Shown: piece after piece, positions 1 through 42,752 of the stretch | How positions within the stretch are numbered: the stretch's first letter is position 1 | How the letters are laid out: each line of letters begins with the position of its first letter | Assembly: GCA_027451805.1 (NCBI GenBank) | Contig: DAIDIF010000078.1 | Span: 1 to 42,752, forward strand | DNA from: Acidobacteriota bacterium | GTDB lineage: Bacteria; Acidobacteriota; Terriglobia; Terriglobales; SCQP01 | Direction: 5' to 3' | DNA: 42,752 nt | Translations under genes and position numbers: made by a program | Notes under the pieces: model-generated | Database searches by the model: none | The model's input: the letters and a program-made list of their open reading frames with translations, nothing else | What the model was told of the DNA's origin: nothing

Positions 1-3000
1 GTGCCAACCGCGACCTCGCAGCGCAGCGTGCCGGTGGGGCTATTGGAGGCGAACCGCCAACTGCTGAACCAGCAGTTGGCGGAGCGCGGCACGAAGTTGT
101 CGCTCACGCCGCTGCTGGGCTGGGCGGTGGTGCGGGCGGCGCAAGACTTCCCTGCCCTCAACAGCGCCTTCGCCCTGGCCGAGGGCCAGCCCGCGCGGAT
201 CGCGCGGGCGCACGTCAATCTGGGCCTGGCGGTGGACGTCGAACGCGCGGCCGGGCGGTCGCTGCTGGTGCCGGTAGTGAAGCAGGCCGAGACGATGACG
301 TTTGCCGGATTCGCCGAGGCGTGCGAGCGGCTGATCGGCGCGGCGCGCCGCGGCAAGATCGCGCCCGAGGATTTGCAGGGGGCGACGCTGAGCCTGACCA
401 ATCCGGGCACGCTGGGCACGCGCGCGTCGGTGCCGCGGCTGATGGCGGGCCAGTCGGCGATCGTGGCGGCGGGGGCGCTGGGGTATCCGCCCGGGTTTGA
501 GGCGGTGCCCGAGGCGACGCTGCGCGTGCTGGGCGTGGGCAAGAGCGTCACCCTGGCCTGCACCTACGACCACCGCATCGTGCAGGGGGCGGAGTCGGGC
601 GCGTTCCTGGCGCGGATCGAGGCGCTGCTGCGCGGCGCGGACGGGTTTTATGAGCGCCTCTTCACCGACCTGGGCATCGGCGTGAACCCGGTCCGGACGC
701 TGCCCGGCGCGGTGGCGGCGCCGGCGGCGGCCGCGGCCGAACCCGACCTGGACAGCGTGCGCCAGCAGGTCGCGGTCAACCAACTGGTGCATGCCTTCCG
801 CGTGCGCGGCCATCTCCAAGCCGACGTGGACCCGCTGCGCATGAAGGCGGTGGAAGCACATCCGGAACTCGATCCCGCGCATTACGGTCTCACGGCGGAC
901 GACCTGGAGCGGGCGTTCCTGTGCCCGCTGGCCGGCCGGCCGGCGGAGGCGGGCGAGACCTGCACCCTCAAGGACATCCTGCACGTGCTGCGCGCCACCT
1001 ACTGCGGCACGCTGGCGCTGGAGTTCATGCACCTGCAGCGGCTGGAGGAGCGGCAGTGGCTGCAGGCGCAGCTCGAGCCGCGCGCCGGCCGGCGCGACGT
1101 GGGCGCGGAGCAGCAGCGCCGGATCCTGCACAAGCTGACCGAGGCGGAGGAGTTCGAGCACCTGCTGCAGGCGCGCTTCGTCGGCCACAAGCGCTTCTCG
1201 CTGGAGGGCGCCGAGGCGCTGATTCCCGCGCTCGATGCCTATCTCGAGCGCGCGGCCGAGGCGGGCGCGGAGGAGATCGTGCTGGGCATGTCGCACCGCG
1301 GCCGGCTGAACGTGCTGGTGACGATCCTGGGCGTGTCGATGCGGGAGATGTTCTCCAAGTTCGAGGACCTCGATCCCGACAGCGTCGACGGCTCGGGCGA
1401 CGTGAAGTATCACCTCGGCGCGCTGGGCCGGCACACCACCGCCTCGGGGCGGGAGTTGGCGATCGAGATGATCAACAACCCCAGCCACCTGGAGGCGGTC
1501 GACCCGGTGACGGAGGGGAGCGCGCGGGCGCGGCAGTCGCTGCGCGGCGACGCCGAACACGGCGCCGGCCGCGGACGCCGGGTGATGCCGCTGCTCATCC
1601 ACGGTGACGCCGCCTTCGCCGGCCAGGGGGTGGTGGCGGAGACGCTGAATCTGTCGCAACTGGGCGGCTACCGCACCGGCGGGACGCTGCACTTCGTGGT
1701 CAACAACCAGATCGGCTTCACCACCTCGCCCGCCGGGGCACGCTCCTCGCTCTACTGCACCGACATCGCGCGCACCGTGCAGGCGCCGATCTTCCACGTC
1801 AACGGCGACGATCCCGAGGCGGTGGCGCGGGCCACGGAGCTGGCCTTCGCCTTCCGGCAGCGGTTCCAGAAGGACGTGGTGGTGGACATTGTCTGCTACC
1901 GGCGGCACGGCCACAACGAGGCCGACGATCCCTCGCTCACCGCCCCGGTGCTGTATCGCACCATCGACGAACACCCCTCGGTGCGCGCGCTCTACGCCGG
2001 CAAGCTGCACCAGGCGGGCGTGGCGCCGGATCCGGAGGCCGAGCGGCGCGCGGTGCGGCAGGCGCTGGAGGATGCCTCGGCGCGGCCGACGGCGATGTTC
2101 GACACCGACCCGGCCACCGGAACGGTGAGCGAGCCGCCGACGGCGGTGGCCGCGGCCACGCTGGCGGCGGCGGGCGAGCGGCTGGCGGCGCTACCCGAAG
2201 GCTTTCATCTCCACCCCAAGCTCAAGACGTTCCTGGAGCGGCGGCGGCAGGCGGCGGCGGGCCAGGTGGCGGTGGATTGGTCGCTGGCCGAAGCGCTCGC
2301 TCTGGGCACGCTGGCGCTGGAGGCGACGCCGGTGCGCCTCAGCGGCCAGGACACCGGGCGCGGCACGTTCAGCCAGCGGCACGCGGTGCTCTACGACCAC
2401 GAGACCGGCGCGCCCTACATCCCGCTGGCGCATTTGGCGCCGGAGCAGCAGCCGGTGGAGGTGTACGACTCGCTGCTGTCGGAAGAGGCGGCGCTGGGGT
2501 TCGAGTTTGGCTACGCCATGACCCACCCGACGGCGCTGGTGCTGTGGGAGGCGCAGTTCGGCGATTTCGCCAACGGCGCGCAGGTGATCATCGACCAGTT
2601 CCTGGCGGCGTCGCAGACCAAGTGGTCGCGCGCCTGCGGCCTGGGGTTGCTGCTGCCCCACGGCTTCGAGGGCCAGGGGCCGGAGCACTCGAGCGCGCGC
2701 ATCGAGCGCTTCCTGGAGCTCTCGGCCGAGGACAACTGGCGCATCGTGAACTGCACCAGCGCGGCGCAGTACTTTCATCTGCTGCGCAGCCAGGGCCTGC
2801 GGCGGCCGCGGCGGCCGCTGGTGGTGTTCACGCCGAAGAGCCTGCTGCGCCATCCCGATGTCGCCTCGCCCTTGAGCGCGCTGGCCGGCGGCCGCTTCGA
2901 GCCCGTGCTGGGCGACACCGGCACGGCGCCGGATGCGGTACGCAAGGTGCTCCTGTGCTCGGGCAAGGTATATTTCGACCTGATCAAAGCACGCAAGGCG

Positions 3001-3294
3001 AAGGCCGCCGGGGACACGGCCATCGTGCGCGTCGAGCAGCTCTATCCCTTCCCGGCAGCGGAACTGGAGACGGCCATGGCGCAGTACCCCGGCGCGCAGG
3101 AGCTGCGCTGGGTGCAGGAAGAGCCCGAAAACATGGGGGCGTGGACCTTCGCCGCGCCGCGGCTGCGCGAGTTGGCCGACGGCCGGCTCACGCTCAGCCA
3201 CGTCAGCCGCAAGCCCAGCCCCAGCCCCGCCACCGGCTCGCTCCGCCGCCACCAGCAGGAACAGGCGGCGCTGCTGGAGCAGGCGCTGGCCTAA
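1..3294 (+). CDS. kgd: Multifunctional 2-oxoglutarate decarboxylase/dehydrogenase, E2-E1 fusion (5' partial)
   Basis: This encodes the TCA-cycle enzyme that decarboxylates 2-oxoglutarate with thiamine diphosphate and passes the succinyl group to an attached E2-type acyltransferase domain. Residues 1-230 are the E2 catalytic domain (SLTNPGTLGT; TYDHRIVQGAESG near residue 190). After a linker follows the E1 part: SHRGRLNVL near 430, the TPP-binding stretch GDAAFAGQG to NNQIGFTT near 535-575, RRHGHNEADDPS near 635, and a C-terminal transketolase-like domain. The order matches actinobacterial Kgd/OdhA and not stand-alone SucA. The first codon shown is GTG, but the protein aligns in mid-domain with Kgd (IPTATS region), so the gene must begin upstream of the window. 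It is convergent with the HD-GYP gene. Function is confident; the fused architecture is seen directly. Confidence 0.93.
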   Translation: MPTATSQRSVPVGLLEANRQLLNQQLAERGTKLSLTPLLGWAVVRAAQDFPALNSAFALAEGQPARIARAHVNLGLAVDVERAAGRSLLVPVVKQAETMTFAGFAEACERLIGAARRGKIAPEDLQGATLSLTNPGTLGTRASVPRLMAGQSAIVAAGALGYPPGFEAVPEATLRVLGVGKSVTLACTYDHRIVQGAESGAFLARIEALLRGADGFYERLFTDLGIGVNPVRTLPGAVAAPAAAAAEPDLDSVRQQVAVNQLVHAFRVRGHLQADVDPLRMKAVEAHPELDPAHYGLTADDLERAFLCPLAGRPAEAGETCTLKDILHVLRATYCGTLALEFMHLQRLEERQWLQAQLEPRAGRRDVGAEQQRRILHKLTEAEEFEHLLQARFVGHKRFSLEGAEALIPALDAYLERAAEAGAEEIVLGMSHRGRLNVLVTILGVSMREMFSKFEDLDPDSVDGSGDVKYHLGALGRHTTASGRELAIEMINNPSHLEAVDPVTEGSARARQSLRGDAEHGAGRGRRVMPLLIHGDAAFAGQGVVAETLNLSQLGGYRTGGTLHFVVNNQIGFTTSPAGARSSLYCTDIARTVQAPIFHVNGDDPEAVARATELAFAFRQRFQKDVVVDIVCYRRHGHNEADDPSLTAPVLYRTIDEHPSVRALYAGKLHQAGVAPDPEAERRAVRQALEDASARPTAMFDTDPATGTVSEPPTAVAAATLAAAGERLAALPEGFHLHPKLKTFLERRRQAAAGQVAVDWSLAEALALGTLALEATPVRLSGQDTGRGTFSQRHAVLYDHETGAPYIPLAHLAPEQQPVEVYDSLLSEEAALGFEFGYAMTHPTALVLWEAQFGDFANGAQVIIDQFLAASQTKWSRACGLGLLLPHGFEGQGPEHSSARIERFLELSAEDNWRIVNCTSAAQYFHLLRSQGLRRPRRPLVVFTPKSLLRHPDVASPLSALAGGRFEPVLGDTGTAPDAVRKVLLCSGKVYFDLIKARKAKAAGDTAIVRVEQLYPFPAAELETAMAQYPGAQELRWVQEEPENMGAWTFAAPRLRELADGRLTLSHVSRKPSPSPATGSLRRHQQEQAALLEQALA

Positions 3295-3299
3295 CCCCA

Positions 3300-3324
3300 G
3301 CCGCGCGCACGAGGCCGGCGCGGC
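3300..3324. terminator. GC-rich hairpin between convergent kgd and HD-GYP genes
   Basis: GCCGCGC (3300-3306) pairs perfectly with GCGCGGC (3318-3324) around an 11-nt loop, in the 46-bp gap between two convergent stop codons. The position suits a bidirectional terminator. There is no T-tract on either side, so intrinsic termination is uncertain. Confidence 0.35.
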
Positions 3325-3340
3325 GGTGTCGCGGCACAGT

Positions 3341-3967
3341 TCAGGCGGAGGCGGCGGCGGCTTCCTGGGGCGCGGGCGTATAGATGTGCTGCGCGTAATC
3401 CACGAAGAGGGCGACCACCTCGGGATCGAACTGCGTGCCCGCCGCCTGGCCGAGGCGGGCGCAGGCTTCCGTGACCGGCATGCCGCGGCGGTAGGGGCGG
3501 TCGCTGATCATGGCGTGGAAGGCGTCCACCACCGCCAGGATGCGGGCACCGAGCGGAATCTCGCGGCCCTTGAGCTTGCCCGGATAGCCCAAGCCGTCCC
3601 AACGCTCGTGATGATGCAGGATATAGAGCGCCACCCACTCGAAGCCGGGCACCTGGCGCAGAATCGCCCAGCCGTATTCGGGATGGCGGCGCATGTTGGC
3701 GGCTTCGGTGGCATCCAGCCCCTGCTCCTTGTGCAGCACCTGGTCGGGGATGCCGATCTTGCCAATGTCGTGCAGGGTGGCGCTGATCTCCAGCTCGCGC
3801 AGTTGGCGCGTTTCCCAAACGTAATGGGCGCCCACGGCGATGGCGAGCTCGACGATTTGGGTGCTATGCACCCCGGTCCCCAGGTCGCGCAAGTCCACCA
3901 GCGCGCCCAAGGCGCAGGCCACTGCGTCCACGTACGACGCCGGAACGGCCTCAGCGGCCATGGCCAT
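3341..3967 (-). CDS. Stand-alone HD-GYP domain phosphodiesterase-like protein
   Basis: This is a cytoplasmic HD-GYP protein of about 206-208 residues, the family that degrades cyclic di-GMP. The HD motif (LHDIGKIGIPD) and the GYP signature (HHERWDGLGYP) are both intact, as is the later DAFHAMISDRPYR motif. No receiver, PAS or membrane segment is present, so the sensory input must come from elsewhere. The ORF track extends to 4180, but that N-terminal stretch is the out-of-frame shadow of the protease gene. I place the start at one of two neighbouring ATGs (3967 or 3961), neither with a clear ribosome site. The gene therefore overlaps the protease stop by 11-17 nt, which suggests translational coupling. 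Enzymatic activity is inferred from the motifs; the substrate is not shown. Confidence 0.85.
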   Translation of the reverse strand: MAMAAEAVPASYVDAVACALGALVDLRDLGTGVHSTQIVELAIAVGAHYVWETRQLRELEISATLHDIGKIGIPDQVLHKEQGLDATEAANMRRHPEYGWAILRQVPGFEWVALYILHHHERWDGLGYPGKLKGREIPLGARILAVVDAFHAMISDRPYRRGMPVTEACARLGQAAGTQFDPEVVALFVDYAQHIYTPAPQEAAAASA

Positions 3968-5867
3968 GGTCGCCGCGATTCTGATGCGGCGGCGGCGGCG
4001 CAGTCCGAAGCGCCCCCAGCACCTGCACCATGCCGTACCCCAGGGCGCCGTTGAGATCGCCGGGAATGGAGGGGTTCGACGTGCTCTCGATGTCGCTGCG
4101 GTTGGCGCTGCCGCTCTGGCGCAACTGCACCAGCAGCGCCGCTTCGCCGGCCACCACCGGTGTGCTGAACGAGGTGCCACTGGAGGTCGCCCAGATCAGG
4201 CCGAAGCCGGGGAAAGTGGTGAACAACTGCACGCCGGGCGCGGCCACGTCGGCATCCACGATCCCGCTCGAGGGATCGTAGTTGGAGAAGCCGGCGCGAT
4301 AGAAGACCGGATTGGGGATGCAGCCGGGAGTGGGGTTGCTGGCGCTGGGCGCCGGGGCGTTGCAGCCATCAACCGCCCCCACGCCCATGACGCCGGGCAA
4401 GGAGGCGGGATAGACTGGCACGGCGCTGTCGCTGTTGCCGGCGGCGGCGACCACAACTATACCCTTGCTAACCGCCTCGGCGATGGCCGCCCGGACGTAG
4501 GGGTCGAGACCGGTGGCGCTGAAGCTGAGGTTGATGACGTTGGCGTGATGGTCAATCGCCCAAGTCAACGACTGATAGATCGCCGCCGCGGTCGCGGTGC
4601 CGCCCGGGCCGAAGGCCTTGATGGGCAGAATCTTGGCTTCCGGGGCGACCAGATGGATGAGGCCCGCGACCGAAGTGCCGTGCCCGAAGTCGGGGTCGCA
4701 GCTCAGGATATTTTCGATCAGCTTGAACACCAGGCTGATCAACTGCTGATTGCCGTTGAGCACCGAAGCGGTGGACTGATTCAGATAAGACAGGGTGTTG
4801 GGCAGGATGGTACCGGCGGCGAGCGGCGGGTCGGGGCAGCCGTTCAGCACCGAGGCCGTGCTCTGGTCCAGCAGCCAGTCCACACCGCCGCGCGCGCCGT
4901 TGAGCACCGAGGCGGTGCTCTGATCGAGGCCAAAGCCGCCGCTGTCGAGCGTGCTCAGCGTCGTGGCGCCGTTAAGCACCGAGGCGGTGCTTTGGCCGTC
5001 CAGCGAGGTCCCTGAGGCCTGACCCAGATCGGCGAAGGCGGACCAGTTGGGCGAGTTGTCGTAGAAGTTCCAGCCCTCGTGCCGCAGGAGCACCTTGCGC
5101 AGCACCGGGTTGAACTGATCCACACCGTTATCAATCAGCGCCACGACCACGCCCTTGCCGGTGGCGATGTCGTGCGCCTCTTCGCCGGCGGCGACCTGCC
5201 CGACCAACGGCTGATTCACATACTGCGCGGGCGCACGGCTGCCGAAGTAGTTGACTTCCGAGTTGAGCACCGAGGCCGTGCTCTGGTCCAGGGTCACGGT
5301 TTCGCCGTTCAGGAAGGAAACTGTGGTCTGCCCGTTGAGGACCGAGGCCGTGGACTGTCCGTTCAACACCGAGGCCGTGGACTGCCCGTTCAACACCGAA
5401 GCCGTGGACTGCCCGTTCAACACCGAAGCCGTGGACTGTCCGTTCAGCACCGAAGCCGTGGACTGTCCGTTCAGCACCGAAGCCGTGGACTGTCCGTTCA
5501 ACACCGAAGCCGTGGACTGTCCGTTCAGCACCGAAGCCGTGGACTGCCCGTTCATGCGAACGTAGGTATTAAGACTGGCGGTACCCGCGGAGGGATCGGA
5601 CTTGATCTCGTTCAGCAGTTGCTGATCGCTCGTGCCATTGGTGGAAGTGACCAGATAAAGGTCGCGGTGGGGGTTGAGGCGGACCGAGGTGACGGAATAC
5701 CGGGCGTCGAAGGCGGCAACCTGGTTGGGCTTGAGCGTCACCAGGACGCCATCGCTGGTGACGGTGCCGGCGAGCGCAACGCAGGTTCCCAGCAGCAGTC
5801 CGGCCGTGATGGCGGCCAAGGCCATCGGACGCCGGCAACAACGATTCACCCAAGTAGCGACAGTCAT
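3951..5867 (-). CDS. Secreted S8 subtilisin-like protease with QSTASVLN nonapeptide repeats
   Basis: This is a 638-residue subtilase. Starting at ATG 5867 gives a good ribosome site (GGGAG, 8 nt away) and an N-terminus with Arg residues followed by a hydrophobic signal segment (MALAAITAGLLLG, cleavage after VALA). A prodomain-like region (about 35-105) precedes eight perfect tandem GQSTASVLN units (107-178) and a degenerate ninth. The catalytic domain follows with Asp in ALIDNGVD (246), His in DFGHGTSVAG (396), oxyanion Asn in AAAGNSD (478) and Ser in SSGTSFSTP (566). The Asp-His spacing of 150 residues is far longer than the 30-60 usual in subtilases; the extra segment carries four more exact QSTASVLN copies. 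The C-terminus is Pro/His-rich. All catalytic residues are intact. It lies between a beta-sandwich-like gene and an HD-GYP gene on the same strand. The role of the repeats is unknown. Confidence 0.9.
   Translation of the reverse strand: MTVATWVNRCCRRPMALAAITAGLLLGTCVALAGTVTSDGVLVTLKPNQVAAFDARYSVTSVRLNPHRDLYLVTSTNGTSDQQLLNEIKSDPSAGTASLNTYVRMNGQSTASVLNGQSTASVLNGQSTASVLNGQSTASVLNGQSTASVLNGQSTASVLNGQSTASVLNGQSTASVLNGQTTVSFLNGETVTLDQSTASVLNSEVNYFGSRAPAQYVNQPLVGQVAAGEEAHDIATGKGVVVALIDNGVDQFNPVLRKVLLRHEGWNFYDNSPNWSAFADLGQASGTSLDGQSTASVLNGATTLSTLDSGGFGLDQSTASVLNGARGGVDWLLDQSTASVLNGCPDPPLAAGTILPNTLSYLNQSTASVLNGNQQLISLVFKLIENILSCDPDFGHGTSVAGLIHLVAPEAKILPIKAFGPGGTATAAAIYQSLTWAIDHHANVINLSFSATGLDPYVRAAIAEAVSKGIVVVAAAGNSDSAVPVYPASLPGVMGVGAVDGCNAPAPSASNPTPGCIPNPVFYRAGFSNYDPSSGIVDADVAAPGVQLFTTFPGFGLIWATSSGTSFSTPVVAGEAALLVQLRQSGSANRSDIESTSNPSIPGDLNGALGYGMVQVLGALRTAPPPPHQNRGDHGHGR
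4755..5285 (-). repeat. Five dispersed exact QSTASVLN copies within the protease gene
   Basis: Exact octapeptide copies lie at 5262-5285 (just before the catalytic domain) and at 4971-4994, 4899-4922, 4842-4865 and 4755-4778 (inside the Asp-His insertion). Three are introduced by LDQ, one by LDGQ and one by LNQ. Four use AGC for the first Ser where the tandem units use TCC, and Thr alternates ACG/ACC, yet the peptide never changes. Weaker echoes (GATTLSTLD, PNTLSYLN) sit between them. Confidence 0.95.
5307..5552 (-). repeat. In-frame 27-bp tandem array encoding GQSTASVLN (8 perfect units plus 1 degenerate)
   Basis: Eight 27-bp units (5334-5552) encode identical GQSTASVLN nonapeptides, followed by a diverged unit encoding GQTTVSFLN (5307-5333). 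The units differ only at synonymous positions: Gly GGA/GGG, Ala GCC/GCT, Val GTC/GTG and Leu CTC/TTG/CTG. There are no spacers and the frame is kept throughout, so this is a coding repeat and not a CRISPR array. Confidence 0.97.
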
Positions 5868-5939
5868 TTGCACTCTCCCGTTGGTATCCATGGCTGCACT
5901 GCTGCTGCTCTTCTCATTTTCGGCGGGATGCACCATGCG

Positions 5940-5953
5940 CTTGAACGTTCAAG
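5940..5953. promoter_or_regulatory. Perfect 14-bp palindrome upstream of the subtilase gene
   Basis: CTTGAACGTTCAAG is a perfect palindrome about 73 bp before the protease start and overlapping the TGA of the preceding gene. With no loop it is a better candidate for a dimeric DNA-binding protein site than for an RNA hairpin. A related palindrome (TTGA-N4-TCAA) lies upstream of the preceding gene. Confidence 0.35.
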
Positions 5954-6437
5954 GCATGGGCACCGGCGCGATGTCATAGCGCCGGCCGCCGGCGACCAGT
6001 CCCAGACGCCACGGCCCGTTATTTGCAGGCGTCAGGGCGAACTCCCCCCACTCGTTGGTCCGCACGGCGCGCGACAGGCCGCCGGCGGCTTCCTCGCATA
6101 ATTCGACCGCGCAGCCGGCCCAAGCTTCGCCCGAAGGGCAAAAGACCTGACCCACCACACTCCAACCTTCCTGGCGGCCGAGCCGCTCGACCATGACCTC
6201 CAGCGCCGGAGAATCGGCGCTGTCGGACTCGAGCTCATAGACGCAGTGGCGACGGGTACGCAGGCCGCGCACGCTCAGCGCGGGCCCGGTCACACTATCA
6301 AATTGCAACCTGGCAGCAGAGAAACGAGGGCGAAATTTTGCCGACGCTGGGGCGATCGCCCGGGCCAACGCACACTGTGTGCTACTGCTGGGCACGGGTT
6401 CAATATCCCACGAACCAAAGGAAAAATGCTCGGCCAT
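5949..6437 (-). CDS. Hypothetical protein with C-terminal carboxypeptidase-regulatory-like beta-sandwich
   Basis: This 162-residue protein lacks a signal peptide. ATG 6437 is chosen because GGAAGTGAG lies just upstream; the longer ORF to 6542 has no support. The N-terminal half (FSFGSWDIEPVP onward) is unrecognised. The C-terminal half (WSVVGQVFCPSGEAWAG, then TNEWGEFAL and GPWRLGLVAGGRRYDI) has the pattern of carboxypeptidase-regulatory/transthyretin-like beta-sandwich domains, where a G-x-V-xx-PSG strand is followed by T-xE-GEF. It lies 81 bp upstream of the subtilase on the same strand, with its own upstream palindrome and TATAAT box. I infer that the two act together, perhaps by binding or regulation; nothing catalytic is visible. 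Confidence 0.7.
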   Translation of the reverse strand: MAEHFSFGSWDIEPVPSSSTQCALARAIAPASAKFRPRFSAARLQFDSVTGPALSVRGLRTRRHCVYELESDSADSPALEVMVERLGRQEGWSVVGQVFCPSGEAWAGCAVELCEEAAGGLSRAVRTNEWGEFALTPANNGPWRLGLVAGGRRYDIAPVPMP

Positions 6438-6492
6438 AGGACTCACTTCCGGGGGAATAGCGAGTCTGCCCCTTATCCGAACCAAACCAGTC

Positions 6493-6507
6493 ACTGGCGA
6501 AGCCAGT
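6493..6507. other. Small inverted repeat in the leader of the 162-residue gene
   Basis: ACTGGC-gaa-GCCAGT forms a perfect 6-bp stem with a 3-nt loop. If the TATAAT at 6525-6530 is used, this hairpin falls in the 5' untranslated region of the minus-strand transcript. A function is not evident. Confidence 0.3.
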
Positions 6508-6524
6508 CTTGGTACAACGCGCCG

Positions 6525-6530
6525 ATTATA
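6525..6530 (-). promoter_or_regulatory. Possible -10 box (TATAAT) for the hypothetical-subtilase-HD-GYP operon
   Basis: On the minus strand a perfect TATAAT lies about 88 bp before the start at 6437, in the only sizeable gap (155 bp) upstream of this gene trio. No good -35 hexamer is found at 16-18 bp spacing, so the call is tentative. Confidence 0.35.
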
Positions 6531-6575
6531 TCGGAACGGCAAGAAGGAAGGGGGAAAAGTTTCATTATGTCAGTA

Positions 6576-6587
6576 TTGACATGTCAA
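6576..6587. promoter_or_regulatory. Perfect 12-bp palindrome TTGACATGTCAA
   Basis: TTGACATGTCAA lies just downstream of ltaE and upstream of the protease operon. An adjacent partial repeat gives TGTCA-gtat-TGACA-TGTCA. Its outer bases (TTGA...TCAA) match those of the palindrome at 5940-5953, so both could be sites for one regulator. Confidence 0.3.
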
Positions 6588-6592
6588 GCCGC

Positions 6593-7696
6593 CTACTGGC
6601 GCTCGATGACCGCGCGCAGGGCGAACAGCGCCTCGTCGCACTGGGTCTGGTCCACGTCGCAGTGCGTGACGAAGCGGATGCGGCGGCCATCGAGCGCGCT
6701 CGCCAGCACGTTGCGCTCGGCAAGCTTGGCGACCACGGCAGGAGCGGTGAACTCGGTTTGGCCGACGTCGCCGATCACGATGTTGGTGGCGACCTGATCG
6801 AGGGCGACGGAGACGCCCGCAATCGAGGCCAGGCCCGCGGCGAGATGGCGGGCCAGAGCATGATCCTGCGCGAGGCGCCCGGGGCCGCTTTCGAGCGCGA
6901 CCAGACCGGCAGCCGCCAAAACGCCGGCCTGGCGCATGCCCCCGCCCAGCATCTTGCGCACGATGCGGGCTTGATGAATGAACTCGGTGCTGCCCAACAG
7001 CAGTGAGCCGGCGGGCGCCCCGAGGCCCTTGGACAGGCAAAACATGAGTGAATCGAAGGGCGTGGTGAGCTGGGTGACCGGCAAGTCCAGGGCGGCGGCG
7101 GCATTGAAGATGCGTGCGCCGTCGAGGTGGACGGGAACCTCGCGGCGATGCAGCTCATCGCACAGATGTTGGCAGGCGGCAGCCGAAGTGACGATGCCGC
7201 CCGCCAAGTTGTGGGTGTTTTCGAGCACAACCAGACCGGTGCGGGCCTTGTTGTAAGGATCCTGCAGGCGCAGGGCGGGCTCGACCAGCGCCCAGCTCAG
7301 GCGACCGGAAGGAGCCTCCACCGGGCGGAACTGGCAGCCGGAAAAGGCGGCGGCCATGCCCATCTCCAGGTTGAAGAGGTGGGAGCGGACTTCGACGATC
7401 GCTTCCTGGCCGGGGCGGGTGTGGAGGTGAACAGCGATCTGGTTGGCCATGGTGCCGGTGGGCACGAAAAGCGCGGCTTCGCGCTCGAACAGCGCGGCGG
7501 CGCGGGCCTGGAGGCGGTTGACGGTGGGGTCTTCGCCGTAGACGTCGTCGCCGACCTCGGCCACCATCATGGCGCGTCGCATTTCGGGCGAGGGTCTGGT
7601 GACCGTGTCGCTGCGGAGGTCCACGGCGCGGCGCACGCCGCGGTGGTTCATCTCTTCGACCTCGGTCAGGCCCTTCGGGCTGAAGCGTCCGCGCAT
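6593..7696 (-). CDS. ltaE: Low-specificity L-threonine aldolase
   Basis: This is a PLP enzyme of fold type I that cleaves L-threonine or L-allo-threonine to glycine and acetaldehyde. Family hallmarks are VDLRSDTVTRPSPEM at the N-terminus, GDDVYGEDPTVN, PTGTMANQ, HLDGARIFNA (PLP-binding Asp region) and FCLSKGLGAPAGS, which carries the lysine expected to form the Schiff base. Length is close to the usual 340-360. Two starts are possible: ATG 7696, which has TAAGCT 5 nt upstream (leaderless-like), or ATG 7651 (MNHRGVRRAVDL), which has GAGG upstream and fits the family N-terminus better. It follows hemW by 3 nt, so it is probably co-transcribed with it. Confidence 0.93.
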   Translation of the reverse strand: MRGRFSPKGLTEVEEMNHRGVRRAVDLRSDTVTRPSPEMRRAMMVAEVGDDVYGEDPTVNRLQARAAALFEREAALFVPTGTMANQIAVHLHTRPGQEAIVEVRSHLFNLEMGMAAAFSGCQFRPVEAPSGRLSWALVEPALRLQDPYNKARTGLVVLENTHNLAGGIVTSAAACQHLCDELHRREVPVHLDGARIFNAAAALDLPVTQLTTPFDSLMFCLSKGLGAPAGSLLLGSTEFIHQARIVRKMLGGGMRQAGVLAAAGLVALESGPGRLAQDHALARHLAAGLASIAGVSVALDQVATNIVIGDVGQTEFTAPAVVAKLAERNVLASALDGRRIRFVTHCDVDQTQCDEALFALRAVIERQ

Positions 7697-7699
7697 AGT

Positions 7700-8878
7700 T
7701 CAGCTTAGCGCGAGCGGGGTCTCGAGAAAATCGGCGAGCACGCGGTTGGCGAGCAAGCGGCCTTGGGCGGACAGGGCGATGCCGCCATGGCGGCGCTCCA
7801 GCAGGCCGTCGGCGAGGTGCTGCGCGGCGGCGGCGGCCTGTGTGGCTTCGTCCGGCTCGTGCGGCATGCCGACCCCAGCGTTGCGGCGCAAGCCGAGGAA
7901 GTAGCGCTCTTCGCGCTCCGCCTGCGGAGTCAGCCAAGTGGGCGCGCTGCGCGGCAGCCGGCCGGCGCGTAGCGGGGCGAGATAGGCCTCGAGCGTATCC
8001 GGGTTGGCGAAACGGCGCGGACGGGGGGCGGTGAGGAAGGAGTGGGCGTCGAGGCCGGCGCCCAGATAGGGCCGACGCAGCCAATAGCCCAGATTATGGC
8101 GGCTCTCGCCGCCGGGCCGGGCGAAGTTGGAAATCTCGTACTGCCGGATGCCGGCGGCTTCGAGGCGCTCGCAGGCGAGTTCGTAGGCGGCGGCGATAAA
8201 ATCGTCGCCGGGAACGGCGGCGGCGTGGTAGCGCGAACCCGAGGCCAGCACCTCCGCGCCCAGCCGGCTGTCGTCATCCACCTCAAGCATATATACCGAT
8301 ACGTGCGCCACCTCGGCTTCGAGCGCGGCGTCGAGCGTGGCCTGCCAGGAGGATTCGGTTTGATGGGGCAGGCCGGCGATGAGATCGAGATTGAGGTTGG
8401 CGATGCCGGCGGCGCGGGCGCGGGCCAGGTCGTCGCGCGCGGTGGCGGCGCGGTGCAGCCGGACGACGGCGCGCAACTCGGCATCGGCGAACGACTGCAC
8501 GCCCAGGCTGAGGCGGTTGACGCCGCCGGCTGCGAGCGCGTCGAGGCGCTCCGGCGGGAGAGTGCCGGGGGCGGCTTCGACGGTATGCTCGAGCCCGGGC
8601 GCAAGCGTGAAGTGATCGCCGATGGCCTGGAGAATACGGGCAAAGCCGGCGGCGGGCAGCAGGGTGGGCGTGCCGCCCCCCCAATAGATGCTGGTCAGCG
8701 TGGCGCCGGCGAGGCCGTCGGCGGCAGCGAGCGCGAGTTCCCGCGCCAGCAGTTCGCAGTATTCGGCGTAGCGCGCGGGCGCGAAGACCTGGCTGGCGAA
8801 GTTGCAGTAGGTGCACTTGCTGCGGCAGAACGGCACCGCCAGATAGAGGCCGAGCGCGGTGTCGCCGGCCGCGGTCAC
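7700..8878 (-). CDS. hemW: Radical SAM heme chaperone HemW (oxygen-independent coproporphyrinogen oxidase-like)
   Basis: The cytoplasmic radical SAM protein of 392 residues has the CRSKCTYCNF motif (CX3CX2C for the [4Fe-4S] cluster) near residue 20, then YWGGGTPTLLP and SLGVQSF, all typical of the HemN/HemW group. The lack of the extra N-terminal HemN segment and the short length favour HemW, which inserts heme into target proteins, over a true coproporphyrinogen III dehydrogenase. It begins with GTG at 8878, sharing 4 nt (GTGA) with the stop of the aldolase gene, so the two are translationally coupled. Sequence alone does not prove the chaperone role. Confidence 0.9.
   Translation of the reverse strand: MTAAGDTALGLYLAVPFCRSKCTYCNFASQVFAPARYAEYCELLARELALAAADGLAGATLTSIYWGGGTPTLLPAAGFARILQAIGDHFTLAPGLEHTVEAAPGTLPPERLDALAAGGVNRLSLGVQSFADAELRAVVRLHRAATARDDLARARAAGIANLNLDLIAGLPHQTESSWQATLDAALEAEVAHVSVYMLEVDDDSRLGAEVLASGSRYHAAAVPGDDFIAAAYELACERLEAAGIRQYEISNFARPGGESRHNLGYWLRRPYLGAGLDAHSFLTAPRPRRFANPDTLEAYLAPLRAGRLPRSAPTWLTPQAEREERYFLGLRRNAGVGMPHEPDEATQAAAAAQHLADGLLERRHGGIALSAQGRLLANRVLADFLETPLALS
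7702..7707 (-). promoter_or_regulatory. TAAGCT hexamer 5 nt before the ltaE ATG (possible leaderless promoter)
   Basis: The minus strand reads TAAGCT-gaact-ATG, fitting TANNNT directly before a start codon without a Shine-Dalgarno. It overlaps the 3' end of hemW, so ltaE may instead be expressed by read-through. Confidence 0.25.
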
Positions 8879-9885
8879 GCCAGGGCGGCAACCGAGGCGG
8901 CGCCGTAGGCCGCGAACCAGGGGGCGGCCGCTTCGAGGCTGCGGTTCACCGCCTCGATATTAGCGCGGCCCTGCGTCGCGAGCCACTGCTCGAAGGCGGC
9001 GAGACCCTGCTTGGCGTAGACCGCGATGCCGTCTTTCCAGGTGGCGCGGCCACAGAGCACGCCGTTGAAGCGCACGCCCGCCTCGGCGGCGAGTGCGAGG
9101 TTCAGATTGAACTCGGCGTTGCTGACACCGGCGCTGAGATAGATGAAGGGCTTGGTGGCAGCGGCGGCGGCGCGGCGATAGTGTTCGAGCGCCTCGGCGC
9201 GGGTGTAGGCGGTGGGGGCGGTGACGCCGGGCAGGCCGGCGACGAACTTGGCGTTCACCGGAATCTCCACCTTGAGCACATCCACGCCGTACGGCTCGCG
9301 GGTGAACTCGGCGATCGAGGCGCGCACGATCTCCGGCTTGCGGCGGGCATAGTCAACACCCTTTTCATCGCCGCCGGCGGGATCGTAACCCACAAATTCG
9401 AGGAAGAAGGGGATGTCGGCGGCGCGGCACTCGCCGCCAATGCGCTCGATGAAGGCGTGCTTGATGTCGTTGATCGCTTGGTCTTCGAACGGCGTGTAGT
9501 AGAGCAGCACCTTGACGCAATCGGCGCCGTCGGCCTGCAGCCGGCGCACCGACACATGCGGCAGCAGATCGGGCAGGCGGCCGGGCTGGGTGTTGTCGTA
9601 ACCGCTCTGCTCGTAGGCGAGCAGCAGGCCGGCGTTGCGGGCCCGGGCCTGGGCGGCGGGCAGGCCGAACTCGGGATCGAGCAGGATGGCGCTGGCAAAG
9701 GGCGTGAGCGCGCGGCTGACGGCCACCTTGAACTCCTCCATCATGGCGTCCGTGGCGGGTGCGCCCTTTTCCTTGGCCAGCGCCTTCTGCAGGCTGCCGC
9801 GCTGATCCATGGCCGCGGCGGCGATGACGCCGCGGGCGTCGGCGACCGCGTTGAGGCCTTTGAGCTTGCCGGGAGTGAGTTTCAT
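8875..9885 (-). CDS. lacD: Class I tagatose-1,6-bisphosphate aldolase (LacD family)
   Basis: The 336-residue protein belongs to the LacD/class I aldolase family that cleaves tagatose or fructose 1,6-bisphosphate to triose phosphates through a lysine Schiff base. Recognisable segments are AAAMDQRGSL near residue 25, CVKVLLYYTP near 125, FFLEFVGYD and DVLKVEIPVN; by family comparison the lysine in the last is likely catalytic. No other tagatose-pathway gene (LacAB, LacC) is visible, so it may serve as a general ketose bisphosphate aldolase. It lies 27 nt after the glucoamylase stop and 4 nt overlapping hemW. A near-palindrome (GTTCTCGC-TT-GCGGAAC, 9889-9905) sits right before the start codon. 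Confidence 0.85.
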   Translation of the reverse strand: MKLTPGKLKGLNAVADARGVIAAAAMDQRGSLQKALAKEKGAPATDAMMEEFKVAVSRALTPFASAILLDPEFGLPAAQARARNAGLLLAYEQSGYDNTQPGRLPDLLPHVSVRRLQADGADCVKVLLYYTPFEDQAINDIKHAFIERIGGECRAADIPFFLEFVGYDPAGGDEKGVDYARRKPEIVRASIAEFTREPYGVDVLKVEIPVNAKFVAGLPGVTAPTAYTRAEALEHYRRAAAAATKPFIYLSAGVSNAEFNLNLALAAEAGVRFNGVLCGRATWKDGIAVYAKQGLAAFEQWLATQGRANIEAVNRSLEAAAPWFAAYGAASVAALA

Positions 9886-9912
9886 ATTGTTCTCGCTTGC
9901 GGAACGCTAGGC

Positions 9913-12303
9913 TTAGTTTATCGCCACCTCGAAATCCTGGCCCTGCCAGCGGCCGTCGGCGGCGTAGCGGAAGGTGAACTTCAGCGGCGCGGCCTGGGCG
10001 GGCGCCAAGGCCACATCCGCATACTCGAAGCCGCAGGGAGTGGGGGTGGAGCGCAGTTCCTCCACCGTCGCCCAGCCGTCGCGGCTGAAGTGCAAAAAGA
10101 AGGCGGCTTCCAGCTGCAGGCGCAGAGTCGCGCCGCGAGCCACGCGCTGCACCTGGCGGTTGAGCTTCCAGATCTCCAGCGGCAGGCGGCGGCGGGAGGA
10201 GCGGTAGCGCTCGGCCACCGCGGGAATGAGGTCGAAGACGGCGCCGTCGGCGACCGAGCGCAGCAGCCGGATGTACTCGGCGTGGGCCCACATCAGCGGC
10301 ATGGCGGAGCCGCTGGGGCGGCCGAAGTAGAGAAACTGAGCGGGCAGATCGGGCAGGTCCCAGATCTGCTCGGGGAGCAGGTTGAGGTGGTTGGCGAGCT
10401 GCTCCATGGCGCGCACGTAGGGCGCCACGTCGCGGCCGGCGGCGAGCTCGTAATGCGCGCGCTCGCCGGTGAGCAGCGGCCAGGCGCCGCCGCGGCCCCA
10501 CCCGCTGTAAGCCTCGCCGTCGGGATGCTGGCCGTAGCCGTCGTGGTTATAGCGGCGCCAGCACGGGCCGAAGGGAGTATTGGATTTCAGCACCGCGTCC
10601 ACCACGCGCAGCGAATCCTCGATCAGCGGATCGCCGGCGGCGCGAATGCCGTAGCGCACCAGCTCGAGGAAGCCCGCATCCACGATATCGCGGGCGGGAA
10701 AATCGGCGCGCTCGCCCGGGGCGCGGTTGGCGATGCGCAGGGTGGCGCTGTTGGGATCCTCATCGCCGCCCACGCCCAGGAGCGGCGAGGGATTGATGCG
10801 GATGTAATGGCGGGGAACGCCGGCGAGCAGCGCGCCTTCACTGGTGACGGTCCAGGCCTCGAGATGGCTTTCGAGAAAGTCGGCGTACTCGAGAGCGAGA
10901 TGGCTGAGTTGCTCATCGCCGTGGGCGCGGGCGATCTCGGCGGCGCACACCAGGCCGGCGATGTGGGCGGCGAGGCTGGAGGGCGAGTAGCCGCCGGCCT
11001 CTTCCCAACGCTCCTCCTGGGTGGCAGGGCCGTGGCGCATGAGATAGCCGGCGGCGCGCGCGACCATGGGATAGGCATCGATGCCGTTGAGCGCGCCGTG
11101 GCGCCGCAGGCGCCAGGCGAGCAGGATGGGGAAGGCGACTTCGTCCAGCTGCACGCCGCTCCAGTAGGGCGTGCCATTGAGCCAGAAGTTCTGGGCGAAG
11201 CCGCCGTCGGGATGCTGCGAGGCGGCGAGGTAGAGCAGGGCGCGGCGGGCGGTGGCGTGATCGCCGCTGGCGAGCAGGCCGCTGGCGCTGTTGACCAGGT
11301 CGCGGGTCCAGACCAGGTGGTAGCCGCCGAGATCCTCATCGCCCTTGGTCTCGCCCCAGGGGATGGAGAGCGAGGCGATGAGGGCGCCGGGATAGGTTTT
11401 GTCCTCGTGGGCCAGCAGCAGGCTGACGCTGCGGTGGTAGAGATTGCCGCCGTCCTGGGCGTGGGCTTCGAGCGGCAGGCGGTGCTCGGCGGTGCGGCGC
11501 CACTGCTCCACGAAGTGGGTGCGCACCCCCTCGAACGGTGGGTCGAGCGACTGCATCAGGGCGTTGACGGCGGCTTCGCGCGCGTTGCCGAAGGCCAGCC
11601 CGAGGGTGAACTCGCGCGTGTGGCTGAGGTCGAGCTCGGCGCAGAGGGCGACGTTGCCGTCGGAGGCGCGCTGAAAGGCGAAGGTGGGATGCAGGTGCGC
11701 GGCGAGATCGCTCCAGCCGTCGCTGGCGCCGACGTAGCCGGCCGAGGCGTAATGCAGCGGCACGGTCGCGGCGATCGCCATCCAGGTGGAGTCGCGGTGG
11801 GCATAGAGCACGGTGCGGCCGACGGCCTCGCCGATCTCGGCGCAGTTGTGCGAACCGATGCCGTCGAGATGCGGCGCGCAGAGCACGAACAGGCGCAGGC
11901 TGTGGCTCAGCGGGGGCGCGACCTCGACCCGGGTATGGAGCAGGACGCTGCTGAGATGGGGGTCGGCGATCAGCTCCTTGTGAATGCGGAAGCGCCCCTG
12001 GCGGTCGGAGGTGACGATGCGGAAGCCGAGCGCCAGCGGATCCATGACCTCGACCCGGGAGTCGCAATCGCGGCGCTCGCCCTGGAAGAAGGTGGCGCCG
12101 TCGGTGAGGAGGAACTGCAGGTCGCGGACCTGGGGCCGGTCCACCGTGGGGTAATAGATTTCGGTGAGCGTGCCCTGCGCCAGCGTGAACCAAAGGCGGC
12201 TGCCGGCGGAGTAGGCGGTGCCGATGGCGTCCTTGGCGCCGCGGGTCCAGCGGGCGGGAATACCGGGCGCGCCAAAGGCTTCGGACGGTTGCGAATCGGA
12301 CAT
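9913..12303 (-). CDS. GH15 glucoamylase-type glucan 1,4-alpha-glucosidase
   Basis: This 796-residue enzyme is a bacterial glucoamylase that removes glucose from the non-reducing ends of alpha-1,4-glucans. The N-terminal beta-sandwich (AGSRLWFTLAQGTLTEIYYP, PQVRDLQFL) is followed by the (alpha/alpha)6 barrel with DLGGYHLVWTRDLV, QHPDGGFAQNFW, the acidic RWEEAGGYSPSS segment and GGAWPLLTGERAHYEL. There is no signal peptide, which suggests a cytosolic role on maltodextrin or glycogen. The ORF track joins it to a much longer reading frame to 13065, but that upstream part is antisense-frame shadow of the M50 gene. ATG 12303 has AGGAGG 12 nt upstream. The aldolase, hemW and ltaE genes follow in the same direction. 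A LacI-type operator candidate lies 33 bp upstream. Confidence 0.93.
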   Translation of the reverse strand: MSDSQPSEAFGAPGIPARWTRGAKDAIGTAYSAGSRLWFTLAQGTLTEIYYPTVDRPQVRDLQFLLTDGATFFQGERRDCDSRVEVMDPLALGFRIVTSDRQGRFRIHKELIADPHLSSVLLHTRVEVAPPLSHSLRLFVLCAPHLDGIGSHNCAEIGEAVGRTVLYAHRDSTWMAIAATVPLHYASAGYVGASDGWSDLAAHLHPTFAFQRASDGNVALCAELDLSHTREFTLGLAFGNAREAAVNALMQSLDPPFEGVRTHFVEQWRRTAEHRLPLEAHAQDGGNLYHRSVSLLLAHEDKTYPGALIASLSIPWGETKGDEDLGGYHLVWTRDLVNSASGLLASGDHATARRALLYLAASQHPDGGFAQNFWLNGTPYWSGVQLDEVAFPILLAWRLRRHGALNGIDAYPMVARAAGYLMRHGPATQEERWEEAGGYSPSSLAAHIAGLVCAAEIARAHGDEQLSHLALEYADFLESHLEAWTVTSEGALLAGVPRHYIRINPSPLLGVGGDEDPNSATLRIANRAPGERADFPARDIVDAGFLELVRYGIRAAGDPLIEDSLRVVDAVLKSNTPFGPCWRRYNHDGYGQHPDGEAYSGWGRGGAWPLLTGERAHYELAAGRDVAPYVRAMEQLANHLNLLPEQIWDLPDLPAQFLYFGRPSGSAMPLMWAHAEYIRLLRSVADGAVFDLIPAVAERYRSSRRRLPLEIWKLNRQVQRVARGATLRLQLEAAFFLHFSRDGWATVEELRSTPTPCGFEYADVALAPAQAAPLKFTFRYAADGRWQGQDFEVAIN

Positions 12304-12335
12304 GGGTGGGGCGGGCCTCCTGGGAATCAAACCAC

Positions 12336-12349
12336 TGGAACCGGTTTCC
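12336..12349. promoter_or_regulatory. LacI-family-like operator upstream of the glucoamylase
   Basis: TGGAACCGGTTTCC matches the LacI/GalR-family operator pattern TGNAANCGNTTNCA at all fixed positions but the last, with the typical central CG. It lies in the 61-bp gap between the M50 stop and the glucoamylase start. LacI-family repressors commonly control maltodextrin and starch genes. No such regulator is encoded in this window. Confidence 0.45.
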
Positions 12350-12364
12350 TCATGCAGCGCCACG

Positions 12365-13498
12365 CTAGGGCTGCAGTTCGCCGTGGAGAAGCTCAATGAT
12401 GCGGTCGCGCCGGATGACGCCGCGGACGCTGCCATTGCTGAGGACGGGGAGCTGGCCGACGTTGCTCTCCACCATCTTGCGCAGGGCGGAGGGGAGGCCT
12501 TCGCTGGGATCCACGGTGGCCATCTTCCCCCGCGGCACCATGACGTCGCGCACCAGGGTGGTGCCCCAGTGCTCGCGCGGCACGCGCGACAGGTCGGCGG
12601 GGGTAACGATGCCGAGCAGGGCATCGTCGGCGTCCATGACCAGGCTGGCGCGGAAATTGTTGTGCACGGCAAGGTCACTGATAAAGGCTTCCAGGTTGAC
12701 GTCGGGCGCGACGCGGGCGAAGAAGGGGGTTTCGAGGTCGCCCACGGTGAAGCGCCCCAGCGCGGACTGGATCTCGGTCTGGCGCCAGCTCTGCTGCGCG
12801 GCGGAGAGCAGGAACCAGCCGATGAAGGCGAGCCAGAGACCGCTGAGGGGGGCGCCAGCGAAGAACTCGAGCACACCGATGAGGATGAACCCCATGGCGC
12901 ACGCCTTGCCCACGTTGGTGGCCCAGCGCGTGGACTTGACGAAGTCTTTGTTGGCGCTCCAAATGATGGCGCGCAACACGCGGCCGCCGTCCAGCGGAAA
13001 TCCCGGGATGAGGTTGAAGACCGCGAGCAGGAGATTGATGTAGCCCAGCCAGGCGAGCACCGCAAACAGCGGCTGGTGGGTGCTGCCCAGCCGCCCCAGG
13101 CCGTCGCATACCGCGCCGATGACGATGCTGGCGAACGGGCCGGCGATGGCGATGCGGAACTCGGTGCCGGCGTCGTCGGGCTCGCGCGTCAGCTCGCTGA
13201 CACCGCCGAAGACGAAAAGCGTGATGGTATGCACCGGCAGGCCGTGGGCGCGGGCCACCAGACTGTGGGCGAGCTCGTGCGCCACCACGGAGGCGAAAAA
13301 CAGCGCCGTCGTCACGATGGCGGCAAAAACGACCACGCCCTGGGTCCAGCCGGGGTTGAGCTGGCGGAAGTACTCCGCCAGCGTGACCCCGATCAGCACC
13401 AGGATGATCAGCCAACTGACGTCGAAGACGACGTCAATGCCGGCGATCCGCGCCAGGCGGCGGCTGGTGGTGCGTGCGGGCCGAGGCATGGTTCCCAT
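12365..13498 (-). CDS. Site-2 protease-type M50 zinc metalloprotease with CBS pair
   Basis: The 377-residue integral membrane protein resembles the CBS-domain rhomboid-unrelated site-2 proteases that cleave substrates within the membrane. The zinc motif HELAH lies on a hydrophobic helix near residue 75, and the third ligand motif NLIPGFPLDGG near 165. Several more hydrophobic segments follow, then two CBS domains (VGDLETPFFARV onward, and VRDVMVPRGKMATV) that probably bind adenine nucleotides and tune activity. Starts at ATG 13498 or three codons later (ATG 13489) are both possible. The gene is divergent from the VIT1-like transporter with 58 bp between starts, where GATAAT is visible on the minus strand. 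Its substrate cannot be told from sequence. Confidence 0.9.
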   Translation of the reverse strand: MGTMPRPARTTSRRLARIAGIDVVFDVSWLIILVLIGVTLAEYFRQLNPGWTQGVVVFAAIVTTALFFASVVAHELAHSLVARAHGLPVHTITLFVFGGVSELTREPDDAGTEFRIAIAGPFASIVIGAVCDGLGRLGSTHQPLFAVLAWLGYINLLLAVFNLIPGFPLDGGRVLRAIIWSANKDFVKSTRWATNVGKACAMGFILIGVLEFFAGAPLSGLWLAFIGWFLLSAAQQSWRQTEIQSALGRFTVGDLETPFFARVAPDVNLEAFISDLAVHNNFRASLVMDADDALLGIVTPADLSRVPREHWGTTLVRDVMVPRGKMATVDPSEGLPSALRKMVESNVGQLPVLSNGSVRGVIRRDRIIELLHGELQP

Positions 13499-13556
13499 CC
13501 ATTATCCCCCGGAGGAGGCACGGCGCGCCTGGGGTAGGATGTTGGGGACACCGCCT

Positions 13557-14276
13557 ATGAGCACCTCGTCGCCCGCCATGCCCTCCCCGGTCCAGCACTC
13601 CGAGCACCATTTCACCGGCAGCGCGCGCCTGCGCGACCTGGTGATCGGCATGTCGGACGGGCTGACCGTGCCCTTCGCGTTGGCGGCGGGGCTGAGCGGG
13701 GCCGCCGTGGCGACGCGGGTGGTGGTGACCGCCGGGCTGGCCGAGATCGCCGCCGGGTCCATCGCGATGGGACTGGGCGGTTACCTGGCCGCACGCAGCG
13801 ACGCCGAGCATTATGCCAGCGAGCTGGAGCGCGAGGAGCGCGAGATCGTCGAGCGGCCGGACGACGAGCGCCGGGAAGTGGCCGAGATCCTGCAGCAGTA
13901 CGGCATGAGCGCGCATGAGAGCACGGCGCTGGTGGCGGGCATGGCGCAGCGGCCGGCGGCCTGGCGCGACTTCATGATGCGCTTCGAGCTCGGGCTGGAG
14001 GCGCCGGAACCGGGGCGGGCGGTGGCGAGCGCGACGACCATCGCGGCGGCCTATATCGCCGGCGGGATGATCCCGCTGGGACCCTACTTTGCGCCCGTGG
14101 CGCTGGCCACCGCGCTGAAGATCTCGATCGCGGTGACCGGAACGGCGCTGCTGCTGTTCGGCTATGTCAAGGGGCGGTTCACCGGGGCGCCCCCGGTCCG
14201 CGCCGCGCTGCAGACGGCGCTGATCGGCGGCGTGGCGGCGGCGGCGGCGTTCGCGCTGGCGCGGGTCATCTCTTGA
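13557..14276 (+). CDS. VIT1/CCC1 family transporter (Fe2+/Mn2+)
   Basis: The 239-residue membrane protein has the family start DLVIGMSDGLTVPFALAAGLSGA, a second hydrophobic segment with AEIAAGSIAMGLGGYLAARSD, a charged Glu-rich cytosolic stretch (ELEREEREIVERPDDERREV) that in VIT1 relatives binds metal, and three C-terminal membrane segments. It probably moves ferrous iron or manganese across the inner membrane. I take ATG 13557; ATG 13539 (MLGTPPMSTS) is in frame and also possible. The large ORF from 13080 is shadow upstream of these. A TAGGAT box lies at 13535-13540. Its stop overlaps the era start by 4 nt (TTGA), indicating coupling. Confidence 0.9.
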   Translation: MSTSSPAMPSPVQHSEHHFTGSARLRDLVIGMSDGLTVPFALAAGLSGAAVATRVVVTAGLAEIAAGSIAMGLGGYLAARSDAEHYASELEREEREIVERPDDERREVAEILQQYGMSAHESTALVAGMAQRPAAWRDFMMRFELGLEAPEPGRAVASATTIAAAYIAGGMIPLGPYFAPVALATALKISIAVTGTALLLFGYVKGRFTGAPPVRAALQTALIGGVAAAAAFALARVIS

Positions 14277-15202
14277 CCGCGGCGCGCGAGTTTCGTTCCG
14301 GATTTGTCAGCTTGGTGGGGCGGCCGAACACCGGCAAGAGCACGCTGGTGAACGCCTTGGTGGGGCGCAAGATCGCCGCCGTGACCCCCCATCCGCAGAC
14401 CACGCGCACCCATCTGCTGGGCATCGTGTCGCGCCCGGAGGGGCAGATCGTCCTGGTGGACACCCCCGGCGCCCACCGCGGGCGCGGGCCGCTGGCGCGG
14501 GCGCTGCTGCGCAGCCTGCGCGCCGGCCTGGAGGGGCGCGATCTGGCGCTGTTTCTGGTGGACGCGCATCGCGCCTGGGGCGCCGAAGACGAGATGGCGC
14601 TCGACCTGCTGCGCGGCCCGGCGGACGCCCCCGCCTTGCCGGTGTTCCTGGTGCTGAACAAGGTGGACCTGCTGCCCTCGCCCGAGGCGGCGCTGCCGAT
14701 CCTGGAGCGCTTGCGCGCCCAGTACGCTTTCGCCGAGGCAATCGTGATCTCGGCCCTGAAGCAGCGCAACCTCGACCGCCTGACCCAGCTCATGTGGGAG
14801 CGCATGCCGGTGGGCGAGCCCTATTTCCCCGCCGGGCAGACCACCGACCAGCCCGAGCGGTTCTGGATTTCCGAGGTCATCCGCGAGCAGGCGATGCTGC
14901 TCACACGCGAAGAGGTGCCGCACGCGCTGGCGGTGCGCATCGAAGGCGACCGCCAGCGCGCGCGGGCGGCGGGCCCGCTGCGCCTGATTCAGGCGGCGCT
15001 GGTGTGCGAGCGGCCGGGGCAGAAGGCGATCCTGGTGGGCAAGGGCGGGGAGATGATCCGGCGGATCGGGATCGAATCCCGCCGCCAGCTCGAGGCGGAG
15101 CTGGGCGTGGCCGTGCATTTGGAGCTGTACGTGGTGGTGCGGGCGGAGTGGAGGGAAAATCCGCGCGCGATCGCCGGGCTGGACTTTCGCCAGGAGGGGT
15201 AA
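14273..15202 (+). CDS. era: GTPase Era
   Basis: Era is an essential GTPase that binds the 3' end of 16S rRNA during small-subunit assembly. The 309-residue protein shows G1 GRPNTGKST near residue 17, the switch region with TTRTH, G3 DTPG near 63, G4 NKVD near 128 and SALK as G5. The C-terminal KH domain has ILVGKGGEMIRRIG. Length is normal for the family. The start is a TTG at 14273 that overlaps the transporter's TGA, so it probably depends on translation of the upstream gene. Pairing of an essential GTPase with a metal transporter is likely incidental. Confidence 0.95.
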   Translation: MTAAREFRSGFVSLVGRPNTGKSTLVNALVGRKIAAVTPHPQTTRTHLLGIVSRPEGQIVLVDTPGAHRGRGPLARALLRSLRAGLEGRDLALFLVDAHRAWGAEDEMALDLLRGPADAPALPVFLVLNKVDLLPSPEAALPILERLRAQYAFAEAIVISALKQRNLDRLTQLMWERMPVGEPYFPAGQTTDQPERFWISEVIREQAMLLTREEVPHALAVRIEGDRQRARAAGPLRLIQAALVCERPGQKAILVGKGGEMIRRIGIESRRQLEAELGVAVHLELYVVVRAEWRENPRAIAGLDFRQEG

Positions 15203-15213
15203 AGGGCCGCCCC

Positions 15214-15222
15214 TGCTAGAAT
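15214..15222 (+). promoter_or_regulatory. Extended -10 promoter (TGC-TAGAAT) directly before nrdR
   Basis: TGCTAGAAT ends 7 nt before the nrdR ATG, and no Shine-Dalgarno is present between them. Transcription starting 6-8 nt after the -10 box would begin at or next to the start codon, giving a leaderless mRNA. No convincing -35 is seen, which fits an extended -10 promoter. Confidence 0.5.
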
Positions 15223-15229
15223 TTCGGCT

Positions 15230-15703
15230 ATGAAATGCCCCTTTTGCGGCCACCCCGAGGACCGCGTGGTTGACTCGCGCGAGAGCAAGGAGGGAGAGGC
15301 GATCCGGCGGCGGCGCGAGTGCGCCGCGTGCGGCAAGCGATTCACGACCTACGAGCGCCTGGACGAAATCCCCTACATGGTGGTCAAGAAGGACGGACGG
15401 CGCGAGAAGTTCGAGCGGCAGAAGGTGCTGACCGGGCTGCTGCACGCGGCGGAGAAACGGCCGATTTCGATGACCCAGCTTGAGGCGATCGTGAACGAAG
15501 TGGAAACCCAGATTGTCGACTCGCCCGAGCGGGAGATCAGCACGCGCGACATCGGGCAGTTGGTGATGGACCGCCTGCGGCAACTCGACAAGGTGGCGTA
15601 TGTGCGGTTCGCGTCGGTGTACATGGATTTCAAGGACGTGAACGAATTTCTGCGCGAGCTGAACCGGCTAATGCAGCCGCGGGATGCAACCTCAAAAAAT
15701 TGA
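15230..15703 (+). CDS. nrdR: Transcriptional repressor NrdR
   Basis: NrdR senses ATP/dATP and represses ribonucleotide reductase genes. The 157-residue protein has the N-terminal zinc ribbon (CPFCGH at 3-8 and CAACGKRF near 31-38), the [15 protein letters not shown] stretch and an ATP-cone domain beginning [11 protein letters not shown]. Length and motifs match the family almost exactly. No ribonucleotide reductase gene lies in the window, so its targets are elsewhere. The start has no ribosome site but a -10 box 7 nt upstream, suggesting a leaderless transcript. Confidence 0.97.
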
Positions 15704-15715
15704 TGGAACATCCCA

Positions 15716-15736
15716 CCCTGGGGGCAGACCCCAGGG
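15716..15736 (+). other. Hairpin masking the ribosome-binding site of the SYLF gene
   Basis: CCCTGGGG (15716-15723) pairs perfectly with CCCCAGGG (15729-15736) around a 5-nt loop. The 3' arm runs into AGGGAGG, the Shine-Dalgarno of the next gene, which begins at 15746. It could limit translation or serve as the nrdR terminator, but there is no T-tract. Confidence 0.5.
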
Positions 15737-15745
15737 AGGACGAGT

Positions 15746-16519
15746 ATGCCGGGAGCGTGGGCGGGGCCGAGGCGGGCGATAGGGCTGGCGGCGGCGCTGC
15801 TGGCGATGGGCATGGCCGGGGCGGCGCAGCCGGGCGCGAGCACCAGCAACAAGTCAGACGACATCGCGCGGCTCAACGCCGCGACGCGCGTGTTTGAGCA
15901 GGTCATGGCGACACCCGACCGGGCGATCCCGCAGGAAATTCTGGAGCACGCCACCTGCATCGCGATCATTCCCGGCGAAAAGAAGGGCGCGTTTCTGGTG
16001 GGCGCCAACTACGGCAAGGGCGTGGCGGTGTGCCGCCACACCACCAGTTCGCCCTGGGGCCCGCCGCTGTTCGTCACCATCGGCGGCGGCAGCTACGGGT
16101 TCCAGATCGGCGTGCAATCGAGCGACATCGTCATGGTCTTCGGCAACCGCTCGCAGCTTGACAGCCTGCTGAGCAGCAAGTTCCGCATCGGGGCGGACGC
16201 CTCGGCGGCGGCCGGCCCGGTGGGCCGCCACGTGGCCGCGGGCACCGACATCAAGCTGAACTCGCAGATTCTGACCTACGGGCGCAGCAAGGGGGCCTTC
16301 GCCGGGGTCAGCGTCAGCGGCGCCGTGGTCCAGCCGGATACCAGCGGCAACAAGGCCATGTACGGCGACACCGGCTACAACGTGGACCGGGTGCTGAGCG
16401 GAAACGGGGTCCCGGTGCCGGCGGAGGCCCAACCGCTGATTCGCGCGTTGACGACGAACACCACCACGGCGCCGGTGAAGCCGAAGCCGCCGGCGAAGAG
16501 GAAGGGCGGCGGGACGTAG
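15746..16519 (+). CDS. SYLF-domain (Ysc84-like) secreted lipid-binding protein
   Basis: The 257-residue protein has an N-terminal signal peptide (AIGLAAALLAMGMAGAAQ) and a SYLF/Ysc84 domain, a fold known to bind membrane lipids such as phosphoinositides in eukaryotes and found widely in bacterial envelopes. Typical segments are CIAIIPGEKKGAFLVGANYGKGV, PLFVTIGGGSYGFQIGVQSSD, SSKFRIGADASAAAGPVGRH and GAFAGVSVSGAVV. The C-terminus is a Pro/Lys-rich tail (KPKPPAKRK). The start is fixed by GGGAGG upstream of ATG 15746. A stable hairpin overlaps that site. The bacterial function of the family is poorly understood. Confidence 0.9.
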   Translation: MPGAWAGPRRAIGLAAALLAMGMAGAAQPGASTSNKSDDIARLNAATRVFEQVMATPDRAIPQEILEHATCIAIIPGEKKGAFLVGANYGKGVAVCRHTTSSPWGPPLFVTIGGGSYGFQIGVQSSDIVMVFGNRSQLDSLLSSKFRIGADASAAAGPVGRHVAAGTDIKLNSQILTYGRSKGAFAGVSVSGAVVQPDTSGNKAMYGDTGYNVDRVLSGNGVPVPAEAQPLIRALTTNTTTAPVKPKPPAKRKGGGT

Positions 16520-16535
16520 CGCGACGATCGCGCTA
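16517..16535. terminator. Bidirectional hairpin formed from both stop codons of convergent genes
   Basis: TAGCGCGA-cga-TCGCGCTA is a perfect 8-bp stem with a 3-nt loop. The outermost triplets are the TAG stop of the SYLF gene (plus strand) and the TAG stop of the ThiO-like gene (minus strand). The placement suits a shared terminator, although neither side has a T-tract. Confidence 0.45.
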
Positions 16536-17627
16536 GCGCGGCGCCGCGGCCCGATCCGGCGCGAACGGCCGTAGGTCGAGCGCGGTGGTGAGCCGGCCCT
16601 TGGCAATGGCGCTGGCCACGATCTTGGCGGTGATGGGGGCGAGCAAAATGCCGTCGCGGAAGTGCCCGGTGGCGAGCCAGTAGCCCGGGCATGAGGTCGG
16701 GCCGAGGAACGGCAAATCGTCGGGCGATCCGGGGCGGAAGCCGGCCCAGGTCTCTTCCAGTTCGGCCTGCGCGAGGGCGGGCACAAGCGCTTCCGCGCGC
16801 CGGCGCAGGCCGGCGACCACGGCGGCATCTACGGAGGGATCGAAACCGCAGTCTTCCAGCGTGGCGCCGGCCAGAACACGGCCATCGCCTCTGGGCACGA
16901 GGTAGACGCCTTCCCCGGCGATGACGTGGCGCAGCGGCGGGGCGTTGCGCAAGGAGAACATCTGGCCTTTGCGCGGACGCACCGGCGCGGGCGCGGGCGC
17001 GGCGATGGCTCCCGCCCAGGCGCCGGCGCAGTTGACCACCACCGGAGCGGCGAAGCGCCCGACGGAGGTTTCGACCGCCAGGCCGTGCGCGGAAGGCGCG
17101 ACCGCCGCGACGCGGACGTGTTCGCGCACCTCGACGCCGCTCTGGCGCAGCGCCGCGAGCAAAACGTCGCCGAGCGCGCGGTTATCCACACTGTGGTCCC
17201 CGCCGATGCGCCACACCTCGCCGGCGAAATGCAGGCCGGGCTCGAGTTCGGCGGCAGCTTCGGCTGACATCGCTTCCCAACCTTGGAGCGCCGGCGCGGG
17301 AGCGGGATGCGCCGGGGAGGCTAGGAAGAGCGTCCCGGAGGGGCGGTAGCCGGCGCTGCGGCCGGTTTCGCGCTCGAGTTCCGCGACCCAGACCGGGTAG
17401 AGGCGGGCGGCGGCGATGGCCAGCGGGCGCAGGGCGCGGTCGGCGGTGCGGTAGGCGGCCAGCATGCCGGCGCCGGCCCAGGAGGCCTGGCGCGCGGCGG
17501 TGGCGGCTTCGAGCACGAGCGGGCGCAAACCGCGGGCGCGCAGGTCGCGCGCGAGCGCCAGGCCGATGAGCCCGGCGCCGATGACGATGGCGTCGGCGGG
17601 CGTGCCGGCGGAAGCGGAAGGGCCCAT
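16533..17627 (-). CDS. thiO: FAD-dependent glycine oxidase-like protein (ThiO family)
   Basis: The 364-residue flavoprotein belongs to the D-amino-acid oxidase/glycine oxidase family. The dinucleotide-binding motif VIGAGLIGLALARDL lies near residue 15, followed by ARQASWAGAGMLA, and the C-terminal part has ETWAGFRPGSPDDLPFLGP and YWLATGHFRDGILLAP, as in ThiO. ThiO makes dehydroglycine for the thiazole ring of thiamine. No thiamine synthesis gene is adjacent, so the assignment rests on sequence pattern only and another amine oxidase role is possible. The start ATG 17627 has no clear ribosome site; AATAAT is 5 nt upstream. The gene is divergent from kdsD. Confidence 0.82.
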   Translation of the reverse strand: MGPSASAGTPADAIVIGAGLIGLALARDLRARGLRPLVLEAATAARQASWAGAGMLAAYRTADRALRPLAIAAARLYPVWVAELERETGRSAGYRPSGTLFLASPAHPAPAPALQGWEAMSAEAAAELEPGLHFAGEVWRIGGDHSVDNRALGDVLLAALRQSGVEVREHVRVAAVAPSAHGLAVETSVGRFAAPVVVNCAGAWAGAIAAPAPAPVRPRKGQMFSLRNAPPLRHVIAGEGVYLVPRGDGRVLAGATLEDCGFDPSVDAAVVAGLRRRAEALVPALAQAELEETWAGFRPGSPDDLPFLGPTSCPGYWLATGHFRDGILLAPITAKIVASAIAKGRLTTALDLRPFAPDRAAAPR

Positions 17628-17651
17628 GGTCCATTATTGCGTGAACCCGGA

Positions 17652-17660
17652 TGCTACGAT
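17652..17660 (+). promoter_or_regulatory. Extended -10 box (TGC-TACGAT) before the kdsD operon
   Basis: TGCTACGAT ends 12 nt before the kdsD ATG. A start 6-7 nt downstream would leave a leader of about 6 nt that includes part of the GGGG-containing stretch. It is the only promoter-like sequence in the short gap from the divergent thiO-like gene. Confidence 0.35.
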
Positions 17661-17672
17661 GGGGTGCTGAGC

Positions 17673-18647
17673 ATGACGGAACGCGCTTCCATACAGGCGG
17701 CGGGACGGCGGGTGCTGGCGGTGGAAGCCGCGGCGGTGGCGGCGCTGGAGGCGCGCATCGGCGAAGCGTTCGAGCGCGCGGCGCGGCTGGTGCTGGAGTG
17801 CGCGGGGCGCGTGGTCGTCACCGGCATGGGCAAGAGCGGCATCGTGGCCCGCAAGCTGGCGGCCACGCTCAGCTCCACCGGCACACCGGCGCTGTTTTTG
17901 CATCCCGCCGAGGCGCTGCACGGCGATTTGGGCATGCTGGTGCGCGGCGACGTGGTGATCGCGCTGTCGCAGAGCGGCGAGACGCCGGAACTGCTGAATC
18001 TCCTCGGCCCGATTCAGCGCCTGGGCATCCCGATGATCGCGCTCACCGGCGAGCCCGCCTCGCTGCTGGCCCGAGCCGCCGAGGCGCACCTCGACGTGGG
18101 CGTGCGCACCGAAGCCTGCCCGCTCGGCCTGGCGCCCAGCGCCTCGACCACCGCGGCGCTGGCGATGGGCGACGCGTTGGCGCTGGCGGTGGCGGAGCAG
18201 CGCGGCTTCAGTCAGCAGGATTTCGCCGAGCTGCATCCCGGCGGCACGCTGGGCAAGCGGCTGATGCCGGTGTCGGCGCTGATGCACAGCGGCGAGGCGC
18301 TGCCGGTGGTGGGGCCGGAGGCCGCCTTCGCCGACGTCATCTACGAGATGAGCCGCAAAGGCCTGGGCGTGACCGCGGTGAAGGACGCCGCGGGCCGGCT
18401 GGCGGGGCTGATTTCCGATGGCGACCTGCGGCGGCTGTTTCAAGCCCACGGCGCGGCGGCGGTAGGAATGGCAGCGCACGAATATATGACGCGTGCGCCG
18501 GTGACCATCGCCCCGGACGAACTGGCGCCCAAGGCGCTGCTGTTGATGGAGAGGAAGAAGATCACCGCGCTGCCGGTGGCCGACGGCGAGCGCATGCTGC
18601 TGGGCATGCTGCACCTGCACGATTTGTGGACCACGGAGCTGATCTAA
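17673..18647 (+). CDS. kdsD: D-arabinose-5-phosphate isomerase
   Basis: KdsD converts ribulose 5-phosphate to arabinose 5-phosphate, the first committed precursor of Kdo for lipopolysaccharide. The 324-residue protein has an N-terminal SIS domain (VVTGMGKSGIVARKLAATLSSTGTPA, HPAEALHGDLGM, ALSQSGETPE) and two C-terminal CBS domains (MPVSALMHSG onward; AAHEYMTRAPVTI). ATG 17673 is chosen over the longer ORF because the family starts just before the helical segment and GGGG precedes it. kdsC follows after 2 nt, so the two pathway genes form one operon. Confidence 0.96.
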   Translation: MTERASIQAAGRRVLAVEAAAVAALEARIGEAFERAARLVLECAGRVVVTGMGKSGIVARKLAATLSSTGTPALFLHPAEALHGDLGMLVRGDVVIALSQSGETPELLNLLGPIQRLGIPMIALTGEPASLLARAAEAHLDVGVRTEACPLGLAPSASTTAALAMGDALALAVAEQRGFSQQDFAELHPGGTLGKRLMPVSALMHSGEALPVVGPEAAFADVIYEMSRKGLGVTAVKDAAGRLAGLISDGDLRRLFQAHGAAAVGMAAHEYMTRAPVTIAPDELAPKALLLMERKKITALPVADGERMLLGMLHLHDLWTTELI

Positions 18648-18649
18648 CC

Positions 18650-19231
18650 ATGATTCGACCGGATGCGATCGCGCGCGCGCGCACCATCAAGCTGGTGCTG
18701 TTCGACGTGGACGGCGTGCTCACCGACGGCACCCTCTGGTACATGCCCGCCAGCGCCGCGGGCGAACGCGTGATCGAGGTGAAGGGCTTCAGCGCCCACG
18801 ACGGCATCGGCATCGGCCTGGCGCGCCGCGCGGGTTTGAAGACCGGCGTGATCACCAAGCGCAAGTCGCAATCGCTGGCGCTGCGCGCGCGCGACCTGCG
18901 CCTGGACTTCGTGGTGCAGGGCGCCGACCGCAAGCGCGAGGCGCTGGAGGCGATTTGGCAACAGGCCGGCTGCGGCGCGGAGGAAACCTGCTGCATGGGC
19001 GACGACATCGTGGACCTGCCGCTGCTCGAGGCCGCAGGCCTGGCCGCGGCACCCGCCAACGCGCGGCCGGAGGTGATCGCGGCGGCGCAGTATGTGGCGG
19101 AAAAGCACGGCGGCCAGGGCGCGGCGCGCGACCTGATCGAGTTCATTCTGAAGGCGCAGGGCGTGTATGCGGACGTGCTGCGGCGTTATCTCGAGGCGCC
19201 CGAGAGCGACTACGCCAAGGCGACGCCATGA
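18650..19231 (+). CDS. kdsC: 3-deoxy-D-manno-octulosonate 8-phosphate phosphatase
   Basis: This HAD-superfamily enzyme removes phosphate from Kdo-8-phosphate. The 193-residue protein has LFDVDGVLTDG at residues 17-27 with the nucleophile Asp19, a second motif in GVITKRKSQS, and CMGDDIVDLPLLEAAG for the Mg-binding aspartates. Length is slightly above the usual 170-190. Its TGA overlaps the next gene's ATG (ATGA), pointing to translational coupling in the operon. Together with kdsD it shows that the cell makes Kdo. Confidence 0.96.
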   Translation: MIRPDAIARARTIKLVLFDVDGVLTDGTLWYMPASAAGERVIEVKGFSAHDGIGIGLARRAGLKTGVITKRKSQSLALRARDLRLDFVVQGADRKREALEAIWQQAGCGAEETCCMGDDIVDLPLLEAAGLAAAPANARPEVIAAAQYVAEKHGGQGAARDLIEFILKAQGVYADVLRRYLEAPESDYAKATP

Positions 19232-19638
19232 GCGCGGCCACCGAGACCCAGGTGCGCGTGCGCTACGCCGAGACCGACCAGATGGGCGTGGTCTACTACG
19301 CCAACTATCTGGTCTGGTTTGAGGTCGGCCGCGTCGAGCATCTGCGCGCCCGCGGCATCAGCTATCGCGACATGGAAAAGGACGACGACTGCAAAATCGC
19401 GGTGGTCGAGGCGCGCTGCCGCTACAAGGCGCCGGCGCGCTACGACGACGTGGTGACGATCCGGACGCGGGTGTCGCGGCAGCGCGGGCCGCTCGTGCAT
19501 TTCGAATATCAGGCGCTGCGCGCCAGCGACGGGCTGCTGCTGGCGGAGGGGGAGACGGTGCACGTGTGCATTGACAGCAACTTCCAGGCATGTCCGCTGC
19601 CGGAAAAGTACCGCTTGGCGGATGGAAACGAGACATGA
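19228..19638 (+). CDS. ybgC: Hotdog-fold acyl-CoA thioesterase (YbgC/4-hydroxybenzoyl-CoA type)
   Basis: The 136-residue single hotdog-domain protein has the YbgC active-site segment RYAETDQMGVVYYANYLVWFE near residue 13, in which the Asp acts in thioester hydrolysis. In proteobacteria YbgC belongs to the tol-pal cluster and acts on short acyl-CoA or acyl-ACP at the membrane. Here it lies inside the Kdo operon, overlapping both neighbours by 4 nt (ATGA). The envelope context is consistent, but the natural substrate is not known. Confidence 0.88.
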   Translation: MSAATETQVRVRYAETDQMGVVYYANYLVWFEVGRVEHLRARGISYRDMEKDDDCKIAVVEARCRYKAPARYDDVVTIRTRVSRQRGPLVHFEYQALRASDGLLLAEGETVHVCIDSNFQACPLPEKYRLADGNET

Positions 19639-21158
19639 CCGCCCTGGAACTGCGCGGCGCCGGGCTGACGCTCGAACAGGTGGCCGAGGTCGCCCAGGGC
19701 GGGCGCGGGGTGCGCCTGGGCCCGCGCGCGGCGGCGCGCATGCGCGCCAGCCGCGCCGTGGTGGAGCGGGCGCTGCGCCAGGACGCGCCCGCCTACGGCA
19801 TCAACACCGGGCTGGGGCGACTGAGCGACGTGCGCATCGCGCCCACGCGCATCCGCGAGCTGCAGCTCAACCTGCTGCGCAGCCACGCCTGCGGCGTGGG
19901 CGAACCGCTGCCCAACGATGTGGTGCGGGCGATGCTGGTGCTGCGCGCCAACTCGCTGGCCAAGGGGTTTTCCGGGGTACGGCCGGTGATTGTCGAGGCG
20001 CTGTGCAAGCTGCTCAACCGCGGCGTGACACCGCGCGTGCCGGGTCAGGGCTCGGTCGGCGCCAGCGGAGACCTCGCTCCGCTGGCGCATCTGGCGCTGG
20101 TGCTGATCGGCGAAGGCGAGGCCGAGGTCAACGGCCGGGTGCTGAAGGGGGGCGCGGCGCTCAAGGCGGCGGGGCTGCGCCCCTGGACGCTGGAGGCGAA
20201 GGAAGGCCTGTCGCTGCTCAACGGCACGCAGGCGATGCTGGCCTGCGGCACGCTCAGCCTGCTGGCGGCCGAGCGCATGGTGGAGGCGGCCGAGGTGGTC
20301 GGGGCGATGTCGCTCGAAGCGCTGCGCGGCACCCCGGTGGCGTTCGACGCCCGCTTGCAGGAAGTGCGCGGCCAGCGCGGCCAGGAGGTGAGCGCGCGGC
20401 GGCTGCGCGCGCTCATCGCCGGCAGCGCCATTCGGCGCTCGCACCGGCACTGCGGCCGCGTGCAGGACGCCTACAGTTTGCGCTGCATGCCCCAGGTCCA
20501 CGGCGCAGTGCGCGACACCCTGGGGTTTGCGCGCCAGACCTTCACCCTCGAGGCCAACGCCGCGGTGGACAATCCGCTGGTGTTTCCCGGCGCCGGCCCC
20601 GCGGGCGGCGAGGTCCTCAGCGGCGGCAACTTTCACGGCGAGCCGCTGGCCTATGCCCTCGACTATTGCGCCATTGCGCTGTGCGGCCTGGCCGGCATCG
20701 CCGAGCGCCGCCTCGAGCGGCTGGTGAACCCGGCGCTGAACGAGGGGCTGCCGGCGTTTCTCGCGCCCGACCCGGGGCTGCATTCCGGCCTGATGATGGC
20801 GCAGGTGTCGGCGGCGGCGCTGGTGGCCGAGAACCGCGTGCTGGCGCATCCCGCCTCGGTGGACAGCATCCCCACCTCGGGCAACAAGGAAGACTACGTC
20901 TCCATGGGCATGGGCGCGGCGCTGAAGCTGCGGCAAATCGTCGCGAACACCGCGGCGGTGCTGGGCATCGAGCTGATCGCGGCGACCCACGCGCTCCGGC
21001 TGCTCGAGCCGCTGCGGCCCAGCCGCCGGCTGCAGGCGGCGCAGGCTGCGGCGCGCCGGGCGATCGCGCCGCTCACCGCCGACCGCGTGCAGGCGGACGA
21101 TATCGCCGCGGCGCGCGCGCTGATTCTTTCGGGCGTCCTGGCCGAGGCGGCCCAATAG
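19635..21158 (+). CDS. hutH: Histidine ammonia-lyase
   Basis: The 507-residue enzyme belongs to the MIO-containing aromatic amino-acid lyases and should convert histidine to urocanate. The self-cyclising triad ASG is at 143-145 within GSVGASGDLAPLAH; other family residues are Tyr54 in AYGINTG, SHACGVGE, SLLNGTQAML, QDAYSLRCMPQVHG and PTSGNKEDYVSMG. The His of SHACGVG and the QDAYSLRC stretch fit histidine lyases more than phenylalanine or tyrosine lyases. No other hut gene (hutU, hutI, hutG) is in the window. It is coupled by ATGA to the thioesterase gene, an unusual place for a catabolic enzyme. Confidence 0.92.
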   Translation: MTALELRGAGLTLEQVAEVAQGGRGVRLGPRAAARMRASRAVVERALRQDAPAYGINTGLGRLSDVRIAPTRIRELQLNLLRSHACGVGEPLPNDVVRAMLVLRANSLAKGFSGVRPVIVEALCKLLNRGVTPRVPGQGSVGASGDLAPLAHLALVLIGEGEAEVNGRVLKGGAALKAAGLRPWTLEAKEGLSLLNGTQAMLACGTLSLLAAERMVEAAEVVGAMSLEALRGTPVAFDARLQEVRGQRGQEVSARRLRALIAGSAIRRSHRHCGRVQDAYSLRCMPQVHGAVRDTLGFARQTFTLEANAAVDNPLVFPGAGPAGGEVLSGGNFHGEPLAYALDYCAIALCGLAGIAERRLERLVNPALNEGLPAFLAPDPGLHSGLMMAQVSAAALVAENRVLAHPASVDSIPTSGNKEDYVSMGMGAALKLRQIVANTAAVLGIELIAATHALRLLEPLRPSRRLQAAQAAARRAIAPLTADRVQADDIAAARALILSGVLAEAAQ

Positions 21159-21167
21159 GGAGGGGCG

Positions 21168-23246
21168 ATGAGACCATGGATTGTCTGGGCGCTGCTGGCG
21201 GCGGTTGCGCCCGCGCTGGGGCAGGCGAAGTACGGACCCTGCCTGACCAGCGCGGCGCTGCGGCATTACCAGACGGTCGCCGACCCGCAGCTTTCCCCGG
21301 ATGGTGGGCGGGTGGTCTACGTCATGCGGGAATCCACCGCCGAGGGCGCGGCTTCCCACCTCTGGATGGCCGCAGTATCGGGGCAGACGCCGGCGCGGCA
21401 GATCACGTTCTCGCCGCCGGGCACGCACGGCGGCGAAAGTGCGCCGGCGTGGATGCCGAACGGAAGCGCGATCCTGTTCCTGGCGCAGCGCGGCACAACC
21501 CGGGCGATCCATGCCCTGCCGACCAACGGCGGCGAGGCGGCGCCGTTGCGGCTCACCATCGGCGCCGGCAGGAACCCGCTGGCGCTGAGCGTGGAGAGCT
21601 TCGCGATCTCGCCCGACGGCCAGTGGATCGCGTTCCGCGCGCGCCAGCCGCTGACCGCGGCGCAGCGTGCGGCCAAGCAAGCCAAGCGCGACGCCGTGGT
21701 GGTGAACGAAGATCCGCACCAGAACCGCATCTGGCTTTACTCCTTCGCGACCGGCACAACCATCCCCCTCAGCCCCGCCGGCCGCCAGGCGGGCGCCTTC
21801 GCCTGGCGCCCCGACTCGCGCGCCCTCGCCTACATCAGCCAACCGCCCGGCGGCAGCGACGATTTGGGTCCGCGGCATGCGGTCGAGCTGGTCGAGATCG
21901 CCCATCCCGAAGCCGCGCGCGAGCTGCGCGGCGCGCCCAGGACGGTCTCCACCCTGACATTCTCCCCCGATGGCGCCGAGCTGGCGATGACGGCGCAAAG
22001 CCGCCACGACGCCCCGCCGGGCGTGAGCGCGCTGTACGTGATGCCGGCCCAGGGCGGCGACCCGCGGGATTGGAGCGACAGCGACGATAGCGTGATGATC
22101 GCCGGCCGCGGCATCGTCTGGGCGCGCGACGGCAAAGCCATCTACCTCGGCGGCCAGCGCGGCAGCCAAACCGCGCTCGCCCGGTTCAGCCTCTCGGCTC
22201 ATCCCGCCGCTTGGCTGCCGGCCGCGCGCACCCCCATGGCGAGCGGGTTCGCAACCAACCGGCGGCACACGGGGTGGGTGTTCATCGAGCAGGCGACCGA
22301 CCGCCTGCCGCAGGTGGCCTATGCCAAGTCGCTGCCCGGCGCGGCGGTCATTCTCAGCCGCGCCAACACCGGCTGGGCGCCCGCCGGCTGGGTCCAGGCG
22401 CAGAGCGTGAGCTGGCAGAGCGCCGACGGAACCACGATCCACGGCCTCTATTATCCGGCGCGCGCGCCCGCTTGCGCCGGCGCCGCGCCGCTGGAAAGCG
22501 GCAAATCGCCGCTCATCCTCTCGCCCCACGGCGGCCCCACGGGCGCGTTCCTGGAGTCGTTCTCGCCGCTGGCGCAGTGGTTCACCGCGCAGGGCTGGGC
22601 GCTGCTCGAGCCCAACCCGCGCGGCAGCACCGGCTACGGCTTCGCCTTCGTCGCGGCCAACAGGAACGATCTTGGCGACAAGGATTACCAGGACGAGATG
22701 GCAGGCGTGGACTGGGCGCTGGCGCACGAGCCGGTGGACGCGCGCCGCCTGGGGCTCTACGGTTACAGCTACGGCGGCGAGATGGCCGGCTTTGTCGAGG
22801 GCAAGAGCCGCCGGTTCGCCGCCATCATCGCGGGCGCGCCGGTGATTGACCAGTACAGCGAGTACGGCACCGAGAGCGGCTCCTGGTACGACCGCTGGTT
22901 CTTCGGCCGGCCCTGGCTTCGTCCCCAAGACGCCTGGCGCCAGTCGCCGCTGGCCTATGCCGCCAAGGCCACGACGCCGATGCTGCTGCTGCAAGGCCAA
23001 ACCGACATCACCGATCCGCTCGGGCAGTCGGAGGAGGAGTACCGCGCGCTGCGCCAGGACGGCGTCCCGGTGCGGCTGGTGACCTTTCCCCGCGAGGTCC
23101 ACGGCACCCTCGCCGGCGGCATCGCCGGCGCCCCCGAAATCGAGCCCTGGCACGGCTTCGAGGCCCGGGCCCAGATCCAGCGCTGGTTCAGCAAGTATTT
23201 CGCGCTGAGGTTGCACCAACCCGGCGGCACCGTCCAGCGGCCTTGA
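21168..23246 (+). CDS. Secreted S9 family prolyl oligopeptidase-like peptidase
   Basis: The 692-residue protein begins with a signal peptide (WIVWALLAAVAPALGQA), then a beta-propeller with WD40-like Pro-box segments (DPQLSPDGGRVVYV, FAISPDGQWIAF, LTFSPDGAELAM), and an alpha/beta-hydrolase domain. The nucleophile is in GYSYGGEMAG (about residue 533), the Asp in QTDITDP (about 610) and the His in REVHGTLAGG (about 645). It is expected to cleave peptides in the periplasm or outside the cell, like the dipeptidyl/acylaminoacyl peptidases. GGGAGGGG gives a strong ribosome site, and only 9 nt separate it from hutH, so they are likely co-transcribed. One inference is that histidine from peptides feeds HutH. 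Confidence 0.93.
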   Translation: MRPWIVWALLAAVAPALGQAKYGPCLTSAALRHYQTVADPQLSPDGGRVVYVMRESTAEGAASHLWMAAVSGQTPARQITFSPPGTHGGESAPAWMPNGSAILFLAQRGTTRAIHALPTNGGEAAPLRLTIGAGRNPLALSVESFAISPDGQWIAFRARQPLTAAQRAAKQAKRDAVVVNEDPHQNRIWLYSFATGTTIPLSPAGRQAGAFAWRPDSRALAYISQPPGGSDDLGPRHAVELVEIAHPEAARELRGAPRTVSTLTFSPDGAELAMTAQSRHDAPPGVSALYVMPAQGGDPRDWSDSDDSVMIAGRGIVWARDGKAIYLGGQRGSQTALARFSLSAHPAAWLPAARTPMASGFATNRRHTGWVFIEQATDRLPQVAYAKSLPGAAVILSRANTGWAPAGWVQAQSVSWQSADGTTIHGLYYPARAPACAGAAPLESGKSPLILSPHGGPTGAFLESFSPLAQWFTAQGWALLEPNPRGSTGYGFAFVAANRNDLGDKDYQDEMAGVDWALAHEPVDARRLGLYGYSYGGEMAGFVEGKSRRFAAIIAGAPVIDQYSEYGTESGSWYDRWFFGRPWLRPQDAWRQSPLAYAAKATTPMLLLQGQTDITDPLGQSEEEYRALRQDGVPVRLVTFPREVHGTLAGGIAGAPEIEPWHGFEARAQIQRWFSKYFALRLHQPGGTVQRP

Positions 23247-23253
23247 ACCCCCG

Positions 23254-23259
23254 TAGAAT
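23254..23259 (+). promoter_or_regulatory. TAGAAT box 6 nt before the yyaL-like start (leaderless-type promoter)
   Basis: The sequence reads TAGAAT-ttaggc-ATG with no Shine-Dalgarno at a useful distance. A -10 box at this spacing places the transcript start at the start codon. Confidence 0.5.
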
Positions 23260-23265
23260 TTAGGC

Positions 23266-25341
23266 ATGCCCAACCGCCTCGTCGGCGCCGCCAGTCCTTA
23301 CCTTCGTTTGCACGCGGGCAATCCGGTGGACTGGTACGCCTGGGGCGAGGAGGCGTTCGCGCGGGCGCGCGAGCTCGACCGGCCGATCTTTCTCTCCATC
23401 GGCTACTTCACCTGCCACTGGTGCCACGTGATGGAGCGGGAGTCGTTCAGCGATCCCGCCGCGGCCGAGCTGTTGAACCGCGATTTCGTGGCGATCAAGG
23501 TGGACCGGGAAGAGCGCCCGGACGTGGACCGGATCTACATGACCTTCGTCCAGGCCACGACCGGCGGCGGCGGATGGCCGCTGTCGGTGTGGCTGACGCC
23601 GGAGCTGAAGCCGTTCTACGGCGGCACCTACTTCCCGGCCCGCGAGCAATTCGGCATGCCGAGCTTCCGGCGCGTGCTGGCGAGTCTGGCCCAGGCGTGG
23701 CGCGAGCAGCGGTCGCAGGTGCTGGAGTCGGCGGCGAATGTGAGCCAACTGCTGGCCGAAGCCGCCACGCCCAAGGGCGAAGCCGGGGCTGAAGCGGAAA
23801 CGCCCGCGGGGGACGGCGTGCGCGAGCGGATGGGGCGGCTGCGCGACGAAGTTTGGCCCAGGTTGTGGCAGGAGCTGCGGGCGAGCTACGACGCCGCCTC
23901 GGGCGGCTTCGGCGCGGCGCCGAAGTTCCCGCGGACTTCGGTGCACTCCTTCCTGCTGCGCTACGGACATTTCGGGAACGCGGCCGAACGCGAGCAAGCC
24001 CGCGCCATGGTTGCGGCGACGCTGCGCGCCATGATCGCCGGCGGCATGCACGACCAGATCGGCGGCGGCTTTCACCGCTATGCCACCGACGCCGGCTGGC
24101 GCGTGCCGCATTTCGAAAAGATGCTCTACGACCAGGCGCAACTGGTGACCTCGCTGGTGGAGGCATGGCAGGCGACGCAGGCAGCGGATCTCGCCGAGGC
24201 GGCACTGCGCACCTGCGCCTTTGTGCTGCGCGAAATGGCTGCGCCCGAAGGCGGGTTCTATTCGGCGCAGGACGCCGACAGCCCGGTGCCGGAGGCGCAT
24301 CGCCAACCGGGCGGCCCCACCGAAAGCGAGGGTGCGTATTACCTCTGGACCAAAGACGAGGTGGAGGCGCTGCTCGGCGCCGACGCGCCCGCCTTTTGCC
24401 GGCATTACGACGTCCGTGAAGGCGGCAACGTCGCGCGCCAACTCGATCCGCATGGGGAGTTTGAGGGGAAGAACATTCTGTACCTGGCCGAGCCCATCGC
24501 CGGCGCGGACGCCGCCGCCCTGCGGGCGGCGCGGGAGAAGCTGCTGGCGGCGCGGCGGAACCGGCCGCAGCCGCCGACCGACGACAAGATTCTAACCGCA
24601 TGGAACGGGCTGATGATCTCGGCCCTGGCCCACGCGGGCGCAGTGCTGGAGCAACCCGACTGCATCGCCGCGGCGCAAAAGGCGGCGGAGTTCCTGCGCC
24701 GCGAGCGTTGGCACCCGGGCGAACGGCGCCTCCTGCGCACGCGCGAAGTGGAGGCGTTCGCCGAGGATTACGCGTTCCTGATCCAGGCGCTGCTCGATTT
24801 ACAACAGGCGGATTTCGATCCCCAGTGGCTTGCCTGGGCGCGGGAGCTGCAGCAGCGGATGGAGGAACTCTTCGGCGGAGCCGGCGGCGGCTACTACGCC
24901 AGCAGCGCGGGCGGCGGGCTATGGCTGCGGCTGCGCGAGGATTATGACGGCGCCGAGCCGTCGGCGAACTCGGTGGCGGCGCGCAATCTGCTGCGGCTGG
25001 CGGTATGGTTTCCGGAACAGGCCTGGCGCGAGCGCGCTGCTCAGCTGCTGGCGGGCTTCGGCGAGCGGCTGCGCGGTGCGCCGTTCGCGCTGCCGCTGAT
25101 GGCGGCCATGCTGGAGCCCGCGACGGCGGCGGAGCGCACGCTCACCGTGGCTGGCAGAGTGGAGAATCCCGGCACACAGGCGCTGCTGCGGGCGGCGCGG
25201 CGCTGCTTCATGCCGGGCTATTGGATCGTGCTGCGTGACCCGCCCCCCGACGGGGGAGCGCAGGCGTTTGTCTGCGAAGACTTTGCCTGCCAACTGCCGA
25301 TCCGCGACCCGAATGAGCTGGAAAAGGCATTGCGTACCTAG
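23266..25341 (+). CDS. Thioredoxin-domain protein of the YyaL/DUF255 (SPATA20-like) family
   Basis: The 691-residue protein starts with the family signature [24 protein letters not shown] and a thioredoxin-like domain holding [12 protein letters not shown] near residue 47. The rest is an (alpha/alpha)-barrel like that of glycosyl-hydrolase or epimerase folds ([71 protein letters not shown]). The biochemical role is not established; family members are annotated as thioredoxin-domain or cellobiose-epimerase-like proteins. It is present at full length with no damage. The start ATG 23266 matches the conserved N-terminus and has a -10 box 6 nt upstream. Confidence 0.93.
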
Positions 25342-25390
25342 CCTGAGCTAAATGTGGCTGCGCCCACGCGCGGCGGCTCTGAAGGCGCGC

Positions 25391-25396
25391 TAGACT
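25391..25396 (+). promoter_or_regulatory. TAGACT box 6 nt before the peroxiredoxin-like start (leaderless-type promoter)
   Basis: The sequence reads TAGACT-gaaggc-ATG. The AAGG within the 6-nt spacer is too close to the ATG to act as a normal ribosome site. The arrangement copies that of yyaL and nrdR. Confidence 0.45.
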
Positions 25397-25402
25397 GAAG
25401 GC

Positions 25403-25864
25403 ATGTCGGCGATGGTGGGCGAGCTGGCGCTGGAATTCAACCTGCCCGACACCGACGCGCGCATGCGTTGGTTGAGCGAGTTTCACCGCTTGGGGCCGGT
25501 GGTGGTGCTGTTTGTGCCGACCGTCTACGGGTGGCGCCCGCGCTGGCAGCTCTGGAGCCTGCTGCGCCATTACGATGCTTTCGTCGAGGGGGCGACCGAG
25601 GTGGTGGTGGTGTCCGCCGACCCGCTGCCGGAGCTGCGGATTTTTCAGATCCGCAAGGGGTTTCCCTTCGTGTTCCTGTCGGACAAGAGCGGCGCGGTGG
25701 CGCGCACCTACGATGTCGAGCCCGGGGGAGCGGGCGCGGTCATGGTCACCACCGGCGGCGTGATCCGCCACCATCGCGTCGCCGGCTGGGGGCGGCGGAG
25801 CTCCGGCGGCGCATTGCTGAAGGTCGTGAAGGGCCTTCCACCGGCGGACCGGAAACCGCGGTAA
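25403..25864 (+). CDS. Peroxiredoxin/AhpC-TSA-fold protein lacking all cysteines
   Basis: The 153-residue protein has the outline of a small AhpC/TSA-fold redoxin: ELALEFNLPDTD at the start, a strand with VVVLFVPT, VVVVSADPLPELRIF, FPFVFLSDKSGAVARTYDV and a final strand with GGVIRHHRVAG. Where relatives carry the W-C-P-x-C active site, this one reads GWRPRW, and there is no cysteine anywhere in the protein. It therefore cannot act as a thiol peroxidase and may be a structural or binding derivative. Its last 119 bp overlap the tail of mutY on the other strand. The fold assignment is by pattern only. Confidence 0.7.
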   Translation: MSAMVGELALEFNLPDTDARMRWLSEFHRLGPVVVLFVPTVYGWRPRWQLWSLLRHYDAFVEGATEVVVVSADPLPELRIFQIRKGFPFVFLSDKSGAVARTYDVEPGGAGAVMVTTGGVIRHHRVAGWGRRSSGGALLKVVKGLPPADRKPR

Positions 25865-26819
25865 GCAATTTGCGCGCCAAGCCGGTGAGCGGCAGGCGCG
25901 CGGCTTCGGCCGGCCGCAGCCAGCGTCCGGCGCCCGCTGGGCTCGCCAGTGCGTAGAGCTCCGCCGTGATCGCGCGCGTGGTAATCGAATGTTTCACCCG
26001 CGCCAGCGGCGGGCCGTTCGGTGCCTGCATCTCGGGCAGCTCCCACAGGCTTGCCATCTGCGCGGCATCGCCCGGCCGCTGGACCAGGAACACCCGCCCG
26101 CGCCCGTCGCGCGCCAGCCCGTAGCGCAGCGTGACGCGCTCGGGCGGCGGCGGTGGCGTGGACGCCGGACCCTCCCCGCGGCTGCGGCAGAGCGCGCGCA
26201 GCGGACAGCGCGGGCATTGCGGCGTGCGCGGCGTGCACACCAGCGCACCGAGCTCCATCACCGCCTGATTGAAGTCGCCGGGCGCTTGCGCCGCGAGCCA
26301 GCCGGCGAGCCGCTCACGCGCCTCCGCCAGCGAGACGGCCCGGCCCAGCAGCCGCCCCACCACCCGCCGCGCATTGCCGTCGGCGGCGGGCAGCGGCTGC
26401 CCGAAGGCGATGCTGAGCACGGCGGCGGCGGTGTACTCGCCGATGCCGGGAAGCGCGCGGGCCTCAGCCAGCGTGGCGGGAAAGCGCCCGCCATGGCGCT
26501 CGCAAATCTCCCTGGCGGCCGCGCGAAGCTGCCGCGCCCGGCGGTAGTACCCCAACCCGCTCCAAGCGGCGAGCACAGCCGCCTCGGGCGCCCGCGCCAG
26601 CGCCTCCACGGATGGAAACCGCCGCAGAAACCGCTCGTAATACGGCATCGCCGCGGCGACCCGCGTCTGTTGCAGCATCACCTCGGAGACCCAAACCCGA
26701 TAGGGCTCGCCCAGCGCCCCCAGCGCCGCCCGCCAGGGCAGCTCGCGCCGCTCGGCCCGGTACCACCCCAGTAGCCGCCGCCGCACCGCCGCCGCCGCCG
26801 GCCCGTCAGAATCGCGCAT
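25746..26819 (-). CDS. mutY: A/G-specific adenine DNA glycosylase MutY
   Basis: MutY removes adenine mispaired with 8-oxoguanine. The 357-residue protein has the catalytic Glu in SEVMLQQTRV near residue 46, the helix-hairpin-helix LPGIGEYTAAAVLSIAFG near 125, the catalytic Asp in ADGNARRV near 146, and the cluster motif CTPRTPQCPRCPLRALC (C-X6-C-X2-C-X5-C) for the [4Fe-4S] centre. A C-terminal NUDIX-like domain recognises 8-oxoG. The normal domain ends at LTGLARKLL; the following roughly 40 residues are Arg/Ser/Pro-rich and lie antisense to the peroxiredoxin-like gene. The start ATG 26819 has TAGCAT 6 nt upstream. Confidence 0.94.
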   Translation of the reverse strand: MRDSDGPAAAAVRRRLLGWYRAERRELPWRAALGALGEPYRVWVSEVMLQQTRVAAAMPYYERFLRRFPSVEALARAPEAAVLAAWSGLGYYRRARQLRAAAREICERHGGRFPATLAEARALPGIGEYTAAAVLSIAFGQPLPAADGNARRVVGRLLGRAVSLAEARERLAGWLAAQAPGDFNQAVMELGALVCTPRTPQCPRCPLRALCRSRGEGPASTPPPPPERVTLRYGLARDGRGRVFLVQRPGDAAQMASLWELPEMQAPNGPPLARVKHSITTRAITAELYALASPAGAGRWLRPAEAARLPLTGLARKLLTAVSGPPVEGPSRPSAMRRRSSAAPSRRRDGGGSRRRW

Positions 26820-26825
26820 CCCGCA

Positions 26826-26831
26826 ATGCTA
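26826..26831 (-). promoter_or_regulatory. TAGCAT box 6 nt before the mutY start (leaderless-type promoter)
   Basis: On the minus strand TAGCAT-tgcggg-ATG precedes mutY. It overlaps by 2 bp the plus-strand -10 box of the tRNA-Val gene, so the two promoters cannot easily be occupied together. Confidence 0.4.
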
Positions 26832-26835
26832 AACT
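26827..26835 (+). promoter_or_regulatory. Extended -10 box (TGC-TAAACT) for tRNA-Val
   Basis: TGCTAAACT ends 8 nt before the mature tRNA 5' end, so the primary transcript would have almost no leader. It has the TGn extension seen at nrdR and kdsD. The region further upstream is mutY coding sequence on the other strand. Confidence 0.4.
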
Positions 26836-26843
26836 AGCCCGGT

Positions 26844-26920
26844 AGGCGCGTAGCTCAGTTGGTTAGAGCGCTACCTTGACACGGTAGAGGTCTGGGGTTC
26901 GAATCCCCACGTGCCTACCA
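26844..26920 (+). tRNA. tRNA-Val (GAC)
   Basis: A cloverleaf can be folded: acceptor AGGCGCG pairs with CGTGCCT (one G-U pair), D-arm with TAGCTCAGTTGGTTAGAGC, anticodon stem CTACC/GGTAG around loop TTGACAC (anticodon GAC, valine), and T-arm GGGGTTCGAATCCCC. The 3' CCA is encoded. It stands alone between mutY and the convergent CBS gene. Confidence 0.95.
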
Positions 26921-26926
26921 GTCCCT

Positions 26927-26947
26927 GTGGCCGTTGCAGCCGGCCAC
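26927..26947. terminator. Hairpin between tRNA-Val and the convergent CBS gene
   Basis: GTGGCCG (26927-26933) pairs perfectly with CGGCCAC (26941-26947) around a 7-nt loop, just after the tRNA 3' end and before the CBS-gene stop. It is placed as a terminator for either gene; a T-tract is absent. Confidence 0.4.
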
Positions 26948-26958
26948 CGCCCGCCTGG

Positions 26959-27432
26959 TCAGGCCGCTTGCGGTTGCGCCGCGTGGACTTGGTGGCTGAC
27001 GATGCCCCGCAGGCTGCCCAGCAGCTCAACCGGACTCAGTTCGCCCGCGAGCCTCGCCCCGCTCTCCTTGGCGATCATGTCGTCCACCGACAACACGCCC
27101 ACAAGTTCACCCTTCGCGCCGACCACCACCAGCCGATGAATCTTTCGGTCGGCCATCGTCGCCAGCGCCTGCCGAATATCATCGCCCGGAGCGCACGTGA
27201 CGGGCGCCTTCGATGCGATCTCGCCCACGCGGATCTCGCCGGCAACGCGGTTTTTGGTGCCCAGGGCGATGCACAGATCGCGGTCGGTGACAGCACCGAC
27301 CACGCGGCCGCCATCCTCCACCACGGGCAGGAAGCCGCAGTTGCCGTTCCAGAGCAACTCCGCGGCCGTGCCGAGGTCGGTTTCGCGCCGGCAAAAGAAA
27401 GGCTTGCTGGTCATGATGTCAGAGACCTTCAT
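26959..27432 (-). CDS. CBS-pair domain protein
   Basis: This is a 157-residue cytoplasmic protein made of two CBS motifs, each with the usual end pattern: MKVSDIMTSKPFFC leading to GAVTDRDLCIAL, and VGEIASKAPVTCA leading to GVLSVDDMIAKE. CBS pairs bind AMP, ATP or SAM and often sense energy state. No catalytic domain is attached. ATG 27432 has a perfect AGGAGG at a good distance, so this start is more likely than the longer ORF to 27459. It follows the four-cysteine hypothetical by 23 nt and is probably co-transcribed with it. Confidence 0.9.
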   Translation of the reverse strand: MKVSDIMTSKPFFCRRETDLGTAAELLWNGNCGFLPVVEDGGRVVGAVTDRDLCIALGTKNRVAGEIRVGEIASKAPVTCAPGDDIRQALATMADRKIHRLVVVGAKGELVGVLSVDDMIAKESGARLAGELSPVELLGSLRGIVSHQVHAAQPQAA

Positions 27433-27455
27433 GTGTCCTCCTGAAATGTCATTCT

Positions 27456-27914
27456 TCACGCACAGATGAGCTCGCTGCGCGAGGGCAGTCTGGGCTCCAG
27501 AATTGCAGGCTCGGCGGCGCGTGCAGAGACCACGCCGGCGGGCGGTGCCGGACGAAGCGGCGATAACTTCTCAATCTGCGTTTTCAGCCAAGTCTCGACC
27601 TCCCGCTCCAGCTTGGGCAGATTGCCTTCGCGTTGCAGGGACCCCAGGGTGCGGCCGCTCGGCTTGAGGCGCAACGCATGGCAGGCGTAGCCGGGAAGCG
27701 CCGGCGCGTTTGGCGCGAGCAGGGCCAGGGGACAGCCGCTGCAACTTCCCGCCCGGCCGTCACTGCCCCGCCGGCAGATGGGCGAATCCAGGAAGATCCA
27801 ACGCGGACGCCAAGGGACATCGGAGTCCTGGCGGTAGCCGCCTTGGCGGAGAAAGTCGAGTTGCTGGCGCAGCGCTTGCAGCACGCCGTCTCGCCGGGGG
27901 GAAGCCAATATCAT
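27456..27914 (-). CDS. Hypothetical protein with four-cysteine potential metal site
   Basis: I do not recognise a named family. The 152-residue protein has a basic N-terminal helix, a segment PWRPRWIFLDSPICRRG, and four cysteines at 47, 58, 61 and 78 (C-X10-C-X2-C-X16-C), consistent with a zinc or iron-sulfur site. A helix (KLEREVETWLKTQIEKL) and a Pro/Ala-rich tail follow. Start ATG 27914 has AAGAGG upstream; the ORF from 28037 has no support. It lies immediately upstream of the CBS-pair gene on the same strand. The cysteine spacing is seen; metal binding is inferred. Confidence 0.65.
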   Translation of the reverse strand: MILASPRRDGVLQALRQQLDFLRQGGYRQDSDVPWRPRWIFLDSPICRRGSDGRAGSCSGCPLALLAPNAPALPGYACHALRLKPSGRTLGSLQREGNLPKLEREVETWLKTQIEKLSPLRPAPPAGVVSARAAEPAILEPRLPSRSELICA

Positions 27915-28237
27915 GCCTCTTAAGATGCATTTCACATGCCATAGAGCGCGACCCGTCCGGCGCACAGTACCGGGCACGCGGCAGCGACTGCTTGGGACCA
28001 AGCACCCAGGGGTTGCGCGCTGTACCACAGCGGCCACAGTTTCACGTTCTCATCTTCGTTGCGGCGCTTCGGCCGGACATGGCCAGCAGCGTGCTGCCTT
28101 TCGGGCATGAGGGCGCTCCCATTATCCCCAGACCCGGCGACGCATCATGTCTAATATCACACGACTGATGCTTATCCGGCAGCAGCGCTCCCGGCACACG
28201 CGGTATTCTAGTATCAAGGCGCGAGGCAGCCTGGCGT
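27915..28237. other. 323-bp intergenic region between divergent hypothetical and macA genes
   Basis: No convincing ORF, RNA gene or strong dyad is visible. It is less G+C-rich toward the macA side, where TATTCT (28204-28209) is a possible -10 box about 28 nt before the macA start. GAGG precedes that start with a long spacer. It presumably carries both divergent promoters. Confidence 0.5.
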
Positions 28238-29722
28238 ATGAGGGCAGCCGTCCATAGTGATCCGGTTGCGGATCCGGTCGTTCAGGCCGAAGGCGCTGTC
28301 GCCGAGCCGGAGGAGATCGCGCCGGAGTTGCAGCCGCGAGCGGCTACACGGCGCCGCCCCGCCTGGGTCAAGTGGACGCTCCTGATCGGCGTGCTGGCCG
28401 CGGTCGCCATCGCCGCCGCGCTCTGGCGCGCGCACGCCCGCAACCAGGTCGGCTACGAGACGGTGCAAGTGACGCGGGGAACGGTGCAGGCCAGCATCAC
28501 CGCCACCGGCACGCTCAACCCCGTGGTGGACGTGCTGGTCGGCAGCCAAGTGTCGGGCAACATCAAGGCGCTCTATGCCGACTTCAATACCAAGGTCACC
28601 CAGGGCCAATTGGTGGCGGAGATCGATCCGCAGATTTTTCAGGCCCAGGTGGATCAAGCCCAGGCGGCGGTGAATGCCGCGCACTCCGCGGTTCTGAACG
28701 CCGAGGCCCAGGTGCAGAAGGCACACTCGGACCTGGCCGGGACGATGGCCAACGAAAAGAGCGCGGAGGCGGTGAAGGCGAAGGATGAGGCCAACGCGCT
28801 GGATGCCGACCACCAATTTCAGCGGCAAGACAGCCTGTTCCGGGCGGGCATCATCTCCCAGCAGGACGAAGAGACGGCCAAGGCCGCCCGGGACGCCGCG
28901 GACGCCCAAGTGGCAGCCGATCAGGCGCAGATCGACGCGGCCAAGCAGAACATCGTGTCGGCCCAGGCCGAGGTCCGCGTGGCCGACGCCCAACTGGGTT
29001 CGGCGCAAGCCCAGCGGATCCAGGCGCAGGGCTCGCTCGACCAGGCCAAGGTCAACCTGGCGCACACCCGCATCACCGCTCCGGTGAATGGCACCGTGAT
29101 CGCGCGCAACATGAGCGTCGGCCAGACGGTGGCGGCGTCGTTTCAGTCGCCCACCATCTTTGAGATCGCGCAGGATCTGACCAAGATGCAGGTGGACACC
29201 AACGTGGACGAGTCGGATGTGGCCAACATTTCGGTTGGCCAGACGGCGACGTTCACCGTGGATGCCTATCCCGGCGCCACCTTCCGCGGGCAGGTCACGG
29301 CGGTGCGCAAAGCGCCCATCAGCGTGCAGAACGTGGTGACGTACGACGCCGTGATCGCGGTCGCGAATCCCGACCTCAAGCTGTTTCCCGGCATGACGGC
29401 CAACGTCCGCATCCTAACCCTCAAAGCTGTGAACACGCTCATGGTCCCCAACGCGGTACTTCGCCTGCACCCCAGCGCGGCGGTTCTGGCGCGGGCAGGG
29501 CTGCCGCCGGCGCAGCCCGGCCGCCAGGTCGTGTACGTGATGCAGGACGGGAAGCCGGAAGCGCGGCCGGTTGGGTTTGGCATTTCCGATGGCAAATTCA
29601 CCGCCGTGACCTCCAGCGGCTTGCGCGAAGGCGATTTGGTGGTGGTGATGTTCACCACGCCGGCAACGTCCGCCGCCAGCAGCCCGGTTCCGGGCCCAGG
29701 GCGCCGCGGGCCCGGCTTTTAG
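28238..29722 (+). CDS. macA: MacA-like periplasmic adaptor (HlyD/RND-type membrane fusion protein)
   Basis: The 494-residue adaptor links an inner-membrane ABC transporter to an outer-membrane channel. A cytosolic N-terminus precedes one membrane anchor (WVKWTLLIGVLAAVAIAAALW, about 45-65). Then come the lipoyl-like half-motif (VGSQVSGNIKALYADFNTKV), a long Ala/Gln-rich alpha-hairpin coiled coil (about 135-280), the returning lipoyl half (LAHTRITAPVNGTVIARNMSVGQTV) and beta-barrel/membrane-proximal domains. The C-terminus is Pro/Gly-rich. It is the first gene of a three-gene MacAB-type set with 13 nt to the next. No TolC gene is in the window. Cargo could be a macrolide, lipid or peptide; this cannot be told. 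Confidence 0.92.
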   Translation: MRAAVHSDPVADPVVQAEGAVAEPEEIAPELQPRAATRRRPAWVKWTLLIGVLAAVAIAAALWRAHARNQVGYETVQVTRGTVQASITATGTLNPVVDVLVGSQVSGNIKALYADFNTKVTQGQLVAEIDPQIFQAQVDQAQAAVNAAHSAVLNAEAQVQKAHSDLAGTMANEKSAEAVKAKDEANALDADHQFQRQDSLFRAGIISQQDEETAKAARDAADAQVAADQAQIDAAKQNIVSAQAEVRVADAQLGSAQAQRIQAQGSLDQAKVNLAHTRITAPVNGTVIARNMSVGQTVAASFQSPTIFEIAQDLTKMQVDTNVDESDVANISVGQTATFTVDAYPGATFRGQVTAVRKAPISVQNVVTYDAVIAVANPDLKLFPGMTANVRILTLKAVNTLMVPNAVLRLHPSAAVLARAGLPPAQPGRQVVYVMQDGKPEARPVGFGISDGKFTAVTSSGLREGDLVVVMFTTPATSAASSPVPGPGRRGPGF

Positions 29723-29735
29723 GAACGGGCCGCCC

Positions 29736-30467
29736 GTGGCACCGCTGATCGACGTCCGCAATCTAAAGAAGACCTACCGGCTGGGCGAGGTGGAAGTGAA
29801 GGCGCTGGCCGGCGTGACGCTGCGCATCGCGCGCGGCGAATATGTAGCCATCATGGGGCCCTCCGGCTCGGGCAAATCCACCTTTATGAACCTGCTTGGC
29901 TGCCTCGACCGTCCCACCTCCGGCCAATACCGGCTGGGAGGCATCCCCGTGGAGAGCCTGGACCGCGATCAACTGGCGGAGATTCGCAACCAGAAGATCG
30001 GCTTCATCTTTCAGAACTTCAACCTGCTGCCCCGGATGACCACGCTGGAAAACGTGGCGTTGCCGATGCTCTATCGGGAAGCCGCGGCGCCGGACGCGAA
30101 CCAGCGGGCGCGGCGCGCGCTGGCGCTGGTCGGCCTGGCGGGGCGGGAACTGAGCCTGCCCACGCAACTCTCCGGCGGGCAGCAGCAACGGGTGGCGATC
30201 GCGCGCGCGCTGATCAATCAGCCGGAAATTCTGCTGGCCGACGAGCCTACCGGCGCGTTGGACTCGAAAACCGGCGCCGGGATCATGGACCTTTTCGATC
30301 AGGTCAACCGCGAGCAGGCGCTCACCGTCATTCTGGTCACGCACTCGGATGAGGTTGCCGCGCACGCCGACCGCATCATCGGGTTTCGCGATGGCCTGGT
30401 GGTCAGCGACCAGCTCCGCCGGCCCTCCGCGAACCCAGCCGAGCTGGCCCGAGAGGCGGCGCGATGA
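29736..30467 (+). CDS. macB: MacB-type ABC transporter ATP-binding protein
   Basis: The 243-residue ATPase has Walker [11 protein letters not shown] near residue 42, Q-loop IFQNFNLLP, signature [15 protein letters not shown], Walker [13 protein letters not shown] and the switch His in VTHSDEVA. These match the LolD/MacB/FtsE type. In E. coli MacB the ATPase and permease are one protein; here they are separate genes, as in many Gram-negative relatives. The start is GTG 29736, following macA by 13 nt, and its stop overlaps the permease ATG by 4 nt (ATGA). Confidence 0.94.
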
Positions 30468-31699
30468 ACAAGCTGAAGTCCTCCATTCGCATTGCGCTCG
30501 GTGCGCTGATGATGAACAAGCTGCGTTCGGCGCTGACCATGCTGGGCATTGTCATCGGCGTCGCCAGCGTGATCGCCACCGTATCCATCGGTTCGGGCGC
30601 CACCGAGCGCATCCAAGCGCAAATCGCCAGCATCGGCAGCAACATCATCATCGTGATTCCGGGCAGCACCACCAGCTCGGGGCTGCACCTGGGCGCGGGC
30701 AATGCGGTGACGCTGACCGAGACCGACGCCAAGGAACTGGCGTCGCAGTGCCCGGCGATCGCGCTGGCGGTGCCCATGGTGCGGGGCGGCGCCCAGGTGG
30801 TCTACGAGAGCAACAACTGGGCCACCATGGTCTTTGGCGTGACGCCCGACTATCTCGCGATCCGCGACCTTTCCATCGCCGCTGGGAGCGACTTCACCCA
30901 GCAGGATGTGGCCGCGGCCAACAAGGTCGCCGTGCTCGGCCAGACCGTGGTGGACAACCTGTTTGCCGGCGCCAACCCCATCGGCGCCGCCATCCGCATC
31001 AAGAATGTGCCCTTCACCGTGGTCGGCGTGCTCGCACCGAAAGGCCAGTCCTCCAGCGGGCAGGATCAGGACGACGTCATCCTGCTCCCCATCTCCACCG
31101 CCAAGCGCAAGGTGATCGGCATCAACGCCGCCAACGCGGACGCGGTGAACACCATCATGCTGCAGGCGACCTCCGCCGCCCAAATGCAGGCGGCGCAGGA
31201 CGAGGCGGAGGCGCTGCTGCGCCAGCGCCATCATCTCCAGGCCGGCGAAGCCGACGACTTCTCGATCCGCAACTTGCAGGATCTGTTTGCCGCGCAGGAA
31301 GCGTCGTCGAACATCATGGCGATGATGCTCGCCGCAGTAGCCTCCATCTCACTGCTGGTGGGCGGCATCGGGATCATGAACATCATGTTGATCTCGGTGC
31401 GCGAGCGCACCCACGAGATCGGCTTGCGCCAGGCGGTCGGCGCCAAGACACGCGATATTTTGTCGCAGTTCCTGGTGGAGGCGGTGACGCTGTCGCTGGC
31501 GGGAGGGCTGGCCGGCATCGTGCTCGGCATTCTGGCGTCGGTGCTGATTTCCCGCATGGCGGGGTGGGCGACCTCGGTGGGGCCGGGCGCGGTGCTGTTG
31601 GCGGTCTTCTTCTCCGCCCTGGTCGGCATCGCCTTTGGCTACTACCCGGCGCGCCAGGCCGCCTATCTCGATCCGATCGAAGCCCTGCGCTACGAATGA
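30464..31699 (+). CDS. MacB-type ABC transporter permease (FtsX family)
   Basis: The 411-residue permease has the MacB topology: an N-terminal cytosolic helix and first membrane segment (LRSALTMLGIVIGVASVIATVSIG), a large periplasmic domain (about 60-285), and three C-terminal membrane segments including GGIGIMNIMLISVRERTHEIGLRQAVGA and the end PARQAAYLDPIEALRYE. It couples ATP hydrolysis in the cytosol to conformational change in the periplasm (mechanotransmission). It is translationally coupled to the ATPase gene. All expected domains are present. Confidence 0.94.
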   Translation: MNKLKSSIRIALGALMMNKLRSALTMLGIVIGVASVIATVSIGSGATERIQAQIASIGSNIIIVIPGSTTSSGLHLGAGNAVTLTETDAKELASQCPAIALAVPMVRGGAQVVYESNNWATMVFGVTPDYLAIRDLSIAAGSDFTQQDVAAANKVAVLGQTVVDNLFAGANPIGAAIRIKNVPFTVVGVLAPKGQSSSGQDQDDVILLPISTAKRKVIGINAANADAVNTIMLQATSAAQMQAAQDEAEALLRQRHHLQAGEADDFSIRNLQDLFAAQEASSNIMAMMLAAVASISLLVGGIGIMNIMLISVRERTHEIGLRQAVGAKTRDILSQFLVEAVTLSLAGGLAGIVLGILASVLISRMAGWATSVGPGAVLLAVFFSALVGIAFGYYPARQAAYLDPIEALRYE

Positions 31700-31806
31700 G
31701 GCGAGCCGTACCTGCACCCGCGCAGCCAGGCGGCGCCGGGAGGCGGCGCGACGAAGGCCCCGGCGGGATAGACTGAGGGCGCGCACTTCCCTTCCCTCCC
31801 TTGCCG

Positions 31807-33009
31807 ATGCCCGCCGCACTGATTATCTTTGCCGCCGCCTACGCCGTGATCGCCTTGGGGCGGCTGCCCGGGCTGCGCGTGGACCGCACCGGAGCGGCGG
31901 TGATCGGGGCGGCGCTGATGCTGGCCTTCGGCGTGCTCACGCCCCCGGCGGCGTACCGCGCCGTGGACGGCAATACGCTGGCGCTGCTGTTCGGTATGAT
32001 GATCGTCACCGCCAACCTGCGGCTGGCCGGCGTCTTCGCCTGGCTGGGAGCCAACGTGGCGCGGCGGGCGCGGCATCCGCTCGGGCTGCTGGCTGGCATC
32101 GTCCTCGTTGCCGGGGTTCTCTCCGCCTTTTTCGTCAATGATGCGGTCTGTGTGGCGCTGACGCCGCTGGTGTTGGAGATTGTCGACGCGCTCGGGCGGG
32201 ACGCGGTGCCGTATCTGCTGGCGCTGGCCATGGCCTCGAACGCGGGCAGCGTGGCCACCATCACCGGCAATCCGCAGAACATGATGATCGCCAGCTTCTC
32301 CGGCATCGGTTACCGCAGCTTTGCGGCGGCGCTGGCGCCGGTGGCGGCGGTCGCGCTGGCGATCGTCTTCGCCGTGATTGCGCTGCTGCACCGGCGGGAG
32401 TTCTTCTCCGGCGCACGGCTGCAGGCGCCGGCTCAGCCGGTACGGGTGGCGAGAGGCCTCGCCTGGAAGGCGGTCACAGTGGCGGTGGGTATCGTGATCG
32501 CGCTCTTCGCCGGCGTGCCCGCGCCGACGGCGGCGCTGCTGGGCGGCGCTGCCTTGCTGCTCACGCGGCGGCTGAAGCCGGAACGCGTCTACCGCGAAGT
32601 GGACTGGCCGTTGCTGGCGATGTTCGCCGGCCTGTTCGTGATCGTGGCGGGGCTGGAGACGACGCGCGCCATGCAGGGGCTGACGGCGGCGGCCGCCGGG
32701 CTGGGGCTGAACTCGACCGGCGTGCTCAGCGCGGTGTCGGCCGGCCTGTCCAACCTGGTGAGCAATGTGCCCGCGGTCTTGCTGTTCAAGCCGCTGGTGC
32801 CCCACCTGGCCCGCCCCCGGCAGGCCTGGTTGGCGCTGGCCATGTCGTCCACCCTGGCCGGCAACCTGACGCCGGTGGGCTCCGTCGCCAACCTGATTGT
32901 CTTGCAGCGGGCGCTGCCCCAGCGCCGGATCGGGTTTTGGGCCTACGTCCGCGTGGGCCTGCTTGTCACCGGGCTGACGCTGGCCGCAGGCGTGCTTCTG
33001 CTTCGGTAG
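31807..33009 (+). CDS. ArsB/CitM/SLC13-type anion transporter
   Basis: The 400-residue membrane protein has about ten hydrophobic segments and the repeated ion-transporter-superfamily motifs: FFVNDAVCVALTPLVLEI, NAGSVATITGNPQNMMIA in the first half and NLVSNVPAVLLFKPLV, LAGNLTPVGSVANLIVL in the second. These are typical of the ArsB/NhaD/DASS group. Substrate could be arsenite, citrate or another carboxylate, or sodium; no arsenic genes (arsC, arsR) are nearby. I use ATG 31807; TTG 31801 is also in frame. No good ribosome site is visible. TAGACT occurs 37 nt upstream. Confidence 0.85.
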   Translation: MPAALIIFAAAYAVIALGRLPGLRVDRTGAAVIGAALMLAFGVLTPPAAYRAVDGNTLALLFGMMIVTANLRLAGVFAWLGANVARRARHPLGLLAGIVLVAGVLSAFFVNDAVCVALTPLVLEIVDALGRDAVPYLLALAMASNAGSVATITGNPQNMMIASFSGIGYRSFAAALAPVAAVALAIVFAVIALLHRREFFSGARLQAPAQPVRVARGLAWKAVTVAVGIVIALFAGVPAPTAALLGGAALLLTRRLKPERVYREVDWPLLAMFAGLFVIVAGLETTRAMQGLTAAAAGLGLNSTGVLSAVSAGLSNLVSNVPAVLLFKPLVPHLARPRQAWLALAMSSTLAGNLTPVGSVANLIVLQRALPQRRIGFWAYVRVGLLVTGLTLAAGVLLLR

Positions 33010-33051
33010 TTCCTTTCCGGGCGCGGCACGGCGACCTTCGGCCGGCGGAGG

Positions 33052-33744
33052 CTACTGCCCCGTGGCTGGCGTGCCGTCGGACCAGTGGCGGGTGGCGACG
33101 ATGAAGACGGCGATCGGCGCGGGGTCAAGCTGGCCGGCCAGGCCGATGGGCGAGCCCGGCAGGTCGGCCCCCATTTCCCCCGGCGCGATAGCCGGAACAT
33201 AGAACATCACGTGCGCCAGGTTGCCGCCGGATTCGGTCAGATCAGAGCCCTTCGCCAGCATGTAGGAAATCGCGTTCGGCTCCAGCCGCGGCAGCCGATG
33301 AGCCGCCATGGCGGTTTGCAGGCCCGCCAGGATGCCCTTCTGCGTGCGGCGGGCCAGCGCGAGCTGGGTGCGTAGCAGAAGGAAAGGCAGTACCGATCGC
33401 GCGGCGGGCGGGTTGAGGCAGTTGGCGCCGCGAATCTTGGGACTCCAGAACTTGGAGGCATGGAAGGGGCTGTCCCACGAGCGCTCGACCAAGCAAACGA
33501 AGCCGTCGGCGCCCGGAGCGGCGGTCACGTAACCGTGCCTCGTCAGCGCCAGCACGGTCGCACGGCTGGAGATGGCAGGCGGAGCGGCGCTGCGCGCCAG
33601 CGCGATTTCGGCGGCGCGGGGCATGAGATAGCGAGCGACCGGCGCCATATGCGGGAACGGCGCGGGCTTCGCCTGGGCCGGAAGCCGAACGGCGAGGAGC
33701 AGGAGTGCGGCCAGGGCCGCCAGGGCGGACGTTTTGGAGTTCAT
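33052..33744 (-). CDS. Secreted protein of unknown function downstream of an ECF42 sigma gene
   Basis: The 230-residue protein has a signal peptide (LAALAALLLLAVRLPAQA). The mature part includes PRAAEIALARSAAPPAIS, VLALTRHGYVTA, FVCLVERSWDSPF, two cysteines (FVCLV, ANCLN) that could form a disulfide, and an alpha-helical middle. I do not recognise a domain with known function; similar proteins are, to my knowledge, conserved hypotheticals. ATG 33744 has TGAGG 7 nt upstream and begins 8 nt after the sigma-gene stop, which supports co-transcription. The ORF start at 33759 would overlap the sigma gene. Confidence 0.75.
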   Translation of the reverse strand: MNSKTSALAALAALLLLAVRLPAQAKPAPFPHMAPVARYLMPRAAEIALARSAAPPAISSRATVLALTRHGYVTAAPGADGFVCLVERSWDSPFHASKFWSPKIRGANCLNPPAARSVLPFLLLRTQLALARRTQKGILAGLQTAMAAHRLPRLEPNAISYMLAKGSDLTESGGNLAHVMFYVPAIAPGEMGADLPGSPIGLAGQLDPAPIAVFIVATRHWSDGTPATGQ

Positions 33745-33752
33745 CAAGGGCC

Positions 33753-35003
33753 TCACCAACCTCGACGCGCCAGCGCACGGCTTTTCGACAGCAAATGATC
33801 GCGAACGGCCGGATCGGGGCTGAGGCTGACGGCCAGGTCGTAGGCGGTGCGGGCTTCATTGCCGCGGCCGAGCTGCTGGAGCACATGGCCGCGCAAGGCC
33901 CAGTAAGGCTGGTAAGAAGCGGCGACCTTCGGGTCCAGCGTATCGAGCTGGGCGAGACCGGCGGCGGGGCCGCTGGCTTCGGCCACGGCGGCGGCGTGGG
34001 CGGTGCAGGCGCCGATGGACGGCGCCAGGCGGACAATCTGTTCGTAGAAGCCGGCGATGGCCGCCCAATCGGTAAGACCGGTGCGGGCGCGCTCGACGTG
34101 GGCCGACTGAATCGCCGCCTCCCATTGAAAGCGTCCCGGGCGACGGCGCGCCGCGGCGCGCGCCAGCAGGCTTTCGGCTTCGGCAATCAGCGGCTGGTCC
34201 CACCGGTGCGCCTCCTGCTGGGAGAGCGGGAGGTAGGCTCCGCCGGCGGAGCGGCGGGCAGGCCGGCGAGCGTGGCAGTAGAGCATGAGGGCGAGCAGGC
34301 CGGCGACTTCGGGCTCGTCGGGCAGCAGTCTCAGCAAGTCGCGGCCGATCCAGATGGCCTCGTCCGCAAGCTTGGGGCCTTGGTCGTTGCCGCCTTGGAG
34401 CGCGTCCCAACCCAATCCAAAGGCGGCGTAGACGGCCTCAAGCACGGCCTCGAGCCGCTGCGGCAGATCCTCGCTTCCGGGAACCTCAAACCGCAGTCCT
34501 TCGTCGCGTATCCTGGCTTTCGCGCGCACCAACCGCTGACCCATCGCCGCCGGGGAGACGAGGAACGCCTGCGCGATGGCGGCAGCGTCGAGGCCGAGCA
34601 CGGTTTGCAGCATCAGCGGGGCGCGCAGCGCGGAATCGATGGCGGGGTGGGTGCATACGAAGAGCAGCTTGAGGCGCTCGTCCGGGAACTCGAAAGCCGC
34701 GGGCGCCGGCGCACTGCCGTGCAGGAGGAGCAGCGCCGGCTCGCTCGCCGCCACCACGCGCTGGTGGCGGACGGCGTCGGTCAGCGCATTGCGCGCCGCG
34801 GTCAGCAGCCAGGCTTCGGGCTGGGCGGGCACGCCGTCGCGCGGCCAGGTGCGGAGCGCGGCCACCAGGGCATCGCTGAGCGCATCCTCGGCGGCGGCCA
34901 GATCGCGGCAGCGGGCGGTCAGATAGGCGAGCAAGCGGCCGTAGGCGGCGCGGGCAACGCGCTCGACCGCGCGGCGGGCCTCGTCCTGGGCATCGGCGTT
35001 CAT
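33753..35003 (-). CDS. ECF sigma factor of the ECF42/SigJ-like type with long C-terminal extension
   Basis: The 416-residue protein has sigma region 2 (YGRLLAYLTARCRDLAAAEDALSDALVAALRTWP) and region 4 (LMLQTVLGLDAAAIAQAFLVSPAAMGQRLVRAKARIR), followed by a large helical extension with TPR-like repeats (DUF6596; LLALMLYCHARRPAR, YLPLSQQEAHRWD, WAAIAGFYEQIVRLAPS). In ECF42 proteins the extension takes over the control function usually held by an anti-sigma factor. None is encoded nearby. The start overlaps the stop of the YCII/DGPF gene by 4 nt, the expected partner of this sigma group. Its regulon probably includes this operon. Confidence 0.9.
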   Translation of the reverse strand: MNADAQDEARRAVERVARAAYGRLLAYLTARCRDLAAAEDALSDALVAALRTWPRDGVPAQPEAWLLTAARNALTDAVRHQRVVAASEPALLLLHGSAPAPAAFEFPDERLKLLFVCTHPAIDSALRAPLMLQTVLGLDAAAIAQAFLVSPAAMGQRLVRAKARIRDEGLRFEVPGSEDLPQRLEAVLEAVYAAFGLGWDALQGGNDQGPKLADEAIWIGRDLLRLLPDEPEVAGLLALMLYCHARRPARRSAGGAYLPLSQQEAHRWDQPLIAEAESLLARAAARRRPGRFQWEAAIQSAHVERARTGLTDWAAIAGFYEQIVRLAPSIGACTAHAAAVAEASGPAAGLAQLDTLDPKVAASYQPYWALRGHVLQQLGRGNEARTAYDLAVSLSPDPAVRDHLLSKSRALARRGW

Positions 35004-35374
35004 TCCCCCCCGGTGATGCCGCGCTTGGCTGCGGGCGCCAGCGGACGGACCTCGACCGCGCCCGCGGCGGCGGCGGGGCAGCGCGCCGCCCAGGCGACGG
35101 CCGCGTCCAGCGACGCCAGCTCAAGGATGGCCACGCCGGCCAACTGCTCCTTGGTATCGGCGTAAGGGCCGTCCTGGACGTGGCGCTTGCCGCCGGTGAT
35201 GCGGACGGTGGCGCCCGTATGCGGCAGATCGAGCGGATCACCGCCGACATGGACGCCGGCCTCGACCATCGCCTGGTAATAGACGCGCCAGGCGGCGCGG
35301 TAAGGGTCGGGATCTTCGTTGGCGCGCGAGGCGAATGCCTCCGGCGTTTCATAGACGAGCATGGCGAAGCGCAT
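35000..35374 (-). CDS. YCII-related (DGPF-type) protein
   Basis: The 124-residue ferredoxin-like protein has RFAMLVYETPEAF at the start and the motif DGPYADTKEQLAG near residue 67, a variant of the DGPF motif. Such proteins are known neighbours of ECF42 sigma factors, and this gene is coupled to one by a 4-nt ATGA overlap. Their biochemical role is unclear; some YCII proteins have hydrolase or lyase activity. A GGGAAG ribosome site lies before ATG 35374. It heads the three-gene minus-strand operon. Confidence 0.9.
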   Translation of the reverse strand: MRFAMLVYETPEAFASRANEDPDPYRAAWRVYYQAMVEAGVHVGGDPLDLPHTGATVRITGGKRHVQDGPYADTKEQLAGVAILELASLDAAVAWAARCPAAAAGAVEVRPLAPAAKRGITGGE

Positions 35375-35466
35375 GGATTCTTCCCTAAGGCAATGCTGCC
35401 GCTAAGGATATGACGAGCGGCGGCGCGACGGTTCGACAGGCCGGGCCGCGTGGCCGCTCGGGTGCG

Positions 35467-36339
35467 CTAAAGGACGACGAAGACAAGTGCCGCCAGGTTG
35501 GCGGCAACAAGAAGCAGTCCGGCACGGCGGAGGCGGCGGGGCGCGGGGGGACGGGCGAGCCAGAAGACGGTCAGGGCGGCAATCGGGGCCAGAGCGAGGG
35601 AATAACGCACCGGCGCCAGGCCGCCGGTCGCGACCCCGAAGGCCACCACCAAGCCGGCAACGGCGAGTTGGGCGGCAGATAACAGGCCGGCGCGTGAACC
35701 GCGCTTGGCGCGGACGATGATCCCGCGCACGGCGAGCATGCCGGCCGTCATGGCGCACGACCACAGCAGCGTCAGCCCGATCGCGGCGACGGGAGGCAGA
35801 CCGCCGGCCAGCGCCACCGGCAGCGAGGCCCAGACCAGCGCCAGTCCGGCGCTGAGCTCGCCCGCCAGGCTGCGCTCGCCGCCCGCCACCGCCAGCAGCG
35901 AAGCGATCGCGCCCAGGGCCATTGCCGGCAAGAACGCTGCCGTCGGGATCAACGGCGCCATCAGAATGGCGGCTGTCGCCGTCGCCATCGCCGCCGGCAA
36001 GAGCAGGCAGATCAGCAACAGCGCGCGCGCGCCGCGGCGCTGCAGTTGCGCTTTGCCGCGGCGGCCGACAAGGATCAGCAGCGGCTCGTGCGCCCAAAAG
36101 GCGAGAAAACACGCAAGCGTCCAGAGGGCGGCGTTCCAGCCGGGCCGCACCAACAGCCAAGCCGCGGCCATCGGAAAACCGAATTGCGCATAGGCGCCAT
36201 GCTCATGCGGCAAAAGCAATCCGATGTGGTGCTTGACCCGGCCTTGGGGGATTGCGCCCACTTTCTGCGCGTTATCACCCAGACTTGCAATGGAAAAAGC
36301 CACAAAACCGTAGTAGGCAGTTCGGTTGCCGAATTGCAT
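35467..36339 (-). CDS. YwiC-like integral membrane protein
   Basis: The 290-residue protein has about eight to ten hydrophobic segments and the family opening LLPHEHGAYAQFGFPMAAAWL, followed by FWAHEPLLILVGRRG. These match the YwiC-like family, whose function is unknown; B. subtilis ywiC lies beside nitrate reductase genes. The start is uncertain: ATG 36339 leaves only 11 bp to the divergent radical SAM start, while GTG 36261 would begin 17 residues before the conserved PHEHG motif and leave space for promoters. The pairing with a radical SAM/SPASM gene hints at a shared redox or maturation pathway. Confidence 0.82.
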   Translation of the reverse strand: MQFGNRTAYYGFVAFSIASLGDNAQKVGAIPQGRVKHHIGLLLPHEHGAYAQFGFPMAAAWLLVRPGWNAALWTLACFLAFWAHEPLLILVGRRGKAQLQRRGARALLLICLLLPAAMATATAAILMAPLIPTAAFLPAMALGAIASLLAVAGGERSLAGELSAGLALVWASLPVALAGGLPPVAAIGLTLLWSCAMTAGMLAVRGIIVRAKRGSRAGLLSAAQLAVAGLVVAFGVATGGLAPVRYSLALAPIAALTVFWLARPPAPRRLRRAGLLLVAANLAALVFVVL

Positions 36340-36350
36340 TGAGAAGAGGC

Positions 36351-37469
36351 ATGAGGCCTTCCGATTCGTTTCAGGCTGCGGCAACAGCGTCCGCCGTACA
36401 TCCGGCGGCTACCGACCTGAGCTTATCGCCCTGGGTGGTGATCTGGGAACTCACCCAGGCGTGCGCGCTGGCCTGCCGACACTGTCGCGCCAGCGCGCAG
36501 GCCTCACGCCATCCCGCCGAGCTCTCGACCGAAGAGGGCCGGCGCCTGCTTGACGACATCGCGGCGCTGCAGCCGGCGGTGCTGGTGCTGACCGGCGGCG
36601 ACCCGCTGGTGCGGCCCGATCTGTTCGAGTTGGCGCAGCACGCGGTGGGGCTGGGGTTGGATGTGGCGCTGACGCCGAGCGGCACGCCGAATCTGAACGC
36701 AGCCGCGATCGGGCGCATCCAGGATGCGGGCATCAACCGCATCGCGATCAGCCTGGATGGCGCCAGCGCCGCCTCGCACGACCGTTTCCGCGGCGTCGAG
36801 GGCTCGTTCGCGATCACGCTGGCGGCGGCGCGCGAGGCCGCGCGGCGCGGACTGCCGGTGCAGGTCAATACCACCGCGAACCAGGGGAACATCGCCGAGA
36901 TGCCGGCGATCCGCGACCTGCTGGACGAGCTCGGCATCGCGATGTGGAGCGTGTTCTTCGTCGTGCCGGTGGGCAGGGCGGCAACGCGCGACATGCTGAA
37001 CGCGGAGCAATCCGAGGAGTTGTTCGATTTTCTCTATGCCACCGGCGCGCGGGGAAAGTATCTGGTGCGCACCACCGAGGCGCCGCACTATCGCCGCTAC
37101 CTGCGCCAGCGCCAGGCGGAGTCGCACCGCGACAGCCCCGCGTTCCGCTGGTCGCGGCGGGCGGCGCCGCGCGGCATCGGCGACGGCGCCGGGTTGGTCT
37201 TCGTCTCCCACACGGGCGAGGTGTTTCCCAGCGGCTTCTTGCCGCTTTCGGCGGGTAACGTCCGCCGGCAGCCGCTGGGCCAGATTTACCGCGAGTCGCC
37301 GATGTTTTGCGCCATCCGCGACCGCGACCGCTTGGGCGGCAAATGCGGGATCTGCGAATTCCGCAAGATCTGCGGCGGCTCGCGCGCCCGCGCCTACGCC
37401 ATGACCGGCGACTACCTGGCCGAAGATCCGGTGTGCGCCTACCAGCCGCGCGGCCTGGCGGTGCAGTAG
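36351..37469 (+). CDS. Radical SAM/SPASM domain protein (NirJ/AhbD-like, TIGR04053-type)
   Basis: The 372-residue protein has the radical SAM cluster motif CALACRHC (CX3CX2C) near residue 41 after VVIWELTQA, the SAM-binding region LTGGDPLVRPDLF, SLDGASAASHDRFRG, and a C-terminal SPASM-type cysteine set (CGICEFRKICGGSRARAYAMTGD, then DPVCAYQP) for an auxiliary iron-sulfur cluster. It resembles heme-modifying NirJ/AhbD enzymes and peptide-maturing SPASM proteins. No heme d1 genes or precursor peptide are seen nearby. ATG 36351 with AGAGG upstream is chosen over the TTG at 36252. Confidence 0.88.
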   Translation: MRPSDSFQAAATASAVHPAATDLSLSPWVVIWELTQACALACRHCRASAQASRHPAELSTEEGRRLLDDIAALQPAVLVLTGGDPLVRPDLFELAQHAVGLGLDVALTPSGTPNLNAAAIGRIQDAGINRIAISLDGASAASHDRFRGVEGSFAITLAAAREAARRGLPVQVNTTANQGNIAEMPAIRDLLDELGIAMWSVFFVVPVGRAATRDMLNAEQSEELFDFLYATGARGKYLVRTTEAPHYRRYLRQRQAESHRDSPAFRWSRRAAPRGIGDGAGLVFVSHTGEVFPSGFLPLSAGNVRRQPLGQIYRESPMFCAIRDRDRLGGKCGICEFRKICGGSRARAYAMTGDYLAEDPVCAYQPRGLAVQ

Positions 37470-37494
37470 CCCTCACCGAGCGCCGGGCGAAGCC

Positions 37495-37584
37495 TGGCGG
37501 AGAGGGAGGGATTCGAACCCCCGGTACCCTTTCGGGTACACACGCTTTCGAGGCGCGCGCCTTCAACCACTCGGCCACCTCTCC
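37495..37584 (-). tRNA. tRNA-Ser (CGA)
   Basis: On the minus strand GGAGAGG pairs with CCTCTCC. The anticodon loop CTCGAAA gives anticodon CGA (serine), and a long variable arm (TGTACCCGAAAGGGTAC) is present as required for class II tRNAs. The T-arm is GGGGGTTCGAATCCCCC. Discriminator G and CCA are encoded (CCA at 37497-37495). It is convergent with the radical SAM gene. Confidence 0.96.
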
Positions 37585-37623
37585 GCAGCGCTGGGCGGGC
37601 CGATGCGGCCTGCCAGAGCTTCT

Positions 37624-37629
37624 ATTGTA
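37624..37629 (-). promoter_or_regulatory. Possible -10 box for tRNA-Ser (TACAAT)
   Basis: TACAAT on the minus strand lies about 40 nt before the mature tRNA, in the short gap after tadA. No clear -35 is visible. Read-through from tadA is an alternative. Confidence 0.25.
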
Positions 37630-37640
37630 ACGGTGGATGG

Positions 37641-38102
37641 CTAGCCGCGGCGGGCGCGGAAGAAGGCCTGCACCACGCCGCCACACTCCTCCGCCAGCAC
37701 GCCGGCGGTGACCTCGAAGCCGTGGTTCAGGGCGGGATGCGCGGCCAGCGAGGGGATCGCCCGCAGCGCCCCGGCCTTGGGCTCGTCGGCGCCGTAGACC
37801 AGCCGCGCGATGCGCGCCTGGATCAGCGCGCCCACGCACATCGCGCAGGGCTCGATCGTGACATAAGCCACGCAGCCGCCGAGGCGGTGGTTGCCCAGCT
37901 TCCAGGCGGCTTCGCGCAGCGCCACCAGCTCGGCATGCGCGGTGGGATCGACGTCGAGGCGGGTGCGGTTGTAGCCGCGGCCGAGCACGTCGCCGTCGGC
38001 CGTGAGCACGATCGCGCCCACCGGAACCTCGCCCGCCAATTCGGCGGCGCGCGCCAAGGCCAGCGCCGCGCGCATCCAATGCTCGTCGTCGAAAGCCTTC
38101 AC
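37641..38102 (-). CDS. tadA: tRNA-specific adenosine deaminase
   Basis: TadA converts adenosine to inosine at the wobble position of tRNA-Arg(ACG). The 153-residue protein has the zinc ligands HAE (near residue 56, with the catalytic Glu) and PCAMC (near 85-89), plus the family start EHWMRAALALARAA and VPVGAIV. Length is normal. Its start overlaps the stop of the NatB-like permease gene by 4 nt, so it may be expressed from the transporter operon. Confidence 0.95.
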   Translation of the reverse strand: MKAFDDEHWMRAALALARAAELAGEVPVGAIVLTADGDVLGRGYNRTRLDVDPTAHAELVALREAAWKLGNHRLGGCVAYVTIEPCAMCVGALIQARIARLVYGADEPKAGALRAIPSLAAHPALNHGFEVTAGVLAEECGGVVQAFFRARRG

Positions 38103-39373
38103 GCGTACTTCAGCCAGCGCAGCAGTTCGGGCAGGGTGGGACGCTTGCCGGTCATGAGGATGCCCACGCGATAGATTTTAGCCGTGATCCGGGTGCAGGC
38201 GAGGAACGTGGCCAGGCAGAGCGCCATGGCCAACAGCACCTGCCACAGCGGCGGATGCGAGACCGCGACGCGGACCACCATCAGGATGGGAGCGAAGAAG
38301 GGGATGAGCGACAGCACCACGCTGAGCGTGCTGCCGGGATTGGCCATCACGAGAAACGCCAGGTAGATGGCGGCGACCAGCACCATGGTCAGCGGCATCT
38401 GGGTCTGCTGCGCCTCCTGGTCGCTCGAGACCATGGCGCCGATCGCGGCATAGATGCTGGCGTAGAGCAGAAAGCCGAGGATGAAGAAAACGAAGAACGA
38501 GATATAGAGCAAAGCGGGGAGATGGGGGACGTAGGCGGAAAGCGTGGCGCCGCCGATCTTCGCCATGGCCAGGCCGTAACCGGCGGCCAGCGCCAGCAGG
38601 GCGGCCCAGACGCCGAGCTGGGCGAGCGCGGTGGCGGCCACGCCGAGGATCTTGCCCATCATGAGCGAAAACGGATCCACGGCGGAGAGCAGGACTTCGG
38701 AGATGCGCGAGGTCTTCTCCTCCACCACGGCGCGCATGACCACCACGCCGTACAGCAACAGCGTCATGTAGAGCGCGCCCACCAGCACCGCCACCACGAT
38801 GGCGCCCCGCCCGTTGTCGGCCTGCTCGCCTCCGAGCCGGCTCACTTTCACCTGATTCAGCTTGAATCCGCCCGCCATGCCGTCGATCTGCGCGGGCGAG
38901 AGTCCCGCCCGCATCATGCGCGCCCGGTTGACCGCCTGGCCGAGGTGCGCCTGCAAGCTTTCGCGCACCGCGACCGCGGCGGTGTTGCGGGCGTGGTAGA
39001 CGGCGGTGCGGGCGGTGACGATGGCGGCGGGGACGACGAGGTAGCCGTCGTAGCGCTTGGCGAGGACCTGCTGGCGCAGCGCCGCCTCGACCGCGGGCAG
39101 CGTGGCCGGCGTGGCGGCGACGCGGTGCAGGACGAATTCGGGCTGGCCGTTATCGAGCCTGGCGCCCAGCGCCTGGGCCAGCGGCGCGTAGAATCCGGGC
39201 GCGAGGTTGACGACGGCGATGTTACTCGAGACGTTCTGGCTTGCCTGCACGATCTTGTACTCCATGAACAGGAAGCCGGCGGCGATGAGTGGGATGCCGA
39301 TGGTGAAGAAGAGAAAGCCGCGGGTGCGCACGCGGGTCAGCAGCTCGCGCTTGATGATGACCAGGATCTTCAT
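38099..39373 (-). CDS. NatB-like ABC-2 type transporter permease
   Basis: The 424-residue permease has an N-terminal membrane segment after ELLTRVRTRGFLFFTIGIPLIAAGF, a large extracytoplasmic loop (about 45-205), and five to six C-terminal hydrophobic segments, with VVEEKTSRISEVLLSAVDPFSLMMGKILGV between them. This topology is that of NatB, the sodium exporter permease, and related ABC-2 exporters. The substrate is not known. It overlaps the ATPase gene stop by 4 nt, and tadA follows. Confidence 0.9.
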   Translation of the reverse strand: MKILVIIKRELLTRVRTRGFLFFTIGIPLIAAGFLFMEYKIVQASQNVSSNIAVVNLAPGFYAPLAQALGARLDNGQPEFVLHRVAATPATLPAVEAALRQQVLAKRYDGYLVVPAAIVTARTAVYHARNTAAVAVRESLQAHLGQAVNRARMMRAGLSPAQIDGMAGGFKLNQVKVSRLGGEQADNGRGAIVVAVLVGALYMTLLLYGVVVMRAVVEEKTSRISEVLLSAVDPFSLMMGKILGVAATALAQLGVWAALLALAAGYGLAMAKIGGATLSAYVPHLPALLYISFFVFFILGFLLYASIYAAIGAMVSSDQEAQQTQMPLTMVLVAAIYLAFLVMANPGSTLSVVLSLIPFFAPILMVVRVAVSHPPLWQVLLAMALCLATFLACTRITAKIYRVGILMTGKRPTLPELLRWLKYA

Positions 39374-40326
39374 CCGTTGGCGGCTCCGGCGCCGGCGCCC
39401 GGCGGGGTGACGGAAGCGGCGCCGACGGTTTCAAGAAAGATCTGGTTCAGCGTGGGCTCGAGCTGCTCGCAACCGGTGAGCTCGAGCTGCGGCGCCAGAA
39501 AACGGACAATCGCGGCCACGCCGGCGCCCGACTGGGCTTCGGGGGAGAGTTTGAGTTCGGCCGCATTGCCGAAGTCGTCCACGCCGAGCACGCCGGGCGC
39601 CTGGCGCAGCAGCGCCGCCTCGCCGCGATAGCTCACCCGCAGGGTGGATTTGCCGGCCGCGGCGCGGACATCCGCGAGCTTGCCGTCGAGCACCTTGCGC
39701 CCGCGGTGAATGAGGCAGACGTAATCGCAGAGGCGCTCGGCCTCCTCCATGCGGTGCGTGGAGAAGAGAATGGTCTTGCCCTGGGCGCGCAGGTCCAGCA
39801 GGATGTCCTTCAACTGGTTGGCGTTGACCGGATCGAGACCGCTGGAAAACTCGTCCAGGATCAGGATGGGCGGATCGGCAATGACGGCGGCGATGAACTG
39901 GATCTTCTGCTGCATGCCCTTGGAGAGGTCGTTGACTTTCTTGTCCGCCCAGGCGCCCAGCTCGACCCTTTCCAACCAGCGCCGCACGCGCCCCTTCGCC
40001 TCAGACGCCGGAACCCGCTTGAGTTCGGCCAGAAACTCGAGCATCTCGCCGACCTTCATCTTTTGGTAGAGCCCGCGTTCCTCGGGCAGATAGCCGATCA
40101 GGTCCTTGGTGTCGGCTCCGGCCGCCCGCCCCTGGATGCGGATGCTGCCGGCGTCGGGCATGAGGATGTTGACGATCATGCGAATGGTCGTCGTCTTGCC
40201 GCTGCCGTTGGGCCCGAGGAAGCCGCAGACCGCGCCTTCGGGCACCGTAAGCGAGAGCGCATCCACGGCGCGCACCTCGCCGTAAGACTTGGAAATCGCG
40301 TCGCAGGCGATGGCCGCGCCAGCCAT
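39370..40326 (-). CDS. NatA-like ABC transporter ATP-binding protein
   Basis: The 318-residue ATPase has Walker A GPNGSGKTTT near residue 40, signature LSKGMQQKIQF near 135, Walker B ILILDEFSSGLDP and the His of STHRMEEAE. A C-terminal extension (DUF4162-like, with TLNQIFLETVG) is typical of NatA and multidrug ABC-2 ATPases. It pairs with the permease gene downstream (ATGA overlap). The start ATG 40326 has no Shine-Dalgarno; TAGAAT lies 8 nt upstream and shares its first three bases with the stop of the preceding gene. Confidence 0.93.
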   Translation of the reverse strand: MAGAAIACDAISKSYGEVRAVDALSLTVPEGAVCGFLGPNGSGKTTTIRMIVNILMPDAGSIRIQGRAAGADTKDLIGYLPEERGLYQKMKVGEMLEFLAELKRVPASEAKGRVRRWLERVELGAWADKKVNDLSKGMQQKIQFIAAVIADPPILILDEFSSGLDPVNANQLKDILLDLRAQGKTILFSTHRMEEAERLCDYVCLIHRGRKVLDGKLADVRAAAGKSTLRVSYRGEAALLRQAPGVLGVDDFGNAAELKLSPEAQSGAGVAAIVRFLAPQLELTGCEQLEPTLNQIFLETVGAASVTPPGAGAGAANG

Positions 40327-40334
40327 AAGGCAGT

Positions 40335-40340
40335 ATTCTA
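40335..40340 (-). promoter_or_regulatory. TAGAAT box 8 nt before the natA-like start, overlapping the upstream stop codon
   Basis: The minus strand reads TAGAAT-actgcctt-ATG. The TAG is also the stop of the lipocalin-like gene. The spacing would give a leader of 0-2 nt. Confidence 0.45.
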
Positions 40341-41390
40341 CCGGATCGATGACTGCAGCAGCGTGAAGCGGCGGCCGTAGCCGGTGAGCTCGAGATAGCC
40401 TTCACCGGCGATCGCGCGGCCCTGCTGGCGGCCGTGCACAGCCACCGCGCCTTCCCAATAGGTCACGCCGATCACCGGGTCGTGGACGAGCTGGTCGTCC
40501 AGCCGCGCCGTCACCGTCGCCTGCAGGCCCAGCTTCGGGGCCGCGATGCGCCAGGCAACGGGGTAGCCGTGCCAGGCGTGGAGCGGCGTCAGCGTGAAGT
40601 CGCCGGCGCCGAGCGCCAGCGGCCGGCCGCCGCGCGGCAGCCAGGTGCCGGCGGAGTGCGGATCGCGGCCGCCGCCCACGCGGCGCAGGTTGAACAGCAT
40701 GAGGTCGCCCGCCGGCAGGTGCAGCCCCATCCAGTCCCAGCCCTGCTGATGCGGCGAGAGCTGGTTGCTGGCGAACTCATGGTCCATCCAGGCCAGGCCG
40801 CTGACCGCGTGGCCGTTGATCGTGCCGGAGGCGCGGAGATGGGGGAACGAGTAGTAGTAGGACGCCTGGCCGGAGGCGCTGCCCTTCTGGCTCCAGCCGT
40901 GGACGCCGTTGAGCATGCGCGGGCCGGGTACAAGCCTGAGATCGAGCGCCATGCGCGGCTGGACGCCCCAGGCGGCGCGCAGACGGACGGGGCCGCTGGC
41001 GCCAAAGCGGGCGCGCCAGTTTTCGTTGAACAGGGTGAAGCCGGAGGCGGCCAGCGGGGTAAGGCCAGCCTGCGACCAGTCGCCGCGGCGGGCGCGGGTG
41101 TCGAGCAGAAAACGTTTCGCGGCGACGTCGGTGATGGCGAAGTGAGTGAAGTAAAGATCCTGGCGCAGCGTCGCGCCGGGAAACGGCGAGATGCGGAAAA
41201 AGGTGAGCTCGAAGCCGAACGCGCGGCCTTGGGCGGTGTGTAGATTGCCGGTGAAGTACCACCATTCGTTGGCAAAGTGCGCGTGGGCGTAGTCGTCGCG
41301 CGGAAACTGCCAATGGTAGCCCGGCAGCGCCAGCCGGAACGACGGCGGGAGCAGCAGGAACAGCGCCAGCAGGCAGCGGGCGAAGCTCAT
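40338..41390 (-). CDS. CrtC/AttH-like lipocalin-domain secreted protein
   Basis: The 350-residue protein has a signal peptide (CLLALFLLLPPSFRLA) and the AttH/CrtC pattern: FPRDDYAHAHFANEWWYFTGNL, FGFELTFFRISPFPG, FTHFAITD, YYYSFPHLRASG, SGLAWMDHEFASNQL and GWDWMGLHLPAGDLMLFNLRR. The family includes carotenoid 1,2-hydratase and a large group of AttH proteins linked to FtsX-type ABC transporters. Here it overlaps the stop of an FtsX-like permease gene by 4 nt, fitting the second group. The ORF track start at 41591 lies inside that gene and is rejected. The ligand is unknown. Confidence 0.88.
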   Translation of the reverse strand: MSFARCLLALFLLLPPSFRLALPGYHWQFPRDDYAHAHFANEWWYFTGNLHTAQGRAFGFELTFFRISPFPGATLRQDLYFTHFAITDVAAKRFLLDTRARRGDWSQAGLTPLAASGFTLFNENWRARFGASGPVRLRAAWGVQPRMALDLRLVPGPRMLNGVHGWSQKGSASGQASYYYSFPHLRASGTINGHAVSGLAWMDHEFASNQLSPHQQGWDWMGLHLPAGDLMLFNLRRVGGGRDPHSAGTWLPRGGRPLALGAGDFTLTPLHAWHGYPVAWRIAAPKLGLQATVTARLDDQLVHDPVIGVTYWEGAVAVHGRQQGRAIAGEGYLELTGYGRRFTLLQSSIR

Positions 41391-42752
41391 TCGGCCTCCA
41401 GCGCGGCCGGCGTGGCGAGACGAAGCGCGGAGCGGGCGGGCAGAACCCCGGCCGCGAGCGTAGCCAGCCAGATGAGAACCGTCGCCGAGGCGAGGTAGGC
41501 CCAGGGCCAATGGAACTGGATGGTCCAGCCGAAGGATTGGACGTTGACCACGCGCACCAGAATCAGCGCCAGCGCCGCCGCCATGGCCCAACCCAGCACG
41601 AGGGCGAGCGTGGCCAGCAGGCCGGCTTCGGCGAGCAGCAGGCGGCGGAGCTGTCCGCGGGTGGCGCCGAGGAAGCGCAGGATGGCGAACTCGCGGGCGC
41701 GTTCCAGCACCACCGCCAGCAAGGTGTTGCCGACGCCGAGGATGGCGACCAGCAGGGTGATGGCCTCGAGCGCGTAGGTGATGCGGAAGGTCTGGTCGAA
41801 CACCGCCATGGCCTGGGCGCGCAGGGCGGCGTTGTCATTGACGACCAGGCCGGCGCGAGCGCCGGCGCGCTCCAGCACGCGGCGGCGAAGCGCGGCGGCG
41901 GTGACGCCGGGGGCGGCGTCGAGGCCGAGTTCGCTGACCGGAGGCGGGCCGAAGATGCGCGTGTACAGCGCCGGACTGAGCGCGAGGACGCCGTTGCTGG
42001 TGGTGTAGTCGTAGTAGACGCCGGCCAGACGGAGTTCCGCCGTACCGGCGGGTCCCGCGAGCGTGAAGCGGTCGCCGGGCCAAAGATGAAAGCGGCGGGC
42101 GAAGGGCTCGGAGGCGAGGACCGGACCGGCGCCGCCGGCGAGGAAACGGGGATGCGGCAGAGCGGCGTCGCCGCGCAGAGCCCAGCGGGTATTGACCTCG
42201 ATCGGGCGGCCGCGAAACTGCCAGAGCTGGGTATGGCTGGCGGCGGCGGCGCGCACGCCGGGGGTGGCGGCGAGCGCGGCGACCAGGGCGGGGGCGAGCG
42301 CGACCGGGCGGGTGCGATTCCAGTCGGCGGCGCGGATGAAGACGTCGTTGCGCAACTGCTGGCCGATCCAGACCTGGACGGTGGTACGGAAGCTGCCCAC
42401 CAAAATGGCAACGCCGAGCAGCACGCCGGCGGCGGTGGCCACGGCGACGGCGATGAGCGAACTGCGGCGGAGAGCGCCGCCGAGTGCGCCGGCGGCGAGG
42501 CCGAGCGCAGCCTGCCGCCGCCGCAGGAAGGCGGCGCGCAGACGCGGGAGCGCAACCGCGAGCAGCGGCGGGGCGAGCGCGGCGCAGGCGAGCACGGCCG
42601 CGAGCGCGCTGAGGAATCCGAACCAGGGGACGCCGAGCGGCCCGCCGGGTTCGGGCAGGCGGGCGGCGGCGACGGCCGCGACAGCCAGCCCCGCGGCCAC
42701 CACCCCCACCTGAACTCCTATTTCGACGACCAGCCGAAGGGCTTCGGGCTGC
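41387..42752 (-). CDS. FtsX-like ABC transporter permease (5' partial)
   Basis: The reading frame is open to the window end; translation upstream of the ORF-track GTG (42709) continues as EALRLVVEIG, so the true start lies outside. Visible are two or more hydrophobic segments, a periplasmic domain (FRTTVQVWIGQQLRNDVFIRA onward), and a final FtsX module of three helices with VAILGVGNTLLAVVLERAREFAILRFLGATRGQL and the end PARSALRLATPAALEAE. The EALR stretch near the window end looks like the end of a first FtsX module, so the full protein probably has two. It is coupled to the AttH-like gene. Confidence 0.88.
   Translation of the reverse strand, partial: QPEALRLVVEIGVQVGVVAAGLAVAAVAAARLPEPGGPLGVPWFGFLSALAAVLACAALAPPLLAVALPRLRAAFLRRRQAALGLAAGALGGALRRSSLIAVAVATAAGVLLGVAILVGSFRTTVQVWIGQQLRNDVFIRAADWNRTRPVALAPALVAALAATPGVRAAAASHTQLWQFRGRPIEVNTRWALRGDAALPHPRFLAGGAGPVLASEPFARRFHLWPGDRFTLAGPAGTAELRLAGVYYDYTTSNGVLALSPALYTRIFGPPPVSELGLDAAPGVTAAALRRRVLERAGARAGLVVNDNAALRAQAMAVFDQTFRITYALEAITLLVAILGVGNTLLAVVLERAREFAILRFLGATRGQLRRLLLAEAGLLATLALVLGWAMAAALALILVRVVNVQSFGWTIQFHWPWAYLASATVLIWLATLAAGVLPARSALRLATPAALEAE

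Follow-up and report, generated by a model that had tools for sequence, protein, structure and literature searches.

Octapeptides repeated identically within secreted subtilases of Acidobacteriota: evidence for coordinated evolution and a possible peptide signal

A secreted subtilase of an acidobacterium, encoded in the 42,752-nucleotide stretch of DNA analysed here (the window), contains 13 exact copies of the octapeptide QSTASVLN, and we propose, at what we judge to be evenly balanced chances, that this octapeptide may be a signal that is set free from the secreted protease, then imported, and recognised by a TPR protein. Octapeptides of related subtilases are identical within a protein and between paralogues of a genome, diverge between genomes, and occur together with importer genes and, in both Acidobacteriota and Deinococcota, with TPR proteins. 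A multi-copy signal peptide would be the simplest account of this combination.

The window subtilase is a protein of 661 residues encoded on the minus strand (3951-5936). Its membership in the Peptidase S8 family is clear (E=2.4e-31; PF00082 at 109.6 bits, with a curated cut-off of 21.8), and its catalytic triad is complete, with the motifs DNGVD, FGHGT and GTSFS in that order and with Asp269, His419 and Ser589 encoded at 5130-5132, 4680-4682 and 4170-4172 (all minus strand). A propeptide-like N-terminal domain (GVLVTL...DLYLVTS...; 5571-5747, minus strand) is conserved in homologues. While the catalytic domain and the triad are those of the S8 subtilisin family, the proteins described here differ from it by an insertion of identical octapeptides, placed between Asp and His of the triad, at the propeptide junction, or at both. 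Elsewhere, the 5′ edge of the window interrupts a gene for a Kgd-like multifunctional 2-oxoglutarate decarboxylase/dehydrogenase (1-3294, plus strand; E2 catalytic domain fused to E1, NF008907 at 1480 bits), and the window contains two tRNA genes (26844-26917, plus strand, and 37498-37584, minus strand).

The repeats form two blocks on the minus strand, and the coordinates originally assigned to them, 4755-5552, span both. Block 1 (5262-5552) lies between the propeptide and the catalytic domain and holds nine exact copies; block 2 (4755-4997), with four, is an insertion within the catalytic domain that falls between Asp and His of the triad. As first described, there are eight tandem GQSTASVLN units, one degenerate unit and five further exact copies. 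The tandem array (5334-5546), in which each of the eight exact copies is followed by a Gly, has QSTASVLN starting at residues 131, 140, 149, 158, 167, 176, 185 and 194 (copies 1-4 at 5523-5546, 5496-5519, 5469-5492 and 5442-5465; copies 5-8 at 5415-5438, 5388-5411, 5361-5384 and 5334-5357), and the degenerate ninth unit, GQTTVSFLN, occupies residues 202-210 (5307-5333). The other exact copies start at residues 218, 315, 339, 358 and 387. The first of them, copy 9 (5262-5285), sits at the junction of propeptide and catalytic domain, which is the site of the single block-1 copy in many relatives, and copies 10-13 make up block 2 (4971-4994, 4899-4922, 4842-4865 and 4755-4778).

A DNA-level search of codon combinations for STASVL[ND] in the 3.16-Mb genome to which the window belongs gave 20 matches, 13 in the window subtilase and seven in one paralogue (contig C125), as compared to 0 for the reversed pattern that served as a control. 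The repeat thus is not due to chance. A third paralogue (contig C186) ends at the contig edge just past QSTA. In four genomes scanned for the exact pattern, octapeptides were found nowhere outside the subtilases. A likeness to lanthipeptides, to which weak SapB/AmfS matches of the paralogue had pointed, was dismissed because the repeat has no cysteines.

The check suggested originally, whether the repeat recurs in subtilases of related genomes, shows it to be widespread: two or more identical octapeptides are present in 78 of 85 related subtilases from Acidobacteriota; these 85 are matches of three homology searches rather than a random sample, and their genomes are partly fragmented MAGs, with gene calls in the loci being our own ORF readings. 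The 78 repeat-bearing proteins display 32 different octapeptide sequences of the approximate form QSTxx[IV]L[DEN] (for instance QRTVAVLD, QSTGVILD, QSTTSILD, QSVTPILE, QSTVGVVD and QSLRAILE), as found with a search pattern that demanded a final D, E or N. Their two sites are those of the window subtilase. Usually a single copy lies at the propeptide junction and at least two immediately ahead of the catalytic His loop; in other proteins, only the latter are present. It had been reasoned that homologues without the repeat, or with freely varying residues, would speak against selection on the peptide. The homologues do have the repeat; its sequence changes between proteins, with copies agreeing within a protein and often within a genome. 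Confinement to a single genus was rejected, because the wider family emerged when the phylum was searched with the homologue of G009, which has two copies of QSTVGVLN and comes from a different genus of the family.

Within the genus of the window genome, a syntenic orthologue (G002) has 17 exact copies, and another congener (G003) has 13 copies in which Q is replaced by G in every one (GSTASVLN). In a further congener (G001), the orthologue is split over two contigs and a tandem paralogue pair is present in addition; the two repeat-bearing subtilases in tandem at the end of its contig C347 (locus L072) resemble the tandem pairs of the genus g16. The orthologous subtilase of G004, which adjoins the same threonine aldolase gene, has neither propeptide nor octapeptides, and its catalytic residues are kept. 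As a separate observation, a subtilase of the genome G034 (locus L084) has 15 exact copies of QSTGAILD, and the groups that these form are separated by another repeat of greater length (GATRKQFGSARGIHRN).

One explanation for the identity of the copies is homotypic beta stacking, by which strands would pair within and between molecules in the manner of a functional amyloid. The STASVL core is beta-prone, the N-G or D-Q joints are turn-like, and strands are drawn over the array in an AF2 model, albeit one of low confidence (four input sequences, mean pLDDT 34). The structure prediction that had been recommended for the repeat returned a confident model only for the propeptide-like domain, a beta-alpha-beta-beta-alpha-beta fold (pLDDT about 73-84, model residues 34-92), and was uninformative for the repeats themselves, where pLDDT is about 33-40. 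Stacking is also difficult to reconcile with the many proteins that have only 2-3 copies, up to ~100 residues apart, and with the varying spacing between units, and it leaves the gene cluster described below unexplained, such that we regard it as improbable. The linkers vary even within the genus (G, GG, D, SD, DD), so that the residues are kept, and not a strict period. Among the roles proposed originally, a strict-period solenoid is likewise disfavoured by spacings of 8, 9, 10 or many residues, and the conserved gene neighbourhood points to a role that was not among them, namely reading of the peptide in trans.

The codons used for the octapeptides bear on whether the identity is maintained by selection or by homogenisation of the DNA. 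That all base differences are synonymous holds by construction among exact QSTASVLN copies. The first Ser is, as first observed, encoded by AGC in four dispersed copies (9-12) and by TCC in the remaining ones. Over the 78 proteins, two identical octapeptides of the same protein differ on average in 4.20 codons, while a random draw of codons from that gene would give 4.77. The amino acids thus stay identical at synonymous sites that are near saturation, which strongly supports the selection on the peptide that had been postulated. Furthermore, copies of QSTTSILD at the same position in three related genomes differ in 2.76 of 24 nucleotides across species, whereas copies within a genome differ in 5.37 of 24, and Ser5 is encoded by TCN in some copies and by AGY in others within one gene. 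The copies therefore have separate DNA histories, and their identity is kept, or changes in parallel, at the protein level.

These data largely refute neutral concerted evolution, in which slippage and gene conversion would homogenise copies that have no function, and we give it hardly any credence. What speaks for it is the window's eight-unit array, which is partly a recent expansion: across all 13 copies of the window subtilase, pairs differ in 2.46 codons, as opposed to 4.31 expected from random codons. The same does not apply to the dispersed copies, the paralogue or the relatives. Hence, the claim that recent duplication does not explain the identity stands for the latter, but not entirely for the tandem array, and gene conversion and slippage were rejected except for this recent growth. 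A DNA-level element was rejected as well, since the codons vary freely.

A comparison of paralogues indicates at which level the octapeptide sequence is set. In the genus g16, a maximum-likelihood tree of the octapeptide-free part of the subtilases, from the His loop to the C-terminus, separates two well-supported clades of tandem paralogues, and the octapeptides agree by genome, not by paralogue clade. Both paralogues carry QSTAGILD in G539, QSTAGILE in G040, QSTSTVLE in G624, and QSTTSILD in G520, G609 and G080; in the last three genomes, QSTTSILD occurs seven times, always within the two paralogue genes. In three genomes (G558, G455 and G497), an orphan subtilase at an unlinked locus shares its octapeptide with a cluster-borne one, and in G497 and G558 a further subtilase has a different octapeptide. 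From this matching of paralogues within genomes, we infer that the octapeptide is most likely read by some recogniser that is common to the genome or the cluster.

The paralogues are also pertinent to the possibility that the octapeptides serve autoinhibition or self-processing, that is, that they are pseudosubstrates or self-cleavage sites that match the substrate cleft of their own protein and co-vary with its specificity. The location of block 1 at the junction of propeptide and catalytic domain and of block 2 in the loop that leads up to His of the triad would suit such a role, as would the joint absence of propeptide and octapeptides from the G004 protein with its intact catalytic residues. 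However, paralogues of one genome share the exact peptide despite diverged catalytic domains, and subtilases rarely require eight exact residues. Since this explanation also leaves unaccounted for the presence of 13-18 copies and the conserved TPR partners, we consider it unlikely, albeit less so than stacking.

The gene neighbourhood in Acidobacteriota offers candidates for a recogniser. The transport part of the cluster consists of two BPD_transp_1 permeases and one solute-binding protein (SBP_bac_5). The other members are an ECF sigma factor, a TPR-CHAT protein of ~950 residues, a protein of ~200 residues, either one subtilase or two in tandem, and in many cases an HD-GYP protein. The ~200-residue protein has an Hx4Cx2C motif and is putatively anti-sigma-like. 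Genes for sigma factor, CHAT protein, anti-sigma-like protein and subtilase were found together in 31 of 45 loci from several acidobacterial families, 25 of the 31 also having the transporter genes; the loci were selected by flank length, and several others are interrupted by contig ends. The CHAT domain of the cluster protein scores 213 bits, and its His and Cys motifs are present (HIATHG and SGCGTG in locus L162, HIAAHG and SGCGTA in L195). The SBP_bac_5 and BPD_transp_1 genes reach no NCBIfam equivalog cut-off. A scan for viral contigs found nothing, and PADLOC gave only generic subtilase and TPR matches, plus a weak IetS match.

In the window genome, the cluster is dispersed, with a relative of the anti-sigma-like gene and the HD-GYP gene staying beside the subtilase. 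Directly downstream lies the HD-GYP type phosphohydrolase (HD_5; 3341-4180, minus strand), the same neighbour as in many relatives. Directly upstream, a protein of 197 residues (5949-6542, minus strand) has a weak CarboxypepD_reg match and orthologues upstream of the subtilase in G001 and G002. We judge it to be a relative of the C-terminal part of the ~200-residue anti-sigma-like protein; a zinc-finger-like N-terminus is not recognisable in it. Permeases, solute-binding protein and TPR-CHAT are together on contig C195, and a TPR-CHAT protein of this type is present in G000, G001 (in part), G002 and G003. The most complete congener, G004, has no cognate TPR-CHAT, its sole CHAT protein being 31% identical in the CHAT domain only. 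This absence coincides with that of the octapeptides and is suggestive, but only suggestive, as a single co-loss.

The adjacent CHAT gene with its His and Cys motifs raises the possibility that the octapeptide, with its Asp, Asn or Glu end, is the cleavage site of this caspase-like protease. The octapeptides found do end in D, E or N, though the search pattern demanded this. The subtilase has a signal peptide and the CHAT protein, as read from its sequence, has none evident, and the partners in Deinococcus have TPR but no protease domain, such that cleavage by CHAT seems very improbable.

Under the signalling proposal, the secreted subtilase would be the multi-copy precursor of a pheromone-like octapeptide and probably also the processing protease. 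After export, the copies would be excised from it; the Opp-type (SBP_bac_5) transporter encoded in the cluster would import the octapeptide, and in the cytoplasm the TPR region of TPR-CHAT would bind it. CHAT would then cleave the ~200-residue anti-sigma-like protein and thereby free the ECF sigma factor. From excision and import through TPR binding and CHAT cleavage to sigma release, this is a course of events that we infer. Several observations count against it. Excision of the block-2 copies, which lie within the catalytic domain, would nick the enzyme, and transporters of the SBP_bac_5 type are also used for nickel or for peptides as nutrients. In three genomes (G006, G011 and G013), two copies of QYAMAVVN are kept and a CHAT protein was not found, while the full or near-full clusters of L185 (G428, contig C53) and L210 (G460) contain a subtilase with no exact repeat. 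In partial Mantel tests, TPR-CHAT did not stand out, as octapeptide distance correlates similarly with the distances of CHAT, solute-binding protein and anti-sigma-like protein.

A comparable arrangement exists in Deinococcota. Among 14 subtilases in 13 records, with the Deinococcus proteins found by tblastn of plasmids, 13 carry other repeated peptides of 6-10 residues, which in Deinococcus sit at the propeptide junction: TAGAFV (four copies, in two species), GGAAIWAV, AKGLWVN, LGARPIWIW and GGSRSIWASG (two each), GSGTIGLW and KISMWAGG (four each), GSGTVGLW (three), and repeats of GDGLGVW. The homologue of Allomeiothermus has no repeated peptide. In 11 of 12 repeat-bearing records, the next gene encodes a TPR protein, with HD and/or GGDEF/EAL domains in ten, so that the two phyla differ in output domains and have in common the repeat-bearing subtilase and the TPR protein. 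The same logic would apply in Deinococcus, with output via TPR proteins with HD-GYP or GGDEF/EAL. The TPR regions of the two species with four TAGAFV copies are only 62% identical. On plasmid 1 of D. deserti (L229, 4368-6923), adjacent S8 peptidases have different peptides (YNAWSSG, four copies; GSFGAWAS, three copies), and no TPR gene adjoins this pair, which argues against signalling. On plasmid 3 of D. radiodurans DRR11 (L221, 6748-10622), the repeat subtilase is followed by a TPR gene, a transposase and an HD+GGDEF gene; as TPR, HD and GGDEF form one protein in other species, this TPR protein looks to have been interrupted by a transposon.

The proposed pathway resembles the RRNPPA systems, in which propeptides with tandem pheromone copies are processed outside the cell, and the pheromone is imported by Opp and bound by a TPR receptor (PMC9765709, PMC11343458). 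With Rap-Phr, NprR-NprX, PlcR-PapR and AimR-AimP it would share a short, often tandem secreted peptide, Opp import and a cytoplasmic TPR receptor, here putatively the TPR-CHAT of the cluster and the TPR-HD or TPR-GGDEF-EAL proteins of Deinococcus, whose cytoplasmic location is presumed. It differs in that a complete subtilase, with an ORF of roughly 400-690 residues, would take the place of the small dedicated propeptide as precursor, that the TPR proteins have CHAT, HD, GGDEF or EAL domains and no HTH found by Pfam, and that the hosts are diderm Acidobacteriota and Deinococcota, whereas TPR-based peptide signalling has so far been surveyed in Firmicutes (PMC9765709). A second parallel is type III-E CRISPR, where a TPR-CHAT protease cleaves a sigma inhibitor (PMC10028731). 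In the cluster, as in CASP/Craspase (Cas7-11, Csx29, Csx30, CASP-sigma), a TPR-CHAT protein with a His/Cys dyad is found beside a sigma factor of ECF type and a putative sigma inhibitor, and the CHAT domain of the window genome matches Csx29 structures. However, the NCBIfam equivalog for Csx29 scores 57 bits with a cut-off of 300, the partners are a transporter and a subtilase, and no CRISPR part (Cas7-11, crRNA array) was seen by eye in the loci.

In the open-access literature, to which our search was confined, we found no description of QSTASVL or of the gene cluster. The subtilases with many copies of a lineage-specific signal of 6-10 residues and their TPR receptors, coupled to cascades of caspase-like CHAT and sigma factor in Acidobacteriota or to cyclic-di-GMP turnover in Deinococcota, may constitute a new class of diderm peptide communication, a possibility that we rate somewhat below even. 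If this is true, TPR-based peptide signalling would extend to these two phyla, and a protease would act as its own signal precursor. The stand-alone TPR-CHAT/sigma modules, relatives of the type III-E CRISPR protease, would then have a trigger, and a set of peptides with their matching receptors would be available for direct testing. Should the signalling proposal prove wrong, the octapeptides still are identical within proteins and between paralogues and divergent between genomes, with synonymous sites near saturation. This clear instance of coordinated evolution calls for a partner in trans.
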